Of a stretch of DNA of 64,000 bases, positions 1 through 64,000 are shown piece by piece (position 1 is the stretch's first letter; every line of letters begins with the position of its first letter). The notes under the pieces were generated by a model. It had not been told where the DNA came from. It saw only the letters and a program-made list of their open reading frames with translations, and made no database searches. The position numbers and the translations under genes are program-made. Origin of the DNA: Actinomycetota bacterium (lineage in GTDB: Bacteria; Actinomycetota; Geothermincolia; Geothermincolales; RBG-13-55-18); the NCBI GenBank assembly GCA_013178005.1, contig JABLXL010000001.1:1-64000 (forward strand), read 5' to 3'.

Positions 1-140
1 AGGGAGACGACGAGGCCCACGACTTCTCGGCCAAGGTGGAGACCACCAACGGTACCCGGATCATCTGCGAGAGGCCCATGTACTTCAACTACAACGGCTG
101 GTGCACCGGGGGCCACGACGTGGTGGGCTTCATCCCCTGA
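1..140 (+). CDS. C-terminal end of a secreted repeat protein (partial)
   Basis: The reading frame is open from base 3 and ends at TGA 138-140; the start lies outside the window. The last 45 or so residues contain ICERPMYFNYNG followed by a Gly-Gly-His motif. This matches the repeat ending VVAERAMYFDYNGATGGH in the L,D-transpeptidase at 37718-39541. The protein therefore probably carries the same roughly 120-residue surface repeat and is exported. Which N-terminal domain it carries cannot be seen. The dispersed repeat element begins right after its stop codon. Confidence 0.75.
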   Translation, partial: GDDEAHDFSAKVETTNGTRIICERPMYFNYNGWCTGGHDVVGFIP

Positions 141-588
141 TAGGCATAGGCCGAGGGGTCAGGGCTGGCCATAGGCCGAGGGGTCAGGGCTGGCCATCGG
201 CCACAAGCGGAGCGCTCAGAGCGATCGGACTCTTGTCAGGTCAGAGCCGGCGTTGACCCAATGACCCCGAGGCGGAGGCTTGCTTCAGACATGAGGTAAA
301 ACCGTCCCCATAGCGCCACGGTGGGCGATTGAAAGCAAAGCGAGGAAAAATTCAAGATACGACCCCAAGCATGCGTGAGGTAAAACCGTCCCCATAGCGC
401 CACGGTGGGCGATTGAAAGCAAAGCGAGGAAAAATTCAAGATACGACCCCAAAGATGAGACCCCAAAGATGAGGCCCGACACGAAGCAAGGGCAGTCAGC
501 ATAGGCCTTCTCGGAGGCCCTTATTAAAAAGCTGAAAGACCAGCGGACTGGAAGCAAAGCGAGGAAAAATTCAAGATACGACCCCAAG
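141..588. repeat. Dispersed repeat element, complex copy A
   Basis: The element starts one base after the preceding stop codon. It opens with two copies of GGCCGAGGGGTCAGGGCTGG (about 152 and 173). It then has two direct copies of an 84-base unit (from 293 and 377) and a partial third, each ending in the core AAAGCAAAGCGAGG...TTCAAGATACGACCCC (331-366, 415-450, 551-585). The same core recurs at many other places in the window. No gene is seen inside. Confidence 0.85.
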
Positions 589-916
589 GGGGATTTCCCT
601 ATGGGATTGTGGGGGGTTCTCCCCTTGTGCTGGGATTATGAATAATGATAGTTCTTTTATATAGTTTCTGTCCGTGGCTGTTGTTGCGCACTTTCAGATG
701 TCCAGGGAGGGTATGTCCGAGTTTGCTGCCGTCCGGATAGGCAGAGTGGTTTCTCCGCATGTCTTGGGGGGCAATGTGTCCGAGATTTCGATCGACCACG
801 CCTGCTTTCACATGGCGTCCGCTGGGTCAAAGGAGCTTTTCGCTTGGTCGGACCACGTGGGGTCAACCCGCCTACCCATACGCCCTTTTATCCACTTACG
901 CCAGTTTTCGGATGTA
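589..916. other. Intergenic stretch without a recognisable gene
   Basis: Short open frames exist on both strands, but none has a convincing start, ribosome binding site or recognisable protein. An AT-richer patch near 636-668 could hold a promoter for the downstream operon; no good -35/-10 pair was found. Confidence 0.5.
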
Positions 917-1267
917 TAGGGAAACGCGTAGGTGATATGGGAACGGAAAACTCGCGAGCCGGCGCGACATCACCGGCATTACGTTCGGGCAAACGGTAAC
1001 CCACGGGGGACGCGGACCGAGGGGAGGTACGGTTAGGGAAACGCGTGGGGGGTATGAGAACGGAAAGCCAGCGAGCCGGCGCGACATCACCGGCAGCACG
1101 TTCGGGCAAACGGTAACCCACGGGGGACGCGGACCGAGGGGAGGTACGGTTACGGAAACGCGTAGGTGATATGGGAACGGAAAACTCGCGAGCCGGCGCG
1201 ACATCACCGGCATTACGTTCGGGCAAACGGTAACCCACGGGGGACGCGGACCGAGGGGAGGTACGGT
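917..1267 (+). repeat. Three tandem 117-bp copies of the leader of the acyl-CoA dehydrogenase operon
   Basis: Copies run 917-1033, 1034-1150 and 1151-1267 and are nearly identical; the middle copy has the most differences. Each ends with the ribosome binding site GGGGAGG, and the third copy ends exactly one base before the ATG at 1268. Each copy contains two inverted repeats: GCCGG/CCGGC around ten bases, and CGTT/AACG around CGGGCA. The unit length is a multiple of three, so frames stay open through the array, but no protein is recognised. It is not a CRISPR array because there are no variable spacers. Confidence 0.95.
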
Positions 1268-2485
1268 ATGAGTTCACACGATCTCTTTCCCTGCATGTAC
1301 GAATGGATGAGCGACATGGACGTGTCGCTGGCGGGCAACCTCAGGCGCTGGGCCGAGAGCGAGCTCATGGAAAAGCGCCTGGAGTTAAAGGAGGACTACG
1401 CGGCCCTTCTTGCCCCCGCCATGCGCAAACTCTTCTGTGACATCGGCCTGCAGCGCCTGTTCTGGCCGGAGGCGCACGGAGGCGACGGGCACAACAGCCC
1501 CTCCGCCGCCTACACCATGGTTGCGGCGCTGGAACAGGTGGCGCGGGGCGACACGGGCATCGCGTTGTTGCTCTCGTCGCTGTGGGCCCTGCAGACCTGC
1601 GTGGCGACGGAGGGACGCGTCAACGAGGAGGCCTGCGAGGCCCTCTCGCCCGTCATCACCTCGAATGACGCGCCAGCCATCGTATCCCTGGTCCTCCCCC
1701 TCTTCCGGGACGTGCCCCAGGCGAAGGCCAAGCTCTCGCGCGGGTCGTGGTCGGTGGAGGCGGAGAAGGCCCGCCCGGCCTCGTCCGGCGCCGACGCCTC
1801 CGTCTTCGCGGTGCTCTGCGCCCTGGAAGGCGTGGACGACCCCGGGGACGCCCTCGGGATCGTCGCGATCCCCGGCGACGCCAAGGGGATCAAGCGCGGG
1901 AGCGCGTTCCTCAAGACGGGCCTGGCGGCCGACCGCAACGCCGACGTGGAGTTCGCCAAGGTGAAGGCACCGGAGGCCATGTGCGTGGCCAGGGGCGTCG
2001 AGGCGTGCCGCGCCGCCCTGGCCTGGTTCTACCTGGGAGTTTCCGCCAGCAACGTGGGGGCTTTGTTCGCCTGCCACGAGATCCTCAAGGAATGGGGGGA
2101 CAACCGCGTCATCAAGGGCAAGGGCAACATCTTCAAGGACAACCCCCTCACCGCCGCGGTAATGGCGGAGGTGGCCAAGGAGATCAGCGTCGACCGCCTG
2201 CTGACCTGCGACCTGGCGCGCGTGTTGGCGGAGCCCGCCATCTACGGTCCGGCGGGATCTGAGGCGAACTTCGTCACCGCCTCCATGGTGGCGCACCAGG
2301 TGGCGCAGTCGGCGGAGAAGGCCATAGGAAACGCCATGGAGATGATGGCCTCCGCCGGGTACGCGACGGAATGGAACCTGGAGCGATACTGGCGTGACAC
2401 CAAGACCATGCAGCTCTGCCTGGGGCCCTACGAGCTCGCAAAGATGGATGTGGCCAGGTACTTCTACCAGAGCCAGGCCCGCTGA
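1268..2485 (+). CDS. Acyl-CoA dehydrogenase-like flavoprotein, first of a pair
   Basis: About 405 residues, close to the family's usual length. Family signs are a helical N-terminal domain, a middle beta domain and the C-terminal stretch GYATEWNLERYWRDTK, which matches the family's GY..E...R..RD.K motif. The member is divergent. Where medium-chain enzymes carry the catalytic Glu (EGT), I read LCLGP. The alternative Glu site of isovaleryl-CoA-type enzymes aligns with Cys in GVEACR. It may be a non-catalytic partner or use a different base. The start was chosen because GGGGAGG lies 7-8 bases upstream of ATG 1268; an upstream in-frame ATG at 1166 lies within the leader repeat. It heads the operon that includes the second dehydrogenase and the reductase complex. 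Substrate unknown. Confidence 0.85.
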   Translation: MSSHDLFPCMYEWMSDMDVSLAGNLRRWAESELMEKRLELKEDYAALLAPAMRKLFCDIGLQRLFWPEAHGGDGHNSPSAAYTMVAALEQVARGDTGIALLLSSLWALQTCVATEGRVNEEACEALSPVITSNDAPAIVSLVLPLFRDVPQAKAKLSRGSWSVEAEKARPASSGADASVFAVLCALEGVDDPGDALGIVAIPGDAKGIKRGSAFLKTGLAADRNADVEFAKVKAPEAMCVARGVEACRAALAWFYLGVSASNVGALFACHEILKEWGDNRVIKGKGNIFKDNPLTAAVMAEVAKEISVDRLLTCDLARVLAEPAIYGPAGSEANFVTASMVAHQVAQSAEKAIGNAMEMMASAGYATEWNLERYWRDTKTMQLCLGPYELAKMDVARYFYQSQAR

Positions 2486-2585
2486 GGGGAGGAAAGGACG
2501 TGGCCATGCGGTTGAACGGCATCTCCCGCGCTGCGGCGAGTCCATCCCCCGAGGCGGATGAGGCGGATAAGGAGAGGAGCTTATC

Positions 2586-3854
2586 ATGAGGACCATAGAC
2601 GATTTCACCCGCCCCCTGGAATATCTTTCCCCGCTGGACGATCCCCTGGGGAAGATCGTGCGCGACTGGGCCGAGAACTACGTCATCCCCCACCGCCGCA
2701 AGTTCGACGAGGACTGGAAGGAGCACGCCCTCATCGAGCCCGCCTTCAAGAAGCTCATGGGCGAGTTGGGCATGCAGCGTGTGCTCTTCCCCGAGGACTT
2801 GGGGGGGTGGGGCCTGGGGCGCTCCAACTACGTGGGCACCGCCTCCTACCGGCTTTTTGAGGAGGTGGCGCGCGCCGACTCCGGCATGGCGGTGGCCTTC
2901 GGCGTAGTCTACTGGCCCATGGTGATGATTGCCATGGAGCCCCACGTCAACCGCGAGCTTTGCGAGGAGTTCGCCCCCATCTTCTGCAACACCACCGAGC
3001 CGCGCTTCGCCGCCAACGCCATGACCGAGCCCCAGGGCGGCGCGGACATAGAGAACATGGAGATCGTGGGCGGGTCCACCATCCAGACCACGGCGGTGCT
3101 GGACGGCGACGAATGGGTCATCAACGGCCACAAGCTTTGGCCCACCAACTCCGGAGGGGTGTGCGACCTCTTCGGGGTGGTCTGCACCACCAACCCCGGC
3201 TCGCGCGACCCCAACGACTTCGCCTTCATCTTCGTCCCCGCGGACACCCCCGGGGTCACCCAGGGGCCTCCCTACCAGAAGGCGGGCATGGCGGCGGACA
3301 AGAACGGCGACATCTGGTTCGAGAACGTGCGCGTGCCCAAGTCCTACCGCGCTCACGGTCCCGGCCTCGACCTCATGTATTTCAAGGAGGTCATCTCCTT
3401 CGGGAACATGGGGTCCATCTCCTTCGTGGGCGGCGTGATGCTCAACGTCTTCGAGCGCCTGTACGAGTTCGTGAGCTCCGAGACCTACAAGGGCCAGCCC
3501 CTCAAGGAGCACGACGCTGTGGCGGGGGTGCTGGCGGATTTCGTCAGGGACACCGAGATCGTGCGCATGTGCGGCTACCAGTACGCGCGCATGCTCGACC
3601 GCCCCGACCTCTACGGGCCGCGCTGGAGCGATGAGATGGTGGCCAAGGGGCGCGCCATCAAGTACTGGGCTTGCGACCAGGGCATGGCGGACGTGGGGAA
3701 GGCCATGAACCTCATGAGTTCCTACGGGGCGGACCGCGACTGGGACATCGAGAAACACTGGCGCGACCTCAAGATCGTGCAGCTCTGGATGGGGGGCAAA
3801 CAGCTCTGCCAGGCCGAGGTGGCGCGCTGGTTCTTTGACCTGGAGACGGTATAA
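2586..3854 (+). CDS. Acyl-CoA dehydrogenase, second of a pair
   Basis: 422 residues; a better match to the acyl-CoA dehydrogenase family than its neighbour. The middle domain contains AMTEPQGGADIE and INGHKLWPTN, typical of the flavin/substrate loop, and the C-terminus contains a W.IEKHWRDLK motif. The usual Glu in the EGT loop is replaced (VQLWMGGKQ), as in the first gene. The ATG follows AGGAGAGGAGC at suitable spacing. The gap from the first gene is 100 bp, same strand, so co-transcription is likely. Heteromeric acyl-CoA dehydrogenases with unequal subunits are known in actinobacterial steroid catabolism; a heteromer here is an inference. The likely role is FAD-dependent alpha,beta-oxidation of an unusual acyl-CoA, passing electrons to an electron-transfer flavoprotein not present in the window. 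Confidence 0.88.
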   Translation: MRTIDDFTRPLEYLSPLDDPLGKIVRDWAENYVIPHRRKFDEDWKEHALIEPAFKKLMGELGMQRVLFPEDLGGWGLGRSNYVGTASYRLFEEVARADSGMAVAFGVVYWPMVMIAMEPHVNRELCEEFAPIFCNTTEPRFAANAMTEPQGGADIENMEIVGGSTIQTTAVLDGDEWVINGHKLWPTNSGGVCDLFGVVCTTNPGSRDPNDFAFIFVPADTPGVTQGPPYQKAGMAADKNGDIWFENVRVPKSYRAHGPGLDLMYFKEVISFGNMGSISFVGGVMLNVFERLYEFVSSETYKGQPLKEHDAVAGVLADFVRDTEIVRMCGYQYARMLDRPDLYGPRWSDEMVAKGRAIKYWACDQGMADVGKAMNLMSSYGADRDWDIEKHWRDLKIVQLWMGGKQLCQAEVARWFFDLETV

Positions 3855-3971
3855 GACGACATGTGGCAATATATGGTAGTAGGGCCGGGAAGAGAACGGG
3901 GCAGCGCGGCACATCCTGCACGGGCCGGATAGGCTGCCTCGAGTGGGTGAGATAAGGAGGTAGGGGGAGAC

Positions 3972-4391
3972 ATGCAGGAGACGGCGATCGAAAAGCACGG
4001 GGCGGCGGAGCGGCTGTTGCGGGAGCTCATACGCAGCCCCAAGTTCAAGGCCTCGCTCAGGGTGCTCACCGCGAACATCGATCCCGCGACGGCTTCCGGG
4101 TTGGCGAGGACGCTTTTGTGGGAGGACGCGGAGACCTTCATGGGGACGGTCTCGCTGCTGCCCGCGATCATCAACTTCCAGGTCGCCCTGGCTCGGGACA
4201 TCGCGGCGCAGCTCAACTCGATGCCGCCGGACATCCTGGTGGCCTTCATGGGGCAGCTCGCGGAAAAGATAGATTTCGCCGCCGCGGAAGAGGCGGTCAG
4301 GGAATTCAAGGTGGCCCTGGACAGGCTGGCCCCGGTGATGGAAAAGCTCAAGGAGTCCTCCTCGGGCCTGTTCGCCCGGGCGCGGGAGTAA
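3972..4391 (+). CDS. Small helical protein of unknown function, related to the next gene
   Basis: 139 residues, not recognised. The sequence RLLRELIRSPKFKASL, then an Ala-Arg-Thr-Leu-Leu-Trp-Glu-Asp segment, parallels residues 30-80 of the next gene's product (LVRELIRTPGFKELL ... VRTFIWEDV). The two are therefore paralogues, this one covering only the N-terminal third. It is predicted almost entirely alpha-helical with no signal peptide or membrane segment. A good ribosome binding site (AAGGAGGTAGGGGG) precedes ATG 3972. Its position between acyl-CoA dehydrogenases and the reductase complex suggests an accessory or scaffold role, which is inference only. Confidence 0.7.
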   Translation: MQETAIEKHGAAERLLRELIRSPKFKASLRVLTANIDPATASGLARTLLWEDAETFMGTVSLLPAIINFQVALARDIAAQLNSMPPDILVAFMGQLAEKIDFAAAEEAVREFKVALDRLAPVMEKLKESSSGLFARARE

Positions 4392-4539
4392 GGCGGCGGA
4401 AATGGAGGATAACGTGTCGACGGCATGGATAAACGTTTCCTCGGCGCCGAGGCGGTTGACCATCCCCGGATCGTGGATGGAGGATACCGTGATCACGGCG
4501 CGGATAACGGATGATCCGCAGGCATGACAGGGGGTTGCC

Positions 4540-6186
4540 ATGGTTGAACAGGCGAACATGGAAAAGATTCTCAAGGAGGCTGCCGGGGGCGCCGACGGGG
4601 GAGGCGCCGGCGCGGGCATGGGATACAGCGCCCTTCCGGGGCTGGTCAGGGAGCTCATCCGCACCCCGGGCTTCAAGGAGCTCCTCCTCATCCACCTGCG
4701 CGACGTAAACCCGGAGAACGCGGCGGAGCTGGTGCGCACCTTCATCTGGGAGGACGTGGCCTTCTCCATGAGCGTCCTGGGCGCGTCTCCTTCCCTGGTG
4801 AACTGGGTGGTGGAGCTGCTGCTGGAACTGGGCAAGCAGCTCAACAACTTCACCCTGGACATCCTCAAGGATTTCATCGCGCGACTGGGCAAGGACCTGG
4901 ACACCGAGAGGCTCAAACAGCTGCCTTCCGCTTATGCCCCCCTGGTCAACCAGCTCCTGCTCGAGGACCGGGAGGCGCTGGACGCCCTCATCGCGGGAAT
5001 CGGAGCGGCGGCGGAGCGCATGATGCAGGCGGGCGAGAGGACGTGGCGCAAGATATGGAACACCGCCGACTTCGGCAAGATCCGTGTGGGGCTCACCGCT
5101 CATCTCGAGGCGCGCCGGGCGGAGCTGGATGGCGAGCCGGGGTTGCTCAACCCCGTGGCCATTTCCAACCTCCTGGGCGTGGTGCCGCCCCTGGCCAACT
5201 ATACACTGCGGGTGATCACACGTGCCTTGCAGTCCCTCAACCTGCCGGCCGAGATCCTCGCCAACGCCGTATTCCAGCTCCTGGAAGACATCGACATGGC
5301 GGAGATGGGAGGCCTGGTGAACGCCCTCGCGGGCCTGGTCACCGCCCTGCATCGCGGCAACCTGGTGCTGGGTCGCGATGAGCCACGCTTCAAAGGGGTG
5401 CTCGAGCGCGTCACGCGCGAGCTGGTTGACAACGTCGACGGGGAGGCCTTCCGCGAGATGCTGGTGGCCCTGAAAGAGGACGGCGCGGTCATCGGCCAGG
5501 TGGTTTCCGGTTACATCTACGCCACGCCCGAGAGCACGGCCCAGGTGGCGCGAGCCCTGTACCTCGCGGTGGGGGCGGCATTGCGCTCCGCCGCGGAACA
5601 CATGCGGCGTTTCTCGGAGTTGCCCTCTGAGGCGGTAGCGGCCATGGACGCCTACTTCGAGGAAGCCGTGGACCCGAGGGAGCTGGCGCGGATCATTAAT
5701 TACAACGCCGTCCTGCTCAACAAAGCCCTTGACGCCAGGCCCGACCTTCTGCCTGGTTTCATGGCGAAGTTGCTGGCGAGCCTGGACAACGAGGCCCTGG
5801 CGGAGGCGGGGAAGAAAATAGCCTTGCAGTTGAGCGACGCGGCGCTGTCAGACCCCGCCGTCAAGGCGGCGCTGGAGCCGGAGGCGGTGGGGGAGAGGAT
5901 TAACGCGGCGCTGGCGGCCTTCAACGCCTTCGCGTGGAGAAACCCCGGACTCTTGGCGGAAAAGGCGGAACGGGTTCTGGCCACCATCAACGTGGACGAG
6001 CTGGTGCTGGCGGGATCTGAGTTAGCGGCGGCGGCGTTTACTGCCTTGCGCAGGCACCCGGAGGTGATCGGTAAGGCCGTGAAACCGGTGATGGCCAAGG
6101 CAGCGGCGCCGGCCGCGGCGGCCGCGGCGGCATTAGGCGCCCTGCTATGCGCCGGCCTGCTCATCCGCAGGTTGAGGAAACGGTGA
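4540..6186 (+). CDS. Large helical protein with C-terminal membrane anchor, unknown function
   Basis: 548 residues, not recognised. Residues about 30-120 match the smaller upstream paralogue. The rest is a long series of amphipathic helices with repeated 'LLN/LV.LV' spacing. Around residues 510-545 an alanine-rich hydrophobic run ending ALLCAGLLIRRLRKR forms a single transmembrane helix followed by basic residues. The topology is that of a tail-anchored protein with its bulk in the cytoplasm. It ends 14 bp before the reductase subunit gene, so it is firmly within the operon. It may tether or organise the acyl-CoA enzymes at the membrane; that is inference. ATG 4540 has only a weak ribosome binding site; the in-frame ATG at 4558 is an alternative. 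Confidence 0.7.
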   Translation: MVEQANMEKILKEAAGGADGGGAGAGMGYSALPGLVRELIRTPGFKELLLIHLRDVNPENAAELVRTFIWEDVAFSMSVLGASPSLVNWVVELLLELGKQLNNFTLDILKDFIARLGKDLDTERLKQLPSAYAPLVNQLLLEDREALDALIAGIGAAAERMMQAGERTWRKIWNTADFGKIRVGLTAHLEARRAELDGEPGLLNPVAISNLLGVVPPLANYTLRVITRALQSLNLPAEILANAVFQLLEDIDMAEMGGLVNALAGLVTALHRGNLVLGRDEPRFKGVLERVTRELVDNVDGEAFREMLVALKEDGAVIGQVVSGYIYATPESTAQVARALYLAVGAALRSAAEHMRRFSELPSEAVAAMDAYFEEAVDPRELARIINYNAVLLNKALDARPDLLPGFMAKLLASLDNEALAEAGKKIALQLSDAALSDPAVKAALEPEAVGERINAALAAFNAFAWRNPGLLAEKAERVLATINVDELVLAGSELAAAAFTALRRHPEVIGKAVKPVMAKAAAPAAAAAAALGALLCAGLLIRRLRKR

Positions 6187-6200
6187 CGGGGGTGTGAGAG

Positions 6201-7313
6201 ATGAGGACCTTGCAGAGCCAGTCAACGGATATCTATACCGAGTACGTGCGGGACTGGAAGGAAAAGGGAGGGAAGGTCCTGGGCTACGCCTGCGTGGCCA
6301 CCCCCGTGGAGCTCATCGAGGCCGCGGGCATCCTGCCCTACCGCATCAAGGCCTTCGGGCATCCCGACACCGAGCTGGGAGACGCCTACCTGGCGCGCTT
6401 CAACTGCCGTTTCTGCCGCTCCTGCCTCCAGCTGGGACTGGACGGGACCTACGATTTCCTGGACGGCCTGGTAGAGACCAACGGGTGCGACCACCTGAGG
6501 GGGATGTTCGAGAACTGGCAGTACGTGAAGAAGTATGATTTCTTCCACTACCTCAAGGTGCCCCACTTTCTGCGCGAGGACTCCCTGGAATATTTCACCG
6601 AGGAGATCCAGTTAATGCGCCAGGCGATCGCCGAGCACTTCGGGGCCGAGATCAGCGACGACGCCCTGCGAGAGGCCATTGACGCATACGATGAGGTCTT
6701 CGCCAAGCTGAAGCAGGTGTACGCGCTGCGGGAAAAGGTCCCGCCCGCGCTCACCGGGGCCGAGGTCATGCGCCTCATCTGCACCGGCTCCTCCATGACG
6801 GCCAGGGACTTCTCAGCCTTGCTGGACGAAGTGCTTTCGGAAAAGGAGGGCGCCCGGGTGCCTGAATACAAGGCGCGCCTGATGATCCTGGGGAGCGCCA
6901 CCGACGAGGTGGATCTCATCGCGGACATCGAGTCCACCGGGGCGCTGATAGCGACGGACGCCCTGTGCTACGGCTCACGCTCCTTCTGGAGCAGGGAGGG
7001 GGAGAGCGGGGATCCGGCGCGCCTTCTGGCGGAACGTTACCTGGGAAACCTTTTCTGCCCGCGCATGTTCACCGAGTACGAGAAGCGCCGCGACTACATC
7101 CTGGAGACGGCGCGGCGCGCGGGGGTGGAAGGCGCCATCATCACCTACAACAAGTTCTGCGACCTGCACGGGGTGGAAGCTGTGTCCCTGCGTATGGACC
7201 TGGAGGACGCGGGCATCCCGGTGCTGGTGCTGGAGAAGGACTACGGCTCCAAGGCCGACACCGGCCGCATCAAGACGCGCGTCCAGGCCTTCCTGGAAAG
7301 GCTTGGCAAGTAG
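6201..7313 (+). CDS. 2-hydroxyacyl-CoA dehydratase / benzoyl-CoA reductase family subunit (BzdN/BcrC-like)
   Basis: 370 residues, the usual length of the smaller subunit. It begins with the family pattern of a Tyr/Ala-Cys-Val-Ala-Thr-Pro motif (residues about 30-35). Candidate iron-sulfur ligands are Cys in CRFCRSC (about 71-77), TNGCDHLRG and KFCDLHGVE near residue 320. In this family, two related subunits bind a double-cubane or 4Fe-4S cofactor and receive electrons activated by ATP hydrolysis in partner subunits. The adjacent larger subunit and two activases complete a class I benzoyl-CoA reductase-like set. Aromatic-ring reductase, or dehydratase of an (R)-2-hydroxyacyl-CoA, are the alternatives; sequence alone does not decide. 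Confidence 0.85.
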   Translation: MRTLQSQSTDIYTEYVRDWKEKGGKVLGYACVATPVELIEAAGILPYRIKAFGHPDTELGDAYLARFNCRFCRSCLQLGLDGTYDFLDGLVETNGCDHLRGMFENWQYVKKYDFFHYLKVPHFLREDSLEYFTEEIQLMRQAIAEHFGAEISDDALREAIDAYDEVFAKLKQVYALREKVPPALTGAEVMRLICTGSSMTARDFSALLDEVLSEKEGARVPEYKARLMILGSATDEVDLIADIESTGALIATDALCYGSRSFWSREGESGDPARLLAERYLGNLFCPRMFTEYEKRRDYILETARRAGVEGAIITYNKFCDLHGVEAVSLRMDLEDAGIPVLVLEKDYGSKADTGRIKTRVQAFLERLGK

Positions 7314-7326
7314 GAGGTGAAGGGCC

Positions 7327-8727
7327 ATGGCACAGGTGGAGATAAGGCCATACGAAGGGCTCATCAACCGCGTCTACGAGATCTTTTCCATCGTGGACAA
7401 GCTGCCGCTCAACATGAGCGACGAGGAGGTGGAGGGGATCATGCACGTCCTCCCTGCCGACCTGGCCAAGACCATGCGCGCCTTTACGATACCGCGCATA
7501 CGCAATACCAGCCTCAAATTCCTGGGGCTGATGAAGAAATGGCTGGACGGGGCGCACGAGGCCAAGCGCGTGGGGAAGAAAGTGATGCTGGTGCCTTTCA
7601 ACTTCCCGCCCGAGATCGTGCACAGCTTCGAGGGCGCATGGCCCATCACCAGCGAGGTGCTCTCCACCCTGGGGGTGGCGGCCCTGGAGGGACAGGGCGA
7701 GAGGTACTGGGATTACGCCATGGGGTTGGGGCTTCCGGATTTCGCCTGCTCGGCGAACATGATCGAGGTGGGATCGGCGCTCACGGAATCGGATTTCGCG
7801 CCCGACGCGGTGATCTCGGACTGCTTCGCGTCCTGCGACATCAACTCCAAGACCCACGAGTTCCTGGCCCGTTACCTGGGCATCCCCCTCCTTTTCCTGG
7901 AGAAGACGGTGGACAACAGCGAGCGGGGGATCAAGCAATATTACAAGTACTTCTTCCGCCTCATCGAGGACATGGAGGAGTATCTGGGCGAGAAACTGGA
8001 CGAGGAGCGCATGCGCGCGGTGGTGGAGAACGCCAACCGCGCCTCTGAGCTTTTCTGGGAGCTTTGGGACCTGCATAAGTTCGCGCCCTGCCCCGTGCCC
8101 AACGTCTTCTCCCTCATGGTCTATGGCGTGCGTTATACCATGTGGGGAACGGAGGAGGCGGTGCAGGTCATACGGGATATGGTGGAACTTTCCAAGGAAA
8201 GGCTTGCCAGGGGAGCTTATCCGGCGGAGGCGGAGGTGGCGCGCAGCCTCTGGACCTACACCAGCTACTACTTCGATATGGGGGGTCTCTTCAACTGGAT
8301 GGAGGAGAACGGCATCACCCACCTGGGAGACGGCCTCGACCTCATCTTCCCGCAGCCCATAGACCCCACGTCACGGGAGAGCATGCTCACGGGGATGGCG
8401 GAAATAGCGCGCAACATGCCCATGACGCGGCAGATGGGGGCGAGTTCCATGTCCGTGCAGTGGCTTGACGACATCACCTGGGCGTCGCGGGAGCTGGACG
8501 CGAACTGCTGCATCTACTGCGGGCACCATTCCTGCAAGCAGACCTGGAGCGGAGCTTCTGTGGTGCGCTCCGAGCTAATGAAGCGCGCGAAGATACCCAC
8601 TTTGATACTGCAGGGGGACTCATGGATAAAACGGATGACCCCCATATCCGTTCTGCAGGAGACCATAGAGGAGTTCGTGAACAACGTGGTGAAGAAACGT
8701 GAGGCACCGGCACGCGCGACCGGATGA
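7327..8727 (+). CDS. 2-hydroxyacyl-CoA dehydratase / benzoyl-CoA reductase family large subunit (BzdO/BcrB-like)
   Basis: 466 residues. Conserved cysteines are in DFACSANM (about 140), ISDCFASCDINSK (about 160-172) and the cluster CCIYCGHHSCKQTW near residue 400, followed by a GDSWIKRMTP block. These fit the cofactor-binding subunit of the family. The length is nearer BzdO of the Azoarcus-type reductase than the HgdA/B dehydratases. It starts 13 bp after the smaller subunit with TAGGAGGTGAAGGGCC upstream of ATG, so the two are translated together. A close paralogue lies at 10725-12128. The substrate is not determinable from sequence. Confidence 0.85.
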   Translation: MAQVEIRPYEGLINRVYEIFSIVDKLPLNMSDEEVEGIMHVLPADLAKTMRAFTIPRIRNTSLKFLGLMKKWLDGAHEAKRVGKKVMLVPFNFPPEIVHSFEGAWPITSEVLSTLGVAALEGQGERYWDYAMGLGLPDFACSANMIEVGSALTESDFAPDAVISDCFASCDINSKTHEFLARYLGIPLLFLEKTVDNSERGIKQYYKYFFRLIEDMEEYLGEKLDEERMRAVVENANRASELFWELWDLHKFAPCPVPNVFSLMVYGVRYTMWGTEEAVQVIRDMVELSKERLARGAYPAEAEVARSLWTYTSYYFDMGGLFNWMEENGITHLGDGLDLIFPQPIDPTSRESMLTGMAEIARNMPMTRQMGASSMSVQWLDDITWASRELDANCCIYCGHHSCKQTWSGASVVRSELMKRAKIPTLILQGDSWIKRMTPISVLQETIEEFVNNVVKKREAPARATG

Positions 8728-8766
8728 TCCCAGGGGAGGGAGTAAGCGAACAAAGGGAGGTTGGAT

Positions 8767-9558
8767 ATGTACTATGCCGGCATCGACGTCGGGTCTCTCA
8801 CCGCGCAGGCGGTGGTGATCAACGCCAAGGGGATCGTGGCCTACAAAAGCATAGGCGTCAAACCGCACCCCGTGCAGTCCGCCAAGACGGTGGTCGACAT
8901 GCTCATACAAGAGCAGGGCATCAACTGGAACGAGGTCAAGTTCTGCGTCAGCACCGGCTACGGAAGGGAGCAGGTGCAGGCGGAGGGACTGTCCCAGGAC
9001 AACGTGAGCGAGATAAGCTGCCACGGCATGGGGGCCTCCTGGCTGGTGCCGGATGTACGCACGGTCATCGACATCGGGGGCCAGGATGCCAAGGTGATCC
9101 GCGTGGGGAAGGGCGGGGAACTCGTGGACTTCGTCATGAACGACAAGTGCGCGGCCGGGACGGGGAGGTTCCTGGAGGTGCAGGCGCGCACCCTCGGCCT
9201 TTCCCTGGACGAGCTGGGAACGGTTTCCTTCTCGGCCGAGCGCACCCTGGAGCTGTCCAGCCGGTGCAGCATCTTCTGCGAGACGGAGGTGCTGCATTAC
9301 CTCCAGCGAGGGCACACCAAGGCCGACATCGCAGCGGGCGTGAACCGCGCCATGGCTGAGCGCGTGGCCGCCCTGGTGCGCCGCGTGGGGCTGGAGAAAG
9401 AAGTGACCATGAGCGGCGGGGTGGCCAAGAACGCCGCGGTGCGCGCGGAGCTCGAGCGCATGCTCAACGTGCGCCTGATTAAGTACGACACCGACTCCCA
9501 GATCGTGGGGGCGCTTGGGGCCGCGCTCATGGCGCGCAAGATGGGAGGCGGATCATGA
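8767..9558 (+). CDS. BadF/BcrA-type ATPase activase, subunit 1 (BzdQ/BcrD- or HgdC-like)
   Basis: 263 residues of the ASKHA-fold activase family. Motifs in order: GIDVGSLTAQ (phosphate 1), STGYGR, DIGGQDAKVI (phosphate 2), NDKCAAGTGRFLE, SSRCSIFCETE and SGGVAKN. The two Cys positions (NDKC and SSRC) ligate the 4Fe-4S cluster shared across a dimer interface. It hydrolyses ATP to drive low-potential electron transfer into the reductase subunits. ATG 8767 was chosen over the in-frame TTG at 8761 because AAAGGGAGG ends at 8760, which leaves correct spacing only for the ATG. It overlaps the next gene by four bases (ATGA). Confidence 0.88.
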   Translation: MYYAGIDVGSLTAQAVVINAKGIVAYKSIGVKPHPVQSAKTVVDMLIQEQGINWNEVKFCVSTGYGREQVQAEGLSQDNVSEISCHGMGASWLVPDVRTVIDIGGQDAKVIRVGKGGELVDFVMNDKCAAGTGRFLEVQARTLGLSLDELGTVSFSAERTLELSSRCSIFCETEVLHYLQRGHTKADIAAGVNRAMAERVAALVRRVGLEKEVTMSGGVAKNAAVRAELERMLNVRLIKYDTDSQIVGALGAALMARKMGGGS

Positions 9559-10328
9559 AATACCTGGGTCTGGACGTGGGGAGCCTGTACACCAAGGCGG
9601 TGGTGATGGACGGCGACATCCTGGCGGCCTCGCGGGTCATCGAGACCACCGGCAACGTGTCCGACGAGGTCCAGGAGCTGGTGGACGCGGTGCTTTCCGC
9701 CGCCGGCGTTACGGAGAGCGGGCTGGGCGGGATCGGGGTCACCGGGCGCGGCGCCGAGCTGGTCGAGGTGGGCGACGTGCGTCGCGACGACGTTTCATGT
9801 CTCGCCATGGCGGTGAGCCGCTTGGTGCCGGACGCCAACCTGGTGCTCGACGTGGGCGGGCAGAGTGTGACCTCCATACTCATCGATGGTGAAGGCTGCG
9901 TGGTGGATTTCATGCGCAACGACAAGTGCGCATCGGGGTCGGGAAAGTTCCTCACCGTGATGGGTGCCGCCCTTGGATATGGGGTGGAGGAGCTGGACGA
10001 GGTGGCGGCGCGCTCCCGCAACAAGGTGCCGGTGAGCTCGCAGTGCGGCGTCTTCGTGGAGAGCGAGCTCATAACCCACGTGAACGACGGCGTGGACCCT
10101 GCGGATATCATGGCAGGGATATGCGAGTCGGTGGCGAAGATCCTCATCTCCCAGGCGTTGAAGTTCGGGTTCCAGGACGAATACACCATCACCGGAGGCG
10201 TTGCCAAGCTGCGCTCGGTAGTGGACCCGGCGAAGGAGAAGATACGAGGTGAGTACCGGGACTTTCCCTTCGACCCGCAGCTGGCTTGTGCCGTGGGAGC
10301 TGCCTTCCTTGCAGAAGAGGAAGCATAA
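9555..10328 (+). CDS. BadF/BcrA-type ATPase activase, subunit 2 (BzdP/BcrA-like)
   Basis: 257 residues, homologous to but clearly different from the preceding activase. Motifs: GLDVGSLYTK, TGRGAELV, DVGGQSVTSI, NDKCASGSGKFL, SSQCGVFVESE and TGGVAKL. The Asp of GGQD is replaced by Ser here. The cluster-binding Cys of NDKC and SSQC are kept. Two unequal activase subunits are a hallmark of benzoyl-CoA reductases rather than the HgdC homodimers of 2-hydroxyglutaryl-CoA dehydratase systems, supporting a reductase-type complex. Translation is coupled to the first activase through ATGA. It ends the contiguous operon; repeats follow. Confidence 0.86.
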   Translation: MKYLGLDVGSLYTKAVVMDGDILAASRVIETTGNVSDEVQELVDAVLSAAGVTESGLGGIGVTGRGAELVEVGDVRRDDVSCLAMAVSRLVPDANLVLDVGGQSVTSILIDGEGCVVDFMRNDKCASGSGKFLTVMGAALGYGVEELDEVAARSRNKVPVSSQCGVFVESELITHVNDGVDPADIMAGICESVAKILISQALKFGFQDEYTITGGVAKLRSVVDPAKEKIRGEYRDFPFDPQLACAVGAAFLAEEEA

Positions 10329-10377
10329 GAGGTCGGCCCTTGGCGGAATAGGAGGAGGAGGAATAAGGGCGTAGTCC

Positions 10378-10629
10378 TTGTCTAATGTATGAAGGGAGCT
10401 CCCACCTCGGGGTCGGGAAGCTAGCGATGGCTCGGTCCGGAACAAGGCCCGATCGCTCTGATCGCTCAGCTTGTGGCCTATGGCCAGCCCTGACCCCTAG
10501 CCCTTCTTGTCTATTACATGAAGGGAGCTCCCACCTCGGGGTCGGGAAGCTAGCGATGGCTCGGTCCGGAACAAGGCCCGATCGCTCTGATCGCTCAGCT
10601 TGTGGCCTATGGCCAGCCCTGACCCCTAG
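10378..10629. repeat. Two direct copies of a 129-bp repeat
   Basis: The copies are 10378-10500 and 10507-10629 and nearly identical, with a period of 129. Each runs from CTTGTCTA through GGGAGCTCCCACCTCGGGG to GGCCAGCCCTGACCCCTAG. The last part is the GGCCGAGGGGTCAGGGCTGG end of the dispersed element in inverted orientation; the GGGTCGTATCTTGA core is absent. It separates the reductase operon from the paralogous subunit gene. Confidence 0.9.
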
Positions 10630-10724
10630 GCCTAGGAGATGCTTAAGGGGACGCAGGATCACGCGAGTAAGAGCCGGCGAAGTAACCAATGATCTTATCG
10701 CGGCGAAACGAAGGAGGAGATCCA

Positions 10725-12128
10725 ATGGCGGGAAGCGAGGTCAGGGAATACGAAGGCCTGGTGAACCGGGTTTCGGGTATATTCGGTCTGCTGAAATATT
10801 TCCCGGAAGACATGAGCGACGAGGAGGTAGAGGGAGTTCTCCATATATTGCCATCCGATATGGCAGCCACTATCAATGCAGTGATGGCGCCACGTATACG
10901 CAGGGCGAGCATTGCCTTCCTGAAGGGGTTCCAGGAGTGGTTCGACGGGGCCCTTGCCGCCAAGGCTCAAGGGAAGAAGATAATCCTGGTGCCCTTCAAT
11001 TTCCCGCCAGAGTTCATATATTGCTTTCGAAATGCCTACCCCCTCACAAGCGAGGTGCTCACCGTTTCCGGTGTGGCTTCCCTGGAGGGGCAAGGCGAGA
11101 GGTACTGGGACTTCGCCATGGGGCTAGGGCTGCCAGATTACCTGTGCTCTTCCAACACCATCGAGTTGGGATCAGCCCTTACGGGGGCGGACTTCGAGCC
11201 GGACGCCATCGTCTCCGCGGCGCCCGGTAGCTGCGACGCTAACTCCAAGATCCACGAGTTTGTTGCCCGTTACCTCGGGGTTCCACAATTCCTGTTGGAC
11301 AAGCCTGTCGACGATTCCCCGCGGGGACGGCGCGCCTACCGCACTTACTTCCGCGCCCTGGTCAAGGACATGGAGGATTTCCTGGGTGAGGAGCTGGAAG
11401 AAGAGCGCATGCGGGGGGTGCTTTCCCGCGCCAACGAGGCGACGCGTCTCTATTACGACCTATGGGAAATGCGCAAGGCGCGCCCTAATCCCTGTCCCAA
11501 CCTGTTCACCCTTTATGCATACGGTATCCGTTACACGCTTTGGGGGACGGAGATCGCCCCGCGGGTGCTGCGGGTGATGCTCGAGACGGTAAAGGAACGG
11601 TTGGAGAAGGGTCTCTATCCCTCGGAAGAGGAGGTAGCCCGCTGCTTCTGGATTTACACGTATTACTACTGGGACTGGTACGGTTTCTTCAACCGCATGG
11701 AGGAGAGAGGGATAACCGTGCTGGGCGACCTGTTGGGGTCCTTTTTCTTCCAGCCTGTGGACACCTCTACCAGGGAGAGCATGATCGATGGGTTGGCGGA
11801 CACCTGTTGGGATTATGCCATGACCAGGCAGGTGGGCGCGGAGTCCATGTCCTCCCAGTGGTTGGAGGACATCTCATATTGGACGTCGCATCTCGATGCG
11901 GACGCCTGTATCTACTGCGGTCACCATTCCTGTAAGCAGACCTGGAGCGTGTTCTCGCTGGTGCGGGGGGAGATCATGAAGCGCTCCAAGCTTCCCACCC
12001 TCATGCTGCAGGGAGATTCCTGGATCAGGCGCATGACTCCCATGAGCGCGCTGGACGAGCAGATCGACGAGTTCGTAGCCACGGTATTGAAGAAAAGGCG
12101 GACCACTCCCGCTCGCCAGGTGGGTTAG
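10725..12128 (+). CDS. Second BzdO/BcrB-like large subunit, paralogue of 7327-8727
   Basis: 467 residues, co-linear with the 466-residue subunit upstream. It keeps LCSSNT, SCDANSK and ACIYCGHHSCKQTW and the terminal GDSWIRRMTP block. The second cysteine of ISDC is lost (VSAAPGSCD here). ATG 10725 follows AAGGAGGAGA at good spacing; an upstream ATG at 10689 lacks such a site. No second small subunit or activase accompanies it, so it probably shares the partners encoded upstream and may change substrate range, or be a recent duplicate. Third-position bases look slightly richer in A/T than in the first copy. The stop codon TAG is immediately followed by the dispersed element. Confidence 0.85.
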   Translation: MAGSEVREYEGLVNRVSGIFGLLKYFPEDMSDEEVEGVLHILPSDMAATINAVMAPRIRRASIAFLKGFQEWFDGALAAKAQGKKIILVPFNFPPEFIYCFRNAYPLTSEVLTVSGVASLEGQGERYWDFAMGLGLPDYLCSSNTIELGSALTGADFEPDAIVSAAPGSCDANSKIHEFVARYLGVPQFLLDKPVDDSPRGRRAYRTYFRALVKDMEDFLGEELEEERMRGVLSRANEATRLYYDLWEMRKARPNPCPNLFTLYAYGIRYTLWGTEIAPRVLRVMLETVKERLEKGLYPSEEEVARCFWIYTYYYWDWYGFFNRMEERGITVLGDLLGSFFFQPVDTSTRESMIDGLADTCWDYAMTRQVGAESMSSQWLEDISYWTSHLDADACIYCGHHSCKQTWSVFSLVRGEIMKRSKLPTLMLQGDSWIRRMTPMSALDEQIDEFVATVLKKRRTTPARQVG

Positions 12129-12366
12129 TAGGCCGAGGGGTCAGGGATGGCCATCGGCCTGAAGCCTGAGGATTCATGTCTCGAAATCAGCCGGAGGTTG
12201 AGCGGTCGCTGCGGCAACAAATAGGGCCTGGCAGAGCCGTTGTTGGTCCCATGGTCCCAGTGTGGGGGCTGCTTCAGGTAAGGAGCATTGTCCGTCCCCT
12301 TGGTTTCGCGTGGGATGGCTGAACGCCGGCCAAAAGCAAAGCGAGGAAAAATTCAAGATACGACCC
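12129..12366. repeat. Dispersed repeat element, copy B, flush between two convergent stop codons
   Basis: It begins TAGGCCGAGGGGTCAGGG directly after the stop of the reductase subunit. It ends with AAAAGCAAAGCGAGG...CAAGATACGACCCC at 12332-12366, abutting the stop codon (CTA, 12367-12369) of the convergent response regulator gene. The length of 238 bp and the two characteristic ends make this the clearest full-length copy. Confidence 0.9.
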
Positions 12367-13023
12367 CTAGGTTTGTCTGCTCAAGTATATCTTTACAGCG
12401 GCGGTGCGGGAGTTCACAGCGAGTTTGCGGAATATCCCGGAGACCGCCTTTTCCACCGTCTTCGGCGAGAGAAAGAGCTTTACCCCTATCTCTTTATTGC
12501 TCATGCCTTCGCTCATCAATTCGAGGACCTCGCATTCTCTGGGCGTAAGGGAGTCTAAAGGTGAAGGACGCGGCTCCTTGCGCCCCTCCTCCTTGAAGGC
12601 GGATACGATCATGTCGAGGACTTGAGGGCTAAAGACCTTTTCACCCTTATAGGCCTTGCGGATGGCGCTTACCAGCTCGGCGCTGGCGACTTTCTTCGGC
12701 AGGTAGCCGTCCGCCCCCACCTGCAAAGCCCGGTTGACGTATTCATAATCCTCGTACATGGAAAGCATGATGACCTTCAGGAGGGGATAGCTCTCCTTCA
12801 AACGCCTGCAGACCTCGATGCCCGACATGTCGGATAGCTTTATGTCCAGCACCACGACGTCGGGAAGCAGCGTCTCCGCCTTATCCAGCGAAGTCGTCCC
12901 GTCCTCGGCCTCGCCCACCACCGTTATGTCGTCCTGCTTTTCGATGAGGGACGAAAGGCCTTCACGGAGTATGGCATGGTCGTCGACCAGGAGGACGCGT
13001 ATTTTTCCCTGCCTGCGTTCCAT
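12367..13023 (-). CDS. NarL/LuxR-family response regulator
   Basis: 218 residues. The receiver domain (1-125) has acidic DD (VLLVDDHAILR), the phospho-acceptor Asp in VVVLDIKLSD, and Lys in LPKKV. The C-terminal LuxR helix-turn-helix is at about 155-215 (LTPRECEVLELMSEGMSNKEI), and the spacing is normal. It lies 44 bp downstream of the histidine kinase gene on the same strand, so the two form a two-component pair with the kinase transcribed first. Targets are unknown. The ATG has a GGGAGGAATT site upstream. The TAG stop abuts the dispersed element. Confidence 0.95.
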   Translation of the reverse strand: MERRQGKIRVLLVDDHAILREGLSSLIEKQDDITVVGEAEDGTTSLDKAETLLPDVVVLDIKLSDMSGIEVCRRLKESYPLLKVIMLSMYEDYEYVNRALQVGADGYLPKKVASAELVSAIRKAYKGEKVFSPQVLDMIVSAFKEEGRKEPRPSPLDSLTPRECEVLELMSEGMSNKEIGVKLFLSPKTVEKAVSGIFRKLAVNSRTAAVKIYLSRQT

Positions 13024-13067
13024 CGCCCAATTCCTCCCGACGTCTCCTACCTATGATCCTCCATGGA

Positions 13068-15146
13068 TCAATGTGGCAGGCGGACCACCACCGTTACTCC
13101 CTTTTCGCATGGGGGGAACTCCAGGGTCGCCCCTATGCGCTCGGCCCGCTCGCGCATATTTACCAGGCCTAGACGTATCGATTCACCAGATTCGCCGCAT
13201 ACCGTCGTACTTACTCGCGTCGAAAAGGCTTCCCCGGCGTTTGCGGGGTACCGGGCTCCCTTTGTCGCCCCGGGTTTCCCCGCGGTTCCCCTCGTCGCGG
13301 AAGCTTCCCCGCCTCCAGCAGCTTTGCCCTTCGGCTCTGCACTTTTTTCGCCTGCGGCTCTTCCGGGCCGTGCTGTCCCCACTTGCCGTGCGTCGCTCTG
13401 GCCACGTCGAGGCGGCACTACCGTTATGGGCGAATCAATAGTGGGCGTATCGCCGCGTGCCCCGCCGTCTCGACCGGGTTCATCCTTCCCGGGGGTCATC
13501 TCCCCTTCGGGTGCCTTCTCCCCTGGGCTCCGTTCATCATGCCGTGCTCTGTCTCCGGTCGAGGTCTTTTCACCGCTCGACAGCGCTTCTCCTTTCCGTG
13601 TCGCGTTCTCCGCCCGTATATGCCCGCCGTCGGTTTCTGTCTCCGCGAACCCGTGCCCATCGTCGCTGATCACCAACTTCACTCCATGCTCATCGCGTTT
13701 GAATTCCACCCGGGCACGGCTGGCGCCTGAATGCTTCACCACGTTGTTGAGCGCCTCCTGGGCGATGCGGTAGAGGTTTATCTTCACGTCTCCTGAAAGC
13801 GCGCCCTCCTCTCCTTCCGTAACCAAGGTGAACTCGATGGGGTAGTCGGCGTTCATCCTGCGCACCAGGTTGCGCAGGGCCTCGATGAGCCCGAGGTCGT
13901 CCAGGACGGGCGGATGTAACGAGGCGGAGAGATCGTGCACCTGCTTGAGGACTTGGGATATCGAGGAAGAGGCGGACTCTATGTGCGCGCGCACCGCCTC
14001 GGGAACGTCCATCTCGCTCAAGGCCAACTCCAGGTTCACCAGCGCGTTGCTGAGATTTTGCCCCGTGTCGTCGTGGAGGTCCCGCGCCACCGCCGACCTC
14101 TCGCGTTCCTGTATCTCGAGGATGGACTGAAAGAGGGCTTTCAATTCCATGTTCTTGTACCGCAACTCGCGCGTAAGGTCCGCGTTTTCCTTCATCTGCC
14201 TTGTTAGCAAATACTGCTTGAAGCTCATCTCCGTCACTACCTGGGCGATGGCGTTGACCACGGAGAGGAGAAACTCCACTTCCTCGATGTTCACGTTCCT
14301 GACTTGCTGGAGTGACGCGAGCAGGGGCTCGGGATCGACGTCCAGTTCCTCCGCCAACTTGCGGTACCTATCGGGGTCCGGCGGCTCCATCAGCGAAGCA
14401 TCGCCGCTGATCATCCCCACGATCTCTCCGCCCAGGATGAGCGGCGCGTCGAAGCACATGAATCCAGCGTGGCAGACTCTAACCTTTGGCGCCATCGCCT
14501 TCTTAAGCTCCGCGAGGCCACCGATGGCCGAATCGTAGCAGCGCAACACTCCCTCGAAGGAGTCGATGATCAGCTTGCAGTGCTCGCCCCCGGTCGTGCT
14601 CACCACTACCGGCATGCAATTCATGTCCAGCACCCAGAGTCTCACTCCCGTGATGCGGGCCAGCTCGTCCACCAGCTCCTGGAGGTACTTGACGTCAAGG
14701 ATCTCCGTGAAAGCTATATCCCTGAGCTGTAGGCCCCCTATCAGATCCTGATAGGCTTTGGGCGGAGCGAGGACCCCGATTTCCTCGAGAAAGTAACCCA
14801 CTCCGAGAGACCACAGGTCTATGAATGGCCTCAACATGTCGAGTTTAAGCTTGCCCTCACGCACCAGGGATACGAAGCGGTCGCCGAAGTCGCGCGCGTC
14901 TTTGACGTGCCGGAAGGCCTCCAGGTCTCTGGGGTCATCGAAGTGGAGCTCGAAGAGGGGGCGTGTCCTTGGTTTCTTTCCATGGATAAAACGCCCCTCG
15001 ACTTTTTCCACGGTTATGGAGCCGCCGGGCGCGCGCACCACGAGCACCGCGCCGTCCCCCAACGGTTTTATGGCGGAATTGATGGGACTGTCCTCGGAGG
15101 TGAACAGCTCCGCAAGCTCCTCGAGCAGCTCTTGAACGGACTCCAT
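13068..15146 (-). CDS. PocR-domain sensor histidine kinase with a large insertion in the ATP-binding domain
   Basis: 692 residues. The N-terminus (1-125) resembles an SCP2-like fold. Residues 150-310 form a PocR-type ligand-binding domain with several Cys (EHCKLI, LRCYDS, RVCHAGFMCFD) that could bind metal or sense redox. A coiled coil follows at about 315-350. The HisKA_3 dimerisation domain carries the phospho-acceptor His358 in RDLHDDTGQ. The ATPase domain has its N box (QEALNNVVKHS, about 463-473) and G1 box (DDGHGF, 495-500). About 155 low-complexity residues rich in Gly, Glu, Arg and Thr (501-655) are then inserted before the G2-like GLVNMRERAERIGA (from 659). No membrane segment is seen, so it is cytoplasmic. 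It pairs with the downstream response regulator. Confidence 0.92.
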   Translation of the reverse strand: MESVQELLEELAELFTSEDSPINSAIKPLGDGAVLVVRAPGGSITVEKVEGRFIHGKKPRTRPLFELHFDDPRDLEAFRHVKDARDFGDRFVSLVREGKLKLDMLRPFIDLWSLGVGYFLEEIGVLAPPKAYQDLIGGLQLRDIAFTEILDVKYLQELVDELARITGVRLWVLDMNCMPVVVSTTGGEHCKLIIDSFEGVLRCYDSAIGGLAELKKAMAPKVRVCHAGFMCFDAPLILGGEIVGMISGDASLMEPPDPDRYRKLAEELDVDPEPLLASLQQVRNVNIEEVEFLLSVVNAIAQVVTEMSFKQYLLTRQMKENADLTRELRYKNMELKALFQSILEIQERERSAVARDLHDDTGQNLSNALVNLELALSEMDVPEAVRAHIESASSSISQVLKQVHDLSASLHPPVLDDLGLIEALRNLVRRMNADYPIEFTLVTEGEEGALSGDVKINLYRIAQEALNNVVKHSGASRARVEFKRDEHGVKLVISDDGHGFAETETDGGHIRAENATRKGEALSSGEKTSTGDRARHDERSPGEKAPEGEMTPGKDEPGRDGGARGDTPTIDSPITVVPPRRGQSDARQVGTARPGRAAGEKSAEPKGKAAGGGEASATRGTAGKPGATKGARYPANAGEAFSTRVSTTVCGESGESIRLGLVNMRERAERIGATLEFPPCEKGVTVVVRLPH

Positions 15147-15224
15147 ATGATGATTATATCCGGATAGGGTCGGCCACGGATATGGGGTGTTTTATTGAGG
15201 TCGGTGTGGTCTAGGGGCTGGGGT

Positions 15225-15483
15225 GAGGAATAAGGCCGAGGGGCCAGGGCTGGCCATCAGCCTGAGGCCGAGGTACCAAGCCTTGAATTTGGCTACAGGC
15301 TGAGCGGTCAGAGCGATCAGGCCTTGGTCTGGCCAGAGACGGCGTTGACCTCAAGACTTCGAGGCGAGGGTTCGCCTCAGGCATGGAGCATGAGCTGATC
15401 CCACGGTTTCGCAGGGGGTGGCCGAACGCCTGCCGAAAGCAAAGCGAGGAATAATTCAAGATACGACCCCAAGGCTACGACCC
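15225..15483. repeat. Dispersed repeat element, copy C
   Basis: It opens GGCCGAGGGGCCAGGGCTGGCCAT near 15235 and ends AAAGCAAAGCGAGGAATAATTC...ATACGACCCC at 15435-15470, plus a second partial CTACGACCCCTAGG that reaches the stop codon of the glycosyltransferase at 15484. Its other end lies about 80 bp upstream of the kinase start, so promoter and element share this interval. Confidence 0.85.
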
Positions 15484-17070
15484 CTAGGCTTGGTAGGCTT
15501 GGAGGAGTTGGGCACGCATACGGGCGTGGTCGAATTCCCGCTCAACCTTGCGGCGGGCGCGTCGAGTGTAGTTCTCCACCGCCTGGGGGGCCTGGAGATA
15601 GAACGAGATGGCGTCGGCAAGGGCGACGGGGTCGCGGTCCGGCACCAGGATGCCGTCACGCCCGTCCTCCACGATCTCGCGTGGCCCGCGCACGTCACAG
15701 GCTATGACGGGTACCCCGGAGGCCATGGCCTCGATGAGGGTCACGCCGAAACCCTCGCGGGTGGACGGTAGAACGTAGATGTCGAACATGCGGTAGAAGC
15801 GCTCTGGGTCGAAACGGTAACCCGTGAAAAAAAGGCGATTCGCGAAGAGATCCCCCTGCCCAACAGGCTTATCTTCTCCCTCCACCGAGAGGCCATCGTG
15901 GTTGGGTGGCATTGCGGCGGCACCGTTCCCCTGGGGCCCGGTTCCCGCATCTTCCAAACCGGCGTCCCCTCCATCTCCGGTAAGTGCCCGGTCCCCATCC
16001 GTTCTCATGTTGCCATCCTGCCTCGTCACTTTCTGATCCTGAGGCATCCCGGCTGTATCATCTTGAGGGGTTGGGCCCGGGAATTGGTCGCACAATGGGG
16101 TTTCGGGCCCCGAGCCGGATGGAGCAGGTGCCGTATCAGTGGGTGAAGGGCTTGGACCCTGTGGGGCATGCTCCGTCTCCTCGGTTTCGCGGGGGATGGA
16201 CGAACGCCACCTGGAAGCAAAGCGAGGAAAAAGTGAAGATACGACCCCAGATCTCGGTGCGGCCCCAGATCTCGGTGAAGATGCAACCTCAGATCTCGAA
16301 GCAAGGCGCGTGAAAAGCGAAGATAAGACCCCAGGGTACTGAGGTTCGATGGAATAATCTCCCACCAACACCAGGCAGAGTTGGGGATGGGAAGGGAGGA
16401 GGCTCGCCACCGCCTCCGCCAGAGTATCCAGGTTCTTCTCCCGTCTTATCTCCCCGATATACCCGATGACGACGGCTTCCGGGGGAATGCCCAGCTCCGC
16501 TCTCAAGCCGCCGTCGTCCCCGGGTCGGAAACGCTCCGGGTCGACGCCGTTGTATATGAGCTTGGCCTTAGTGGGGGCGACCACCTTCTTGGCCGCGGCG
16601 AGGGCGAGGTCGTCCGTGTTGACGAAGATCATCAGGTGGCAACGCCTACCCGCGAAGCGTTCGGCCATTAGCACCAGGCGTTTCCTCAGCCCGCTGGAGC
16701 GGTGAGAGAAATAAAATCCGTTGCAGGTATGGATAACGGTGCTGACTCCCAGTTTCCATGCCGCGGCGCGACCAAGGACGCCGTCCTTGGGATTATGGGT
16801 GTGCACGATGTCGAAAGCGCCCTCTCTCACAAGGGATTTGAGGCGAAAATAAGCCTTGAGATCTGATACGGGAGTGATGCTGCGGGTGATGGGAAGGTCG
16901 TGCACGATCAGGCCAGCTTCCTCCAGCGTTTCCGCGAAGGTAGTCACCTTGCAGGCGACGTGCACCTCGTGCCCCCGGTTAACCAACTCCCGGAAAAAAG
17001 GGAGCATGTAGGGCGAGGCGGCGAAACGATCCAGGTTGCATACCTCGAGTATGCGCAGCTTCTTTGACAT
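15484..17070 (-). CDS. Family 4 glycosyltransferase with an in-frame repeat-derived insertion
   Basis: 528 residues; usual relatives are about 370. N-terminal acceptor domain: LRILEVCNLDRFAASPY, THNPKDGVLGR, HTCNGFYF. The donor domain resumes with LIYNGVDPERF and GYIGEIRREKNLDTL, then LVLVGDYS at about 238-245. Normally RVRFTG follows within some 25 residues; here about 157 extra residues (247-403), rich in Pro, Ser, Gly and Asp, come first. FFTGYRFDPERF and STREGFGVTLIEAMASGVPVI (GT4 nucleotide-sugar motif with the E-x7-E pattern) follow. The insertion includes the dispersed DNA repeat translated in frame. ATG 17070 was chosen because homology starts there; upstream codons add an implausible leader. 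It probably makes surface polysaccharide; whether the enzyme is active is uncertain. Confidence 0.85.
   Translation of the reverse strand: MSKKLRILEVCNLDRFAASPYMLPFFRELVNRGHEVHVACKVTTFAETLEEAGLIVHDLPITRSITPVSDLKAYFRLKSLVREGAFDIVHTHNPKDGVLGRAAAWKLGVSTVIHTCNGFYFSHRSSGLRKRLVLMAERFAGRRCHLMIFVNTDDLALAAAKKVVAPTKAKLIYNGVDPERFRPGDDGGLRAELGIPPEAVVIGYIGEIRREKNLDTLAEAVASLLPSHPQLCLVLVGDYSIEPQYPGVLSSLFTRLASRSEVASSPRSGAAPRSGVVSSLFPRFASRWRSSIPRETEETEHAPQGPSPSPTDTAPAPSGSGPETPLCDQFPGPTPQDDTAGMPQDQKVTRQDGNMRTDGDRALTGDGGDAGLEDAGTGPQGNGAAAMPPNHDGLSVEGEDKPVGQGDLFANRLFFTGYRFDPERFYRMFDIYVLPSTREGFGVTLIEAMASGVPVIACDVRGPREIVEDGRDGILVPDRDPVALADAISFYLQAPQAVENYTRRARRKVEREFDHARMRAQLLQAYQA
16180..16335 (-). repeat. Dispersed repeat core embedded in the glycosyltransferase coding sequence
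   Basis: On the minus strand, GGGGTCTTATCTTCGCTTTT (16298-16332 region) and GGGGTCGTATCTTCACTTTT (16213-16249 region) are two copies of the element core. Between them lie three copies of an AGATCTG motif. The flank GGTTTCGCGGGGGATGG at about 16183-16199 matches the flank of the intergenic copies at 12302 and 15404. The segment is in frame with the gene and encodes residues of about 245-295. Confidence 0.85.
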
Positions 17071-17326
17071 AGTTACATTATAGGGCAAGGGGGATTTGGG
17101 GCTATGACCCACAAGAGACACGAGGTGGCATGTGGCGCTTGAAGACGGAGCATGCCCTGCGTGGCCCTGCTCCGGGGGAATCGAGCCGGTATCATCGAAT
17201 CCGGGAAGAAATGGGGCAAGGGGGGTTTGGGACCAGGACCAATGGGGGAGCATGCGGGTATCAGGCGATCACCAGGGTCGCGCTTTGGTTCTGCCGTTCC
17301 AGGTGCTGGCGATCAGGTACTGGCGC

Positions 17327-18196
17327 TCACGGGGGGCACGAGGGCGGCATGCAGCGCTTGAAGGCGGAGGCATCCACCATGCGACGTACGCGCTCGACCA
17401 GAGAGAGATCGAAGCCCTCCGCCGCTAGGGCTCCGTCATCCTTGCCCAAATCGAAAATGGCGTGGAGGATACGGTCCGCATCCTCGTAGGCGATCCCCAT
17501 CTCCCCCTCGTCAGTCTGTCCCCGCCATAGGTCCGCCGAGGGCGGCTTCTCGATAACACGCGGCGGTATGCCCAGATGCGCGGCGAGTTGCCTTACCTGG
17601 GTCTTGTACAGGCCTCCAATGGGGGTGAAGGCGCAGGCCATATCGCCCCACAGCGTGGTGTACCCCAACAGGGCCTCAGTGCGGTTGCCGGTGCCCAGAA
17701 CCAGGGCGTCGCGCGCGGCGGACTGGTCGTAGAGCACGGCCATGCGCGTGCGCGCCATGAAGTTCCCGCGGCGCTTCCTGTCTGCGTCCGGGAAGCGCTC
17801 GAAGTAGGCATCGACCATGGGCGTGATGTCGATGGTCTCATGCTCTATATCCAACTCGCCGGCGGCGAGCAGCGCGTCTTCGATGCTTGTTGGATTGGTT
17901 GTCTTATAGGGCAGGAGGAAGGCGGTGAGGGCTTCCTTTCCCAAAGCACGCACGGCGAGATAAGCGGAGGTAGCGGAATCGAGCCCTCCCGAGAGGCCGA
18001 CCACAAGGCGCGACTTACCTGCTGCCTGCATCCTCTCCCTGATGAAGGCGACGATCTTCTCGAGCGTTTTCTCGGGCTCTATGGCGAGTCCGCCCACCGT
18101 TTCAACACCTCCCGCTTCCCATGCCGATCCCGGGCACATCGTCCGCCGGCTAAGCCGTCCGTATGGTTTTCCGTCCCCGGCCGTTACCAGGGCCAT
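17327..18196 (-). CDS. nadE: NH3-dependent NAD+ synthetase
   Basis: Up to 289 residues. The ATP pyrophosphatase P-loop SGGLDSATS (about 70-78), GTGNRTEALLGY, and the KPPSADLWRGQTDE block are diagnostic of NadE. There is no N-terminal glutaminase domain, so ammonia is the amide donor for converting deamido-NAD to NAD+. The first 30 or so residues are poorly conserved; the start could instead be the ATG at about 18139 or GTG 18108. It is transcribed on its own between the glycosyltransferase and the broken lipoprotein gene. Confidence 0.93.
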   Translation of the reverse strand: MALVTAGDGKPYGRLSRRTMCPGSAWEAGGVETVGGLAIEPEKTLEKIVAFIRERMQAAGKSRLVVGLSGGLDSATSAYLAVRALGKEALTAFLLPYKTTNPTSIEDALLAAGELDIEHETIDITPMVDAYFERFPDADRKRRGNFMARTRMAVLYDQSAARDALVLGTGNRTEALLGYTTLWGDMACAFTPIGGLYKTQVRQLAAHLGIPPRVIEKPPSADLWRGQTDEGEMGIAYEDADRILHAIFDLGKDDGALAAEGFDLSLVERVRRMVDASAFKRCMPPSCPP

Positions 18197-18683
18197 TTGA
18201 CACCTGCATTATATACGAGGAGGGAGCCATCGGAATTATCGGGAAAGCGATCCATGCATGATGCGCTGGGCAAATCGGAACTGTCCAATTGGCACGAGGT
18301 TCAGGGGCATTCACGCCCTCGGCGCGGCCTTCAAGATGGCCGAGGTGGAATTCCCGGGGAGCTTTGTGCCGGAGTCCTTGCCCGCACCCGGTCCCTGGCC
18401 GCAACCCCCACACGCAGCGCGGATAATGCAAAGAGCGCATGCGGAACGCACCGCAACCGCTCAAGCTTCCCCGCGCATCGCCTGGGCTGCAATTCCCGGC
18501 GCGGAAACGGGAAAGAGCATCACGGGTAAGCGGGATACCGGGCCATTGGGCGTTTTATCCCCCTCGATCCGGGTGGTAACATGCTATCGGGAGGTGCATA
18601 TGGGGAATACCCTTGCAGTTCTTTATCAATATAGAAGCGTTCGCCAAGTCCTGTACTGTGATTTTCTGAAAGGAGAAAACGCT
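18197..18683. other. Intergenic stretch upstream of the lipoprotein pseudogene
   Basis: I see no convincing gene. The last 80 bases are AT-richer (TTGCAG near 18615 and CAATATAGAA near 18629) and probably hold the promoter of the downstream gene, but the match to a consensus is weak. CTGAAAGGAGAAAA at 18666-18680 is a strong ribosome binding site for ATG 18684. Confidence 0.4.
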
Positions 18684-19274
18684 ATGAAGGGAAGGGTGTT
18701 GTTCGTCGTCCTGCTCGTGTCGCTGGCCATGGCCCTCTTCTTGATCGCAGGCTGCGGAAAGGAAAGCGGCACCACCACGCAAGAACAGAAGCAGGAGGAG
18801 ACCACGCAGAAAAAGAGCGAGGAAACGGAGGAAGGGAAGGTTTTGAGCGTCGGGGATACCGCGACCGTGGAGGGCGCCCAGGTTTCCGTCTCCAAGATCA
18901 CGACCACCGACGACCTGGCTTCCCCCGAGGCAAACGCCCTTCTCCTCACCGGCGAAGAGGGCGAGGGCGCCAATAGATCGTAAAAACCCGCCGCCGGAAA
19001 CGAGTTCCTCATGATCACCTTCAAATACAAGAACACGGGCTCCAGCGCCGCAGCCGGCGTCAGGCCCGTTGACATCAAGTTAAGCGATGCGTCAGGGAAG
19101 CAGTAGCAGCTTGTAACAACCAGCGGGTACGGGGGGATATTCAACGCCAAGCCCATCGAGCCAGGGAAGGAGGGCACCGTCACGGCCGTTTACGAGGTAC
19201 CCGCGGGAGAGACGGGCCTTGTCTTGACCTACCAGCCCTTCGGCGGGGATGCGGTGAAGTTCAAGATCCGCTGA
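18684..19274 (+). pseudogene. DUF4352-type lipoprotein gene broken by two in-frame stop codons
   Basis: One frame of 197 codons runs from ATG 18684 to TGA 19272-19274. Its start is a lipoprotein signal (hydrophobic run then LIAGCGKES, lipobox Cys at about residue 24). A Lys/Glu/Thr-rich linker follows, then a beta-sandwich domain with FLMITFKYKNTGS, typical of DUF4352 (telokin-like) secreted domains. TAA at 18981-18983 and TAG at about 19104-19106 interrupt the frame without any shift; the TAG sits where Tyr or another residue is expected (ASGKQ then QLVTT). Codon composition stays coding-like throughout, so decay is recent. Sequencing error is unlikely to give two independent stops. The N-terminal 99 residues may still be made. 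Confidence 0.8.
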
Positions 19275-19296
19275 AAGCGCAAGCGATTTACGGCTG

Positions 19297-19320
19297 AAGG
19301 CCCCGAAAGGGGCCTTTAGT
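19297..19320 (+). terminator. Rho-independent-like hairpin after the lipoprotein pseudogene
   Basis: Stem AAGGCCCC/GGGGCCTT around loop GAAA at 19297-19316, followed only by TAGT, so the U-tract is poor. It lies 23 bp after the ancestral stop codon. Confidence 0.65.
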
Positions 19321-19736
19321 CTGGCGGCGAATGCTAGATTCGAGCCTGTGCTCTCGGCAACGACCGCATAATCCCTGGCCGGCGGAAAGGGAAGCGGCCT
19401 GAAATGATCATCGTACTCCCTTTGTTCTGACGTGCCGTGAGGTTGCCATGCGTTAAAAGACCAGCGTATCTTGAAGTCTCAGATCTCCATGGCAAGCAAG
19501 TTCCGAAAGCCTGTTTGATGCTGTAGATATCGGTTCATTTTCCATACGGGCGCCCATGTTACCGCTAATGCTGTCATGGCAGTTTATTGAGCAATGCTGG
19601 TGAGCGGCACGCGGCACCTCATGATTTAAGAAGCAAAGCCGGACGATCACCCTGAGCGTGGTGCGCCGCCCGGTCGCGTTGCGGCGCGGGGCATGGTAAA
19701 TTCTTGGTCGGGTGGTTTAATCCGATCGGGATGCTT
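19321..19736. other. Intergenic stretch without a recognisable gene
   Basis: It is AT-richer than its surroundings. A 65-codon open frame on the minus strand (19453-19650) has no recognisable product or ribosome binding site. A promoter for the sugar dehydrogenase gene is probably here or in the repeat that follows. Confidence 0.4.
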
Positions 19737-19903
19737 TGATCCGAGTGGACGTGAAAGAGGTGCTTGCACGAGTTAACCTGGAGTTCGGGCTGCTGTTGTC
19801 CGAATGGACGTGAAAGAGGTGCTTGCACGAGTTACTCGGAGTATGAGTTGTTTTATCCGAACATGGCATGAAAGAGGTGCTTGCATGAGTCTCCTGGAGT
19901 CCA
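19737..19903 (+). repeat. Three tandem copies of the leader of the nucleotide-sugar dehydrogenase gene
   Basis: The unit ATCCGA..TGGACGTGAAAGAGGTGCTTGCACGAGT recurs from about 19740, 19799 and 19856 with a period near 59-60. Each copy contains GAAAGAGGTGCTTGCA, the ribosome binding site region. In copies one and two the base change ACG replaces the ATG of the true start, so only the third yields GCATGAGTCTC, the actual initiation site at 19885. The pattern mirrors the 117-bp leader triplication at 917-1267. Confidence 0.85.
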
Positions 19904-21174
19904 TCGAAAAGCGCGATATCCTGGTGGGGATCATAGGGTTAGGGTACGTGGGACTACCCCTCGCGGTGGAGGCGGCGGACGCCGGGTTTCACGTGGTCGG
20001 GCTGGAAAAAGATGCTACAAAGAGAAAGCATATAGCTGCCGGCGAGGCCTTGTACGAGGGGATGGACGGAGAGCGAATAGCCCGTCTCGTGGCGGAGGGG
20101 AGGCTGCGCGCGAGCGGTGACAGCGGCGATCTCCTCGACTGCGATGTCCTTTGCGTCTGCGTCCCCACGCCGCTCTCGCCCACCCGGGATCCCGATCTCG
20201 CTTACGTGAGGGAGGCGGCAAGGCAGTGCGAGGGGCTGATACGCGAGGGAAAACGCCCCAAGTTGGTGGTGGTGGAGTCCACATCCTATCCTGGAACCAC
20301 GCGCGAAGTGGTGAAACCTCTCCTGGAGCGGAACGGCATGGTGTTATGCGAGGATTTCCACCTCGCTTACTCGCCGGAACGCGTGGACCCCGGCAACCGT
20401 AAATGGAACATCTCCAACACGCCCAAACTGTTGGGAGGCGCGGGCGAGTGTTGCGCGGAGCTGGCGGAGTCCTTCTATGGTGCTTTCGTGAGCGAGACGG
20501 TGCGCGTGAGCTCCCCGGAGGTGGCGGAGATGGCCAAACTCCTCGAGAACATCTTCCGCGGAGTGAATATCGCCCTGGTTAACGAGCTATGGATGCTCTG
20601 CGACCGCATGGGCATCGACGTCTGGGAGGTCATCGGGGCCGCTGCCACCAAGCCCTTCGGGTTCATGCCCTTCTGGCCGGGACCGGGGCTTGGAGGGCAC
20701 TGCATCCCCGTGGACCCCTTTTACCTGGCCTGGAAGGCGAGGGAGTATGACTTCCAGACGGAGTTCATCGAGCTCGCGGGGAAGGTTAACGTAAACATGC
20801 CCTATTTCGTAACGGGCCTGGTGGTGCGGGAGCTGAACCGCGTGGGGAAGAGCCTGGGGGGGTCCCGGGTGCTGATCCTTGGAGTTGCCTACAAGCCCGG
20901 GGTGGGCGATACGCGAGAGACGCCCGCGGCGAAGCTCGTGGAGCTTCTGTCCCGAGAGGGGGCGGAGGTCTCCTACCATGACCCCTTCGTGCCGGAGTTC
21001 CAGGCGGGGGGAACGACCCTACGGAGCGTGGCCTTGGACGAAGAGACCCTGAGGGCATGCGACTGCGCGGTGGTGGTGACCGCCCACGACGAGGTGGACT
21101 ACGGCCTTCTGGCGCGCTCCGGGATCCCGGTGGTGGATACCAGGAACGCGCTCCGGGGCGTAAGAGGGACTTAG
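19885..21174 (+). CDS. UDP-glucose/GDP-mannose dehydrogenase family (UDP-N-acetylhexosamine 6-dehydrogenase-like)
   Basis: 429 residues. NAD-binding GLGYVGLPLAVE is near the N-terminus. VVESTSYPGTTREV and AYSPERVDPGN form the central region, EMAKLLENIFRGVNIA the long helix, and PGPGLGGHCIPVDPFYL carries the catalytic Cys. GVAYKPGVGDTRETPA is the C-terminal UDP-binding domain. The SPERVDPGN and LGGHCIPVDP versions are typical of the WbpA/WecC/TviB branch acting on UDP-N-acetyl sugars, with NAD-linked four-electron oxidation to the uronate. ATG 19885 was chosen because it sits after the third AGAGGTG leader copy; the 27 codons upstream come from the repeat. It fits the envelope polysaccharide genes nearby. 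Confidence 0.92.
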   Translation: MSLLESIEKRDILVGIIGLGYVGLPLAVEAADAGFHVVGLEKDATKRKHIAAGEALYEGMDGERIARLVAEGRLRASGDSGDLLDCDVLCVCVPTPLSPTRDPDLAYVREAARQCEGLIREGKRPKLVVVESTSYPGTTREVVKPLLERNGMVLCEDFHLAYSPERVDPGNRKWNISNTPKLLGGAGECCAELAESFYGAFVSETVRVSSPEVAEMAKLLENIFRGVNIALVNELWMLCDRMGIDVWEVIGAAATKPFGFMPFWPGPGLGGHCIPVDPFYLAWKAREYDFQTEFIELAGKVNVNMPYFVTGLVVRELNRVGKSLGGSRVLILGVAYKPGVGDTRETPAAKLVELLSREGAEVSYHDPFVPEFQAGGTTLRSVALDEETLRACDCAVVVTAHDEVDYGLLARSGIPVVDTRNALRGVRGT

Positions 21175-21300
21175 GGAGAAAGTGAAAGGTTTAAGGCATT
21201 ACGCCCGGCGCTCCGCCAACTGCTCCTCAAGCACCTTAACCGACCCGGGGAACGGGTGGAAGACTTAAGGCGTGACTTCCAGTGGCCTCAGCCCTACGAG

Positions 21301-21655
21301 GAACGGTGGATAAGCGGCGGAATCCTGGAAAAGTTACGGTCTTAGGGGTTGAGAAGAGGTATTGGAGAGAGGAAAGTCCTTCCAGGGGCGGATTTTGGGC
21401 TCAGTTCTTACCTTGGGGGATGAAAGCGTCACGTGCCCGGGCCTGGCTCCATCCAACACTTTCTTGAACTGCGAAGAACAGTGGGTAAGCGGCGGAATCC
21501 TGGAAAAGGTACGGGCTTGCGGGGAGGAGAAGCGGCGGGGTGGAGGAGTGGGAATGACGAGGGAAAACATATCAAGAAGCGCATTTAAGCTCAGCCATTA
21601 CCTGGAGGGATTAAAACGTCTCGTGTCAGGGCCTGGCCCCATCCGACGCATTCAT
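21301..21655. repeat. Diverged direct repeat of about 175 bp between two genes
   Basis: GAAC.GTGG.TAAGCGGCGGAATCCTGGAAAAG starts at 21301 and again at 21476. Each copy later has CTCAG..TTACCTGG...GAT.AAA and ends in GGGCCTGGC.CCATCC (about 21438 and 21629). The second copy runs to the 3' end of the following minus-strand gene. The copies differ at many positions, so the duplication is old. No coding potential was recognised. Confidence 0.75.
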
Positions 21656-22723
21656 TCAAGAGAGGGCGAGGCGCAGGGTGTTGCGGTCAACCTCGTATTC
21701 GATCGACCCTTCGCGGCCCAGGTGGTGTTCCCAGAAAGCGAGGAGGCGCCCCGCCACGACCGGGGCGAGGAAGGCGTTCATAACCGTGATCTCACAGGAT
21801 CCGTTTCGTTCGCGCAGGCGCTCCAGCAGGCCTAGTCCCCTGAGGGCCAGGTATTCCCGCAGCCTGGCCTCAGCCCACGGAGAAGATGGAAGGCCCATCC
21901 GGGCGAGCCTCTCGGCCAGTTTGCGACGCTCGAACGAGATGAGCAGGTCGTCGACGTATCCGTCCAGCTCGCGCCCGAGCTCCCTGAGGATGGAATTGAG
22001 CCCGTGCACGCCCATGAAGATCATTCTGGCGCCGTCGGAACGGTCGGTTATCAGCCCTCTCTCCAGGTCAAAGGATAGTATCGCCCCCACCCCGCTCGGG
22101 GCTCCGCATTTCCTGCACCGCGCCATCGGCGTGTCCCCGTCCGCGCGAGCTGGGGACAGGTTCTCTGCGAATAGGCGATGGTATGCTTCTTCGTCGGGTG
22201 CTTCCTCCAAGGCCTGCTTGAAGGAGACCACGTAGGAGCCGTTCTCCTTGAGGATCTCGTAGGTTATACGGCATCCGTCCGCTATCTGGAGGATGCCGGA
22301 TATTATGGCCAGGCAGTTGGGGAGATCGAAGGGATCCTTGATGGTGACTGTAGCTCCGTCCCCTCTCCGGCGTTCTATTATCTCCACGTCCGCGACACCT
22401 ATCGCTTTTCCGAAGCCCACGAGCAGATTCTCAGTGAAGGAGTGTACGGGCGCGCTGAAGAGCACCTTGCCGACGAGGGGATGGGTCTCGTACAGCACCC
22501 CGAGCACCTTGACCGCGGCGTGGGTGCCCGCGTGATATACGATGCGCTGAAGGGGGACCCCCAGTTTCGTCTCGATTTCCTCCACCAGTATGGTGGGATA
22601 CGCGGCCTCGTAGACACACAGGCTCGCCGAACCGCTGGTGACGTCCACGATACAGCCGTCACGCCACCTCTGAGTCAGGCTGAGCACGCGGGGAAGGCCG
22701 CATTCCCTGCAGGCGCCCAACAT
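21656..22723 (-). CDS. Protein of unknown function with two CxxC-headed repeats (V4R-like)
   Basis: 355 residues built from two similar halves. Residues 1-180 begin CRECGLPRVLSL; residues about 200-355 begin CRKCGAPSGVGAILSF. Each half has a CxxC pair, a beta-rich start (GCIVDVTSG, GLITDRSDG) and helices. The YHAG...AVKVLGVL segment recalls V4R-type small-molecule binding domains, but I cannot confirm this. No signal peptide or membrane segment is seen. The second ATG (22723) was chosen because AGGAGG lies six bases upstream; the ATG at 22729 directly touches that site. It could be a metal- or ligand-binding sensor. It is not part of an obvious operon. Confidence 0.65.
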   Translation of the reverse strand: MLGACRECGLPRVLSLTQRWRDGCIVDVTSGSASLCVYEAAYPTILVEEIETKLGVPLQRIVYHAGTHAAVKVLGVLYETHPLVGKVLFSAPVHSFTENLLVGFGKAIGVADVEIIERRRGDGATVTIKDPFDLPNCLAIISGILQIADGCRITYEILKENGSYVVSFKQALEEAPDEEAYHRLFAENLSPARADGDTPMARCRKCGAPSGVGAILSFDLERGLITDRSDGARMIFMGVHGLNSILRELGRELDGYVDDLLISFERRKLAERLARMGLPSSPWAEARLREYLALRGLGLLERLRERNGSCEITVMNAFLAPVVAGRLLAFWEHHLGREGSIEYEVDRNTLRLALS

Positions 22724-23086
22724 AGTCATCCTCCTGGTCCCATTCTTGAAGCCGATCGCCGTGCAATATATCGGTTAAAGGGTTACCCGCCATTAGCTAT
22801 CCCTGTTCAGAAACGACGCTTGAAGGGGTGCGGCCCGAAGGGCATGGAGGAGAGGACGCGCTCACTCAAAGCGCTCATAGCGGGGAGGGAGCCGTTATAC
22901 ATGACCGGCAAGGCAAGCAGCGTAAAGGCATGCGTCCGTGGAGTACGGGTCATCTCGCCGTAACCTCCACTACCATTAAGGCAAGCACGGGGGAGTCCAG
23001 ATACCGCAGCCTATCTAAGCGGGGACTGCAGAGGGTAGAGAGCTTCAACGAGGTAAAAGTACCAGTACTCGCGCAACCTCTATGGC
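22724..23086. other. Intergenic stretch with a degraded copy of the downstream gene end
   Basis: TCACTCAAAGCGCTCATAGC at about 22861 resembles TCAATCGAAGCGCTCGTAGC at 23089, which is the 3' end of the trehalose-phosphate synthase gene. This suggests an old duplication of that end. Nothing else is recognised. Confidence 0.45.
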
Positions 23087-24679
23087 TCAATCGAAGCGCT
23101 CGTAGCGGGGGAGCTCAACCTGGGGCCCTGGGGAAGTCCCTACGGCAGCGCGCAGGCGTTCGACCTTACGGAGCGCGCGCATCTGCTGCAGGAACCACAG
23201 GAACGAGGTGTTCTTCTTCACGACCTCCCGCGCCAACCTGGCCATAGCCTTACGCTTCCGCTCGCCCATTTCCAGCGCTTTCCATATGCAATGCGCGGTC
23301 TCCGACACGTCCAGGGGATTCAGGGGTATCACCGCGCCGCGGAGCTCGTGGTAGGCGCCGGCGCCCACCGAGAGCAGGATGACCCCGTCGCGCCGGTTGA
23401 GCACCGCACCCTCCTTGCAGACCAGGTTCATGCCGTCGATCACCGGGTTCACCAGCAGTACTTCGAATTCCATGAGGGCGGCCACGGAGCGGGGATAGTT
23501 GTCCTCGATGCTCAGGACGACGGGGTCCCACTCCAGGGTGGAGAACTCGCGGTTTATCGTATCCGCGGTCTCCTCGATCTCTCTTCGCAGGTCGCGGTAT
23601 TCTCGCAAGTCCTCCCTTGACGGATAGAGGACGTTGACGAAAACCACTCTTTCCCGCCACTCCGGGTGACAAGCGAGGAAGCGCTCATAGGCCTGCAATC
23701 CCCGCAGGATGTTCTTGGATGGCTCGATGCGGTCCACACGTACCATCAATTTTCGATCACCGGCGAGTAAGCGCAGCATCTCCCGGTAAGCGGCCACGTC
23801 ACTCCTGGAAGCTGTTTTCTCGAGCGCCTCGTGGTCGATGGAGATGGGGTAATGGCGCACGAAGGTTTCTCTTTGTCCGAAGCGTATGATACGCCGCTTG
23901 CTGTCCACGGTTGCCCGCACCGCCTCGCCCTCCCGGCAGCACTGGAGGAAGTTATTGACGTAATGGTGGGTATGGAAACCGAGAACGTCGGTGGCGAGCA
24001 TGCCCTGCAGCAGTTCGCGCCGCATACTCAAGGGGAGCAGGCGAAAGTAATCCGGCTGCACCCAGGGGCTGTGGGTGAAATGATGTATGAGGACGTCAGG
24101 TTCCCTGCGGCGGATATAGTGGGCGCAGAGGTAGAGGTGGTAGTCCTGCAGGAAGACCAGGGCTTTCTTGTCGGTACTGCGTATCTCTTTGATTATCTCT
24201 TCGGCGAAGAGGCGGTTGACCTTACGGTAGCCACCGCTCCAGGCATGGTGGACCGTATCGTCGATGACGGGACGTCGAACCACGTCGAAAAGGTAATGTT
24301 GCAGAGGCCAGAGCAGGGAGTTGCTGATGACGTTGTAGTACTGGTGGTAATCGTTTTTTTCGGGGACGATGAACCTGACCCAGTACTGCGGTCTGTCCGG
24401 AGGCATGGCCATTCGGCCCCCCGTGGCCTCGCGCGTCATGATGGCGTCCTCGCGGGTTCGAGCGGTGGAGATCCACACCGCGTCAGTGGCAGTCAATGCC
24501 GTGGACATTGCCGTGACCACCCCTCCTGCGCCTCGGAAGGCCTTGATGCCTCCGCCCGCGTCGCGGCGGAACTCCACCGGGCCGCGGTTGGAGGCGACGA
24601 TCACGTACTTGTCCTTGAGGTATTCGCGCACCTGTCGGGGAGTTATTGTCTCCAGATCCAGTTCGTCGAAATCCTCCAT
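23087..24679 (-). CDS. otsA: Trehalose-6-phosphate synthase, GT20 family
   Basis: 530 residues; usual OtsA is about 470-500. Motifs: IVASNRGPVEF and GAGGVVTAM near the N-terminus (UDP-glucose loop), YHLYLCAHYIRRR (His of the donor site), LGFHTHHYVNNFLQC, VRVDRIEPSKNI and FEVLLVNPVIDGMNLVCKE. It transfers glucose from an NDP-glucose to glucose-6-phosphate. The matching phosphatase OtsB is at 32906-33673 on the same strand and an alternative trehalose synthase TreT at 28781-30028. A related GT20 activity (glucosylglycerol-phosphate synthesis) is possible but less likely with OtsB nearby. Confidence 0.92.
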   Translation of the reverse strand: MEDFDELDLETITPRQVREYLKDKYVIVASNRGPVEFRRDAGGGIKAFRGAGGVVTAMSTALTATDAVWISTARTREDAIMTREATGGRMAMPPDRPQYWVRFIVPEKNDYHQYYNVISNSLLWPLQHYLFDVVRRPVIDDTVHHAWSGGYRKVNRLFAEEIIKEIRSTDKKALVFLQDYHLYLCAHYIRRREPDVLIHHFTHSPWVQPDYFRLLPLSMRRELLQGMLATDVLGFHTHHYVNNFLQCCREGEAVRATVDSKRRIIRFGQRETFVRHYPISIDHEALEKTASRSDVAAYREMLRLLAGDRKLMVRVDRIEPSKNILRGLQAYERFLACHPEWRERVVFVNVLYPSREDLREYRDLRREIEETADTINREFSTLEWDPVVLSIEDNYPRSVAALMEFEVLLVNPVIDGMNLVCKEGAVLNRRDGVILLSVGAGAYHELRGAVIPLNPLDVSETAHCIWKALEMGERKRKAMARLAREVVKKNTSFLWFLQQMRALRKVERLRAAVGTSPGPQVELPRYERFD

Positions 24680-24977
24680 GTCGCGCCTGCCCTCGATGTC
24701 TTGCCTGCCCTAGTGATTTATTGCAAGTACCATCACCTGGTCTAACTTTTCTTCTTATTGCCACTCGATATCTTGCCTGTCCCAGTGATCTATTGCGAAT
24801 CTAAGACTAATCGAGCCCTAAGACTAAGTGATTCTTCCCCAAGTCTAAATGATTCTCTTGGTTCTCCGGGTAAATTCTCCGGGTGCTTCGGGAAACCATC
24901 TTTCCTCGATCGCGGGCCGGATTCCAGCTGCCATTACCTTGAGCCGCCTACAGTAGTTTAAGTAATAGTATAGCATA

Positions 24978-25522
24978 GGGTCGTATTTTCACTTTTTCCT
25001 CGCTTTACTTTTAGCCAGTTTTGCCATCCCCCCATGGCACTAAAAGTACAGCCCCGGCCCAATACCAGAATTTAGACTCTCATACTTTGATGTTGGCGAT
25101 CGGCAAAGGCTCTATCCAGCCTAGTGCTCGAACACTCTTATAACATAGGGTCGCATCTTCACTTTTTCCTCGCTTTGCTTTTAGCCAGCGTATTGCCACC
25201 CTTCCGTAGCACTAAAGGCACGGCCCTGGCCCAATACCTGAATTAAAACCCGCACGCTTTGAGGTTGGGAGTCGACAAAGGCTCTACCCGGCCTAGGGCC
25301 CGAACGCTCTTGCCGCAAAGCTTGTGCCGATTTCAAGGCTCGACCTCTCGGCCTCAGGCCTATGGCCAGCCCTGACCCCTCCGCCTGCTCACGTCTTGAG
25401 GTTGGGGGTCAACAAGGGCTCTACCCAGCCCAAAGCCCAAATGCTTTAGCCGCTATGCCTGTTGCCGATTTCAAGCCTTGACCCCTCGGCCTCAGGCCGA
25501 TGGCCAGCCCTGACCCCTCGGC
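24978..25522. repeat. Dispersed repeat element, complex copy D
   Basis: Cores GGGTCGTATTTTCACTTTTTCC (24978) and GGGTCGCATCTTCACTTTTTCC (25148) start two units. After the second core there are two internal units of about 130 bp built on TTGAGGTTGGG.GTC.ACAA.GGCTCTACCC and ending GGCCAGCCCTGACCCCT. The segment 25148-25522 is almost base-for-base the same as 27658-28034. It ends flush with the TAG stop of the GAF kinase gene (25523-25525). Confidence 0.92.
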
Positions 25523-27340
25523 CTAGGCCAGGGGGACGGTTATGGTGAAGATGGAGCCGCCGCCGTCTCGTGGCTCATAGCTCAGCCTGCCTCCGTGTTC
25601 CTCCGCGATCTTGCGCGCCATGTAGAGGCCGAGGCCGAGGCCAGGCGTAGAATGATGCAACACGTCTTCCACCTGTGTGAAGCGCTCGAAGATGTTTTCC
25701 CGGAAAGCCGACGGAACTCCCCGACCGCGGTCGATCACGCTGACATAGCCATTACCACCTTCCTCGCGCACGATAACCTCAATGGTTGTCGATGCGGGTG
25801 AGAACTTCACCGCGTTATCTAGCAACTCGAAGACAGCGGTCATCAACATGTCCTCGTTAGCTTGCAACCTAATATCCTTTCCAGGGCTCACGATGACGAT
25901 GTCGCGCTGGTGGCCCAGGCGTCTTACCTCGTCCACGGCGCTCTCCGCGAGGGACCTCAATTCAACCTCGCTCTTGACGAGATGGGATGGGCGGCTCTCG
26001 ACTCTGGACACGTCGAGCAGCTCGTCCACGATGCGGGTAAGCCTGCGGGTGGAAGCTTGTATAGAGGAGAGGATCTCCGGTAGATCCCCGTCGTGGATGC
26101 GGTCGTGGTAATTTTGAAGCAGATGTGCGTAGCCGGATATGATGGTTATGGGGTGGCGCAGCTCATGGGCGGCCAGGACCATGAAATCCCTCATCTGGGC
26201 CTCGCTCCGGGCGAGTTCCTGCTCGAAACGGCGGCGCATGATTATCCCGGCCAGGGCGCGGGAGACGGAGCGGAGGAAATCCAGTTCCTCTTCGCTCTTG
26301 CGGTGGCCCTTTCCCCTGTACAGGTTTATAACCCCGAGGACCTCTCCCGATGGGGAGAGGATGGGAACACAGTAGTGTTTATGGTCATAGATGCCGGAAT
26401 AGCGAGTCTCATGCTCGCGGTCGAGATGGTCGCTTATCAACACTTCCCGCCTGAGCGCCGCTCGTCCACAGAGGCAGTTGCCAAAGGGCACCATAGCGCA
26501 TTGCCTGCGCACCTCCTCCTCGAGACCCCTTTCCGCCTTCATGATCAGCAAGTCCGGTTCATCCTCTACCATGAACACCGCGCCCCGGGACTCGATGGAG
26601 AGCCAGGGGATGGAGAGCACCAGGTCGAGCGAGCGTGAGATGATCTCATCAAGGCTCATCTCGCTGAGCGAGAGCTCGAGGAGGGAGTTGATGGTCCTTA
26701 GCAGATCGTTGCTGCGTCGGAGGCGCTCCTCCAACCGGTAGTGGTATAACGCTTCCGCCACCAGGGGCGCCGCGGCTTCCATGGCCTCCAGGGCGGCTCC
26801 GCCTTGCCGTCGCTCGTCTTCCCTTTTCGCCAGGTGTATGATCCCTATGGTTTCGTGGCGGAAGACGAGAGGTATGACGGTTATGGACCTGAAGCCCGCG
26901 TCGCGGCAGCCGTGCCGATAGCGGCACTTGTCCTCCTCCTGTAGGGATTCCAAGAAAGCCGGGAAGTTGTCCACGGAGAAGGATCCGCCCCGGGTTATGC
27001 CCGTGGTGTCGCATTCACACGTGGTGGAACGGGCGATGCGGGTGCACACGCAATCGTCCCGGTCCACGCGCAGCCAGTTCTCCTCGCGGATGAACTTATC
27101 GGGGTAGCCGCGGTGGGCCACGAAGGGAAGATTGTCATACTCGTCCTTAAGCCTGATCCCAACGCTATCAAGCCCACCTGCGGCCTCGAGATCGCGCAGC
27201 ACCGCGTCCATATAGGCTTGGATGGAGTCAAACCTCGAGAAGTATTCCTTGGAACGCCCTGCGAGTATTTCGGGTATGCTGGTGCGGTTACCCGCACCAC
27301 CGCCTGTCGCTCCTTTTCCCTCACCGCCGCTAACGTGCAT
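25523..27340 (-). CDS. GAF-domain sensor histidine kinase
   Basis: 605 residues from the chosen ATG 27340, which follows AAAGGAGGGGCAA; 18 more codons are open upstream. Two GAF-like sensor regions are seen. The first (about 30-200) is Cys-rich (DDCVCTRIA, TCECDTTG, DKCRYRHGC) and could hold a metal or iron-sulfur centre. The second (about 215-390) contains FGNCLCGRAA. A HisKA domain follows with AAHELRHPI (phospho-acceptor His) at about 415. The HATPase_c domain has FELLDNAVKFS (N box), DRGRGVP (G1) and TPGLGLGLYMARKI (G2). No transmembrane helix is visible, so it is soluble. No response regulator is adjacent; the nearest is at 12367. It lies between two near-identical repeat copies. Confidence 0.93.
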   Translation of the reverse strand: MHVSGGEGKGATGGGAGNRTSIPEILAGRSKEYFSRFDSIQAYMDAVLRDLEAAGGLDSVGIRLKDEYDNLPFVAHRGYPDKFIREENWLRVDRDDCVCTRIARSTTCECDTTGITRGGSFSVDNFPAFLESLQEEDKCRYRHGCRDAGFRSITVIPLVFRHETIGIIHLAKREDERRQGGAALEAMEAAAPLVAEALYHYRLEERLRRSNDLLRTINSLLELSLSEMSLDEIISRSLDLVLSIPWLSIESRGAVFMVEDEPDLLIMKAERGLEEEVRRQCAMVPFGNCLCGRAALRREVLISDHLDREHETRYSGIYDHKHYCVPILSPSGEVLGVINLYRGKGHRKSEEELDFLRSVSRALAGIIMRRRFEQELARSEAQMRDFMVLAAHELRHPITIISGYAHLLQNYHDRIHDGDLPEILSSIQASTRRLTRIVDELLDVSRVESRPSHLVKSEVELRSLAESAVDEVRRLGHQRDIVIVSPGKDIRLQANEDMLMTAVFELLDNAVKFSPASTTIEVIVREEGGNGYVSVIDRGRGVPSAFRENIFERFTQVEDVLHHSTPGLGLGLYMARKIAEEHGGRLSYEPRDGGGSIFTITVPLA

Positions 27341-27657
27341 TTGCCCCTCCTTTGTGTCCGATGACATACCGGCCAAAGGTCCATCAAGCCCCACGCAGCG
27401 TGCGATCGGGATCAGGAAGACGTTTATGTTGTGACAAGGTCCTTACGTAAACTCGACAGTAGCTGCAACTTGGGGATGAAGCTCGCATGCCGTGGTAAAG
27501 CCAAGCGAAGTGCCTTTGGCGACGAACATGGTAAATGCAAGCTTTGAACAGAACCCCCTTACTGCCTTCCCCGATCTTGATCATATATTAGCAGTTGAAT
27601 GCCGACGGTCACAATAAGCAATAGGGAGACGGCCCTTGCCCCTGGATTGGTGAATTG

Positions 27658-28037
27658 GGGTCGCATCTTCACTTTTTCCTCGCTTTGCTTTTAGCCAGCG
27701 TTTTGCCACCCTTCCGTAGCACTAAAGGCACGGCCCTGGCCCAATACCTGAATTAAAACCCGCACGCTTTGAGGTTGGGAGTCGACAAAGGCTCTACCCG
27801 GCCTAGGGCCCGAACGCTCTTGCCGCAAAGCTTGTGCCGATTTCAAGGCTCGACCTCTCGGCCTCAGGCCTATGGCCAGCCCTGACCCCTCCGCCTGCTC
27901 ACGTCTTGAGGTTGGGGGTCAACAAGGGCTCTACCCAGCCCAAAGCCCAAATGCTTTAGCCGCTATGCCTGTTGCCGATTTCAAGCCTTGACCCCTCGGC
28001 CTCAGGCCGATGGCCAGCCCTGACCCCTCGGCCTGGG
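27658..28037. repeat. Dispersed repeat element, copy E, near-identical to 25148-25522
   Basis: It begins GGGTCGCATCTTCACTTTTTCC and follows copy D for about 377 bases. The only clear difference I found by eye is GTTTTG here versus GTATTG. It ends CCTCGGCCT eight bases before the stop codon of the nitroreductase gene (28045). Both copies are in the same orientation and bracket the GAF kinase gene. Confidence 0.95.
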
Positions 28038-28044
28038 CGGGGGA

Positions 28045-28560
28045 TCACCAGCGGTTGTAGCGGACGATCTCCTCCAGTGGCTTGCGGGGCGGGGCTTCGG
28101 GGAGGACGGCGGGATATCCCAAAGGGGTGAGGGCCACCACGCGTATATGGTCGGGAACGCCGAGGATGGAGCGTATCTCATCCTCCTTTATCCACCCTAC
28201 CCAGCAGGTGCCGAGGCCTTGGTTCCAGGCTTCGAGGACGAGCTGTTGCATGCTGATGCCGATGTCCAGCATGTAGTAGGGCTGTCCGTTGACGTTACCG
28301 GATTTCTCGGGGTCGGCACAGGCCACGATGAGCACCGGTGCGGAGGTAACAGCCTTCCGGATGGGGTTTCCTTCCAGCGTGGCGGCGATGGCTTCCTTCA
28401 CCTCGGGATCCCTGATCACGATGTAGGTCCAGCATTGCATGTTGGCCCAGGAAGGTGCAAGGCGAGCGGCCTCCAGGACTTCCGTGAGCTTCTCCTCCTC
28501 CACGGGGCGGTCTCCGTAGCGTCGGATGCTCCTCCTCTCGCCGAAGATCTTCATGGCCAT
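28045..28560 (-). CDS. Nitroreductase family FMN oxidoreductase
   Basis: 171 residues. The N-terminal RRSIRRYGDRPVEEEKL and APSWANMQCW (FMN phosphate-binding) match the family, as do the central AVTSAPVLIVACADPEKSG and the C-terminal GWIKEDEIRSILGVPDHI and LTPLGYP. It is a homodimeric NAD(P)H-dependent flavoprotein of broad specificity; the substrate is not predictable. ATG 28560 follows AAGGAGGAGATGA. It is a single gene whose 3' end abuts repeat copy E. Confidence 0.92.
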   Translation of the reverse strand: MAMKIFGERRSIRRYGDRPVEEEKLTEVLEAARLAPSWANMQCWTYIVIRDPEVKEAIAATLEGNPIRKAVTSAPVLIVACADPEKSGNVNGQPYYMLDIGISMQQLVLEAWNQGLGTCWVGWIKEDEIRSILGVPDHIRVVALTPLGYPAVLPEAPPRKPLEEIVRYNRW

Positions 28561-28726
28561 GGGGTCATCTCCTCCTTACACGGATATGCTGCCTCGAAGC
28601 CGTAGCGTTCCATCTCCCGGATAAGGGAAAGATAACACAGGCTGGGATAGGCATGCTATGTCTCGACGGAGAGGTTCTTTCCCCGGGAGTTGGCCCGGAA
28701 GGTAAAAGGGTTTGCAAATCCGTAAA

Positions 28727-28753
28727 AACGCCGATAACGTTAATGTCGGCGTT
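28727..28753. promoter_or_regulatory. Inverted repeat upstream of treT
   Basis: AACGCCGA and TCGGCGTT form perfect eight-base arms around TAACGTTAATG. The centre is 41 bp upstream of the treT ATG. It could be an operator or a leader hairpin; no clear -35/-10 pair was found around it. GAGGAGGGTCAT supplies the ribosome binding site. Confidence 0.6.
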
Positions 28754-28780
28754 CAGGGTTGATACCCAGAGGAGGGTCAT

Positions 28781-30028
28781 ATGCTCCCAAGGGTGCCGGT
28801 GCAACCGCGCGACATAGAGCCCTATCGCCCCATAGCGGGTGACGAGGTCATAGACGAGATCCTCTCGCTTGCGAAGGAACTCTCGGGGGCCCGCGTTGCC
28901 CACATCAACAGCACCGCGCATGGCGGAGGCGTGGCGGAGCTCCTGTATACCCAGGTTCCCCTGATGAGGAGCGTCGGCCTGGAGGCGGACTGGTACCTCA
29001 TCGAGGGCGACCCCGATTTCTTCACCATCACCAAGTACTTTCACAACGCCTTGCAGGGCATGGACCTTCCCATCACAGGCGAGATGAAGATGAAATACCT
29101 CTCGGTATGCGAGGAGAACGCGGAGCGCTTCGACCGCGAGTTCGATTTCGTCGTCGTGCATGACCCCCAGCCCTGCGCCATGATCGCCGCGATGGAGGGC
29201 ACGGTTTACCGCAAGGCCAAATGGATATGGCGCTGTCATATCGACACCACCTATGCCAGGGAGGACGCCTGGGATTTCATCAAGCCCTATATCGACTTGT
29301 ACGACGGCGCGATCTTCACCATGGACGACTACATCAAGTCGCCCATCGAGGTGGCATACCTGGCGTTCATCCCCCCCTCCATCGATCCACTTAGTGCGAA
29401 GAACATCATCCCGGAAAAGAGGGTGCAATCGGACATCGCGCGCCGATACGGGGTGGACGAGACGCGCCCCATCATGTTGCAGGTCTCGCGTTTCGACCCC
29501 TGGAAAGACCCCCTTGGACTGGTGGATTGCTACCGCATGGTGAAGGAGAAACACCGCGACGTGCAGTTGGTGTACCTGGCCAGCATGGCCGACGACGACC
29601 CCGAGGGCTGGCACTATTACGAGAAGACCGCCGACTACAGCGCGGGCGACCCGGACATCTTTCTCCTCTCCAACCAGCAGGGAGTGGGAAACGTGGAGGT
29701 GAGCGCCTTCCAGGCCATGGCCGACGTGGTGTTGCAGAAGTCACTGCGGGAGGGGTTCGGCCTCACCGTGACCGAGGCCATGTGGAAACGCAAGCCGGTG
29801 GTGGCGGGAGGGGTCGGCGGAATCCTTTTGCAGGTGGACGACGGGGTCAACGGTTTCCTGGTGGACAGCACGGAAGAGGCGGCCGAAAAGGTGAGCCTGC
29901 TCCTGGAGAGCCCGGCCACCGCCCAGCGCATGGGGGAGGCGGGCCACGACAAGGTACGGCGCAACTTTCTCAGCACGCGCCACTTGAGGGATTACCTGCG
30001 CTTCTTCCGGCTCCTCGCCAGGGATTGA
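28781..30028 (+). CDS. treT: Trehalose glycosyltransferring synthase (TreT-like, GT4)
   Basis: 415 residues. The N-terminal HINSTAHGGGVAELL is the TreT/trehalose synthase signature. The family run continues with WYLIEGDPDFFTITK, VVHDPQPCAMI, WIWRCHIDTTY and VSRFDPWKDPLG, ending in LREGFGLTVTEAMWKRKPVVAG (donor E-x7-E region). TreT makes trehalose from NDP-glucose and glucose in one step, possibly reversibly. It is transcribed alone on the plus strand behind an inverted repeat. With OtsA and OtsB in the same 10-kb stretch it gives a second trehalose route. Confidence 0.92.
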   Translation: MLPRVPVQPRDIEPYRPIAGDEVIDEILSLAKELSGARVAHINSTAHGGGVAELLYTQVPLMRSVGLEADWYLIEGDPDFFTITKYFHNALQGMDLPITGEMKMKYLSVCEENAERFDREFDFVVVHDPQPCAMIAAMEGTVYRKAKWIWRCHIDTTYAREDAWDFIKPYIDLYDGAIFTMDDYIKSPIEVAYLAFIPPSIDPLSAKNIIPEKRVQSDIARRYGVDETRPIMLQVSRFDPWKDPLGLVDCYRMVKEKHRDVQLVYLASMADDDPEGWHYYEKTADYSAGDPDIFLLSNQQGVGNVEVSAFQAMADVVLQKSLREGFGLTVTEAMWKRKPVVAGGVGGILLQVDDGVNGFLVDSTEEAAEKVSLLLESPATAQRMGEAGHDKVRRNFLSTRHLRDYLRFFRLLARD

Positions 30029-30039
30029 GGAGAACGGAG

Positions 30040-30337
30040 TTTACCAGACCAGCTCCCCGGCACCCTTGGGATTCTCTGCCTCGATCACCTTTGGGCTCGC
30101 TCGCCCGTAGCGTTCCGCGCCAGGGCAAGCGCTCCAGTGGGCCAGGCCAGATGACAGACTGGCTTCAACGAGGAGGGTGTTTACCAGACCAGCTCCCCGG
30201 CATCCTTGGGTTTCTCCGCCTCGATCACCCTCGGGCTTGCTCGCCCGCGGTGTTCCGCGCCAGGGCAAGCGCTCCAGTGGACCGGCGAACACGGCAAGTC
30301 GTCTTCGGTGGCAAGCAGACTTCGAAAAAGGGGGCTT
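30040..30337 (-). repeat. Two extra copies of the 3' end of the ABC ATPase gene
   Basis: TTACCAGACCAGCTCCCCGG begins at 30041 and 30181 and, as CTACCAGACC, at the true gene end 30338. Each extra copy keeps about 50 bp encoding the terminal VIE.E.PK.AGELVW plus stop, then about 90 bp of non-coding sequence also shared between the two. Periods are 140 and 157. The stop codon is TAA in the extra copies and TAG in the gene. Confidence 0.92.
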
Positions 30338-31069
30338 CTACCAGACCAGCTCCCCGGCATCCTTGGGTTTCTCCACCTCGATCACCTCCGCCACCTCCCC
30401 GCTGTGCAGGCGGATGGTGCGGTCGGACATCTCCGCGATGGCCGAGTTGTGGGTGACCAGGATGATGGTCTGCCTGTTCTCGCGGTTGATCCTCTGCATC
30501 ACCTTGAGAACGTTAATCCCCGTCTCGTAGTCGAGCTCGCCGGTGGGCTCGTCGCAGAGGAGGATGGGCGGGCTCTTGACGATGGCCCTGGCTATGGCCA
30601 CGCGCTGTTGCTCGCCTCCCGAGAGCTGGCTCGGGAAATGGTGCGCGCGCTCCGCCAGCCCCACCATCTCCAGGGCCTTCAGGGATTTGTCCCGGGTGTC
30701 CTTTTCCACCAGCTCCAGCGCGAATTCCACGTTCTCCAGGGCGGTGAGGGTGGGGATGAGGTTGAAGAACTGGAATATGAAGCCTATCTGGGTGCGCCGG
30801 TAATCGGTAAGGCCCTTGGTGTCCAGGTTGGAGATGTCCTGTCCGTTCACCACCAACCTGCCGCCGCTGATGGTGTCCATGCCCCCGATGAGGTTGAGCA
30901 GGGTGGTCTTTCCGGAACCGCTGGGCCCCAGGATGACGATGAATTCCCCCTCCCGGATGGTCAGGTTGACTCCGCGCAGGGCCCTGACCTCTAGTTCGCC
31001 CATGGGGTAGGTTTTGCAAACGTCCTCGAAGACGATGAGCTCTCTGCCGTTGTCGCCCGGCTTTGCCAA
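30338..31069 (-). CDS. ABC transporter ATP-binding protein, MacB/LolD type
   Basis: 243 residues. Walker A is GPSGSGKTT (about 48-56), the Q-loop is in FIFQFFNL, the signature [14 protein letters not shown], and Walker [13 protein letters not shown], followed by the switch His in LVTHN. The 'FNL.P..TA.ENV' block is typical of the LolD/MacB/FtsE-like group that works with an FtsX-fold permease. No permease gene is next to it. The likely start is TTG 31069; the next ATG would remove the first beta strand. It has an unusually repeated 3' end. Confidence 0.93.
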
Positions 31070-31589
31070 GTGCGTCCGTCCTCCCCCTTTCGTCCCCTCC
31101 TCGGGGACTCATTCTTATCCGGCGCTCGTCAGAACATGATACACCATCGCGGCGCGCCTTTTAACACGCGTCGTTTTTCCCTCGTGGTCCGGAAGGGCAG
31201 GCACCTCATCCCGACCGGGCCGCGACACGCCATCTCGGCGTAGCCCGCCGGGCTCGCGAACGCTTGAGTCGCCCAGGGGTCGCCGCTTCTTGAGCGAGGC
31301 GGCGGCATGTTCTTCCCGGCCTTTCGCTGTGGAATGGGAGAAATCGGTTTGTCATGAGGTATTTGATGGTTTGCCCCTTGCCGTTAGAGTCACTTCCGGC
31401 GGTGCATGGAGGAAGGGCAGGAGGGGGAGGGCGGGCGGCTGTCGTGGGGCGGGGATTTGTTGCATAATAGGGCAAGGCAGTCGGCTGGCGGAAAACCACC
31501 GCACATGAAGATGCAGGCAGGGCTCTCTTCACGTTGAGGGCACAACCCGGCAATCATCAGGAGGGGAGATTACCAAGGGAGGTAAGGGT
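31070..31589. other. Intergenic stretch without a recognisable gene
   Basis: This is divergent upstream space for the ABC ATPase (minus) and the monooxygenase (plus). Open frames of 60-115 codons here have arginine/proline-rich, non-homologous products. AAGGGAGGTAAGGGT at 31574-31588 is the ribosome binding site for the plus-strand gene. I see no consensus promoter. Confidence 0.45.
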
Positions 31590-32633
31590 ATGATCAGCAC
31601 CGCATTGACGGAGATGCTGGGCATTCGTTATCCGGTGATCCAGGCGGGAATGGGGCCGTGGAACACCGACAAGCTGTGCATCGCGGCGGCCAACGCCGGT
31701 GCGCTTGGCATCATCAGCACCGTGGGCATAGGTTATTTCTGGACCAGGCCCGAGGAGGGCACGCCGAAGACTCCCTACGATTTCCTCCGCGCCATCATCG
31801 CCAAGGTGGCGGGAGAAACGGCGGAACGCAAGGGCGTGTTCGGGGCTAACATCCCGCTGGCCATGGAGTTCAAGGAGCAGATCCAGGGACTGATCAGGGC
31901 GGTGGCGGATGCCCGCGCCGAGGACGGAGACGTGGCCGCCCGCCTCAAGGTGATCATCACCTCGGCGGGGAACCCCACTCCCTGGGGGGAGCTCATCAAG
32001 GAGAGCGGCGCGCTGTGGTTCCACGTGGCCCCCTCCGTTTACCATGCCCTCAAGGCCCAGAGCGCCGGGGCGGACGTGGTGATCGCCTCGGGACGTGAGG
32101 GCGGAGGGCACGTGTCCTTCGAGCCCATACATACCATGGTGCTTCTGCCCGCTGTGATCAAGGCCGTGGATATCCCGGTAGTGGGGGCGGGCGGCTTCTG
32201 CGACGGCGCGAGCCTGGTGGCCGCCCTTTCCCTGGGAGCCATCGGGGTGCAGATGGGCACGCGTTTCATCGCCACACGTGAGAGCGATTTCCATGACCTG
32301 TGGAAGAACAAGGTGGTGGAGAGCAGCGAGATGGACACCCTGGTGGGCATCTCCATCTTCGGGCCGGCGCGCTACCTGAAAAACGCCGTGTCCGTCAAGC
32401 TGCACGAGCTGCTCAAAGGGGGTTTCGACCAGGGCTACAACGAGGGCGTGATGCTGGAGACCAAGGGCATCGCCCTTTCCATAGAGGGCGGCGACCCGGA
32501 GTGGTCGATATATTTCGGCGGAGAGGTGTCGGGGAGGATAGACGGTATCCTCTCCGTGGAGGAATTGCTCGAGGGAATCGAGGCGGACGCGGAGAGGATC
32601 ATCGCTTCCCTGCAGGGAAACGTGAAACGCTGA
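31590..32633 (+). CDS. Nitronate monooxygenase / 2-nitropropane dioxygenase family flavoprotein
   Basis: 347 residues. FMN-binding TIM barrel motifs: the N-terminal GIRYPVIQAGMGPWNT, AANAGALGIIST, GANIPLA, IASGREGGGHV, then VVGAGGFCDGASLVAALSLGA with QMGTRFIAT. The barrel order fits the nitronate monooxygenase/FabK enoyl-ACP reductase superfamily. The insert around residues 60-75 and the C-terminal 'SIEGGDPEWSIYFGGEVSG' are typical of homologues seen with CoA-dependent catabolism. A substrate cannot be assigned. It is transcribed alone. Confidence 0.85.
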   Translation: MISTALTEMLGIRYPVIQAGMGPWNTDKLCIAAANAGALGIISTVGIGYFWTRPEEGTPKTPYDFLRAIIAKVAGETAERKGVFGANIPLAMEFKEQIQGLIRAVADARAEDGDVAARLKVIITSAGNPTPWGELIKESGALWFHVAPSVYHALKAQSAGADVVIASGREGGGHVSFEPIHTMVLLPAVIKAVDIPVVGAGGFCDGASLVAALSLGAIGVQMGTRFIATRESDFHDLWKNKVVESSEMDTLVGISIFGPARYLKNAVSVKLHELLKGGFDQGYNEGVMLETKGIALSIEGGDPEWSIYFGGEVSGRIDGILSVEELLEGIEADAERIIASLQGNVKR

Positions 32634-32905
32634 ACGTGGCGCTAGGAGCGGAGGTCGCGCGCATCGATGCCGGCATGGCGAACAGGAAAGGGCAACACGC
32701 GAGCGAGGTCGGCGCAGCCGGAACCAGGACCGAGTAGATGCCATTAATTGCCAGGGTAGTTCGACGGATAAACGCGGGCTCAACGGGTGTCTTTGCCGTG
32801 AGAATGAATAGGTCCCGCAATCGGCATGTTTCCGGCTGAAAAACGTGGTCCTGCAGGGCATTGCCTTCGGCTTTGGCAGGTTTCGGAGCCCCAAAGCGGC
32901 CTGGA

Positions 32906-33673
32906 TCAGAGGCGCGAGAGGAGGTCAAGGAGGCCCTCCGGTCCGTCCACGGTCAGGTCGGCCACCGCCTCCAGCTCGATGGGCGTCTCGGGCGAGAGGA
33001 CGGCGATGGCGATGCCCTCGAAGCCGCCCTCTTTCATGAGGTAACGCAGGCCCCGGAAGCCGTCAACGTCGGTGAGGTCATCCCCGGCGTAGAGGGCGCG
33101 CCGCAGTTTCCATCCCGATGCCAGGCGGATGAGCACCGCTCCCTTGTCGATGTCCACCGGGGGCCTGAGCTCCACGCTCATGCGCCCCCGCCTCGCTCTC
33201 AAGCCCAATGTGTCGGCCAGCCCTTCGGCGATGCGCAGAATCTCGTCCTCCTCCGAGGGCGCCTCTCGGAAATGCAGGGTCAGGGAGGCCAGCTTATCCT
33301 CAAGCTCTACCCCCGCGAGCCCCTCGACGGCGGCCATCAGTTCGCGGCGGGCACGGTCCAGGGTAGGGAGATGGGGGAGCACCAAAGGGTCAAGCCGCGC
33401 CTCGTCCTCCATCCACTCCATGCCGTGAACCCCAACGTAATGAATATGCGGCAAGCCCACCAGGGAGGCGACGTCGGCCGCCCGCCGGCCCGACATGACG
33501 CACATGGGATAACGTCTCGCCAGCTCTGGGAGGAGCTCAGCGGCGCGGGGATGCAGCCTAGCCCCTTGGGGCGAGGGCGCTATGTCACTGATCGTGCCGT
33601 CGAAATCGAGGAAGATGCCCGAGCGGCGGGGTTCCCGCCTGAACCTGTCCGTCCATTCCCATCGAGGGCTCAT
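32906..33673 (-). CDS. otsB: Trehalose-6-phosphate phosphatase
   Basis: 255 residues from ATG 33673, preceded by GAGGGGAGGAACGC; an in-frame ATG at 33736 lacks such a site. The HAD-superfamily nucleophile motif FLDFDGTISDI is at about 20-30, then VMSGRR (motif II region), DKGAVL with Lys, and YAGDDLTDVDGF (motif IV). The cap follows the OtsB pattern (HGMEW). It removes phosphate from trehalose-6-phosphate made by OtsA at 23087-24679. The two genes are separated by over 8 kb, so they are not one operon. Confidence 0.93.
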   Translation of the reverse strand: MSPRWEWTDRFRREPRRSGIFLDFDGTISDIAPSPQGARLHPRAAELLPELARRYPMCVMSGRRAADVASLVGLPHIHYVGVHGMEWMEDEARLDPLVLPHLPTLDRARRELMAAVEGLAGVELEDKLASLTLHFREAPSEEDEILRIAEGLADTLGLRARRGRMSVELRPPVDIDKGAVLIRLASGWKLRRALYAGDDLTDVDGFRGLRYLMKEGGFEGIAIAVLSPETPIELEAVADLTVDGPEGLLDLLSRL

Positions 33674-33859
33674 GCGTTCCTCCCCTCGCGCGACCGGAAC
33701 GTCGACCTCAAACCCATTATCGCCAGGCGAATGCATCCCCTTATTGGCATATTATCCCATACCTCCCGTTTTTCAGGCGCGTTTGCAATCTTGAACCATA
33801 CCCGGCCCGGCGCCGAGTCAGCAGGTTCACCGCCTGCCCCTTATCCTACCAGCGGATAT

Positions 33860-33946
33860 GGGTCGTGTCTTCACTTTTTCATTCCGCCGCATGGCAAGGC
33901 CAATATCCCATCGTCTCTTCTCAACAAAAAAGTCAAGACACAACCC
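33860..33946. repeat. Short element with inverted ends related to the dispersed repeat core
   Basis: GGGTCGTGTCTTCACTTTTT (33860-33879) and AAAAAAGTCAAGACACAACC (33926-33945) are inverted copies of the core at the ends of an 87-bp segment that sits 22 bp from the stop codon of the CpsB-like gene. The arrangement looks like a miniature inverted-repeat element. Confidence 0.75.
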
Positions 33947-33967
33947 GGGTTCATTAAATGGCGGCAC

Positions 33968-34768
33968 TCACCTGTTTGGGCGGGCGAAACGGAACCTGGG
34001 CCCCCGGCGCCGGGTTTTCCCGGGGACCTCCAGGAGAGGGTCTCCTGCCAAAGAGAGGTCCGGGTTGGTCTCCAGGAGCACGCCCACCGCTTCCTCTCCC
34101 AGGCGTTCGGCGATGATAAGGGCTGCCGTCGAGAGGTCAGGATTGCGGCCCGTGGGGGCATGGGCATCCGAGGCAACCAGCCCGGCAAGCCCCTCGTCCA
34201 GGAGGGCGAGGGCGCAGAGCTTGGCCGTCTTGCCGTAGAGCCCCTCCAGGCTGCCCGCGTTGACCTGGAGGATTATGCCGCGCTCCGACATCTCCCTGAC
34301 CGTTTCGATGTGGTTGGAGAGGAAGCGATTGCGCTCGGGGTGGGCCAGGATGGGGGTGAAACCTCGCAGCTGCACCTTGAAGAGGATGTCGGCGGTGGCC
34401 GTGGGCATGTCGATAGGTGGAAGGTCGGTGAGGATATAGCCCGCCTTACCCGCTCCGCCCAGGCGAAGCGCCTCCAGTTTGCCGTCCTCAGCGGCGCGGA
34501 AGAGACCCGAGTTGATCCGCACCTCGAGCCCGGGCAGCAACTCCAAACCTATGCCCTCACGATCAAGGAGCGCGCCGTAAACCTTTACCGCCTCCGCCAC
34601 GCGCGCGATAACGTACGGGTTGCTGTCCAGGTCGCAGTGGGGCGTGGCGGCCATGCGCGCCGTGCCCCCCCCGACGGCGGCGCGCGCCATCTCCAGGAAC
34701 GCTGCATCGTCCTCCGCGCCGTCGTCGAAACCAGGCAGAATATGGGAATGTATGTCGGTGAAGGGCAA
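33968..34768 (-). CDS. CpsB/CapC-type PHP tyrosine-protein phosphatase
   Basis: 266 residues. Metal-binding motifs of the PHP fold: DIHSHILPGFDDGAED at residues 5-20, ATPHCD at about 41-46, the LPGLEVRI strand, HPERNRFL (about 143-150) and VASDAHAP (about 193-200). Related enzymes dephosphorylate bacterial tyrosine kinases that control capsule export. No kinase or Wzz partner is adjacent. The start is TTG 34768; GGAGGTAG of the upstream epimerase gene end supplies the ribosome binding site, so translation is coupled (3-bp gap). Confidence 0.9.
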   Translation of the reverse strand: MPFTDIHSHILPGFDDGAEDDAAFLEMARAAVGGGTARMAATPHCDLDSNPYVIARVAEAVKVYGALLDREGIGLELLPGLEVRINSGLFRAAEDGKLEALRLGGAGKAGYILTDLPPIDMPTATADILFKVQLRGFTPILAHPERNRFLSNHIETVREMSERGIILQVNAGSLEGLYGKTAKLCALALLDEGLAGLVASDAHAPTGRNPDLSTAALIIAERLGEEAVGVLLETNPDLSLAGDPLLEVPGKTRRRGPRFRFARPNR

Positions 34769-34771
34769 GGG

Positions 34772-35722
34772 CTACCTCCGCAGGTTCTGCCTGTACCACT
34801 CCACGGTGCGCTCCAGGCCCTCGCGAAGAGAGGTGGCGGGCTTCCACCCCAAAGCCCTCGCGGCCCTGGAGGCATCCAGCGCGATGTGGTCCAACTCGCC
34901 CTCGCGCGCCTCCGCGTAAACGGGAGGGAGATCGCAGTCCATGATATCGGCGATCTCGCGATAGAGCGCGTTAACGGAGGTCTCCACGCCGGTGCCGATA
35001 TTGAGGAACTCGCCGTCCCCGGAGGTGAGAGCGGAGAGGTAGGCGTCGACGACGTCTTCCACGTAAACGAAATCCCGCGTCTGTTCGCCGTCCCCGTAGA
35101 TGACGCATTCCTCTCCCGCCAGGATGCGCCCTATGAAGATAGCCACCACGCCGGCCTCTCCGAAAGCGTTCTGCCTCGGGCCGTACACGTTGGCGAGGGC
35201 TAGAGTGCAGCAGGATATTCCGCGGGTGCGCTCGTAATAGCGGATATATTCCTCGGCTACGTTCTTGCTCACCCCGTAGGGGGAATCCGGACGCCTGGGT
35301 GCGTCCTCGGACACCGGGATGCTTTCCGGCTCTCCGTAGACACAGCCGCCTGAACTGGTGTTTATGAACCGCCTCACCCCGTTTTCGGCCGCCAACTGGA
35401 TGACGTTCAGGGTGCCGATGACGTTCACGTCCGCGTCGAGAACGGGGTTTTTCACCGAAACCCGCACATCGGGCTGAGCCGCCAGGTGGATGACCGCGTC
35501 CTGGTCTTTGCCCCTGAACGCCGCCACCAGGGCATCGTCCCTGATGTCCACGTGCAGGAAATTGAAGCGGTTTTCCTTAGCCGCTTCTTTGACGTTGTAG
35601 AGGTTTTCGAACTTCCCCGTGGAAAGGTTGTCCACCACCGTGACCGCGTGCCCTTCCCGCAGCAGGGTATCTACGAGGTTGGAGCCTATGAAACCCGCTC
35701 CTCCCGTGACTACGATCCGCAA
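34772..35722 (-). CDS. NAD-dependent sugar epimerase (UDP-glucose 4-epimerase family)
   Basis: 316 residues of the extended SDR family. GGAGFIGSNLVD is at the N-terminus, DIRD and LAAQPDVRVSV follow, and the catalytic set is Ser-Ser in NTSSGGCVYG and Tyr/Lys in YGVSK. YGDGEQTRDFVYVEDVV and NIGTGVETSV complete the family pattern. It interconverts NDP-hexoses at C4; whether it acts on glucose, N-acetyl sugars or uronates is undecided. TTG 35722 follows GGGGAGGTGCGCAA. It is the first gene of a two-gene unit with the PHP phosphatase, pointing to cell-surface polysaccharide. Confidence 0.9.
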   Translation of the reverse strand: MRIVVTGGAGFIGSNLVDTLLREGHAVTVVDNLSTGKFENLYNVKEAAKENRFNFLHVDIRDDALVAAFRGKDQDAVIHLAAQPDVRVSVKNPVLDADVNVIGTLNVIQLAAENGVRRFINTSSGGCVYGEPESIPVSEDAPRRPDSPYGVSKNVAEEYIRYYERTRGISCCTLALANVYGPRQNAFGEAGVVAIFIGRILAGEECVIYGDGEQTRDFVYVEDVVDAYLSALTSGDGEFLNIGTGVETSVNALYREIADIMDCDLPPVYAEAREGELDHIALDASRAARALGWKPATSLREGLERTVEWYRQNLRR

Positions 35723-36348
35723 TTGCGCACCTCCCCGTTTCCTTTCTTGAGACCCGGCACGCGCCGTTAGCCCGTCAACCCGTCCCCTCGCGACGGCGAG
35801 GACGTCATCGGTAAAAGACTACCATATGAAGCGAGCCCTCGGTTCCAATATTCCACGCGGGCTGCGCCTTCACCTTCGCCCTCATCCCGATCGCCCGGCC
35901 GTCGGCATGGCGGAGAAAAGCGCAAGTCTCGCCTGTTCAGGATGGTGCCATGCCCGTGCATGGAGCCCGATATGAAGCGATGCGGAACCTGGGGGGCGGA
36001 GTGGTTTCCTACGCGCGGGTATCGCGTTGTTGAGCCTACCTAAAGAGAACAAATGATAACAATTAATCGAAGTGGATTCCCCCTTACGGGACATGCGCAG
36101 GGGTACCCCATCAACGAAGCGCCTTCACCGGCCATATTTCTGGAACGTCAGCCTTGCGTTCACCTCAGCCCCCATTCCGGTTGCCCCATCCACGTGGCCT
36201 TGGCGACGAAATGGCGCGCGGTGCGGACAGTCCCAGGGTCCATTCCCCGGGATCGCATGCTCACCCTGAGAATCATGGTTTTCAGTGGGGGAGCTTAGCA
36301 GGGAAACTGATATCCATTCGGCATACGCGCGATATCCATCCGCCCTCG
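35723..36348. other. Intergenic stretch without a recognisable gene
   Basis: Upstream space of the epimerase gene. The segment around 36040-36070 is AT-rich. Small open frames on both strands lack recognisable products. Confidence 0.45.
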
Positions 36349-36540
36349 TGAGGTCCCTGCTTTGCGGCGGAGGCCCTACGTGGTGTGCCGGGCTTAAGGC
36401 GGTTCGGTCCTGGGCGATGTCCCGGGCCCGAGGGAGAAATCAAGTGCCCTCTTGCTGCGGATTCACCCAAGCTGGGTGGAAGCCTGGAGGTCATTGCGCA
36501 AGGCAGAGACGTCAGGTGCCCGTTTGCGGCGGATTCACGC
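36349..36540 (-). repeat. Degraded extra copies of the 3' end of the zinc-ribbon protein gene
   Basis: TGAGGTCCCTGCTTTGCGGC (36349), TCAAGTGCCCTCTTGCTGCG (36440) and TCAGGTGCCCGTTTGCGGCG (36512, the real gene end with its stop codon) align, the last two continuing GGATTCAC. Spacings are 91 and 72. The copies have diverged, so this is less certain than the ABC ATPase case. Confidence 0.65.
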
Positions 36541-37501
36541 TCCCATCTTCCGACTCCCACTTGAAGGAGCCGGTTATGGAGAAGAACTGGGGCCTGACCT
36601 CCTTGTACTCGCCGTAAGGCGCCCGTGCCTGGAAGACGAACAGGTAATCCCCGGCCACGATATAGAAGAGCAGAAAACGGGTTTCCTCGCCCATGGCGTT
36701 GGCGTCGAACTCGGTATAGAAGGCGGGGAGCCCCGATACCTTACTGGCGGTGAAGAGGTCGTAGGTCGGGACCTCGCCGCTTCCGGCGGGGCTTTCCGTC
36801 CCCGGCGTTCCGCCGGGAACGGTGCCGTATCCCGTACCTCCGCCCGAGGTCATGTCCTCGGAGGTGGCGTTACCGGCATTGCCGGGCTCGCCGCCCAGTG
36901 CGCGCATGCGATTGAGCGCATCGTCCACCAGGAATTCCTCGATGCTCTCAAGCCCGCCGATGGAGACGAGGGGGTCTATCTGGTAGGCGCGCAAGGTCAT
37001 GCTCTTCATGGTGGTTAGAGAGATGCTAAGGGATGCCAGCTCGTCGTCCTCCAGTGCCTCGTTCTCCAGCGTCCAGGTGTTGGGGTAGGAGATGCTGTAT
37101 CCCAGTTCGGGGTCGTTGTAATCCAGGGTGTTGTCCAGCACCTCGGGCTCGCGCTCTTCATCCCCGCCGCTCCCCCAGGTCAAGCGGTAAACCAGGTAAC
37201 CGCCTCCGGCGAGAACGGCCAGCGAAACCACCACGATGAGTGTAAGCACGAGGTAGAAGAGGATGCTTCTCCGCCTGGGTATGAGGATATCGTGCTCAGC
37301 TTTTTCCCCCAGGAAGCTCTCCACCAGGCCTTCCTGGGACAACACTGAGCCGCAGATGCCACAGAACTTGGCCCTGTCGGGCTGGTAACTCCCGCATTCC
37401 GGACAGATCAACTTATCACCCGACCCGCTCTTTAACGCACATAGCGGATATAACCACAAACGATTCGACCCGAGATCGACCTCGTCGACCCCGCCTTCCA
37501 T
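36512..37501 (-). CDS. Zinc-ribbon protein with one membrane helix and an extracellular domain
   Basis: Up to 329 residues. A double CxxC zinc ribbon (CPECGSYQPDRAKFCGICG) at about 33-51 lies before a transmembrane helix (LFYLVLTLIVVVSLAVLAGGGYLVY, about 81-105). The outer part contains YSISYPNTWTLE and other strands resembling PsbP/DUF1795-like lipoprotein domains, interrupted by a Gly/Thr/Ser-rich linker at about 200-245. The first 30 residues are unusual; a start nearer the zinc ribbon is possible. Its function is not known; such proteins in related genomes look like membrane-anchored sensors or envelope proteins, an inference only. Confidence 0.75.
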   Translation of the reverse strand: MEGGVDEVDLGSNRLWLYPLCALKSGSGDKLICPECGSYQPDRAKFCGICGSVLSQEGLVESFLGEKAEHDILIPRRRSILFYLVLTLIVVVSLAVLAGGGYLVYRLTWGSGGDEEREPEVLDNTLDYNDPELGYSISYPNTWTLENEALEDDELASLSISLTTMKSMTLRAYQIDPLVSIGGLESIEEFLVDDALNRMRALGGEPGNAGNATSEDMTSGGGTGYGTVPGGTPGTESPAGSGEVPTYDLFTASKVSGLPAFYTEFDANAMGEETRFLLFYIVAGDYLFVFQARAPYGEYKEVRPQFFSITGSFKWESEDGSVNPPQTGT

Positions 37502-37555
37502 TAAGGATTATAGACGATCAAACGGACATATTAGTTGCCACCGCGGTTTCATCGG

Positions 37556-37717
37556 TTCCCGCGAGCAAGGCGGCATTTTCCAGACCAGCATCGTTTAACA
37601 TTGACGATGCCAGGTATCGACGTTTTTCCCTGCTTCCCGCGAGCAAGGCGGCATTTTCCAGACCAGCATCGTTTAACATTGACGATGCCAGGTATCGACG
37701 TTTTTCCCTGCTTCCCG
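37556..37717. repeat. Two 78-bp tandem repeats abutting the L,D-transpeptidase stop codon
   Basis: The copies are 37556-37633 and 37634-37711 and appear identical; a third begins (TTCCCG) and runs into the stop codon at 37718-37720. Each contains the hairpin GCATCG/CGATGC around TTTAACATTGA, which might act on the transcript 3' end. The 78-bp period is 26 codons. Confidence 0.95.
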
Positions 37718-39541
37718 TCAGCGCGGGTAACTGAAGTACATGGCGCGTTCCACCACCGCCGGCCCGCCCGTGTCCACGCGTATGGAGAACTCGGAGTTCG
37801 ACAGGTTGGGCACCAGGTTGACCTTCAGGGTGGCGCGGCTGTGCGGACCCACCATCATAGGCTGTCCCACCGTGGAGCCGTCGGGACGGCAGAAGGTGAC
37901 CACCACCGGCAGATCGTAATCGTTGGGGTTCATCACCAGGAGGTAGGTGTCGAAGAAACGCGAGGTGTAACCCTCGGCGAAGAAACGCAGGATGCCCGGA
38001 TCGGTGCAACCCGCCTGCACGTGGCCCCCGGGGCATTCCGCGTACCCGAAATACATGGCCCTCTCCGCCACCACCGGGAGGGTCGACGTCAGCCTCACCG
38101 AGACGTCGGTGTCCCCCATGTCCGGCGCGGCGTCCACGTTGATGGTGATCCTGCTCCCGGCGCGGGCCGGGAAGTCCTGGGAATACACGCTTCCGTCGGG
38201 CTTCATGAAATCCAGGGTCACCACCGCATCCTGGGGGTTGGGGTTGAGGACCAGGATGTACTCGTCGAAGCCGCCCCCGGTGTAGCCCTCGGCGAAGTAC
38301 CACTGCGTGGAGGGCTCGTTCGCGCCGAGCGAGACGTGTCCTCCCGTCGCGCCGTTATAGTCGAAGTACATGGCTCGCTCCGCCACAACCGGGCCCTGGG
38401 CATGCACGCGCACCGAAACGTTGGTGTCCGACATCCCCGGGAAATCATCCACGTGGAAGGTTATGCGGGTCTTGGGGCCGATGTCGAAGGTGGAGGTATG
38501 GGAACTGCCGTCCGGGAGCATCATCTCGAGGTCGAAGGAGGTGACGGCATCCTCGGGATTGAACACCAGGATATATTCGTCGAAGCCGCCCCCCGTGTAC
38601 CCTTCGGCGAAGTACCAGTCGGTGTGGGATGCCGCGGTGCCCCTGGAAACGTGACCGCCGCGGATAGGCATGGGAGGAGCCTGGAAGGGTCCGGGGATTA
38701 TGGACAACGGCGTCCCGTCGGGGGCCCAGTAATAAGGGATGTGAGCCTTGGTGGGATCCAGGCGCACGCAGCCGTGGGAGGCAGGATAGCCCAGGCCCTC
38801 GTAATTGGTCTGCACTCCATTGACCATAGGCCAGGCATGAATGGCGTAATCCTCGAAAAACCCCATCCAGTAGTAGCACACCGTTCCCGGATACTTGGGC
38901 ACGGGGTGGACCTCGTCATGGTATAGGATGCGGAAGTTGCCGACGGGAGTGGGAGTGCCGCCCGCTCCCGAGGAGACCAGGAAGACATACACGACCCGCC
39001 CGTTCTCCAGGCAGTACAGCTTCTGCTCGGAAAGGCTGATGACCATGCTCTTTTGCACCGTCACCGCCGCCTCGAAGAGCTGCGCCTCGGGCGACGCCGC
39101 CAGCTCCGGCGTGGGCGGCCCCTCCCGACCCTCCCTATCCACCGAGGTCACGACGTAATAATAGGTGGTGCCGTCGGTGAGGCCGGTATCCACGTACCCG
39201 AGGTAGTTCACGGCGGAATCCGTTCGTCGCTCGCTGAGCAGTTCGTAAGGCCCCCCCGGATGAGCCGCTCGGTAGACGCGATACGCCGCGACGTTTCCCG
39301 AAGGGCTGTCAGACCACCCGAGGTTGACCTTGCCTCCGTTGTCGTTCGGGCGGTCGATGGCCCAGGGATTCGAAGGTGGGAGGGGGGCGTCGTGCGCGGA
39401 AGCGCCGGATGTGCCGGCAGAGAGCGCCAGGATACATGCCACCAGGGTTGCGGCTGACAGCCGGAGCGCCGTGCGCAAACGTTTCCCGTGGTCTCGGGAT
39501 GATGTGAGTCTCATGCGATCCATCGTCTTTCCATCTGCCAT
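37718..39541 (-). CDS. Secreted L,D-transpeptidase with fibronectin III domain and three surface repeats
   Basis: 607 residues. An N-terminal signal (LRLSAATLVACILALSAG) ends near residue 48. A fibronectin type III domain spans about 55-145. The YkuD catalytic domain (about 160-285) has IHAWP and the active-site SHGCVRLD with the nucleophilic Cys. Three repeats of about 115 residues follow, each running WYFAEGYTGGGFDEYILV ... VVAERAMYF.Y ... GGHV; the last is partial. YkuD enzymes form 3-3 peptidoglycan cross-links or attach proteins to the wall. The same repeat ends the gene at 1-140. The start could also be one of the ATGs at 39523 or 39514; GATGGAAAG favours the former. Confidence 0.92.
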   Translation of the reverse strand: MADGKTMDRMRLTSSRDHGKRLRTALRLSAATLVACILALSAGTSGASAHDAPLPPSNPWAIDRPNDNGGKVNLGWSDSPSGNVAAYRVYRAAHPGGPYELLSERRTDSAVNYLGYVDTGLTDGTTYYYVVTSVDREGREGPPTPELAASPEAQLFEAAVTVQKSMVISLSEQKLYCLENGRVVYVFLVSSGAGGTPTPVGNFRILYHDEVHPVPKYPGTVCYYWMGFFEDYAIHAWPMVNGVQTNYEGLGYPASHGCVRLDPTKAHIPYYWAPDGTPLSIIPGPFQAPPMPIRGGHVSRGTAASHTDWYFAEGYTGGGFDEYILVFNPEDAVTSFDLEMMLPDGSSHTSTFDIGPKTRITFHVDDFPGMSDTNVSVRVHAQGPVVAERAMYFDYNGATGGHVSLGANEPSTQWYFAEGYTGGGFDEYILVLNPNPQDAVVTLDFMKPDGSVYSQDFPARAGSRITINVDAAPDMGDTDVSVRLTSTLPVVAERAMYFGYAECPGGHVQAGCTDPGILRFFAEGYTSRFFDTYLLVMNPNDYDLPVVVTFCRPDGSTVGQPMMVGPHSRATLKVNLVPNLSNSEFSIRVDTGGPAVVERAMYFSYPR

Positions 39542-39624
39542 TGCTGGGCGCGGAACGAGCGCGCCGAAAACGCCGGGTTGACAAGCGGGAACCCGTGGCT
39601 GACCGGGTCCCCGATACAGAGGTA

Positions 39625-39662
39625 ATTATGGGGTCGCCCTCGCGTTTTGACAAGGGTTGTCA
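39625..39662 (-). promoter_or_regulatory. Promoter of the L,D-transpeptidase gene with overlapping palindrome
   Basis: On the minus strand TTGTCA (39653-39648), 17 bases, then CATAAT (39630-39625) form a strong sigma-70-type promoter about 85 bp upstream of the gene. The perfect palindrome TGACAAGGGTTGTCA (39648-39662) covers the -35 box and could be a repressor site. Confidence 0.75.
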
Positions 39663-40183
39663 TCAACATGTCATATGATCAAACACAGGCGTTTTCCCGC
39701 GCGCGGTGGGAACGTGAACCGAATCTATTATTCCGGAAGAGTGGCGCCCGGGTGGAAGGAGAAAGGTTGGTCGATAGCGCGTCCGGGTCTTCGAGTTGTT
39801 GCCTATGGGGATGTATAGGGAAACTCGACGCTCACCAGGGCGATCTGTCCAGGGAGGGTCTTGGTGGGGCCTATTCGGAGGGCCGTGGAGTGACCCGCGC
39901 AAGGATCCGGAAGGATACGACCGGGGGCTCGAGCAGGAGCTCGACCATGGCGCGGGCGCGGGTCAAGCGGGTTAAGATAGCCGGCGTTTCTGCCGATTTA
40001 GATACTGTTGCATGCATGCAGAGGCAGGTAAAAGGTGTTTTCACGCGAAGCCGGTCCTGGCTCGCGTAGGCGGCAAGCCCCCCGGTGATGTGGCCGCAGG
40101 CGGGGCAGGGGTTAAGGGTTACCCGCATGGAGCCCGGGCGAGCGTGGAAGGCAGGCGTGAAAAGCGGGATACGAGGTGATGAT
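39663..40183. other. Intergenic stretch without a recognisable gene
   Basis: Divergent upstream space. Open frames here are short and unlike known proteins. CGAGGTGATGATT at 40172-40183 is the ribosome binding site of the next gene. Confidence 0.45.
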
Positions 40184-40516
40184 TTGGCGCGGGTTGGCAA
40201 TTTTATCGTCCGGGACGCGGACATCGATAGGATAAAACTGGAACTGATTACCTTCTTCAAGGACAATCCAGGCACCGTGGACAGCGCCGAGAAGATAAGC
40301 CTATGCCTTGGGCGCAACCGGGACGAGGTGGAGAGCGCGCTGGAAGAGCTCGCCGAGCATGGAATATGCTATCGTGTGTCGTCAAGGCCGGTGCCCATAT
40401 TCATGTACTACGCCTCGGCGCAGATCCTCAGGCGCATCGCCGAGCTGGCGCCGGATCTCGACTATACCGCCCAGCTGGAGCTGGTGAACACCCTCCTCGC
40501 GCGCCGCAAGGCCTGA
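40184..40516 (+). CDS. Small winged-helix-like protein
   Basis: 110 residues from TTG 40184. The start was chosen because GAGGTGAT, an excellent match to the 16S tail, lies seven bases upstream; longer in-frame starts (GTG 40157 and ATG 40085) are possible. The middle (DRIKLELITFFKDNPGTVDS through LGRNRDEVESALEELAEHGI) has the helix pattern of a winged helix-turn-helix. The C-terminus is a helix reminiscent of ArsR-like or archaeal-type regulators (SAQILRRIAELAPDLDYTA). A DNA-binding role is probable but unproven. It lies upstream of rsmI, which starts 240 bp later. Confidence 0.65.
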   Translation: MARVGNFIVRDADIDRIKLELITFFKDNPGTVDSAEKISLCLGRNRDEVESALEELAEHGICYRVSSRPVPIFMYYASAQILRRIAELAPDLDYTAQLELVNTLLARRKA

Positions 40517-40660
40517 GCGCCAGGAAAGCCTGTCTCTCCACTGTCCTCCAGAGCGATCGTCCCCTTGATCAGAGGCATGCTGTAGCTTTCCATCCCCGCT
40601 TTTAACAATGTACTGGCGGCCACATCCCTTTCACGCGCCGCGAGGCTTGAGCGCCAGGGG
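40500..40660 (+). repeat. 3' end of the winged-helix gene repeated downstream
   Basis: CGCGCCGCAAGGCCTGAGCGCCAGG at 40500-40524 contains the gene's last codons and stop. CGCGCCGCGAGGCTTGAGCGCCAGG at 40634-40658 repeats it with two changes, period 134. The copied stop is again TGA. Confidence 0.8.
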
Positions 40661-40757
40661 AGCGCAAGCTGCCGAAGCGTGCCCGGTCGCCTTCCGGGAA
40701 AGGATCGCTCGCGAAGGCCTCAACCCTTCGACCACACGGCGGGTATATAATCCAGGT

Positions 40758-41594
40758 ATGAAAACGGGTAAGCTTTATCTCGTGGGGACGCCTATAGGTA
40801 ATATGGAAGATATTACCTTACGTGCACTGCGGGTCCTGCGCGAGGCCGACTTGGTGGCGGCGGAGGACACCAGGCGGGCCCGGAAGCTGCTTTCGCGCTA
40901 TGACATACACACCATGGTGACCAGCTACCACGGGAACAACGAGCGCGAGAAGGCGGAGTCGGTGGCCAAGGAGGTCGCCGCGGGGAAGAAAGTGGCGGTG
41001 GTGAGCGATGCCGGGATGCCCGGCGTGGCCGATCCCGGTTTCCGGGTAGTCGAGGAATGTGCGCGTCGCGGACTCGACGTGGAGGTCATCCCGGGCCCCA
41101 GTTCTCTGACTGCGGCGTTGGCCATTTCCGGCATGCCCCTTGCCTCCTTCCGTTTTCTGGGTTTTCTGCCCCGCAAAGCGGGGGAGCGGCGCTCGCGCCT
41201 CTCCTCCCTCCTGCGCGAAGGGGACTCCCTGGTTTTCTACGAGGCGCCCCACCGGGTGTTGGACACCTTGGGCGATCTCGCGGAGCTGGCTCCGGAGCGC
41301 GAGGTGGTGGTCGCGCGGGAGCTGACCAAGGTCCACGAGGAGGTGCTGAGGGGGAGGGCGCAGGAAGTCCTGGCATCGCTGGTGAAGGGCGCGAGGCGTG
41401 GTGAATTCGTGGTCATCGTGGGCCCTAGCTCAGAAGCGGAGGCACCACCTCTCCCCCACCTTGCGCGGGAGGTTGCGGAGCTGGTAGAAGGGGGGCTGGC
41501 GCCCCGCGAGGCGGTGCGCGCCGTGGCCAAGAGGCACGATGTATCCCAGCGTGAGGTTTACGGCGCATGGTTGGAAGTGCGGGAAAAGGACTGA
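40758..41594 (+). CDS. rsmI: 16S rRNA (cytidine1402-2'-O)-methyltransferase
   Basis: 278 residues from ATG 40758. It belongs to the tetrapyrrole-methylase fold. GKLYLVGTPIGNMEDIT is at the N-terminus, EDTRRARKLL and SYHGNNE follow, VSDAGMPGVADPG and EVIPGPSSLTAALAISG are the SAM-binding loops, and FLGFLPRK is typical of RsmI. It methylates C1402 in the ribosomal P site. In Bacillus this gene (yabC) precedes abrB-metS, and the same block follows here, supporting the call. A dispersed element starts right after the stop. Confidence 0.95.
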   Translation: MKTGKLYLVGTPIGNMEDITLRALRVLREADLVAAEDTRRARKLLSRYDIHTMVTSYHGNNEREKAESVAKEVAAGKKVAVVSDAGMPGVADPGFRVVEECARRGLDVEVIPGPSSLTAALAISGMPLASFRFLGFLPRKAGERRSRLSSLLREGDSLVFYEAPHRVLDTLGDLAELAPEREVVVARELTKVHEEVLRGRAQEVLASLVKGARRGEFVVIVGPSSEAEAPPLPHLAREVAELVEGGLAPREAVRAVAKRHDVSQREVYGAWLEVREKD

Positions 41595-42004
41595 CCGACA
41601 ATCAAGGCCGAGGGGTCACCTATGAAAATGGCTGTCAACCGCCCTGCAGGCCCGCTCCGGCGAAGGGTCTCTTGATAATGGACCAGAATCAGTCACCTAT
41701 CCGTGCTCTGCAAGCAGGCACACTACACTTTGGAAGCCGGCCTCTCAATCAAGGCTGGCCATCGGCCTGAGGCCAAGGGGTCAAGCTCTGGAAGCCGAGG
41801 CATCAAGCATTGAAATCGGTCACGGGCTTAGCGGCTAGAGCGTTTGAGCCATGGGCTGGGTAGAGCCCTTGCGGACCCACAACCTCAAGGTGTGAGGATT
41901 TCGATTCTGGTATTGGGCAAGGGCTGTGCCGTTGGTACCATTGGGGTTTGGCAAGACTTCGGCTAAAAGCAAAGCGAGGAATAATTCAAGATACGACCCC
42001 AAGG
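41595..42004. repeat. Dispersed repeat element, copy F, between two convergent stop codons
   Basis: AAGGCCGAGGGGTCACCT starts about ten bases after the rsmI stop. GGCTGGCCATCGGCCTGAGGCC is in the middle (about 41753), and the core AAAAGCAAAGCGAGGAATAATTCAAGATACGACCCC is at 41965-42000, four bases from the stop codon (42005-42007) of the convergent lipoprotein gene. This copy is longer than copy B. Confidence 0.88.
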
Positions 42005-42538
42005 CTACGTGTCCTGCGGCGGGCCCACCGCGCCGGTCTCCCGGAGGCGCGCCTTCAGGAGCTTCAGGCTTCCCGCCTCGAAGCCGAGGCCCTCGAGCAT
42101 GCCCTCCGCGACGGCCGCCGCCTGTTTCTCATCCAGGTTGACCTGCGTGAAGCGGTCAGGCGCTGTGGTGAAATCCAAGAAACTGAGGAGATCGCCGTAG
42201 ATATCAATGCCTATCCATCCGGCGTTTCCCCCCTCCTGCGTCTGCAGCGTGTAGAACCGTTGACCTTCCGCCCCGGCCTCGTGCTCGCTGATGCCCGCGA
42301 CCCCCGGTATGCGGGCGCGGGCGAGCTCGAGGGCCGCTTGCATCATCTCGTCGGGGCCGGAAAGCGGTTCCCCCCTTTGCACCTCCTCGACGACGAAGGC
42401 CTCCAGCGGGTCGCCCGCTCCGGGGCTCGCGCTCCCGGTTCCGCAGCCGCACGCGCAAAAGGCGGCATGGAGAAGAGCCGCTGAGAGCAGAAGGATGGTC
42501 AGGACACCGGCACCACAGCCCTTTGATCTTTCACACAT
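42005..42538 (-). CDS. Lipoprotein of unknown function
   Basis: 177 residues. It begins MCERSKGCGAG, then a hydrophobic run (VLTILLLSAALLHAAF) and CACGCG, a plausible lipobox region, so it is exported and lipid-modified. The body (RFYTLQTQEGGNAGWIGIDIYGDLLSFLDF) is a small alpha/beta domain resembling PepSY/YcdB-type domains; that resemblance is tentative. ATG 42538 was chosen because GGGAGGT lies about six bases upstream. This leader with the start codon is present three times upstream (42515-42775). Confidence 0.75.
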   Translation of the reverse strand: MCERSKGCGAGVLTILLLSAALLHAAFCACGCGTGSASPGAGDPLEAFVVEEVQRGEPLSGPDEMMQAALELARARIPGVAGISEHEAGAEGQRFYTLQTQEGGNAGWIGIDIYGDLLSFLDFTTAPDRFTQVNLDEKQAAAVAEGMLEGLGFEAGSLKLLKARLRETGAVGPPQDT

Positions 42539-42775
42539 TACGCTACCTCCCTTGTGCCCCGGACGATGGTAGGAAGTAGAGCAGAGGGATGGCCAAGAAA
42601 GCTGCATCACAGCCCTTTGATCTTTCACGCATTACGCTACCTCCCTTGTGCCCCGGACGATGGTAGGAAGTAGAGCAGAGGGATGGCCAAGAAAGCTGCA
42701 CCACAGCCCTTTGATCTTTCACACATTACGCTACCTCCCTTGTGCCCCGGACGATGGTCGGAACTCTTTGACACA
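42515..42775 (-). repeat. Three 94-bp tandem copies of the lipoprotein gene's 5' end
   Basis: ACAGCCCTTTGATCTTTCAC starts at 42515, 42609 and 42703, an exact period of 94, with very few differences. On the minus strand each copy includes CAAGGGAGGTAGCGTA, the ATG (or ATG-like CATTACG context) and the first codons of the gene. Ribosome binding site and start codon are therefore presented three times, only the last one followed by the gene. Confidence 0.95.
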
Positions 42776-42864
42776 CCTAATATCTGCCCTTAGCCATATA
42801 GGACACGCTATTCGCCCGTCTTGTTCCACCCGGAGAAGCTCTCGCCCGAAGGCCGCGAACAAGC

Positions 42865-43626
42865 TCAAGCAGGTCGCCGGAAGGGGTCGGGCAGGAGCAG
42901 CCGGTCCAGCTCGACGCCCTTGAGCTCTGCTACCTTCTTGGCGATGAGCGGCAGGCGCTCGGGGGAGTTTGGCTTGCCGCGATGTGGGTGCGGAGAGAGG
43001 AAGGGGCAATCGGTCTCGATGAGCAGCTTGTCCAGGGGCAGTTCCCTGACCACGTCCTGCAGGCGGCGCGCGTTATGGAAGGTCACCGGCCCGGCCACGG
43101 AGACGTATCCCCCCATGTCAAGGACGGCGCGGGCCATATTGAGGTCGCCCGAGAAACAGTGCATAATCAGCCTTCCGTCAAAAGGGGCGTATTCCTCGAG
43201 GATGCGAAGGGTGTCGGCGTGGGCCTCGCGGTCGTGCACCACCACCGGCAGGGAGAGCTCCGCCGCCAGGTCCAGAAGGGAGCGGAAGGTGCGCTCCTGG
43301 TCGTCGCGGGGCGAGAGGTTGCGGTAGAAATCCAGCCCCGTCTCGCCTATGCCCACCACGCGCGGGTCTGCGGCCAGGCGGCGCAGCGTGCGCAGGGCCT
43401 CAGCGTCCAGGTCGCTCGCGTCGTGGGGGTGCAGGCCCACCACCGCGAGGACGTCGGGAAAAAGGTTGGCGAGTTGCACGGCGCGGCGGCTGGACTCCAC
43501 GCTGATGCCGATGGTGACCACGCGCGTGACCCCCGCCAGGCGAGCCCTTTCCAGGGCCCCTCCGACGTCCTCCTCCAGCAGGTCCAGGTGGGCATGAGTG
43601 TCTACCAAGTTCATATCGTATTCCAT
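42865..43626 (-). CDS. tatD: TatD-family metal-dependent hydrolase
   Basis: 253 residues (249 if the ATG at 43614 is used). HxH metal motif DTHAHLDLLEED is at the N-terminus, VGLHPHDA, GIGETGLDFYR with the bridging Glu, VVHDREA, MHCFSGD, and IETDCPFLSPHPHRGK with the catalytic Asp. TatD enzymes are DNases/phosphoesterases with 3'-5' exonuclease activity. In Bacillus (yabD) it follows metS; here it is directly downstream of metG, 46 bp away, as part of the conserved block. Confidence 0.93.
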   Translation of the reverse strand: MEYDMNLVDTHAHLDLLEEDVGGALERARLAGVTRVVTIGISVESSRRAVQLANLFPDVLAVVGLHPHDASDLDAEALRTLRRLAADPRVVGIGETGLDFYRNLSPRDDQERTFRSLLDLAAELSLPVVVHDREAHADTLRILEEYAPFDGRLIMHCFSGDLNMARAVLDMGGYVSVAGPVTFHNARRLQDVVRELPLDKLLIETDCPFLSPHPHRGKPNSPERLPLIAKKVAELKGVELDRLLLPDPFRRPA

Positions 43627-43672
43627 CCCCCAAGCGTCGCTGGAGAAAATCGCCTCCGCGCCACCGACTCCG

Positions 43673-45214
43673 TCACTTTCCTTTTTCCATGCGGGGGAAG
43701 AGGGGCTCGCCCTTGGACACCTTCTGCCCGGGCGGGAACAGTCCCCACGCGCCCGCCGCCGGGAGGTGGTGCAGGTGGATGGAGTCCGTGAATCCCAGGC
43801 GTTTCCAGATGCCCTCCCCCGTCCGGGGCATGAAGGGCAGCACCAGGATGGCGGTCAGGCGCACCGCCTCCACCTGGTTGTAGAGCACGGTGTCCAGGCG
43901 GCCCGCCATGTCGGGATCCTTGGCCAGGTCCCATGCCGCGGTCTCGTCCACGTAACGGTTCACGGCGCCCAGGTAATTCCAGATCGCCTGGAGCGCCTCG
44001 TTGAAGGCCAGGGCCTCCATTGCCCCGTCGACTTCCCCCAGCACGCGACCGGCGGACTCCCTCAGGGCGCGGTCCGCGGCTTCTTCCTCCTTGCCTGACT
44101 CCGGCACCTCCCCTCCGCGGTAACGCTCCACCATGGCCAGCACGCGGCTGACCATGTTCCCGAGGGCGTTGGCGAGGTCGGCGTTGTAGCGCCCGGTCAT
44201 GTTCTCGCGCGAGAAGTTGCCGTCGTAGCCGAAGGAGAACTCGCGGAGGAAGTAGTAACGGTAGGCGTCCACGCCGTACTCGTCGATGAGCACGTGGGGG
44301 CTGATGGCGTTTCCCTTCGACTTGGACATCTTCTCGCCCTCCACGGTCAGCCAGCCGTGGGCGAAGACCTGGCGGGGGAGGGGGAGGCCGGCCGCCATGA
44401 GCATGGCGGGCCAGATGATGGCGTGGAAGCGCAGGATCTCCTTGCCGATGAGGTGGACGTCGGCGGGCCAGATGGCGTTGAAACGCTCTTCGTCCACGCC
44501 GTAGTCGATGGCGCTGATGTAGTTCAGCAGGGCGTCGAACCACACGTACATCACCTGGCTCTCGTCGAAGGGAAGGGGGATGCCCCAGGTGATGGTCTTG
44601 CGGCTGATGCTCTGGTCGGTGAGGCCCTGCTTGATGAAGCTGATCACCTCGTTGCGGCGCATGTCGGGCTGCACGAACTCGGGATGGGACTCGATGTGGG
44701 CGAGCAGCCGGTCGGCGTACGCGGAGAGGCGGAAGAAGTAATTCTCCTCCTGCACCAGCTCCACTTCCCGCCCGCACTGGGGGCATTTGCCGTCCGCAAG
44801 TTGGGAGGGCAGCCAGAACGATTCGTCGGGCACGCAATACCACCCCTCGTAGGTGTCGAGGTAGATGTCGCCCTTGTCGTAGAGCTTCTGGATGAAACGG
44901 CGCGCCACCTCCGCATGGCGGGGCGAGGTGGTGCGGATGAAGAAATCGTTGCTGATGTTGAGCCGTTCCCACACCTCGGTGAAGTGCACCACCATGCGGT
45001 CGGCCCATTCCTGGGGAGTGACGCCGTTGCGCTCCGCGGCGCGCGCCACGTGCTGCCCGTGCTCGTCGGTGCCGGTGAGGAAGAACACTTCCTCGCCCTT
45101 GAGGCGGTGGTATCGCGCCAGCACGTCGGCAACCACGGTGGTGTAGGCGGTGCCGATGTGCGGCAGGTCGTTGACGTAGTAGATGGGGGTGGTCACGTAG
45201 TAGGTCTTGTACAT
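43673..45214 (-). CDS. metG: Methionyl-tRNA synthetase
   Basis: 513 residues from ATG 45214, preceded by GGGAAGGAAA. A class I enzyme: YYVNDLPHIGTAYTT (HIGH-like), then a zinc knuckle with YCVPDESFW and CPQCGREVE, ITWGIPLP, YVWFDALLNY for Met binding, and KMSKSKGN. The anticodon-binding helical domain follows (FNEALQAIWNYLGAVNRYV). The C-terminal dimerisation (tRNA-binding) domain of longer MetG forms is absent. It is divergent from the abrB-like gene and shares with it the 160-bp promoter region. Confidence 0.97.
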   Translation of the reverse strand: MYKTYYVTTPIYYVNDLPHIGTAYTTVVADVLARYHRLKGEEVFFLTGTDEHGQHVARAAERNGVTPQEWADRMVVHFTEVWERLNISNDFFIRTTSPRHAEVARRFIQKLYDKGDIYLDTYEGWYCVPDESFWLPSQLADGKCPQCGREVELVQEENYFFRLSAYADRLLAHIESHPEFVQPDMRRNEVISFIKQGLTDQSISRKTITWGIPLPFDESQVMYVWFDALLNYISAIDYGVDEERFNAIWPADVHLIGKEILRFHAIIWPAMLMAAGLPLPRQVFAHGWLTVEGEKMSKSKGNAISPHVLIDEYGVDAYRYYFLREFSFGYDGNFSRENMTGRYNADLANALGNMVSRVLAMVERYRGGEVPESGKEEEAADRALRESAGRVLGEVDGAMEALAFNEALQAIWNYLGAVNRYVDETAAWDLAKDPDMAGRLDTVLYNQVEAVRLTAILVLPFMPRTGEGIWKRLGFTDSIHLHHLPAAGAWGLFPPGQKVSKGEPLFPRMEKGK

Positions 45215-45249
45215 TTTTTCCTTCCCATGTAAAATATTACAAGAAAATA

Positions 45250-45279
45250 TTGACACTCGTTCCTCGGCGCACATATAAT
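45250..45279 (+). promoter_or_regulatory. Consensus promoter of the abrB-like gene
   Basis: TTGACA (45250-45255), 18 bases, TATAAT (45274-45279). Both boxes are perfect sigma-70 consensus. Transcription would start near 45286, about 87 bases before the coding start, giving a leader long enough for regulation. Confidence 0.85.
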
Positions 45280-45372
45280 TATATCCCTGGAAATACCCGC
45301 TATTGTCAAGGAGAACGGATGGCGCCCGGGCGGCGGGTACCGGGCGGTCGAAAGAGAAAGGGTGGGCGAGAG

Positions 45373-45615
45373 ATGAAGGCCACTGGAATCGTCAGGAAGA
45401 TCGACGAGCTGGGAAGGATCGTGATCCCCATGGAGCTGCGCCGCACGCTGGACATCAAGGAGCGCGATCCCATCGAGATATTCGTCGACGGCGAGAAGAT
45501 CGTGCTCATGAAGTACCAGCCCGGATGCAGCATCTGCGGAAACACCGACAAGGTGCGCACCTTCAAGGGGAGCCGCATCTGCCAGAAGTGCATCAACGAG
45601 CTGAAGCGCAAGTAA
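45373..45615 (+). CDS. AbrB/SpoVT-family transition-state regulator with C-terminal zinc ribbon
   Basis: 80 residues. The swapped-hairpin AbrB DNA-binding domain is at 1-50 (GIVRKIDELGRIVIPMELRR, then IEIFVDGEKIVLMKY). A CxxC pair (CSICGN) and CQKC near the end could bind zinc. ATG 45373 was chosen on homology; its ribosome binding site is weak. AbrB in Bacillus represses transition-phase genes; here the position next to metG is the same. It is followed by a terminator, so it is monocistronic. Confidence 0.92.
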   Translation: MKATGIVRKIDELGRIVIPMELRRTLDIKERDPIEIFVDGEKIVLMKYQPGCSICGNTDKVRTFKGSRICQKCINELKRK

Positions 45616-45648
45616 GCGCAGGCGGCAGGCGACGATAACGTTATACCC

Positions 45649-45690
45649 GGGGCGGAACGGGTCGGAAGAAGCAGTCGTTCCGCCCCTTTC
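45649..45690 (+). terminator. Rho-independent terminator after the abrB-like gene
   Basis: Ten-base stem GGGGCGGAAC (45649-45658) and GTTCCGCCCC (45677-45686), an 18-base loop, then TTT. It follows the stop codon by 33 bases. Confidence 0.85.
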
Positions 45691-46053
45691 GCATCCCCCC
45701 ACGTAATATCCTAGAGCAGGGCATGCCACCCAGCCGGCGAGGGGGCAAGTAAATGCCCGGTGCCCTGGTCAAGCGACATGCTGAGTGCCCCGTGAGTGAA
45801 GGGTAAAGAAGGGTCAGAGCACGGAGATGCACGAGGGGAAGGCTCGATCGAGAAGCGAGATCTCCGTCAATCATGCGAGATTTCCACGTAAAGGGTGGTT
45901 GATGCCTCGACCCTTAGGTATTCTTGCGCTTCCGTGTCTTGCTCCGTATGTATCCACAGGCTGGAGCTGCGCGCCGCTGGTTCGCCAAATCGGGCCAGCC
46001 TGCGAACGAAACAGTGTTGAGGCTTGAGCATTACCGGAAAAGGCATAACGATC
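45691..46053. other. Intergenic stretch without a recognisable gene
   Basis: I see no consensus promoter or recognisable protein. GGAAAAGG at about 46036 serves as ribosome binding site for the next gene. Confidence 0.45.
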
Positions 46054-47241
46054 ATGATGCGCAGGTCGTCCGGGCAGTCGCGCACGGCTTTATTCGCGGC
46101 GCTCTGCCTTTTATCGGCGTGCCTGGTCTTTCCGCCCGGGGGCTGCGGCTCGCGACCGGAAGCGCAAAAGGGCGCAAGGCGCGGAGAATACGCAGTCGGG
46201 TTAAGGGTGGTGAAATTCGCTTGCTCTTGCCCCGACGGCGGGGTGGAGAACGTTGCCGCGGCGGTTTGGTATCCCGCCACGGATAAGCCTGAACCGTATA
46301 CGTATAGGACAGCGGGAGAATACCGCAGTCGGGTCGCCTTGGATTCTCCCCTGGACGCCACGGGTGCCCCGTATCCCCTGGTGTTCTTCGCTCACGGCGC
46401 TTATGGATGCGGCTACGACTCAGCTTTTTTCTGTGAGTACCTGGCGGCCCGGGGCTACGTTGTCGTGGCTCCGGATTTCGTGGACACCCGCCCACCCCTC
46501 TACGAGGAACAGATCGCCTTTGGCCGCGTGGGAGGAGGAAACACGGGCTCCGTGAAGGAGGTCCTCGCCGTGGCGCGGCGTTTCGTGGAGGATATGAACG
46601 CAGACAGGTCATTGCTTCTCTCCTACCTCGCCGAACACAGGCTTAACCACGTCTCCCTGGTCATGGACCGGCTGGCCGAGGAAAACGCCTCCCCTCGATC
46701 ATTTCTGTACGGTGCCATAGACGAGGGGAAGATGGGAATATGTGGACATTCCCTGGGCGGGTTGACGTCCCTGGGAAAGATCGGCGCCCACCCCGATGGC
46801 TCAATGCGGGACGAGAGGTTCAAGGCCGCCCTCCTCTTCTCGGCGTCCGCCTATCCCTTCGAGGGTTCCCTATCAGGGGTCAGGGTGCCCTTGATGCTCA
46901 TGGTCGGGGACAACGATCCCGCGTTCCTCCATCCCGAGCTGCCCCGGCGCGCCGTCTTCGACGGCGCCCCGCCGCCCAGGTATCTGGCCGTCGTGCGCAA
47001 CGCGGATCACTTCTCCTTCAGCAACCAGGTATGCGGGAAGACGCGATTGTATATCGCGGCGGAGAACGATCCGCAGGCGAACGCCATATGCCGCTACGGC
47101 TACGAATTCATGCAGGCTTACCTCCGCGGTTCGTCCAGCGCCCTGGAAGAGATCGAGGAGCCGGACGAGGCCTTCGCGTATTACGCATGGGAGGTACGAT
47201 CGGGCGAAAAACGCGAATACGGACAGGAATCCTCGCCCTGA
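46054..47241 (+). CDS. Exported alpha/beta-hydrolase (PAF-acetylhydrolase/dienelactone hydrolase-like)
   Basis: 395 residues from ATG 46054 (TTG 46024 would add ten). It has a signal with a lipobox-like end (FPPGGCGS at about 29-36). The hydrolase core shows YPLVFFAHGAYG (oxyanion loop), a long helical insert, GICGHSLGGLTSLG with the nucleophilic Ser, MVGDNDPAF with the acid, and NADHFSFS with the catalytic His. It probably acts outside the membrane on an ester, lipid or polyester; the substrate is unknown. It interrupts the order known from Bacillus between the abrB/metS and ksgA genes. A second copy of its 3' end follows. Confidence 0.87.
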   Translation: MMRRSSGQSRTALFAALCLLSACLVFPPGGCGSRPEAQKGARRGEYAVGLRVVKFACSCPDGGVENVAAAVWYPATDKPEPYTYRTAGEYRSRVALDSPLDATGAPYPLVFFAHGAYGCGYDSAFFCEYLAARGYVVVAPDFVDTRPPLYEEQIAFGRVGGGNTGSVKEVLAVARRFVEDMNADRSLLLSYLAEHRLNHVSLVMDRLAEENASPRSFLYGAIDEGKMGICGHSLGGLTSLGKIGAHPDGSMRDERFKAALLFSASAYPFEGSLSGVRVPLMLMVGDNDPAFLHPELPRRAVFDGAPPPRYLAVVRNADHFSFSNQVCGKTRLYIAAENDPQANAICRYGYEFMQAYLRGSSSALEEIEEPDEAFAYYAWEVRSGEKREYGQESSP

Positions 47242-47322
47242 TCGCCTGGTTCTCCTCAGCGGCCCGACGGCAATCAGCTGGGTAAAACGAATACGGACAC
47301 GAGCCCTCGCCATGATCGTCTG
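47209..47322 (+). repeat. 3' end of the hydrolase gene repeated downstream
   Basis: AAAACGCGAATACGGACAGG...CTCGCCCTGATCGCCTGG (47209-47250) spans the stop codon. AAAACGAATACGGACACGAG...CTCGCCATGATCGTCTGG (about 47284-47322) repeats it with several changes, period about 74. The region 47323-47560 after it holds nothing recognisable. Confidence 0.8.
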
Positions 47323-47560
47323 GGGCGCAGGAAAGGAAAAGCTTGGTAAAGCGGCGAGCTGTCGCTGATTTCATGGCTGATAACCTCCGCCCTGATGGCA
47401 CTTGTCCACCCGTGGGTTGCGTCGGGAAAGATTCAAGTTTCCAGGAGCGGATCTTCGCAAGGACGAGGAGAGCCACCATCGTTATTGCATCTCGCAGATA
47501 TCGGCGACGCTTCAATGGCGATTTTTTCGAGTGATGAAGACACGAGATCGAGCATCCAGG

Positions 47561-48436
47561 TCATTGCATTTTTCGAGCTTCCATAGAGGGGGACGAAAGG
47601 GCGCGGAAAACCGCGAGCAGTTCTTCGCGGGTGAGCTCTTCGGCACGGGTCCCGGGGTGGAACCCGGAGGCTTTGAGCGCCGTCTCGGCGGCGGCGCGGG
47701 AGCAATAAGGGTCGCGGCCACCGCTCAAGGCATTTACCAGCATTTTCCTCCTCGACGCGAACGCCGCGTTGACGAAGCGGAAAAAGGCGTCGGTCTCCGG
47801 CCCCGTTTCCGGGGACCCTTTCCTGTCTATGCGAAGGACGGCCGATTCCACCTTGGGCGGAGGCATGAAGACGGTGGGGGGGACAACGAAGGCGCGCCGC
47901 GCTTCCGCGAGCAGCCCTATTTTCACGGAGACGGCGCCGTAGGCTGGGTGCCCCGGGCCCGCGACGTATCGGTCGGCCAGCTCGCGCTGCACCATAACCA
48001 CCATGCGTTTCGCCTGGGGAAGCTCGCGGAGCAGGTGCAGCAGCAGGGGGGTGGCCACGTTGTAGGGCAGGTTGGAGACCACCTTCACCCTTTCTTCGGG
48101 ATGGAAAAGGGCCGCGAGATCCACGCGCATGGCGTCGCCCTCCACCAGCTCGAGGTTGGGGGGAGCGCCCAGCGCCTCTTCCAGCGCAGGGATGAGGCGG
48201 CGATCCGCTTCCACCGCCACCACACGGCGTGCGCGGCGGCAGAGCTCCTCGGTCAGGGTGCCGATGCCGGGCCCGATCTCCAGCACCGTGTCCTCGCCCG
48301 CGAGATCGGCGGCCTCGAGGATGCGCGCGAGCACGTTGCCGTCCACGAGGAAATGCTGGCCCAGGGAACGCGCCAGGCGTATCCCGTGCCTGTCCAGGAT
48401 CTCCGCGACCACGCTCGGCCTCGCCATTTCGCCCAT
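47561..48436 (-). CDS. rsmA: 16S rRNA dimethyladenosine transferase (KsgA)
   Basis: 291 residues from ATG 48436. RLARSLGQHFLVDGNVLAR, then EIGPGIGTLTEEL (SAM motif I), VEADRRL, EGDAMRVD, and the catalytic SNLPYNVATPLL. PPPKVESAVLRI and the helical C-terminal domain complete the family. It dimethylates A1518 and A1519 of 16S rRNA. It is divergent to ispE; in Bacillus, ksgA and ispE are near neighbours on one strand, so an inversion has occurred. Confidence 0.96.
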   Translation of the reverse strand: MGEMARPSVVAEILDRHGIRLARSLGQHFLVDGNVLARILEAADLAGEDTVLEIGPGIGTLTEELCRRARRVVAVEADRRLIPALEEALGAPPNLELVEGDAMRVDLAALFHPEERVKVVSNLPYNVATPLLLHLLRELPQAKRMVVMVQRELADRYVAGPGHPAYGAVSVKIGLLAEARRAFVVPPTVFMPPPKVESAVLRIDRKGSPETGPETDAFFRFVNAAFASRRKMLVNALSGGRDPYCSRAAAETALKASGFHPGTRAEELTREELLAVFRALSSPSMEARKMQ

Positions 48437-48779
48437 GACATTATTATGCCGCATTCCGGAGGGACAGCGCCGTCGATGTGGCGAGGGTTTGGAGGGGCCG
48501 GGGCGGCGGGCGCACGGCACCAGGGCAATTCGCCGCGGACGCCCCGTTTTTTCTCCCCGCGCGCGTTCCGAGGAATGGTGAACGATCGCTCGCCATCGAT
48601 GCCGGGTTGCACCCGTAGGGCGGTTCGCCGCAGCCGATCCGGCGCGCGACCCGCCGCCCTCGAACCGGGCTCGCCATGAACGCCCGGCCTTTTTGTCGTA
48701 TCATGGGCGGCGAGGGGTCGAGGCCGGGGCGTGGAGGCCGGAGGCCGGGCCGGAGCGCCCGCGCTTAGGGAGGTGTTAG
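48437..48779. other. Divergent promoter region between rsmA and ispE
   Basis: Extremely GC-rich with no consensus promoter visible by eye. TTAGGGAGGTGTTAG at 48765-48779 is the ribosome binding site for ispE. Confidence 0.45.
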
Positions 48780-49664
48780 ATGCGCGATATGGTCGCCCTC
48801 GAGGCGCCGGCGAAGGTGAACCTCTACCTGGAGGTCGGGAGGAGGCGCCGGGACGGGTACCACGACCTGCGCACGGTGATGCAGAGCGTGGACCTCCACG
48901 ACCTGGTGGAGGTGGAGGTCGCGGGAGGCAGGGAAGGCATAACGCTGGAGGTGGTGGGAAAGGCTCCCGCCGGCGAGGAGAACCTCTGCCACCGCGCCGC
49001 CGTGAGATACCTGGAGGCGAGCGGCATAAGGGCTTCCGTGCGCATCAAGCTGCACAAGCGCATCCCGGAGGCGGCGGGCCTGGGAGGCGGCAGCTCGGAC
49101 GCCGCGGCGGTATTGCGCGGGCTGAACTTTCTGACAGGGGAGGCCCTGGACAGGGAGCGGCTGCTGGCCCTCGCCGCTTCCCTGGGCATGGACGTCCCCT
49201 TTTTCCTCGTTGGCGGCACCGTGTTGGGCGAGGGCAGGGGAGAGAGGGTCACGCCTCTCGCACAGGCGCCGCCCATGGCGCTGGTGCTGGCGAATCCCGG
49301 CGTTCCCCTGGCCACGGCGGATGTCTACCGGCGTTTCGACGAGGTGGGGGGAGGCGAGCCTCCACGGGGCGGGGCGGAGGCCATGGTGGAGGCTCTGCGC
49401 GGCGGCGACGCGCGACTCGTTGCCTCCCTGCTCTTCAACTCGTTGCAGCCCGCCGCCTGCGCTCTGGAGCCGCGGGTGGGGGCGATCCTGGAGCGTTCCA
49501 TCTGGGCGGGAGCGTGGGGCGCCCTGGTGAGCGGCAGCGGCCCCACCGTTTTTGCCCTCTCGGGAGAGGAAGGCAGGGCGGAGGCGCTGGCCGAGGAGAT
49601 GGAGAGGTATGCCCCGGTGGTCGTCCGAGCTCGGTTCAGGTCCGCCGGCGTGAGCCTGGCTTGA
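48780..49664 (+). CDS. ispE: 4-diphosphocytidyl-2-C-methyl-D-erythritol kinase
   Basis: 294 residues of the GHMP kinase family. APAKVNLYLEVGRRR, HKRIPEAAGLGGGSSDAAAVL (ATP loop), DVPFFLVGGTVLGEGRGE, and the C-terminal SGSGPTVFALS. It phosphorylates CDP-ME in the non-mevalonate isoprenoid pathway. The position near ksgA and upstream of spoVG/glmU matches Bacillus. Confidence 0.96.
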   Translation: MRDMVALEAPAKVNLYLEVGRRRRDGYHDLRTVMQSVDLHDLVEVEVAGGREGITLEVVGKAPAGEENLCHRAAVRYLEASGIRASVRIKLHKRIPEAAGLGGGSSDAAAVLRGLNFLTGEALDRERLLALAASLGMDVPFFLVGGTVLGEGRGERVTPLAQAPPMALVLANPGVPLATADVYRRFDEVGGGEPPRGGAEAMVEALRGGDARLVASLLFNSLQPAACALEPRVGAILERSIWAGAWGALVSGSGPTVFALSGEEGRAEALAEEMERYAPVVVRARFRSAGVSLA

Positions 49665-49989
49665 GCGTGGTGCCGAGACGGCTTTCCGGTGACTGCGCGA
49701 TCGGGGGGACACGATAAACCAGCCCGTGAAGCGCGATTTTTTTCGGCAGGCGCTTCGCATGTTGAAAAGAGCCTTGGGACCGCCCCGTCACCCCTGGAAA
49801 GCGGGCAAAACCGAACCGAAGGTGATCTTGCAGGCGTTCGATGGGGGGAACATGGAACATCAACGGGAGTCCACGTGCCTTGTGGCCTTACCTGTACCGT
49901 TTCGCCTTGAAAACAAGACGCAAGGGGCATAATATGTTTTTTAAGTTTCTTGTCGGTAGAGCGTGGACTCTCTAAGGGGGACAAAAGCC
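49665..49989 (+). promoter_or_regulatory. Intergenic region with a possible spoVG promoter
   Basis: TTGAAA (49907-49912) and CATAAT (49928-49933) are separated by only 15 bases; TAATAT at 49930 gives 17. A promoter just before the T-rich stretch at 49936-49950 is therefore plausible. No gene is recognised in the rest. Confidence 0.4.
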
Positions 49990-50271
49990 GTGGAGATAAC
50001 AAGGGTGACCGTACGCGAGATTGACATGAACATGGTCAAAGGCATAGCGAGCATAATCCTCGATGATTGCTTCGTGGTGCATGACCTGCGCGTGGTGGAC
50101 GGCGACCGCGGTTACTTCGTTGCCATGCCCTCCCGTAAGCTCCCCAACGGGGACTTCAAGGATATTGCGCACCCGCTGAATTCGGAGACGCGCGAGAAGA
50201 TACAGGAGGCGGTGCTGCGCGAGTTCTTCAAGATGCGCAAAGAGCAAGGCGAACAGCCTCGGGAAGAATAG
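49990..50271 (+). CDS. spoVG: Septation/transition regulator SpoVG
   Basis: 93 residues from GTG 49990, which follows CTAAGGGGGACAAAAGCC. The sequence EITRVTVREID, IILDDCFVVHDLRVVDG and YFVAMPSRKLPNGDFKDIAHPLN is diagnostic. SpoVG is a small DNA/RNA-binding protein affecting septation and late growth in Firmicutes, also present in other lineages. A tRNA gene follows by 23 bp, then glmU, as in the Bacillus spoVG-gcaD order. Confidence 0.95.
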   Translation: MEITRVTVREIDMNMVKGIASIILDDCFVVHDLRVVDGDRGYFVAMPSRKLPNGDFKDIAHPLNSETREKIQEAVLREFFKMRKEQGEQPREE

Positions 50272-50294
50272 CGGCTCTGGATACACTCCTTCTC

Positions 50295-50368
50295 TGGGGC
50301 GTGGCCAAGCGGTAAGGCAGCGGCCTTTGGAGCCGCGATCGTAGGTTCGAATCCTACCGCCCCAGCCA
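50295..50368 (+). tRNA. tRNA-Gln (anticodon TTG)
   Basis: The acceptor stem TGGGGCG/CGCCCCA is perfect (50295-50301 with 50358-50364), and CCA is encoded at 50366-50368. Anticodon stem GCGGC/GCCGC encloses the loop CTTTGGA, giving TTG. The T arm is TAGGTTCGAATCCTA. The D arm is normal (GCCAAGCGGTAAGGC). Confidence 0.97.
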
Positions 50369-50375
50369 GCGAAAG

Positions 50376-50400
50376 ACGAGGGCTCACCGCCCTCGTTTTC
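50376..50400 (+). terminator. Rho-independent terminator after the tRNA gene
   Basis: Stem ACGAGGGC/GCCCTCGT (50376-50383 with 50389-50396), loop TCACC, then TTTTC. It ends the spoVG-tRNA unit, so glmU has its own promoter in the 265 bp that follow. Confidence 0.9.
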
Positions 50401-50665
50401 CGTTGTGCCCGTGGATCCATACAGGAAAAGGGAACGAGCCGGTTTCCTGGCCGGACTTGAGCCAAGGGAGGGCGGCTGGACGGGAGGGGAGTGGTCGGAA
50501 AAAACGTCGAACTCCCGCGGGCTATCTCGTCATCTCGCCCCGGCCCCACGGCTTGCGGGGTAAACGGCAGCGAGCCGGTTTCCGGGGGTTGGATCAGGCG
50601 GGAGGGTTTGGAGCATAGAGCAGCGTCCGTTACAATAATGCCGTCGGGAGAGGAAGGAGGCCCTC

Positions 50666-52060
50666 TTGAAGCGTCTGGCCCTGGTCCTCGCCGCGGGCGA
50701 GGGAACCCGGATGAAATCAGGAATCCCCAAGGTCCTGCACCGCGTGTGCGGGCGCTCCATGCTCTCCTGGGTGCTGGGCACCCTGGAGGATTTGCGGTAC
50801 GCCGACCTCATCCACGGGGTGACGGTGGTTATCGGCAACGGCGCCGACCGGGTGAGGGAGGAAGTGGGAGACAGGGGCGTCTGCGTGGTTCAGGAGGAGA
50901 GGCGGGGGACGGGGCACGCGGTGATGGTGGCGGCCTCCCACCTGGATTCCGGGGGCGCGGAAGAGGTCCTGGTGCTCACCGCCGATTCGCCGCTGCTCAC
51001 GGCCGCCACCCTCCGCAGGCTGTGCGAGGTCCACAGCGCGGAAGGGGCGACGGTCACCATGCTGGGAGCGGTGATGGAAGACCCCACGGGCTACGGGAGG
51101 GTGCTCCGCGACGCGTCGGGCGCGGTCACGGGGATCGTGGAGGAGACCGAGGCCGACCCGGAACAGAAAAGGATCCGGGAGGTGAACACCTCCACATACG
51201 TCTTCCGCTGGGGCGACCTCCGCGAGGCGTTGCCGCGGCTCAGCGACGACAACGCCAAGGGGGAATACTTCCTGACCGACGCCGTGGGGCTGCTGGCCGC
51301 GGGCGGCGGAAAGGTGGCCGCTTACGTGACGCCGGACCCGGACGAGGTTCTCGGGGTAAACTCGCGCGCCCACCTGGCGGAGGCCCAGGCCATAATGCGC
51401 AAGCGCATCAACCACCACTGGATGGAGGAAGGGGTTACCATGGAGGATCCTTCCACCGCCTACATAGACGCGGACGTGTCCATCGGGGTCGACACATTGC
51501 TGCGCCCCTTGGTCGTCCTGGAGGGTGCGACGGTGGTGGGCAGGGAGTGCCGGCTGGGCCCCAACGTGCGCATAGCGGATTCGCGCCTGGGGCATGGGGT
51601 TACCGTGGAGCAGGCCGTGGTGCGCGAGTGCGAGCTCGAGGACGGGGTGAGCGTGGGTCCCTTCGCCAGCCTGCGCCCGGGCAGCGTGTTTCGCGCGGGG
51701 TCGAAGGCGGGCACTTTCGTGGAGACCAAGAAGACGGTGGTGGGGCGGGGGAGCAAGATACCCCACCTCAGCTACATGGGGGATGCCAGCATCGGCGAGG
51801 ACGTGAACGTGGGCGCGGGCAGCATCACCTGCAACTACGACGGCAGGGAAAAGCACCCCACGGTCATCGAGGACGGAGCCTTTATCGGGTCGGACACCAT
51901 GTTCATAGCCCCCGTGCGCATCGGCAAGGGGGCGGTAACGGGGGCCGGATCGGCCATCACCGTAGACGTGCCGGACGGCGCGTTGGGGGTTGAGCGCAGC
52001 CGCCAGAGGAACATCGAGGGATACAAGCGGAAGGCGAAAGAGGAGGAGGGCCGCTCTTGA
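50666..52060 (+). CDS. glmU: Bifunctional GlcNAc-1-phosphate uridyltransferase / glucosamine-1-phosphate acetyltransferase
   Basis: 464 residues. The uridyltransferase domain has LVLAAGEGTRMKSGIPKVLH (1-25) and TADSPLL; the left-handed beta-helix domain starts near 255 with many hexapeptides, ending in GAFIGSDTMFIAPVRIGKGA. It makes UDP-GlcNAc for peptidoglycan and polysaccharide. The start is TTG 50666 after GGAAGGAGGCCCTC. The stop overlaps the start of prs by four bases (TTGA). Confidence 0.97.
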   Translation: MKRLALVLAAGEGTRMKSGIPKVLHRVCGRSMLSWVLGTLEDLRYADLIHGVTVVIGNGADRVREEVGDRGVCVVQEERRGTGHAVMVAASHLDSGGAEEVLVLTADSPLLTAATLRRLCEVHSAEGATVTMLGAVMEDPTGYGRVLRDASGAVTGIVEETEADPEQKRIREVNTSTYVFRWGDLREALPRLSDDNAKGEYFLTDAVGLLAAGGGKVAAYVTPDPDEVLGVNSRAHLAEAQAIMRKRINHHWMEEGVTMEDPSTAYIDADVSIGVDTLLRPLVVLEGATVVGRECRLGPNVRIADSRLGHGVTVEQAVVRECELEDGVSVGPFASLRPGSVFRAGSKAGTFVETKKTVVGRGSKIPHLSYMGDASIGEDVNVGAGSITCNYDGREKHPTVIEDGAFIGSDTMFIAPVRIGKGAVTGAGSAITVDVPDGALGVERSRQRNIEGYKRKAKEEEGRS

Positions 52061-53022
52061 AAGAGGTAACGCGCAAGAGGTTGATGATCTTCAGCGGGAG
52101 GAGCTATCCCGAGCTGGGCAGGCAGATCGCCGGCCACCTCGGCATCGGGCTGGGAAAGGTGGAGCTGAAGACGTTCAGCAACGGGGAGCTCTACGTGCGC
52201 TACGAGGAGAGCGTGCGCGGCTCGGACGCCTTCGTCATCCAGACCTGCAGCGAGCCCATCAACGACCACATCATGGAGCTCTTGCTGATGATCGACGCGC
52301 TGGAGCGGGCTTCCGCCAAGCGCATCTCCGCCGTCATCCCCTATTACGGCTACTCGCGCCAGGACAAGAAGACGCTGGCCCGGGAGCCCATCAGCGCCAG
52401 GTTGGTGTGCGACCTGCTGGCCGCGGCCGGGGCGGACCGCATACTCACCATGGACCTGCATGCCGGCCAGATCCAGGGCTTTTTCTCGGGGCCCGTCGAC
52501 CACCTCACCGCGGTGCCCCTGCTGGCCTCCTATATCTCGCGCCAGAATTTCCCCGACCTGGTCATCGTGTCTCCGGACGCCGGGAGGGTGAAGATGGCCA
52601 ACAAGTACACCGACCACCTCGGCGTGCCCATGGCCATCCTGCACAAGCGCAGGCCGGGGCACAACCGGGCCGAGGTGCTGCACGTCATCGGCGAAGTGGA
52701 GGGGAAGACGGCGGTGCTGGTGGACGACATGATCGACACCGCGGGCACCCTGGCCGCCTCCTCGGAGGCGCTGATGAACGCGGGGGCCAAGGAGGTCTTC
52801 GCCTGCGCCACCCACGGCATCTTCTCGGGGCCCGCCCGCGAGAGGCTGGACGCCAGCCCCCTCAAGAAAGTGGTGGTGACCAACACCCTTCCCATCCCCG
52901 AAGAGCGGTTGAGCGAGAAGGTGGAGGTTCTCTCCATCGCCTCCATATTCGCCAACACCATCGCCAGCGTCTTCAAGGACGAGTCGGTGAGCGAGCTCTT
53001 CGGCGGCGACAACATGCCCTGA
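52057..53022 (+). CDS. prs: Ribose-phosphate pyrophosphokinase
   Basis: 321 residues from TTG 52057, inside the glmU stop, with AGGAGGAGGG upstream. Motifs: FSNGELYVRYEESVRG, YYGYSRQDKK (flexible ATP loop), TMDLHAGQIQGFF, VSPDAGRVKMA, and the PRPP loop VLVDDMIDTAGT. It makes PRPP for nucleotide, histidine and NAD synthesis. The glmU-prs coupling is the same as in Bacillus. Confidence 0.97.
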   Translation: MKEVTRKRLMIFSGRSYPELGRQIAGHLGIGLGKVELKTFSNGELYVRYEESVRGSDAFVIQTCSEPINDHIMELLLMIDALERASAKRISAVIPYYGYSRQDKKTLAREPISARLVCDLLAAAGADRILTMDLHAGQIQGFFSGPVDHLTAVPLLASYISRQNFPDLVIVSPDAGRVKMANKYTDHLGVPMAILHKRRPGHNRAEVLHVIGEVEGKTAVLVDDMIDTAGTLAASSEALMNAGAKEVFACATHGIFSGPARERLDASPLKKVVVTNTLPIPEERLSEKVEVLSIASIFANTIASVFKDESVSELFGGDNMP

Positions 53023-53076
53023 TGCCCTCAACCATTCGGCACGGACCGGCGCGTTAATCACGTGGCGCCGGGATGA

Positions 53077-53634
53077 TCATCGGGCGATCTCCAGATAGAG
53101 AGCTTCGGCCTGCTCCTCAAGCGATTCCAGTTCCGCGAACTGTTCCTGGATACGGGAGGCCACGGCGTCCATGGCCTCGAGAACGGGCATCAACGCCTGG
53201 GGGTCCTCGAGGTAGGGCACGCCCTCCAACGCCGACGACGAGAGGCTGAGGAACTCCGTATAGCCGCCGATGATCCTTTCGTTGAGCCGCACGAGCTCGA
53301 GGAGCTTTTCAGCGTAAGGATCGTGTTTGCGGCTTCGTTCCCCCTTCAAGGCCTCGCATTTCTCGACCACGGCGTTGAAGGCCGCGTATGTGGCGGAGAC
53401 GAGGTCCCGAGCGTCTTCGATCAGGCCTTCGCCCTTCTTCCCCAGCGTCTCCCAGTCGCCGCCGCGGAGCAGCAGCTCCATCTGGGAAGGGAATTCCTGT
53501 AACCCAGCCAACACCGCCCTGGCGCTAATATAACTGGAACGCGCTTCCTGGGCGTACCGGGGCGCCAGGGAGCCGCAGCCAGCCGCGGCTACGGCCAGGA
53601 GAACGGCGAAGACGACCGCGCGCGGCGTTCTCAC
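53077..53634 (-). CDS. Lipoprotein of unknown function, second of a pair
   Basis: 185 residues from GTG 53634, which overlaps the TGA of the upstream gene (GTGA). It has a hydrophobic signal (AVVFAVLLAVAAAGCGS) with lipobox Cys at about residue 20, then long amphipathic helices (AVLAGLQEFPSQMELLL, FAELESLEEQAEALYLEI). It is similar in layout to the upstream lipoprotein and probably a distant paralogue. It is inserted between prs and pth, which are adjacent but for ctc in Bacillus. Function not recognised. Confidence 0.75.
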   Translation of the reverse strand: MRTPRAVVFAVLLAVAAAGCGSLAPRYAQEARSSYISARAVLAGLQEFPSQMELLLRGGDWETLGKKGEGLIEDARDLVSATYAAFNAVVEKCEALKGERSRKHDPYAEKLLELVRLNERIIGGYTEFLSLSSSALEGVPYLEDPQALMPVLEAMDAVASRIQEQFAELESLEEQAEALYLEIAR

Positions 53635-54350
53635 AGGTCGCGCTCCTCCCGGTACCGGTCGGCGGCCTCGGCGGCGTTCGAGGCCTCGCGCAGAAGGGAA
53701 TTTATCTCCGCGGTCAGGCGGTCGATCTCGCCCGTGTAATAGGAGAGTTGTTCCGCGCTCTCCGCGGAGGGGAGCACGTCGAGCATGTCCCATACCGCGG
53801 TCAGGAGCTCGCGGTTCCTCGCCAGCGCACGAGAGGCGGGGTCGAGGGCGGCCAGAAACAGTTTCGCGTACTCCGCATAATCTCCCGCCCCGTCCATGCC
53901 CGCCACCTCTTCCAGCAACGCGATGGCGCGGGAGATGCGCGCCTCCAGTTCATCCACGTCCACCAGGGCCATCTCGGCCAGGGATTTTCCCTCCGCGATG
54001 GTATCGTCCACGTTTGAGAAGCGGGTGCCCAGCTCGTCTAAGCGCGCGTCCAGGTCGAGGAGGTCGTCGAAGAGGGGTTTTGATGATTCGACAAGGCGCT
54101 CCGCCTCGCGGACCCTTGATTCCGCCTCGGGGTTGCCGCCGCAACCGGCGGCGGTCGCGCAGAGGATGGCTATCAGCGCCGCGATCGGCAAGAGGGGCGT
54201 CCTCCTCCGCTTGGAGGCCGTCCGAGCCCGGCGCTCCGCGTCGTGCCCGCCGGGGATCAGCCGCCGCGGTCGCGCGGTTTCCGGGGCTATCCATGCGGTC
54301 ATCCCATGGCGTCTCATCTCCGAGGTATCTTCTCCTTCCGACGTCTCCAA
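53631..54350 (-). CDS. Lipoprotein of unknown function, first of a pair
   Basis: Up to 239 residues. Start uncertain: the ATG at 54350 and the in-frame ATG at 54317 are both possible, and the signal (LLPIAALIAILCATAAGCGG) begins only about 50 residues in, so a shorter protein is likely. After the lipobox Cys the mature part is wholly helical and coiled-coil-like (SRVREAERLVESSKPLFDDL, VDELEARISRAIALLEEVAG). Four bases overlap the next lipoprotein gene, so they are co-translated. Function not recognised. Confidence 0.7.
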   Translation of the reverse strand: METSEGEDTSEMRRHGMTAWIAPETARPRRLIPGGHDAERRARTASKRRRTPLLPIAALIAILCATAAGCGGNPEAESRVREAERLVESSKPLFDDLLDLDARLDELGTRFSNVDDTIAEGKSLAEMALVDVDELEARISRAIALLEEVAGMDGAGDYAEYAKLFLAALDPASRALARNRELLTAVWDMLDVLPSAESAEQLSYYTGEIDRLTAEINSLLREASNAAEAADRYREERDL

Positions 54351-54572
54351 TCCTCCCCGGGACGCGGGAAACGTCGTTCCCTTCCCTCGAGGGACGCGCC
54401 GGCGCTTTTGCCCCGGAGATTCCGGTTGGATGCCGGTTTCCCGCCAGGTCCCCGTGCTCTTACCTTTCGGTCCACCGCCCTGGTCCCCGCGGGTCGTGTG
54501 GCCCGCGACGATCGTCTCCCGGGAGTCTGGGCAAGGTATGGAAGCCGGGACGGGAATTGATCGAAAAGCGAC

Positions 54573-55130
54573 CTATCCGTTGAACAGGTTCATGGCGGTC
54601 TCCAGGCCGTCCATGACCACGTTCTCGGCGGCGGCGGCGGCCCTGGAGCACCAGCCCAGGAACTCCTCCAGCTCCGCTCCCCTCATCTCCTCCAGCACGT
54701 ATTTCGCTGGGTCCACCCCTTCCGGAGGCCTGCCCACCCCCACGCGGATGCGGGGAAAATCGGTGGTCCCCAGGGCCTCGATCACCGATTGCACCCCCAG
54801 GTGCCCTCCGGAAGACCCCCCCGACCTTATGCGTATGGTGCCAGGCTTTAAGTCGATGTCGTCGTGGATGACCAGGATGTTCCGCGGTTCGATCCCCAGC
54901 TTGCGGCGAAGGCGCTTGGCGGCTTTGCCGCTCAGGTTCATGTAGGTGAGGGGACGGGCGAGGTAAACGTCCTCGGTATAGAAGGTCGCCTCGGCCAGGT
55001 CATATGACTTCCTCGGGCGAAGGGCTACCCCGTGCTTGCGGGCCAGCTCCTCCACCGCCCAGAAACCCGCGTTGTGCCTGGTCCTGCGGTAGCTCTCACC
55101 GGGATTCCCCAGGCCCAGGATCAGGTACAT
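54573..55130 (-). CDS. pth: Peptidyl-tRNA hydrolase
   Basis: 185 residues. GLGNPGESYRRTRHNAGFWAVE carries the catalytic His in RHNAGF, YMNLSGKAAKRL, and VIHDDIDLKPGTIRIRSGGS carries the Asp. It recycles peptidyl-tRNA. It lies directly downstream of ctc on the same strand with a hairpin between them, as spoVC follows ctc in Bacillus. Confidence 0.97.
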   Translation of the reverse strand: MYLILGLGNPGESYRRTRHNAGFWAVEELARKHGVALRPRKSYDLAEATFYTEDVYLARPLTYMNLSGKAAKRLRRKLGIEPRNILVIHDDIDLKPGTIRIRSGGSSGGHLGVQSVIEALGTTDFPRIRVGVGRPPEGVDPAKYVLEEMRGAELEEFLGWCSRAAAAAENVVMDGLETAMNLFNG

Positions 55131-55147
55131 ATCCCCTCCATCATAAA

Positions 55148-55174
55148 GACGGGGGCGGAGCTCCCGCCCCCGTC
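55148..55174 (-). terminator. Hairpin between ctc and pth
   Basis: On the minus strand GACGGGGGCGG/CCGCCCCCGTC around GAGCT is followed by TTTAT. It is a strong terminator or attenuator, so pth expression may depend on read-through or a promoter after it. Confidence 0.85.
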
Positions 55175-55229
55175 GTCTTCGAAATCATCCCTTTCAAGCC
55201 GCGCCTGGTTCGAGTGGTTCCGGTCGCTA

Positions 55230-55937
55230 TTACTCGCCGGGTTCGCTCTCTTGCGCTTCCGATTCCTCGCCCTCGCCGGTGGCCTCCTCCGCGGCTTCTT
55301 CCCCGGCCTCTTCCCCGGCGGTCGCTTCCTCCACGGGTACTTCGAAAAGCTCCTCCACGACGCGCGCTGCCTCCCGCACGCGTTTGGGGGTGACGGCCGC
55401 GACGATCTCCTCGGGGGAGTTGACGTAAGCGACCCCGGGAAGGCTTGGGAGGTCGTTCACGCGCAGGTTCTGTTTGAGGTTGAGCCCAGAGATATCGACC
55501 TCGATCTCCTCCGGCAGGTCCTTGGGAAGGCATTCCACCGTGACCTCATAGAGGTAATGCTGCAGTATACCCCCCGCCTTCACTCCCACCGGCTCGCCCG
55601 TGAAGCGCAGGGATACCACCGCGTGCAGCTTTTCGTCGCTGCGGATGCGCTGAAAATCGACGTGCAGGATGTGGTCCTTGATGGGGTGGCGCTGCAGCTC
55701 CTTGACCACCACGGTGTGTTCGCTTTCCTCCGCCCCCTCCAGCTTCAGGGTCAGCAGGCCGTGAAGCCCTTTCTCGCGGCGCATGAGTGCCTTGAAGGAC
55801 CTCTCGTCCACGGAAACGGGTATGGAATCAAAGGTATGGCCGTAGATCACCGCGGGTATGCGCCCCTGGCGCCTTATCTTCTTGACCGCTTCCTTGCCCT
55901 TCTCTCCTCGGGGAGCAGCGATAATATCGACTTCCAT
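55230..55937 (-). CDS. rplY: 50S ribosomal protein L25 / general stress protein Ctc
   Basis: 235 residues. The L25 domain at 1-95 binds 5S rRNA (RRQGRIPAVIYGHTFDSIPV, HHVV-like VKELQRHPIKDHILHVDFQRI). The TL5/Ctc C-terminal domain (about 96-190) has GVKAGGILQHYLYEVTVECL and VDISGL. The tail (190-235) is extremely acidic, rich in Glu and Ala, as in many actinobacterial forms. Confidence 0.96.
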   Translation of the reverse strand: MEVDIIAAPRGEKGKEAVKKIRRQGRIPAVIYGHTFDSIPVSVDERSFKALMRREKGLHGLLTLKLEGAEESEHTVVVKELQRHPIKDHILHVDFQRIRSDEKLHAVVSLRFTGEPVGVKAGGILQHYLYEVTVECLPKDLPEEIEVDISGLNLKQNLRVNDLPSLPGVAYVNSPEEIVAAVTPKRVREAARVVEELFEVPVEEATAGEEAGEEAAEEATGEGEESEAQESEPGE

Positions 55938-55999
55938 CTCTTGACACCTCTTCTTACCTTTTCAAGCCCGCCTCCGATCGGGCCCAACCAGACAACTAA

Positions 56000-56028
56000 T
56001 TATAGGGAAAGCCCACCTCTTAGGCAAC
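56000..56028 (-). promoter_or_regulatory. Promoter of the ctc/rplY gene
   Basis: On the minus strand TTGCCT (56028-56023), 17 bases, TATAAT (56005-56000). The -10 box is perfect. Transcription would begin about 55 bases before the coding start. Confidence 0.75.
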
Positions 56029-56578
56029 AGCATCTCGTCACCTGTGGTATCGAATTCAACGCCGGACGAAACAGGCTTGAAAACCGGGCACCTTGATGAT
56101 CCAACCCGTCGTTCGTTCCGTATAAGCCATCGCGGTTAAGTTTATCAACCAGTCCGTTCCATACCATGGAGATCCGCCATGGACTGTGAGCGAACGCTCT
56201 ATACTGGCCAAGGGGGACATCTTTCCAGGCCGGAAAAACCGGTCTCGGTGACGCGGATCCAGTAGAAGCAGGTGGGGATCGGCCACGGCGGTTCTATCTC
56301 CGGCAATTCCTCGCTGGGTCGTGCCGATATGAGATGAATCCAGGAATCCGTGGTTTTCGAGCGTTGACCGCGCTCGCAACGCGGCCGCGGCGTCATGGTC
56401 GCCGGTTGACCGGCGCCGGAGGACGCCACCGAGCGTTGCTGTAGAATACTTGGTAGGCCTGGGTGTTTTTCGCCGAGGCCATAAAGTCGTGCCCGGAAGC
56501 TGCCGGCGCGCGGCGATGTCGGCCCAGGGACCAGGCTGCCCGCATACCGCGCGCGTGGCAGGGCATGGAGGGAAGCGC
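56029..56578. other. Intergenic stretch upstream of mfd
   Basis: No gene recognised. In-frame codons upstream of the chosen mfd start (from 56450) encode nothing conserved. CATGGAGGGAAGC at about 56564 supplies the ribosome binding site. Confidence 0.5.
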
Positions 56579-59500
56579 GTGAAGGAAGATTCGGAACTGC
56601 TGCGCTGGATATGCTCGGAGGTCAAGGGCGACCTCGGGGCCCTTCTCGAGGCCGTGTCCGCCGGGGCACGCCGCCTGATGGTGAAGGCCGAGGAGGAAAC
56701 GCACCCCTTCCTGGTCGCCGCGCTGCGCGAACGCGTGAGCGGACCCATACTGGTGGCGGCGCCGGGGAGGAACGCGGCGGAGGAGCTGGCCTCCGCGCTT
56801 TCGCGCCTCACGGAGGGCGGGGCGGTGATGACGCTGCCGCACCGTGAGCTGGCCATCGCCGGGACAAGGGGTGAGGACCCGGAGGCGGTGGCGCTGCGCT
56901 CCCGCGCCGTAAGGGCCCTGGGTTGTGGCGAGAGAGTGACGGTGGTATGCGACGCGCGCGCCCTCGCGCAGGGTTTTCCGGCCCTTCCCGGAGCGCTTGA
57001 GCCGCTTCGCCTGGCGGTGGATATGGATACGGATATGGAGGAGGCGGAGCGCCGGCTGGCGGAGATGGGGTACGCGAGGGAATACCTCGTGGAGGGGGCG
57101 GGGCAGTTCGCGGTGCGCGGGGGCATCCTGGACGTCTTCGACCCCGGCTATCCCCACCCGGTGAGGGCGGAGTTCTTCGGGGACCGGGTGGAGAGGCTGC
57201 GCTTCTTCGACCCGGTGGACCAGCGCTCCCGTGACGCGCTTGGGGAAGTGGAGATCTACCCCGTTGCCTTGGGCCACGACGGGGAGGAGAGGGGTCCGCT
57301 GGAAATGCTGGGCGAGGGGGCCGTGGTGGCGGTTTCGCAGCCCCTGGCGGTGCGCGAGAAGCTCCTCGCGGCGGAGGACGTCCTCGCGATTCCCGCTTTG
57401 GCGGAAGAGAGGGGATTTTCGCTGGTGGAGCTCGACCCCATGGCGGCGCATCCCATGGCCGAAGTCTCATCCCGAGGGATAACCGAATACCGGGGACGCG
57501 TGGCGGAGTTCCTGTCCGACCTGGCGGAGTTGCTGGGCTCGGGGTGGGGAGCGGCGCTACTCCTGGGATCCCGTGGGAGGCTTGAGCGCATGCGGGAGTT
57601 GCTGGTGGAGGGGGGCATCCCGGTGCTCATGGAAGGAACTCCCAGGCCGGGCGCGGCTCGCCTCGCCGTGGAGGACTGGCCGCGCGGCTTCCGGCTCGAA
57701 CGCGCCCGCGTAGCGGTGTACGCCGAAGCGGATATTTTCGGGGGGCCGCGGACCCGGCCCGCAAAGCCCCCGTGGGGAGGCCGTCCCGTGGAGGGTTGGT
57801 GGGACCTGGAGGAGGGGGATTACGTGGTCCACGTGAACCACGGCATCGCGGTGTACGGAGGCCTGGTGAAGCGCGAGATCGACGGCGCGGCGCGCGAGTA
57901 CCTCCTGCTGCGCTACGGTGGAGGGGACTCCCTTTACGTCCCCACCGACCGCATAGACCTCGTCCACCGCTACGTGGGGGCCGAGAAGCCGGAGGTCCAC
58001 CGGCTCTCCAGCCACCACTGGAGGCGCGCCACCCGCAAGGCGCGCGCTGCCGTGAAGGAGATGGCCTTCGACCTGCTCAAGCTGTACGCGGACCGCATGG
58101 CGGGCGAGGGGCACGCCTTTTCCCCCGACGATCCATGGCAGAGGGAGCTGGAGAGCTCTTTCCCCTATGTCGAGACTCCCGATCAGGCGAAAGCCATAGA
58201 GGAGGTCAAGAGGGATATGGAAAAACCCGTCCCCATGGACCGCCTGGTTTACGGGGACGTGGGATACGGGAAGACGGAGGTCGCGGTGCGCGCCGCCTTC
58301 AAGGCGGTGATGGACGGCAAGCAGGTGGCGGTGCTGGTCCCCACCACCGTGCTGGCGCAACAGCACGAGCGGACCTTCGCAGAGCGTTTCGCCGCCTTCC
58401 CGGTTCGCCTGGAGACCCTGTCCCGTTTCCGCAGCCCCTCGGAGCAGAAAGAGGTACTCGAGAAGGTGGCTTCCGGGGAGGTCGATGTGGTCATAGGCAC
58501 CCACCGCCTGCTGCAGGATGACGTCAGGATGGCGGACCTGGGCCTGGTGATCGTGGACGAGGAGCACCGCTTCGGGGTGGCGCAGAAGGAACGGCTCAAG
58601 GCCTTGCGGCGCAGCGTGGACGTGCTCACCCTCACCGCCACACCCATACCGCGCACCCTGCAGATGTCCCTCTCGGGCATCCGGGACTTAAGCGTCATAG
58701 ACACCCCCATCGCGGAGCGGCACGCGGTGATAACCTCCGTGGGGCCTTACGACGAGGAGCTGGTAAGAGAAGCCATACGCGCCGAGCTGGCGCGTTCCGG
58801 GCAGGTCTTCTACGTGCATAACCGCGTGCGGACCATCGAGCGCGTGGCTCGCCGCGTGCGTGAGCTGGTGCCGGATGCGCGCGTTCTGGTCGGCCACGGG
58901 CAGATGAACGAGCGCAAGCTGGAGGCGGTGATGGACGACTTCGTGTCCGGGCGGGCCGACGTGCTGGTGTGCACCACCATCGTCGAATCCGGCCTGGACA
59001 TCCCCAACGTCAACACCCTGATCGTGGACGGGGCGGAGAATCTGGGGCTCTCCCAGCTCTACCACCTGCGGGGGAGGATAGGGCGCGGCAACCGCCAGGC
59101 CTACGCCTTTTTTCTCTTCCGGGAGGGGAGGTCGATGACCGACGGGGCGCTTCAGCGCCTGAAGGTGATACGGGATTTCTCGGAGCTCGGCTCGGGGCTC
59201 AAGGTGGCCATGAAGGACCTCGAGATAAGGGGGGCGGGCAACCTGCTGGGTCCGGAGCAGCACGGGCACGTGGAGGCGGTGGGCTTCGAGCTCTACTGCC
59301 GCATGCTGGCGGACGCCGTGGAGGAGCTGAAGGGCACGGCGCGCCCCAGGACCTCGGAGGTGACCATCGACTTACCCCTGCGGGCTTTCGTGGCCCCGGA
59401 ATATGTGGCGCGAGCCTCGCGCAGGATCGAGCTCTACCGCCGCCTGGCGGAAGCCGGTTCAGGAGACGAGGTAGATGCGCTGGCGGAGGAGACGCGAGAC

Positions 59501-59905
59501 CGCTACGGGCCGTTGCCGGCGGAGGTCGAGAACCTTTTCTGGGTGGCGCGGCTGCGCCTGGCGTGCATGGAAGCGGGGGTGCGCGAGGTGGCGCGCGAGA
59601 AGGATAACGTGGCGCTGCGGCTGGGGCCGGAGGCCGCCATGCGCGCGGAGGAGCTGGTGTCGATGGCCGGAGACGCGGGAGGGTCGGCAGGTGGGGGCGG
59701 CGAGCCGGGAGAGGGCTTGCCCGCGTGGAGTAACGCCCAGTACCGACGCAACCTCCAGGAGCTGGTCCTCTACTTCGAGAGGGGCTCATGGCCGTCGCGC
59801 GGGCGCGCGTACCTCGAGGCCATGACGGGGATGCTGCGCTCCTTCGCCGGACCGCCTCGCAGCAGAGAGGAACCGGATGACCGGTCTCTTCTTCCCCCGG
59901 GGTGA
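56579..59905 (+). CDS. mfd: Transcription-repair coupling factor Mfd
   Basis: 1108 residues from GTG 56579. UvrB-like N-terminal domains (about 1-350), RNA-polymerase interaction domain starting EEGDYVVHVNHGIAVYGG (about 410), and a superfamily 2 helicase with Walker A GDVGYGKTEVAVRA (about 558), VIVDEEHRFGV (about 657), TATPIPRTL, and GRIGRGNRQAYAFFL. The C-terminal TRCF domain begins about 920. It displaces stalled polymerase and recruits UvrA. It follows pth/ctc as in Bacillus but on the opposite strand. Confidence 0.97.
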   Translation: MKEDSELLRWICSEVKGDLGALLEAVSAGARRLMVKAEEETHPFLVAALRERVSGPILVAAPGRNAAEELASALSRLTEGGAVMTLPHRELAIAGTRGEDPEAVALRSRAVRALGCGERVTVVCDARALAQGFPALPGALEPLRLAVDMDTDMEEAERRLAEMGYAREYLVEGAGQFAVRGGILDVFDPGYPHPVRAEFFGDRVERLRFFDPVDQRSRDALGEVEIYPVALGHDGEERGPLEMLGEGAVVAVSQPLAVREKLLAAEDVLAIPALAEERGFSLVELDPMAAHPMAEVSSRGITEYRGRVAEFLSDLAELLGSGWGAALLLGSRGRLERMRELLVEGGIPVLMEGTPRPGAARLAVEDWPRGFRLERARVAVYAEADIFGGPRTRPAKPPWGGRPVEGWWDLEEGDYVVHVNHGIAVYGGLVKREIDGAAREYLLLRYGGGDSLYVPTDRIDLVHRYVGAEKPEVHRLSSHHWRRATRKARAAVKEMAFDLLKLYADRMAGEGHAFSPDDPWQRELESSFPYVETPDQAKAIEEVKRDMEKPVPMDRLVYGDVGYGKTEVAVRAAFKAVMDGKQVAVLVPTTVLAQQHERTFAERFAAFPVRLETLSRFRSPSEQKEVLEKVASGEVDVVIGTHRLLQDDVRMADLGLVIVDEEHRFGVAQKERLKALRRSVDVLTLTATPIPRTLQMSLSGIRDLSVIDTPIAERHAVITSVGPYDEELVREAIRAELARSGQVFYVHNRVRTIERVARRVRELVPDARVLVGHGQMNERKLEAVMDDFVSGRADVLVCTTIVESGLDIPNVNTLIVDGAENLGLSQLYHLRGRIGRGNRQAYAFFLFREGRSMTDGALQRLKVIRDFSELGSGLKVAMKDLEIRGAGNLLGPEQHGHVEAVGFELYCRMLADAVEELKGTARPRTSEVTIDLPLRAFVAPEYVARASRRIELYRRLAEAGSGDEVDALAEETRDRYGPLPAEVENLFWVARLRLACMEAGVREVAREKDNVALRLGPEAAMRAEELVSMAGDAGGSAGGGGEPGEGLPAWSNAQYRRNLQELVLYFERGSWPSRGRAYLEAMTGMLRSFAGPPRSREEPDDRSLLPPG

Positions 59906-60127
59906 GCCTGGGGCGCTGTGTGGACGGCCATTTCGGGCGGACTGCCGCCCTTCAAGAGTAATAGCACACACCGTGGGTTTCTCCTCATCGTTCAGTTTTC
60001 CGGTTTGTCGGCCGCTCCTAAAGGGCTTGAGGGCTTGATCCATTCCCTGCCGCAATCAAAGCATTACCATTATATGGATATGGGGGCAAGCGTCCGGGCT
60101 TTCAAACCCGACCGGACACCTTCTCGA

Positions 60128-60559
60128 TCAGTAGAAGGACCAGTAGCCGTCGCCTTTCACGAGCTCGCCCCTCTCGAGGCGTTCCCGGAAGAGACGGCGC
60201 TTCGCCTCGAAGGTACCGTCGTCCTCGATCACCAGGCCTTCATCGAGTATGTCCCACACTAGCGCTCCTTCCGCCTCGCTGAATTCCTCCGGCGTCATGG
60301 CCACGGGCTCTAAGGCCACTAAGCCGGGCCAGGCCTCCAGCAAACGGATCACGCGGTCGGGAGGAGGGAATGCTTCGAAGTCGGGCGAGAGGACCAGGAT
60401 ATCGTAATCACTTTCCTCGAGGTCCTCCCCCGTCGCCCTGGAGCCGAAGACCACCACCGCGGAGATGGAGAAGCTCTCGCGCAGGGAGGCGGCGAAGGAG
60501 TCCAACAACGCGCCGTCTATATGTGCTCGCGAACGAATCCCGCTATCTTCTCCCGGCAT
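60128..60559 (-). CDS. MNT-type nucleotidyltransferase antitoxin
   Basis: 143 residues if the ATG at 60559 is used. It overlaps the end of the HEPN gene by 43 bp. The nucleotidyltransferase motif is VVVFGSRATGEDLEESDYDILVLS, i.e. GS followed by ten residues and DxD. The remaining helices (PDRVIRLLEAWPGLVALEPVAM) are typical of the stand-alone MNT proteins. In known HEPN-MNT pairs the MNT protein neutralises the HEPN RNase, in some cases by adding AMP to it. The start is uncertain because of the overlap. Confidence 0.85.
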   Translation of the reverse strand: MPGEDSGIRSRAHIDGALLDSFAASLRESFSISAVVVFGSRATGEDLEESDYDILVLSPDFEAFPPPDRVIRLLEAWPGLVALEPVAMTPEEFSEAEGALVWDILDEGLVIEDDGTFEAKRRLFRERLERGELVKGDGYWSFY

Positions 60560-60900
60560 TCCTCGAGCTCCTTCACCGTTTCCTCGCCGTAGAAATCGGC
60601 GGGCGGTCCACCGACGCCGTTGGGATAACGCGACATGATATAATGCCCGTCCAGTTTCCTGCATGCCGCGGTAATGGAGGTCGTGTCCAGGCCGGCGGAC
60701 CGGAGCATCTTCTCCATCTGCACGCACGAGTGAGTGCGCGATTCCCTGCCGAGCTTGAGCAAAAGGGCCTTAAGCGCTTTCTCCGCCGATTGCTGCAGGT
60801 GAAAAGCGGAGCCCTCATAGAGGCTCTCCGCCGCGAGAGACGCGGCCATTTGCCTGTCCCTCTCGGCCGCCTCCAACCACCAGCCTATCTCCCGCCTCAT
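60517..60900 (-). CDS. HEPN-domain protein, toxin of a HEPN-MNT pair
   Basis: 127 residues of the PF05168-like HEPN family. EIGWWLEAAERDRQMAASLA starts the first helix; GSAFHLQQSAEKALKALLLK is the classic second; THSCVQMEKMLRSAGLD and YIMSRYPNGVGGPPADFY follow. ATG 60900 was chosen because the TTG at 60918 lies inside the -10 box of a consensus promoter, so the transcript must start after it. The leader is only about 10 bases. The pair lies between mfd and yabN, a place occupied by spoVT and yabM in Bacillus. Confidence 0.88.
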   Translation of the reverse strand: MRREIGWWLEAAERDRQMAASLAAESLYEGSAFHLQQSAEKALKALLLKLGRESRTHSCVQMEKMLRSAGLDTTSITAACRKLDGHYIMSRYPNGVGGPPADFYGEETVKELEECREKIAGFVREHI

Positions 60901-60917
60901 CTTCTCACCCCGGCTCA

Positions 60918-60946
60918 ATTATAGGGGGGCAGGGGCGTCTTGACAA
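60918..60946 (-). promoter_or_regulatory. Promoter of the HEPN-MNT operon
   Basis: On the minus strand TTGTCA (60946-60941), 17 bases, TATAAT (60923-60918). It is a strong sigma-70-type promoter ending 17 bases before ATG 60900, giving a very short leader with GGGGTGAG as ribosome binding site. Confidence 0.85.
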
Positions 60947-61093
60947 AAGAGGCACGAGGCCGGCAGCCATGGGAGAAAATACGAGCTTCAATAGATATGG
61001 GCGGTCCGTTCGGTATGCGATGTTCGATGGTTTGCCGGTGCCCCGCCTGCCGCGTGCGGGGTGCGGGGGCTGTTAGAATAGGGAAAGCCCCGT

Positions 61094-61262
61094 GGGGTCG
61101 GATATGAGGGAACGAGGATATGCAAGAGTCGGGAGGTTTCCCAAAATCCTGTCGGCCGCGTTGCGTGAGGTCGGACACGAGGGGATGAGGGTGACGGAAG
61201 GTCATTAGGCTTGCGACCACCCATCGACCGTTTTATGAGGGGTCGCATACGAGGGAGCGAGG
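61094..61262 (+). repeat. Three diverged copies of the yabN leader
   Basis: GGGGTCGGATATGAGGGAAC (61094), GAGGTCGGACACGAGGGGAT (61167) and GGGGTCGCATACGAGGGAGC (61239) are spaced 73 and 72 bases apart. The third continues GAGGATGGAGAAGAG, the actual start of the gene at 61263. Each carries a GAGG-type ribosome binding site. The copies are more diverged than those at 917 and 42515. Confidence 0.7.
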
Positions 61263-62750
61263 ATGGAGAAGAGAAAAGCGGTCGTGCACGTGCTCGGGCT
61301 GGGCCCGGGACCCCTCGACCTCATCACCATGGAGACCATGGGGATGTTGGAGGCCGCCCGCGAGGTGCTGGTGCGCACCTCGCGACACCCGTGCGTGGAG
61401 GAGCTGGCAGCGCGCGGCGTGCGCATGCGTTTTCTCGACCGTTATTACGAATCGGGGCGCAGCATGGAAGAGGTCTATGCGGCGATGGCGCGGGAGGTGG
61501 CGGAGACCGCTCGAACCACAGGCGAGGCGCACTACGCCGTGCCGGGGTTCGCCCTGGTGGCGGAGAGGACGGTGCAGCTCCTGCTCGGCGAGGGCGACCT
61601 CGAGGTGCGACTGCATGGCGCGGTGAGCTTCCTGGAGCCCGTGCTCGCGGCGCTGGGGGTTGACGCGTTGGAGGGACTGCTGCTCCTGGACGGGGACCGA
61701 TTGCTCACGGCAGGGCACCGCATTCTGGACCCACGCGTTCCCAGCCTGGTCGCGCAGGTGGATAGCCGCATAAAGGCATCGGACGTGAAGATCGAGCTCC
61801 TCGAGGCATACCCTTCCTCGCATCCCGTTAAGGTGATCAGGGCGGCGGGAACGGAAGTCCAGGAGGTGGAGGAGGTGCCCCTGGAGGAACTGGACCGCGC
61901 CGAGCGCTTCGACCACCTCACCACCCTGTACCTGCCCGCCGTGGACGAGGCGGAGATATTCGATTTCCAACGCCTGCTGGACGTGGTGGCGCGGCTGCGA
62001 GGCCCGGGGGGCTGCCCCTGGGACCGCAAGCAGACCCACCAGACCTTGGCGCGCCACATGGTGGAGGAGGCCCACGAGGCGGTGGAGGCCATCCGCCTGG
62101 GCGACATGGATCACCTCGCGGAGGAGCTGGGGGACCTCCTCCTGCAGGTGGCGCTGCACTGCCAGTTGGGGTCCGAGGAGGGGGCCTTCGACATCCGGGA
62201 CACCCTGAGTCTCATCATCGCCAAGCTTCTGCGCAGGCACCCCCATGTCTTCGGCGACGTGAAGCTGGACACGGCGGAGGAGGTCATCGCGCGCTGGGAG
62301 CGCATCAAGGCGGAGGAGCGCGGAGAACCCTCGGTGCTGGACGGGGTGGCAGAGGGGCTGCCCGCCCTCATCTACGCCTTCAAGCTGCAAAGCCGTGCGG
62401 CACGGGTGGGCTTCGACTGGGGCAAGGCCGAGGAAGTGCTTCCCAAGCTGGGGGAGGAGCTGGCAGAGATAGAGGAGGTTCTGCGTCGAGGCGAGGGCGA
62501 CCTCGAAGGAGAGCTGGGGGATATGCTCTTCACCCTGGTGAACGTCTGCCGCCACTACCGCGTGGACCCCGAGGTGGCCTTGCGCAGATCTGCCTCCAAG
62601 TTCTCGCGGCGTTTCAGGGAGGTGGAGGAAAGGCTGCGCGCCCAGGGCAGGCGGGTGGAGGAGGTATCCCTGGAGGAACTGGATGCCCTGTGGGAGGCGT
62701 CGAAGGATGAAGCTGCCGGCGGCGGGGGGAAGAGGGGCGCCGGGCCATGA
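61263..62750 (+). CDS. yabN: YabN-type tetrapyrrole-methylase/MazG fusion pyrophosphohydrolase
   Basis: 495 residues. The N-terminal tetrapyrrole (SAM-dependent) methylase-like domain (about 1-220) opens VVHVLGLGPGPLDLITMETMG; Gly-rich GPGPLD is retained. The MazG domain (about 240-480) has FQRLLDVVARLRGPGGCPWD, the metal-binding MVEEAHEAVEAI with EExxE, and AEELGDLLLQVALH. MazG hydrolyses aberrant NTPs; the role of the methylase-like half is unknown. The fusion and its position match Bacillus yabN. Confidence 0.95.
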   Translation: MEKRKAVVHVLGLGPGPLDLITMETMGMLEAAREVLVRTSRHPCVEELAARGVRMRFLDRYYESGRSMEEVYAAMAREVAETARTTGEAHYAVPGFALVAERTVQLLLGEGDLEVRLHGAVSFLEPVLAALGVDALEGLLLLDGDRLLTAGHRILDPRVPSLVAQVDSRIKASDVKIELLEAYPSSHPVKVIRAAGTEVQEVEEVPLEELDRAERFDHLTTLYLPAVDEAEIFDFQRLLDVVARLRGPGGCPWDRKQTHQTLARHMVEEAHEAVEAIRLGDMDHLAEELGDLLLQVALHCQLGSEEGAFDIRDTLSLIIAKLLRRHPHVFGDVKLDTAEEVIARWERIKAEERGEPSVLDGVAEGLPALIYAFKLQSRAARVGFDWGKAEEVLPKLGEELAEIEEVLRRGEGDLEGELGDMLFTLVNVCRHYRVDPEVALRRSASKFSRRFREVEERLRAQGRRVEEVSLEELDALWEASKDEAAGGGGKRGAGP

Positions 62751-63088
62751 GGCAAGGGAGGCGAACGCCCGAACCCCGCGGGTACATTAACTTGGCAGAT
62801 TATGTCAATATGATCCCTGGACGGCGAGCGGGGCGGGAAGAAGGGCGCGCGGCGATGATGCGGTGGATGGGAACGGAGTCGGCGAATATGGTCAATATAT
62901 CGCTCGTGAGCTATCGCAAGCGCACGGGAGGAGGCGCCGCCTTGCTCGTTTACCGCGGGTCGCGTAAAGACGCCGGCCATGGAGCGTTATGAGGGTAAAC
63001 GCGCGCCGCTATCCCGCCTCGGGACAGGCGTGCGAAGCCCGGCACGCGGGGGTTCCAGGCCGGTTTGGCGAGAAAGGGTGAAGCCCTG
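62751..63088. other. Intergenic stretch without a convincing gene
   Basis: An 81-codon frame (62747-62992) overlaps the yabN stop as ATGA but its product is Arg/Gly-rich and unrecognised; I leave it uncalled. AGAAAGGGTGAAGCCCTG at 63070-63088 is the ribosome binding site of the next gene. Confidence 0.45.
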
Positions 63089-64000
63089 ATGGGGCTCTTG
63101 AGGAAAACGCTATCGGCGGCGAGCGCGGCGCTCCTCGCCGTGTGCCTGTGCCTCGTGGGGACGACGGGCGCGGCTGCTTTGCAGGAAACCTACACCTTCG
63201 AGGGATCGGGCTGGGGACACGGGGTGGGGATGTGCCAGTACGGAGCGCGGGGCATGGCGGCGGCTGGATACGATTACCAGGGCATCCTAACCTATTACTA
63301 CCGGGGGACGCAGGTCCAGGCGTGGGGGTGTCCGGCATCCATCCGCGTGGGGTTGCTGGAGGGGCAGTCGGTGATCTACCTCGTGGCCGAGTCGGGCTCC
63401 TTCACCTTTTATACCTCGGACGGGGATATCCCGGGCGGCACCATGGCCCCGGGGGGCACCTGGACGGTGGCCGCGGACGAGCAGGGAAGGTTCTTCATCG
63501 TGCGCCCCGACGGGACCTGCGTCAACAACACCAGCTACGGGGGGATGTACAAACCGCTTTACGTGCGAGGGTCGGGGGAAGGGGACGTGTTGCGCCTTAC
63601 CCAGAACGGGAACCGCGGCGTGAGCCACCTCTCCGCCTACACGCCCCTGGAGCTCAACCTCTACGGCGCCTCGCACCCTTATTCCCTGCGCGCCATACTC
63701 ATCAGCTGGTTCGAGACCTACCTCAAGGGAATAGCGGAGGTGCCGGGGAGCTGGCCCCAGGAGGCGGTGAAGGCGCAGGCGGTGGCGGCGCGCTCCTACG
63801 CCGTGCGCTCCATGGGCAAGCACGCCTCGTCCAACTACGACATCTGCGACGAGACGCACTGCCAGTATTACAAGGGCAGCGACCAGGAGAAGGATACGGG
63901 CTGGACGCAGGCGGTGGACGCCACCGCGGGGCAGGTGCTCACCTACGCGGGACAGGTGGCGCAGTGCTTCTATTCCGCCTCCTGCGGCGGGCATACCGAC
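63089..64000 (+). CDS. SpoIID/LytB-domain secreted protein (partial, runs off the window)
   Basis: 304 codons are open to the window end with no stop. It begins MGLLRKTLSAASAALLAVCL, a signal peptide ending near residue 30. The GWGHGVGMCQYGARGMA motif, often C-terminal in SpoIID, is here at about 41-57. The core ETYLKGIAEVPGSWPQEAVK with AQAVAARSYAV follows at about 210-235, retaining the Glu used for glycan cleavage in SpoIID. The segment QCFYSASCGGHT near the end is also typical. SpoIID is a lytic transglycosylase acting on denuded glycan during engulfment; relatives in non-sporulating actinobacteria also exist. Confidence 0.92.
   Translation, partial: MGLLRKTLSAASAALLAVCLCLVGTTGAAALQETYTFEGSGWGHGVGMCQYGARGMAAAGYDYQGILTYYYRGTQVQAWGCPASIRVGLLEGQSVIYLVAESGSFTFYTSDGDIPGGTMAPGGTWTVAADEQGRFFIVRPDGTCVNNTSYGGMYKPLYVRGSGEGDVLRLTQNGNRGVSHLSAYTPLELNLYGASHPYSLRAILISWFETYLKGIAEVPGSWPQEAVKAQAVAARSYAVRSMGKHASSNYDICDETHCQYYKGSDQEKDTGWTQAVDATAGQVLTYAGQVAQCFYSASCGGHTD

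Follow-up and report, generated by a model that had tools for sequence, protein, structure and literature searches.

A separate clade of the BCR/HAD radical-enzyme superfamily in a conserved operon of an uncultured hot-spring bacterium: a candidate ATP-dependent acyl-CoA reductase

Overview

We report a nine-gene operon of an uncultured hot-spring bacterium. Its products probably form a new clade of radical acyl-CoA reductases that depend on ATP, are driven by ferredoxin and act on a CoA ester that is not benzoyl-CoA (estimated probability about 0.58). What is new here is a separate clade of the BCR/HAD radical-enzyme superfamily; the superfamily itself is already known. A sequence-only reading of the window (the whole stretch of 64,000 nucleotides that was analysed) had proposed an uncharacterised ATP-dependent acyl-CoA reductase system at this place. 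Its assignment to a BCR/HAD-type system has held; the other part of the proposal, that the net reaction is a reduction rather than a dehydration, is considered rather probable. The operon was found described nowhere in a search confined to open-licence papers, which agrees with the earlier remark that this gene setting was new.

The locus, its host and its genes

The window is the start of a 145-kb contig (C1) in a genome of 3.6 Mb that is 97% complete. Because its closest named relative is Candidatus Solincola daggyaiensis (91% identity in the O protein), the host was assigned to Candidatus Solincola, which we take to belong to the class Geothermincolia. Gene coordinates were obtained with a home-made codon-model gene caller, and the genomes used for comparison were MAG assemblies. 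Positions 1268-12128 were resolved into a block of nine genes, all on the + strand:

ACAD1, 1268..2485, + strand: degenerate acyl-CoA dehydrogenase-like protein of 405 aa, without the TEP FAD motif and without the catalytic Glu
ACAD2, 2586..3854, + strand: acyl-CoA dehydrogenase-like protein of 422 aa, FAD motifs present (MTEPQGG), Met at the catalytic Glu site
H139, 3972..4391, + strand: short helical protein of the H548 family, no known family
H548, 4540..6186, + strand: all-helical protein, C-terminus of this window copy hydrophobic and basic
N, 6201..7313, + strand: small HGD-D subunit, 370 aa
O, 7327..8727, + strand: large catalytic-type HGD-D subunit, 466 aa
P, 8767..9558, + strand: activase (ASKHA ATPase) of 263 aa, motifs NDKCAAGTG and SSRC
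Q, 9555..10328, + strand: second, unequal activase of 257 aa, overlapping P by 4 bases, motifs NDKCASGSG and SSQC
O2, 10725..12128, + strand: second large HGD-D subunit of 467 aa, 59% identical to O and sharing its ligand residues

All genes lay at the positions read before from the sequence, and the lengths of N, O, P and Q agreed with those given there. Profile searches with Pfam and NCBIfam identified PF06050 in N (9e-84) and O (5e-44), PF01869 in P and Q, and acyl-CoA dehydrogenase domains in ACAD1 and ACAD2; the Pfam bit scores of N (282), O (152), O2 (150), P (195) and Q (158) were all above cut-off. The two BcrB/C-type subunits and two unequal activases named in the sequence-only reading were thus borne out. 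Its count of large subunits was right for O and incomplete in leaving out the second one, O2, at 10725-12128. With two HGD-D types and BcrAD/BadFG activases above the Pfam cut-offs, the system belongs to the BCR/HAD superfamily. No ferredoxin gene occurs within the operon of the window, as had been noted.

Two near-perfect intergenic tandem repeats were observed in the same region. One, at 917-1267 directly upstream of ACAD1, consists of three 117-bp copies, and a GTG start at 1166 would translate through one of them. The other, at 10377-10633 between Q and O2, consists of two 129-bp copies.

Conservation and distribution of the operon

The genome scan yielded 62 loci, and most genomes of the class had an O-type protein. 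The order ACAD1-ACAD2-H(1-3)-N-O(1-3)-P-Q is common to the whole class, to Syntrophomonadaceae and other Bacillota MAGs, and to Archaeoglobi, the O gene being multiplied two- to threefold per operon in relatives. Since the same order was found in two domains of life, the gene layout is not due to chance. In Archaeoglobales, the system occurred in 6 of 57 genomes, a patchiness that suggests lateral transfer. Every named host from the scan was an uncultured MAG or scaffold.

In most operon copies the last two genes encode an ACS-like protein of ~240 aa, related to the CdhC/ACS A2 region (PF03598, 7e-14), and then a CooC/MinD-like ATPase. A shorter form, N-O-P-Q-ACS-like-CooC, was found in MAGs of Deltaproteobacteria and Myxococcota and contained neither ACAD1/2 nor H. 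The ACS-A2-like protein of one locus (L044, 14677-16139) and its homologues have a conserved C-terminal C-x2-C-x5-C and adjoin a CooC-like ATPase wherever found; possibly, the two proteins are a cluster-maturation pair for the double cubane. At three loci (L041, L042 and L050), N-O had no adjoining activase. In one of these (L042, contig C18 of genome G006, 6821-8755), N has at its side, in place of the activases, an HdrD/GlpC-like Fe-S protein and a second protein with the C-terminal domain of methylene-THF reductase, which suggests another electron donor.

The genome of the window has a second full operon copy on contig C40 (L009, G000:C40:20000-39900). This copy includes an ACAD2 with the catalytic Glu, an extra small membrane-like protein, a ferredoxin-type protein and a single activase, and it is divergent from AAA and CoxE/VWA (MoxR-type chaperone) genes and thioredoxin/thioredoxin reductase genes, likewise in two other genomes (G006 and G007). 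One activase together with an ACS-like and CooC-like pair was also located on contig C38.

The small subunit and its double-cubane ligands

Six Cys ligands of the [8Fe-9S] double cubane of BzdN are named in the BzdNO structure paper (PMC11971306). In a MAFFT alignment that included four true BzdN sequences, C31, C69, C96, C256, C286 and C320 of the window N aligned with these ligands, and all six were found in 26 of 26 operon-type N sequences (six-site reading CCCCCC in each, versus PCCACC in HadC). BzdN and DCCP were the only characterised references with all six, the full set being absent from HadC and from MbdN, three of whose sites were without Cys in this alignment. Near the distal sub-cluster, Arg48, Arg260 and His323 were kept in most bacterial N sequences, whereas HadC has lost the Arg/His there. 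Two other HGD-D proteins of the same genome, which group with HAD/MBR, likewise have six Cys. Judged from the alignment, the six Cys appear to be neither necessary, since MbdN is without them, nor proven sufficient, since these two HAD/MBR-grouping proteins have them.

At loci L010 (C67), L011 (C45), L013 (C41) and L012 (C45), the genome holds three further HGD-D pairs and a true DCCP above cut-off. In these pairs the small subunits have six Cys and the Tyr97 site is occupied by Tyr, as in BzdO; one pair lies beside acyl-CoA ligase and enoyl-CoA hydratase genes.

On the N side, the Bzd type, which the earlier reading had called nearest in subunit lengths, was also nearest by profile: N scored 193 bits with TIGR03190 (BzdN), 177.7 with NF040772 (DCCP), 140 with BcrC and 139 with HadC, and matched BzdN in the PDB at 1e-56. 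These scores were below the equivalog cut-offs of both BzdN (453.8) and DCCP (350). Among the Bzd equivalogs tested (TIGR03190/03191/03192), O reached 19.8 of 448.6 bits and P 190.7 of 380.2 bits, and none of the Bzd, Bcr, HAD or DCCP equivalog cut-offs was reached by any protein of the system. The cluster motifs were present in both P and Q.

In a 90-row tree, which contained partial HadB and no Bcr references (Bcr was compared by profile scores), all N rows formed one clade (support 99) and all O rows another (support 100, with a stem of 2.3 changes per column), with no reference enzyme inside either. A careful N-side tree again recovered the N clade (100/99) and did not fix its sister group; in the AU test, neither N with BzdN (p 0.42) nor N with HAD/MBR (p 0.21) was rejected. 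As far as these trees can tell, N and O are thus clades of their own outside the BZD, MBR, HAD and DCCP references, and the branching inside known dehydratases that would have spoken against the sequence-only reading did not occur.

The large subunits: a kept cluster site and an altered pocket

For BzdO, the same paper names the cluster ligands Cys95/128/380 and the catalytic Glu65, in addition to His131, Tyr97, Gln274 and Tyr298, which contact benzoyl-CoA (PMC11971306). On the basis of a shared TSE motif and the Cys spacing, E110, C141, C170 and C403 of O correspond to Glu65, Cys95, Cys128 and Cys380, and these four residues were invariant in all O sequences. By contrast, the site of His131 was occupied by an invariant Asn (N173), and that of Tyr97 by Ala or Ser across O (A143 in the window; Gly in two sequences). 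No Gln or Tyr of O aligned with Gln274/Tyr298, in a region where the alignment is less sure. His177, His401 and Lys404 were new invariant residues of O. From the kept Cys/Glu ligands set against the changed benzoyl-CoA contacts, it therefore appears that the electron path and catalytic cluster were retained and the substrate pocket was rebuilt.

The predicted model of O (pLDDT 85.8, pTM 0.88) matched HadB, BzdO and MbdO with TM scores of 0.69-0.73 in Foldseek, HadB being the best; with DCCP included, the range was 0.68-0.73 at 16-20% identity. Because the model is similarly close to all four, the fold alone cannot separate a reductase from a dehydratase. A new radical acyl-CoA dehydratase has thus to be considered, in which one ATP-activated electron, afterwards recycled, would turn a hydroxyacyl-CoA into a ketyl radical at the cluster of O, with net loss of water, and the ACADs would act on the resulting enoyl-CoA. 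Such an enzyme would be in line with the top Foldseek match, with the presence of HadB among the nearest NCBIfam matches of O, with the absence of His131 from both O and HadB, and with the AU test, which does not reject N with HAD/MBR. However, all six double-cubane Cys and, in most bacterial members, the distal Arg/His residues that HadC lost are found in N, whose BzdN and DCCP scores (178 bits for the latter) exceed that of HadC, and the activases are of two unequal types rather than one homodimeric type. We regard a dehydratase as unlikely, though worth keeping in mind.

Pathway context

The genes that surround the system in other genomes were also inspected. TetR, PaaK-type ligase and EtfAB genes adjoin ACAD1-ACAD2-H-N-O at one locus (L055), and at another (L056) ACAD2-O is adjoined by OYE, a BbsAB-like thiolase with a DUF35-type subunit, enoyl-CoA hydratase, an ACAD and FadD. 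FrhB-like and indolepyruvate:ferredoxin oxidoreductase genes precede N-O-P-Q at L121, and an MFE-2 hydratase, an SDR and an acyl-CoA ligase lie around the N-O-P-Q-ACS-like-CooC form at L052, L057 and L147. Taken together, these neighbours suggest that CoA-activated acids are broken down by a beta-oxidation-type route supplied with reduced ferredoxin, rather than by the benzoyl-CoA pathway.

The search for ring-cleavage genes elsewhere, proposed along with the sequence-only reading, gave a consistent picture: 6-oxocyclohexenecarbonyl-CoA hydrolase (OAH) and dienoyl-CoA hydratase were above cut-off in 0 of 29 genomes of the class. As just two of the four control genomes with a true bzdO passed the OAH cut-off, E-values were used beside it; the OAH match was no weaker than 1e-44 in any of the four controls and did not reach 1e-40 in any of seven other hosts of the system. 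With the bzdO genomes as control, the canonical benzoyl-CoA pathway was rejected on the lack of lower-pathway enzymes above cut-off in the class. A diverged ordinary class I benzoyl-CoA reductase whose ring-opening genes lie elsewhere in the genome would fit the four-subunit layout, the proximity of N to BzdN and the best, if weak, NCBIfam match of both ACADs, cyclohexanecarbonyl-CoA dehydrogenase. This explanation nevertheless seems very improbable in view of the OAH and dienoyl-CoA hydratase results and of the O residues that replace Tyr97 and His131 or leave Gln274/Tyr298 without an aligned match, and benzoyl-CoA itself is hardly to be expected as the substrate. The aromatic substrate mentioned in the sequence-only reading is no more than a possibility: no BCR equivalog cut-off was reached, the BzdO residues that contact benzoyl-CoA are changed, and the class is without the canonical ring-opening enzymes.

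The acyl-CoA dehydrogenase-like and helical proteins

Both ACADs, as had been pointed out, are without the usual catalytic Glu: the C-terminal catalytic site reads LWMGG in ACAD2 and LCLGP in ACAD1, versus YEGT in known ACADs. ACAD2 has kept its FAD-binding region (MTEPQGG, WVINGHKLWPTN) and is highly conserved, its identity being 58-59% with homologues from archaea and 75-78% with those from Bacillota. At the Glu site, most relatives have Met or Leu; exceptions with Glu or Asp are few and include the C40-type paralogue (LVEGSKQL). A catalytic acid of ACAD2 at the isovaleryl-/long-chain-type site was also considered and rejected, no conserved Glu/Asp being seen by eye in the sequence near residues 270-290. 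ACAD1 and ACAD2 probably form one heteromeric flavoprotein.

These features bear on a further explanation, namely that N-O and P-Q do not turn over a substrate themselves but work as an activation system or DCCP-like reductase and deliver low-potential electrons to a protein partner, for example the flavin of ACAD1/2 or the ACS-like protein. It would account for DCCP models scoring near BzdN for N, for an ACAD2 that is very conserved yet without a base, and for the ACS-A2-like protein and CooC-like ATPase in the operon of many relatives. However, N-O-P-Q occurs without ACAD1/2 and H in Deltaproteobacteria and Myxococcota, O keeps the Glu and three Cys like CoA-ester enzymes, and its multiplication per operon is what would be expected of a substrate-specificity subunit. 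Electron delivery to a protein is thus judged to be quite unlikely.

H139 and H548 matched no Pfam or NCBIfam family, in agreement with their earlier description as unrecognised helical proteins. For H548, there was also no match in PADLOC or in a Foldseek/PDB fold search, and its weak helical PDB profile matches look like chance. The AF2 model of H548 had a pLDDT of 78.5 and a pTM of 0.52.

Proposed function and significance

In favour of a radical acyl-CoA reductase we counted the six Cys of N, the invariant Glu/Cys of O, the separate clades, the cluster motifs of P and Q, the HadB/BzdO/MbdO-like fold of O and the neighbour genes at L055, L056, L121, L052 and L147. Counted against it were an O fold as near to HadB as to BzdO, the two AU p-values, the fact that six Cys are not diagnostic, the operon without a ferredoxin and the three loci without an adjoining activase.

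The following scheme, catalytic steps and substrate alike, is our proposal from the gene content, conserved order, ligand conservation, clades and fold described above. Reduced ferredoxin would reduce the cluster common to P and Q, and ATP hydrolysis would drive the electrons on to N, whose double-cubane [8Fe-9S] cluster would store them. The electrons would then pass to an open-site [4Fe-4S] cluster of O (or O2), where the CoA ester beside Glu110 would undergo reduction by way of a radical. O and O2 may serve as alternative substrate-specific subunits using the same N and P/Q. The substrate is likely to be an acyl-CoA of a beta-oxidation-type pathway that is conjugated, alicyclic or aromatic (other than benzoyl). 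As one FAD-binding heteromer, ACAD1/2 would act on the same CoA ester by other means than classical alpha-proton abstraction; H might tether the system to the membrane or to a hydrophobic substrate, and the ACS-like and CooC-like partners might serve cluster maturation. A fuller version of this proposal can be offered tentatively: a hitherto undescribed, ATP-driven radical reductase whose CoA ester would not be benzoyl-CoA but one that is alicyclic, polyunsaturated, similar to an isoprenoid or steroid, or built on another ring. It would have a double-cubane N of its own, catalytic O subunits that can be exchanged, an ACAD heteromer without the catalytic base, and ACS-like/CooC-like factors dedicated to maturation, and it would be shared laterally among Archaea and several bacterial phyla.

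With such a further conserved lineage of six-Cys N and plug-in O subunits, found in deep-branching anaerobes and archaea, this chemistry would reach a wider range of substrates. The lineage also lends itself to comparative study of the formation and use of the double cubane. The system may also explain the use of recalcitrant carboxylic acids by uncultured hot-spring and subsurface anaerobes.

Comparison with known systems

Similar to HadBC-HadI, (R)-2-hydroxyisocaproyl-CoA dehydratase (PDB 3O3M), the system has the O fold (best Foldseek match), the activase family and, presumably, CoA-ester radical chemistry. On the other hand, HadC is without equivalents of Cys36 and Cys263, the HAD activase is of one homodimeric type, and in the trees N and O branch outside HadC and HadB. 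DCCP and its reductase (PDB 6ENO, 7YYL) share the six-Cys N-type subunit and an ATP-driven activase; however, DCCP is a homodimer without a catalytic O-type partner, whereas N has a distinct three-Cys O as its partner, falls outside the DCCP clade and coexists in its genome with a separate true DCCP (484 bits, cut-off 350). The four-subunit architecture is also that of MbdONPQ, 3-methylbenzoyl-CoA reductase (PDB 9GAI), whose MbdQ is closer to P than any other activase of solved structure, but MbdN is without three of the six double-cubane Cys. BzdNOPQ (PDB 8S02; PMC11971306) resembles the system in its four-subunit plan, the six Cys of N, the Glu and three Cys of O, and two unequal activases with cluster motifs. 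It differs in that N and O here form separate clades and the proteins stay below every Bzd equivalog cut-off, in the length of O (466 aa versus about 437 aa), in the replacement of BzdO His131 by Asn and of Tyr97 by Ala/Ser, in the benzoyl-CoA lower pathway, which is absent here, and in the additional O2, ACAD1/2 and H proteins that the new operon brings together with N, O, P and Q.
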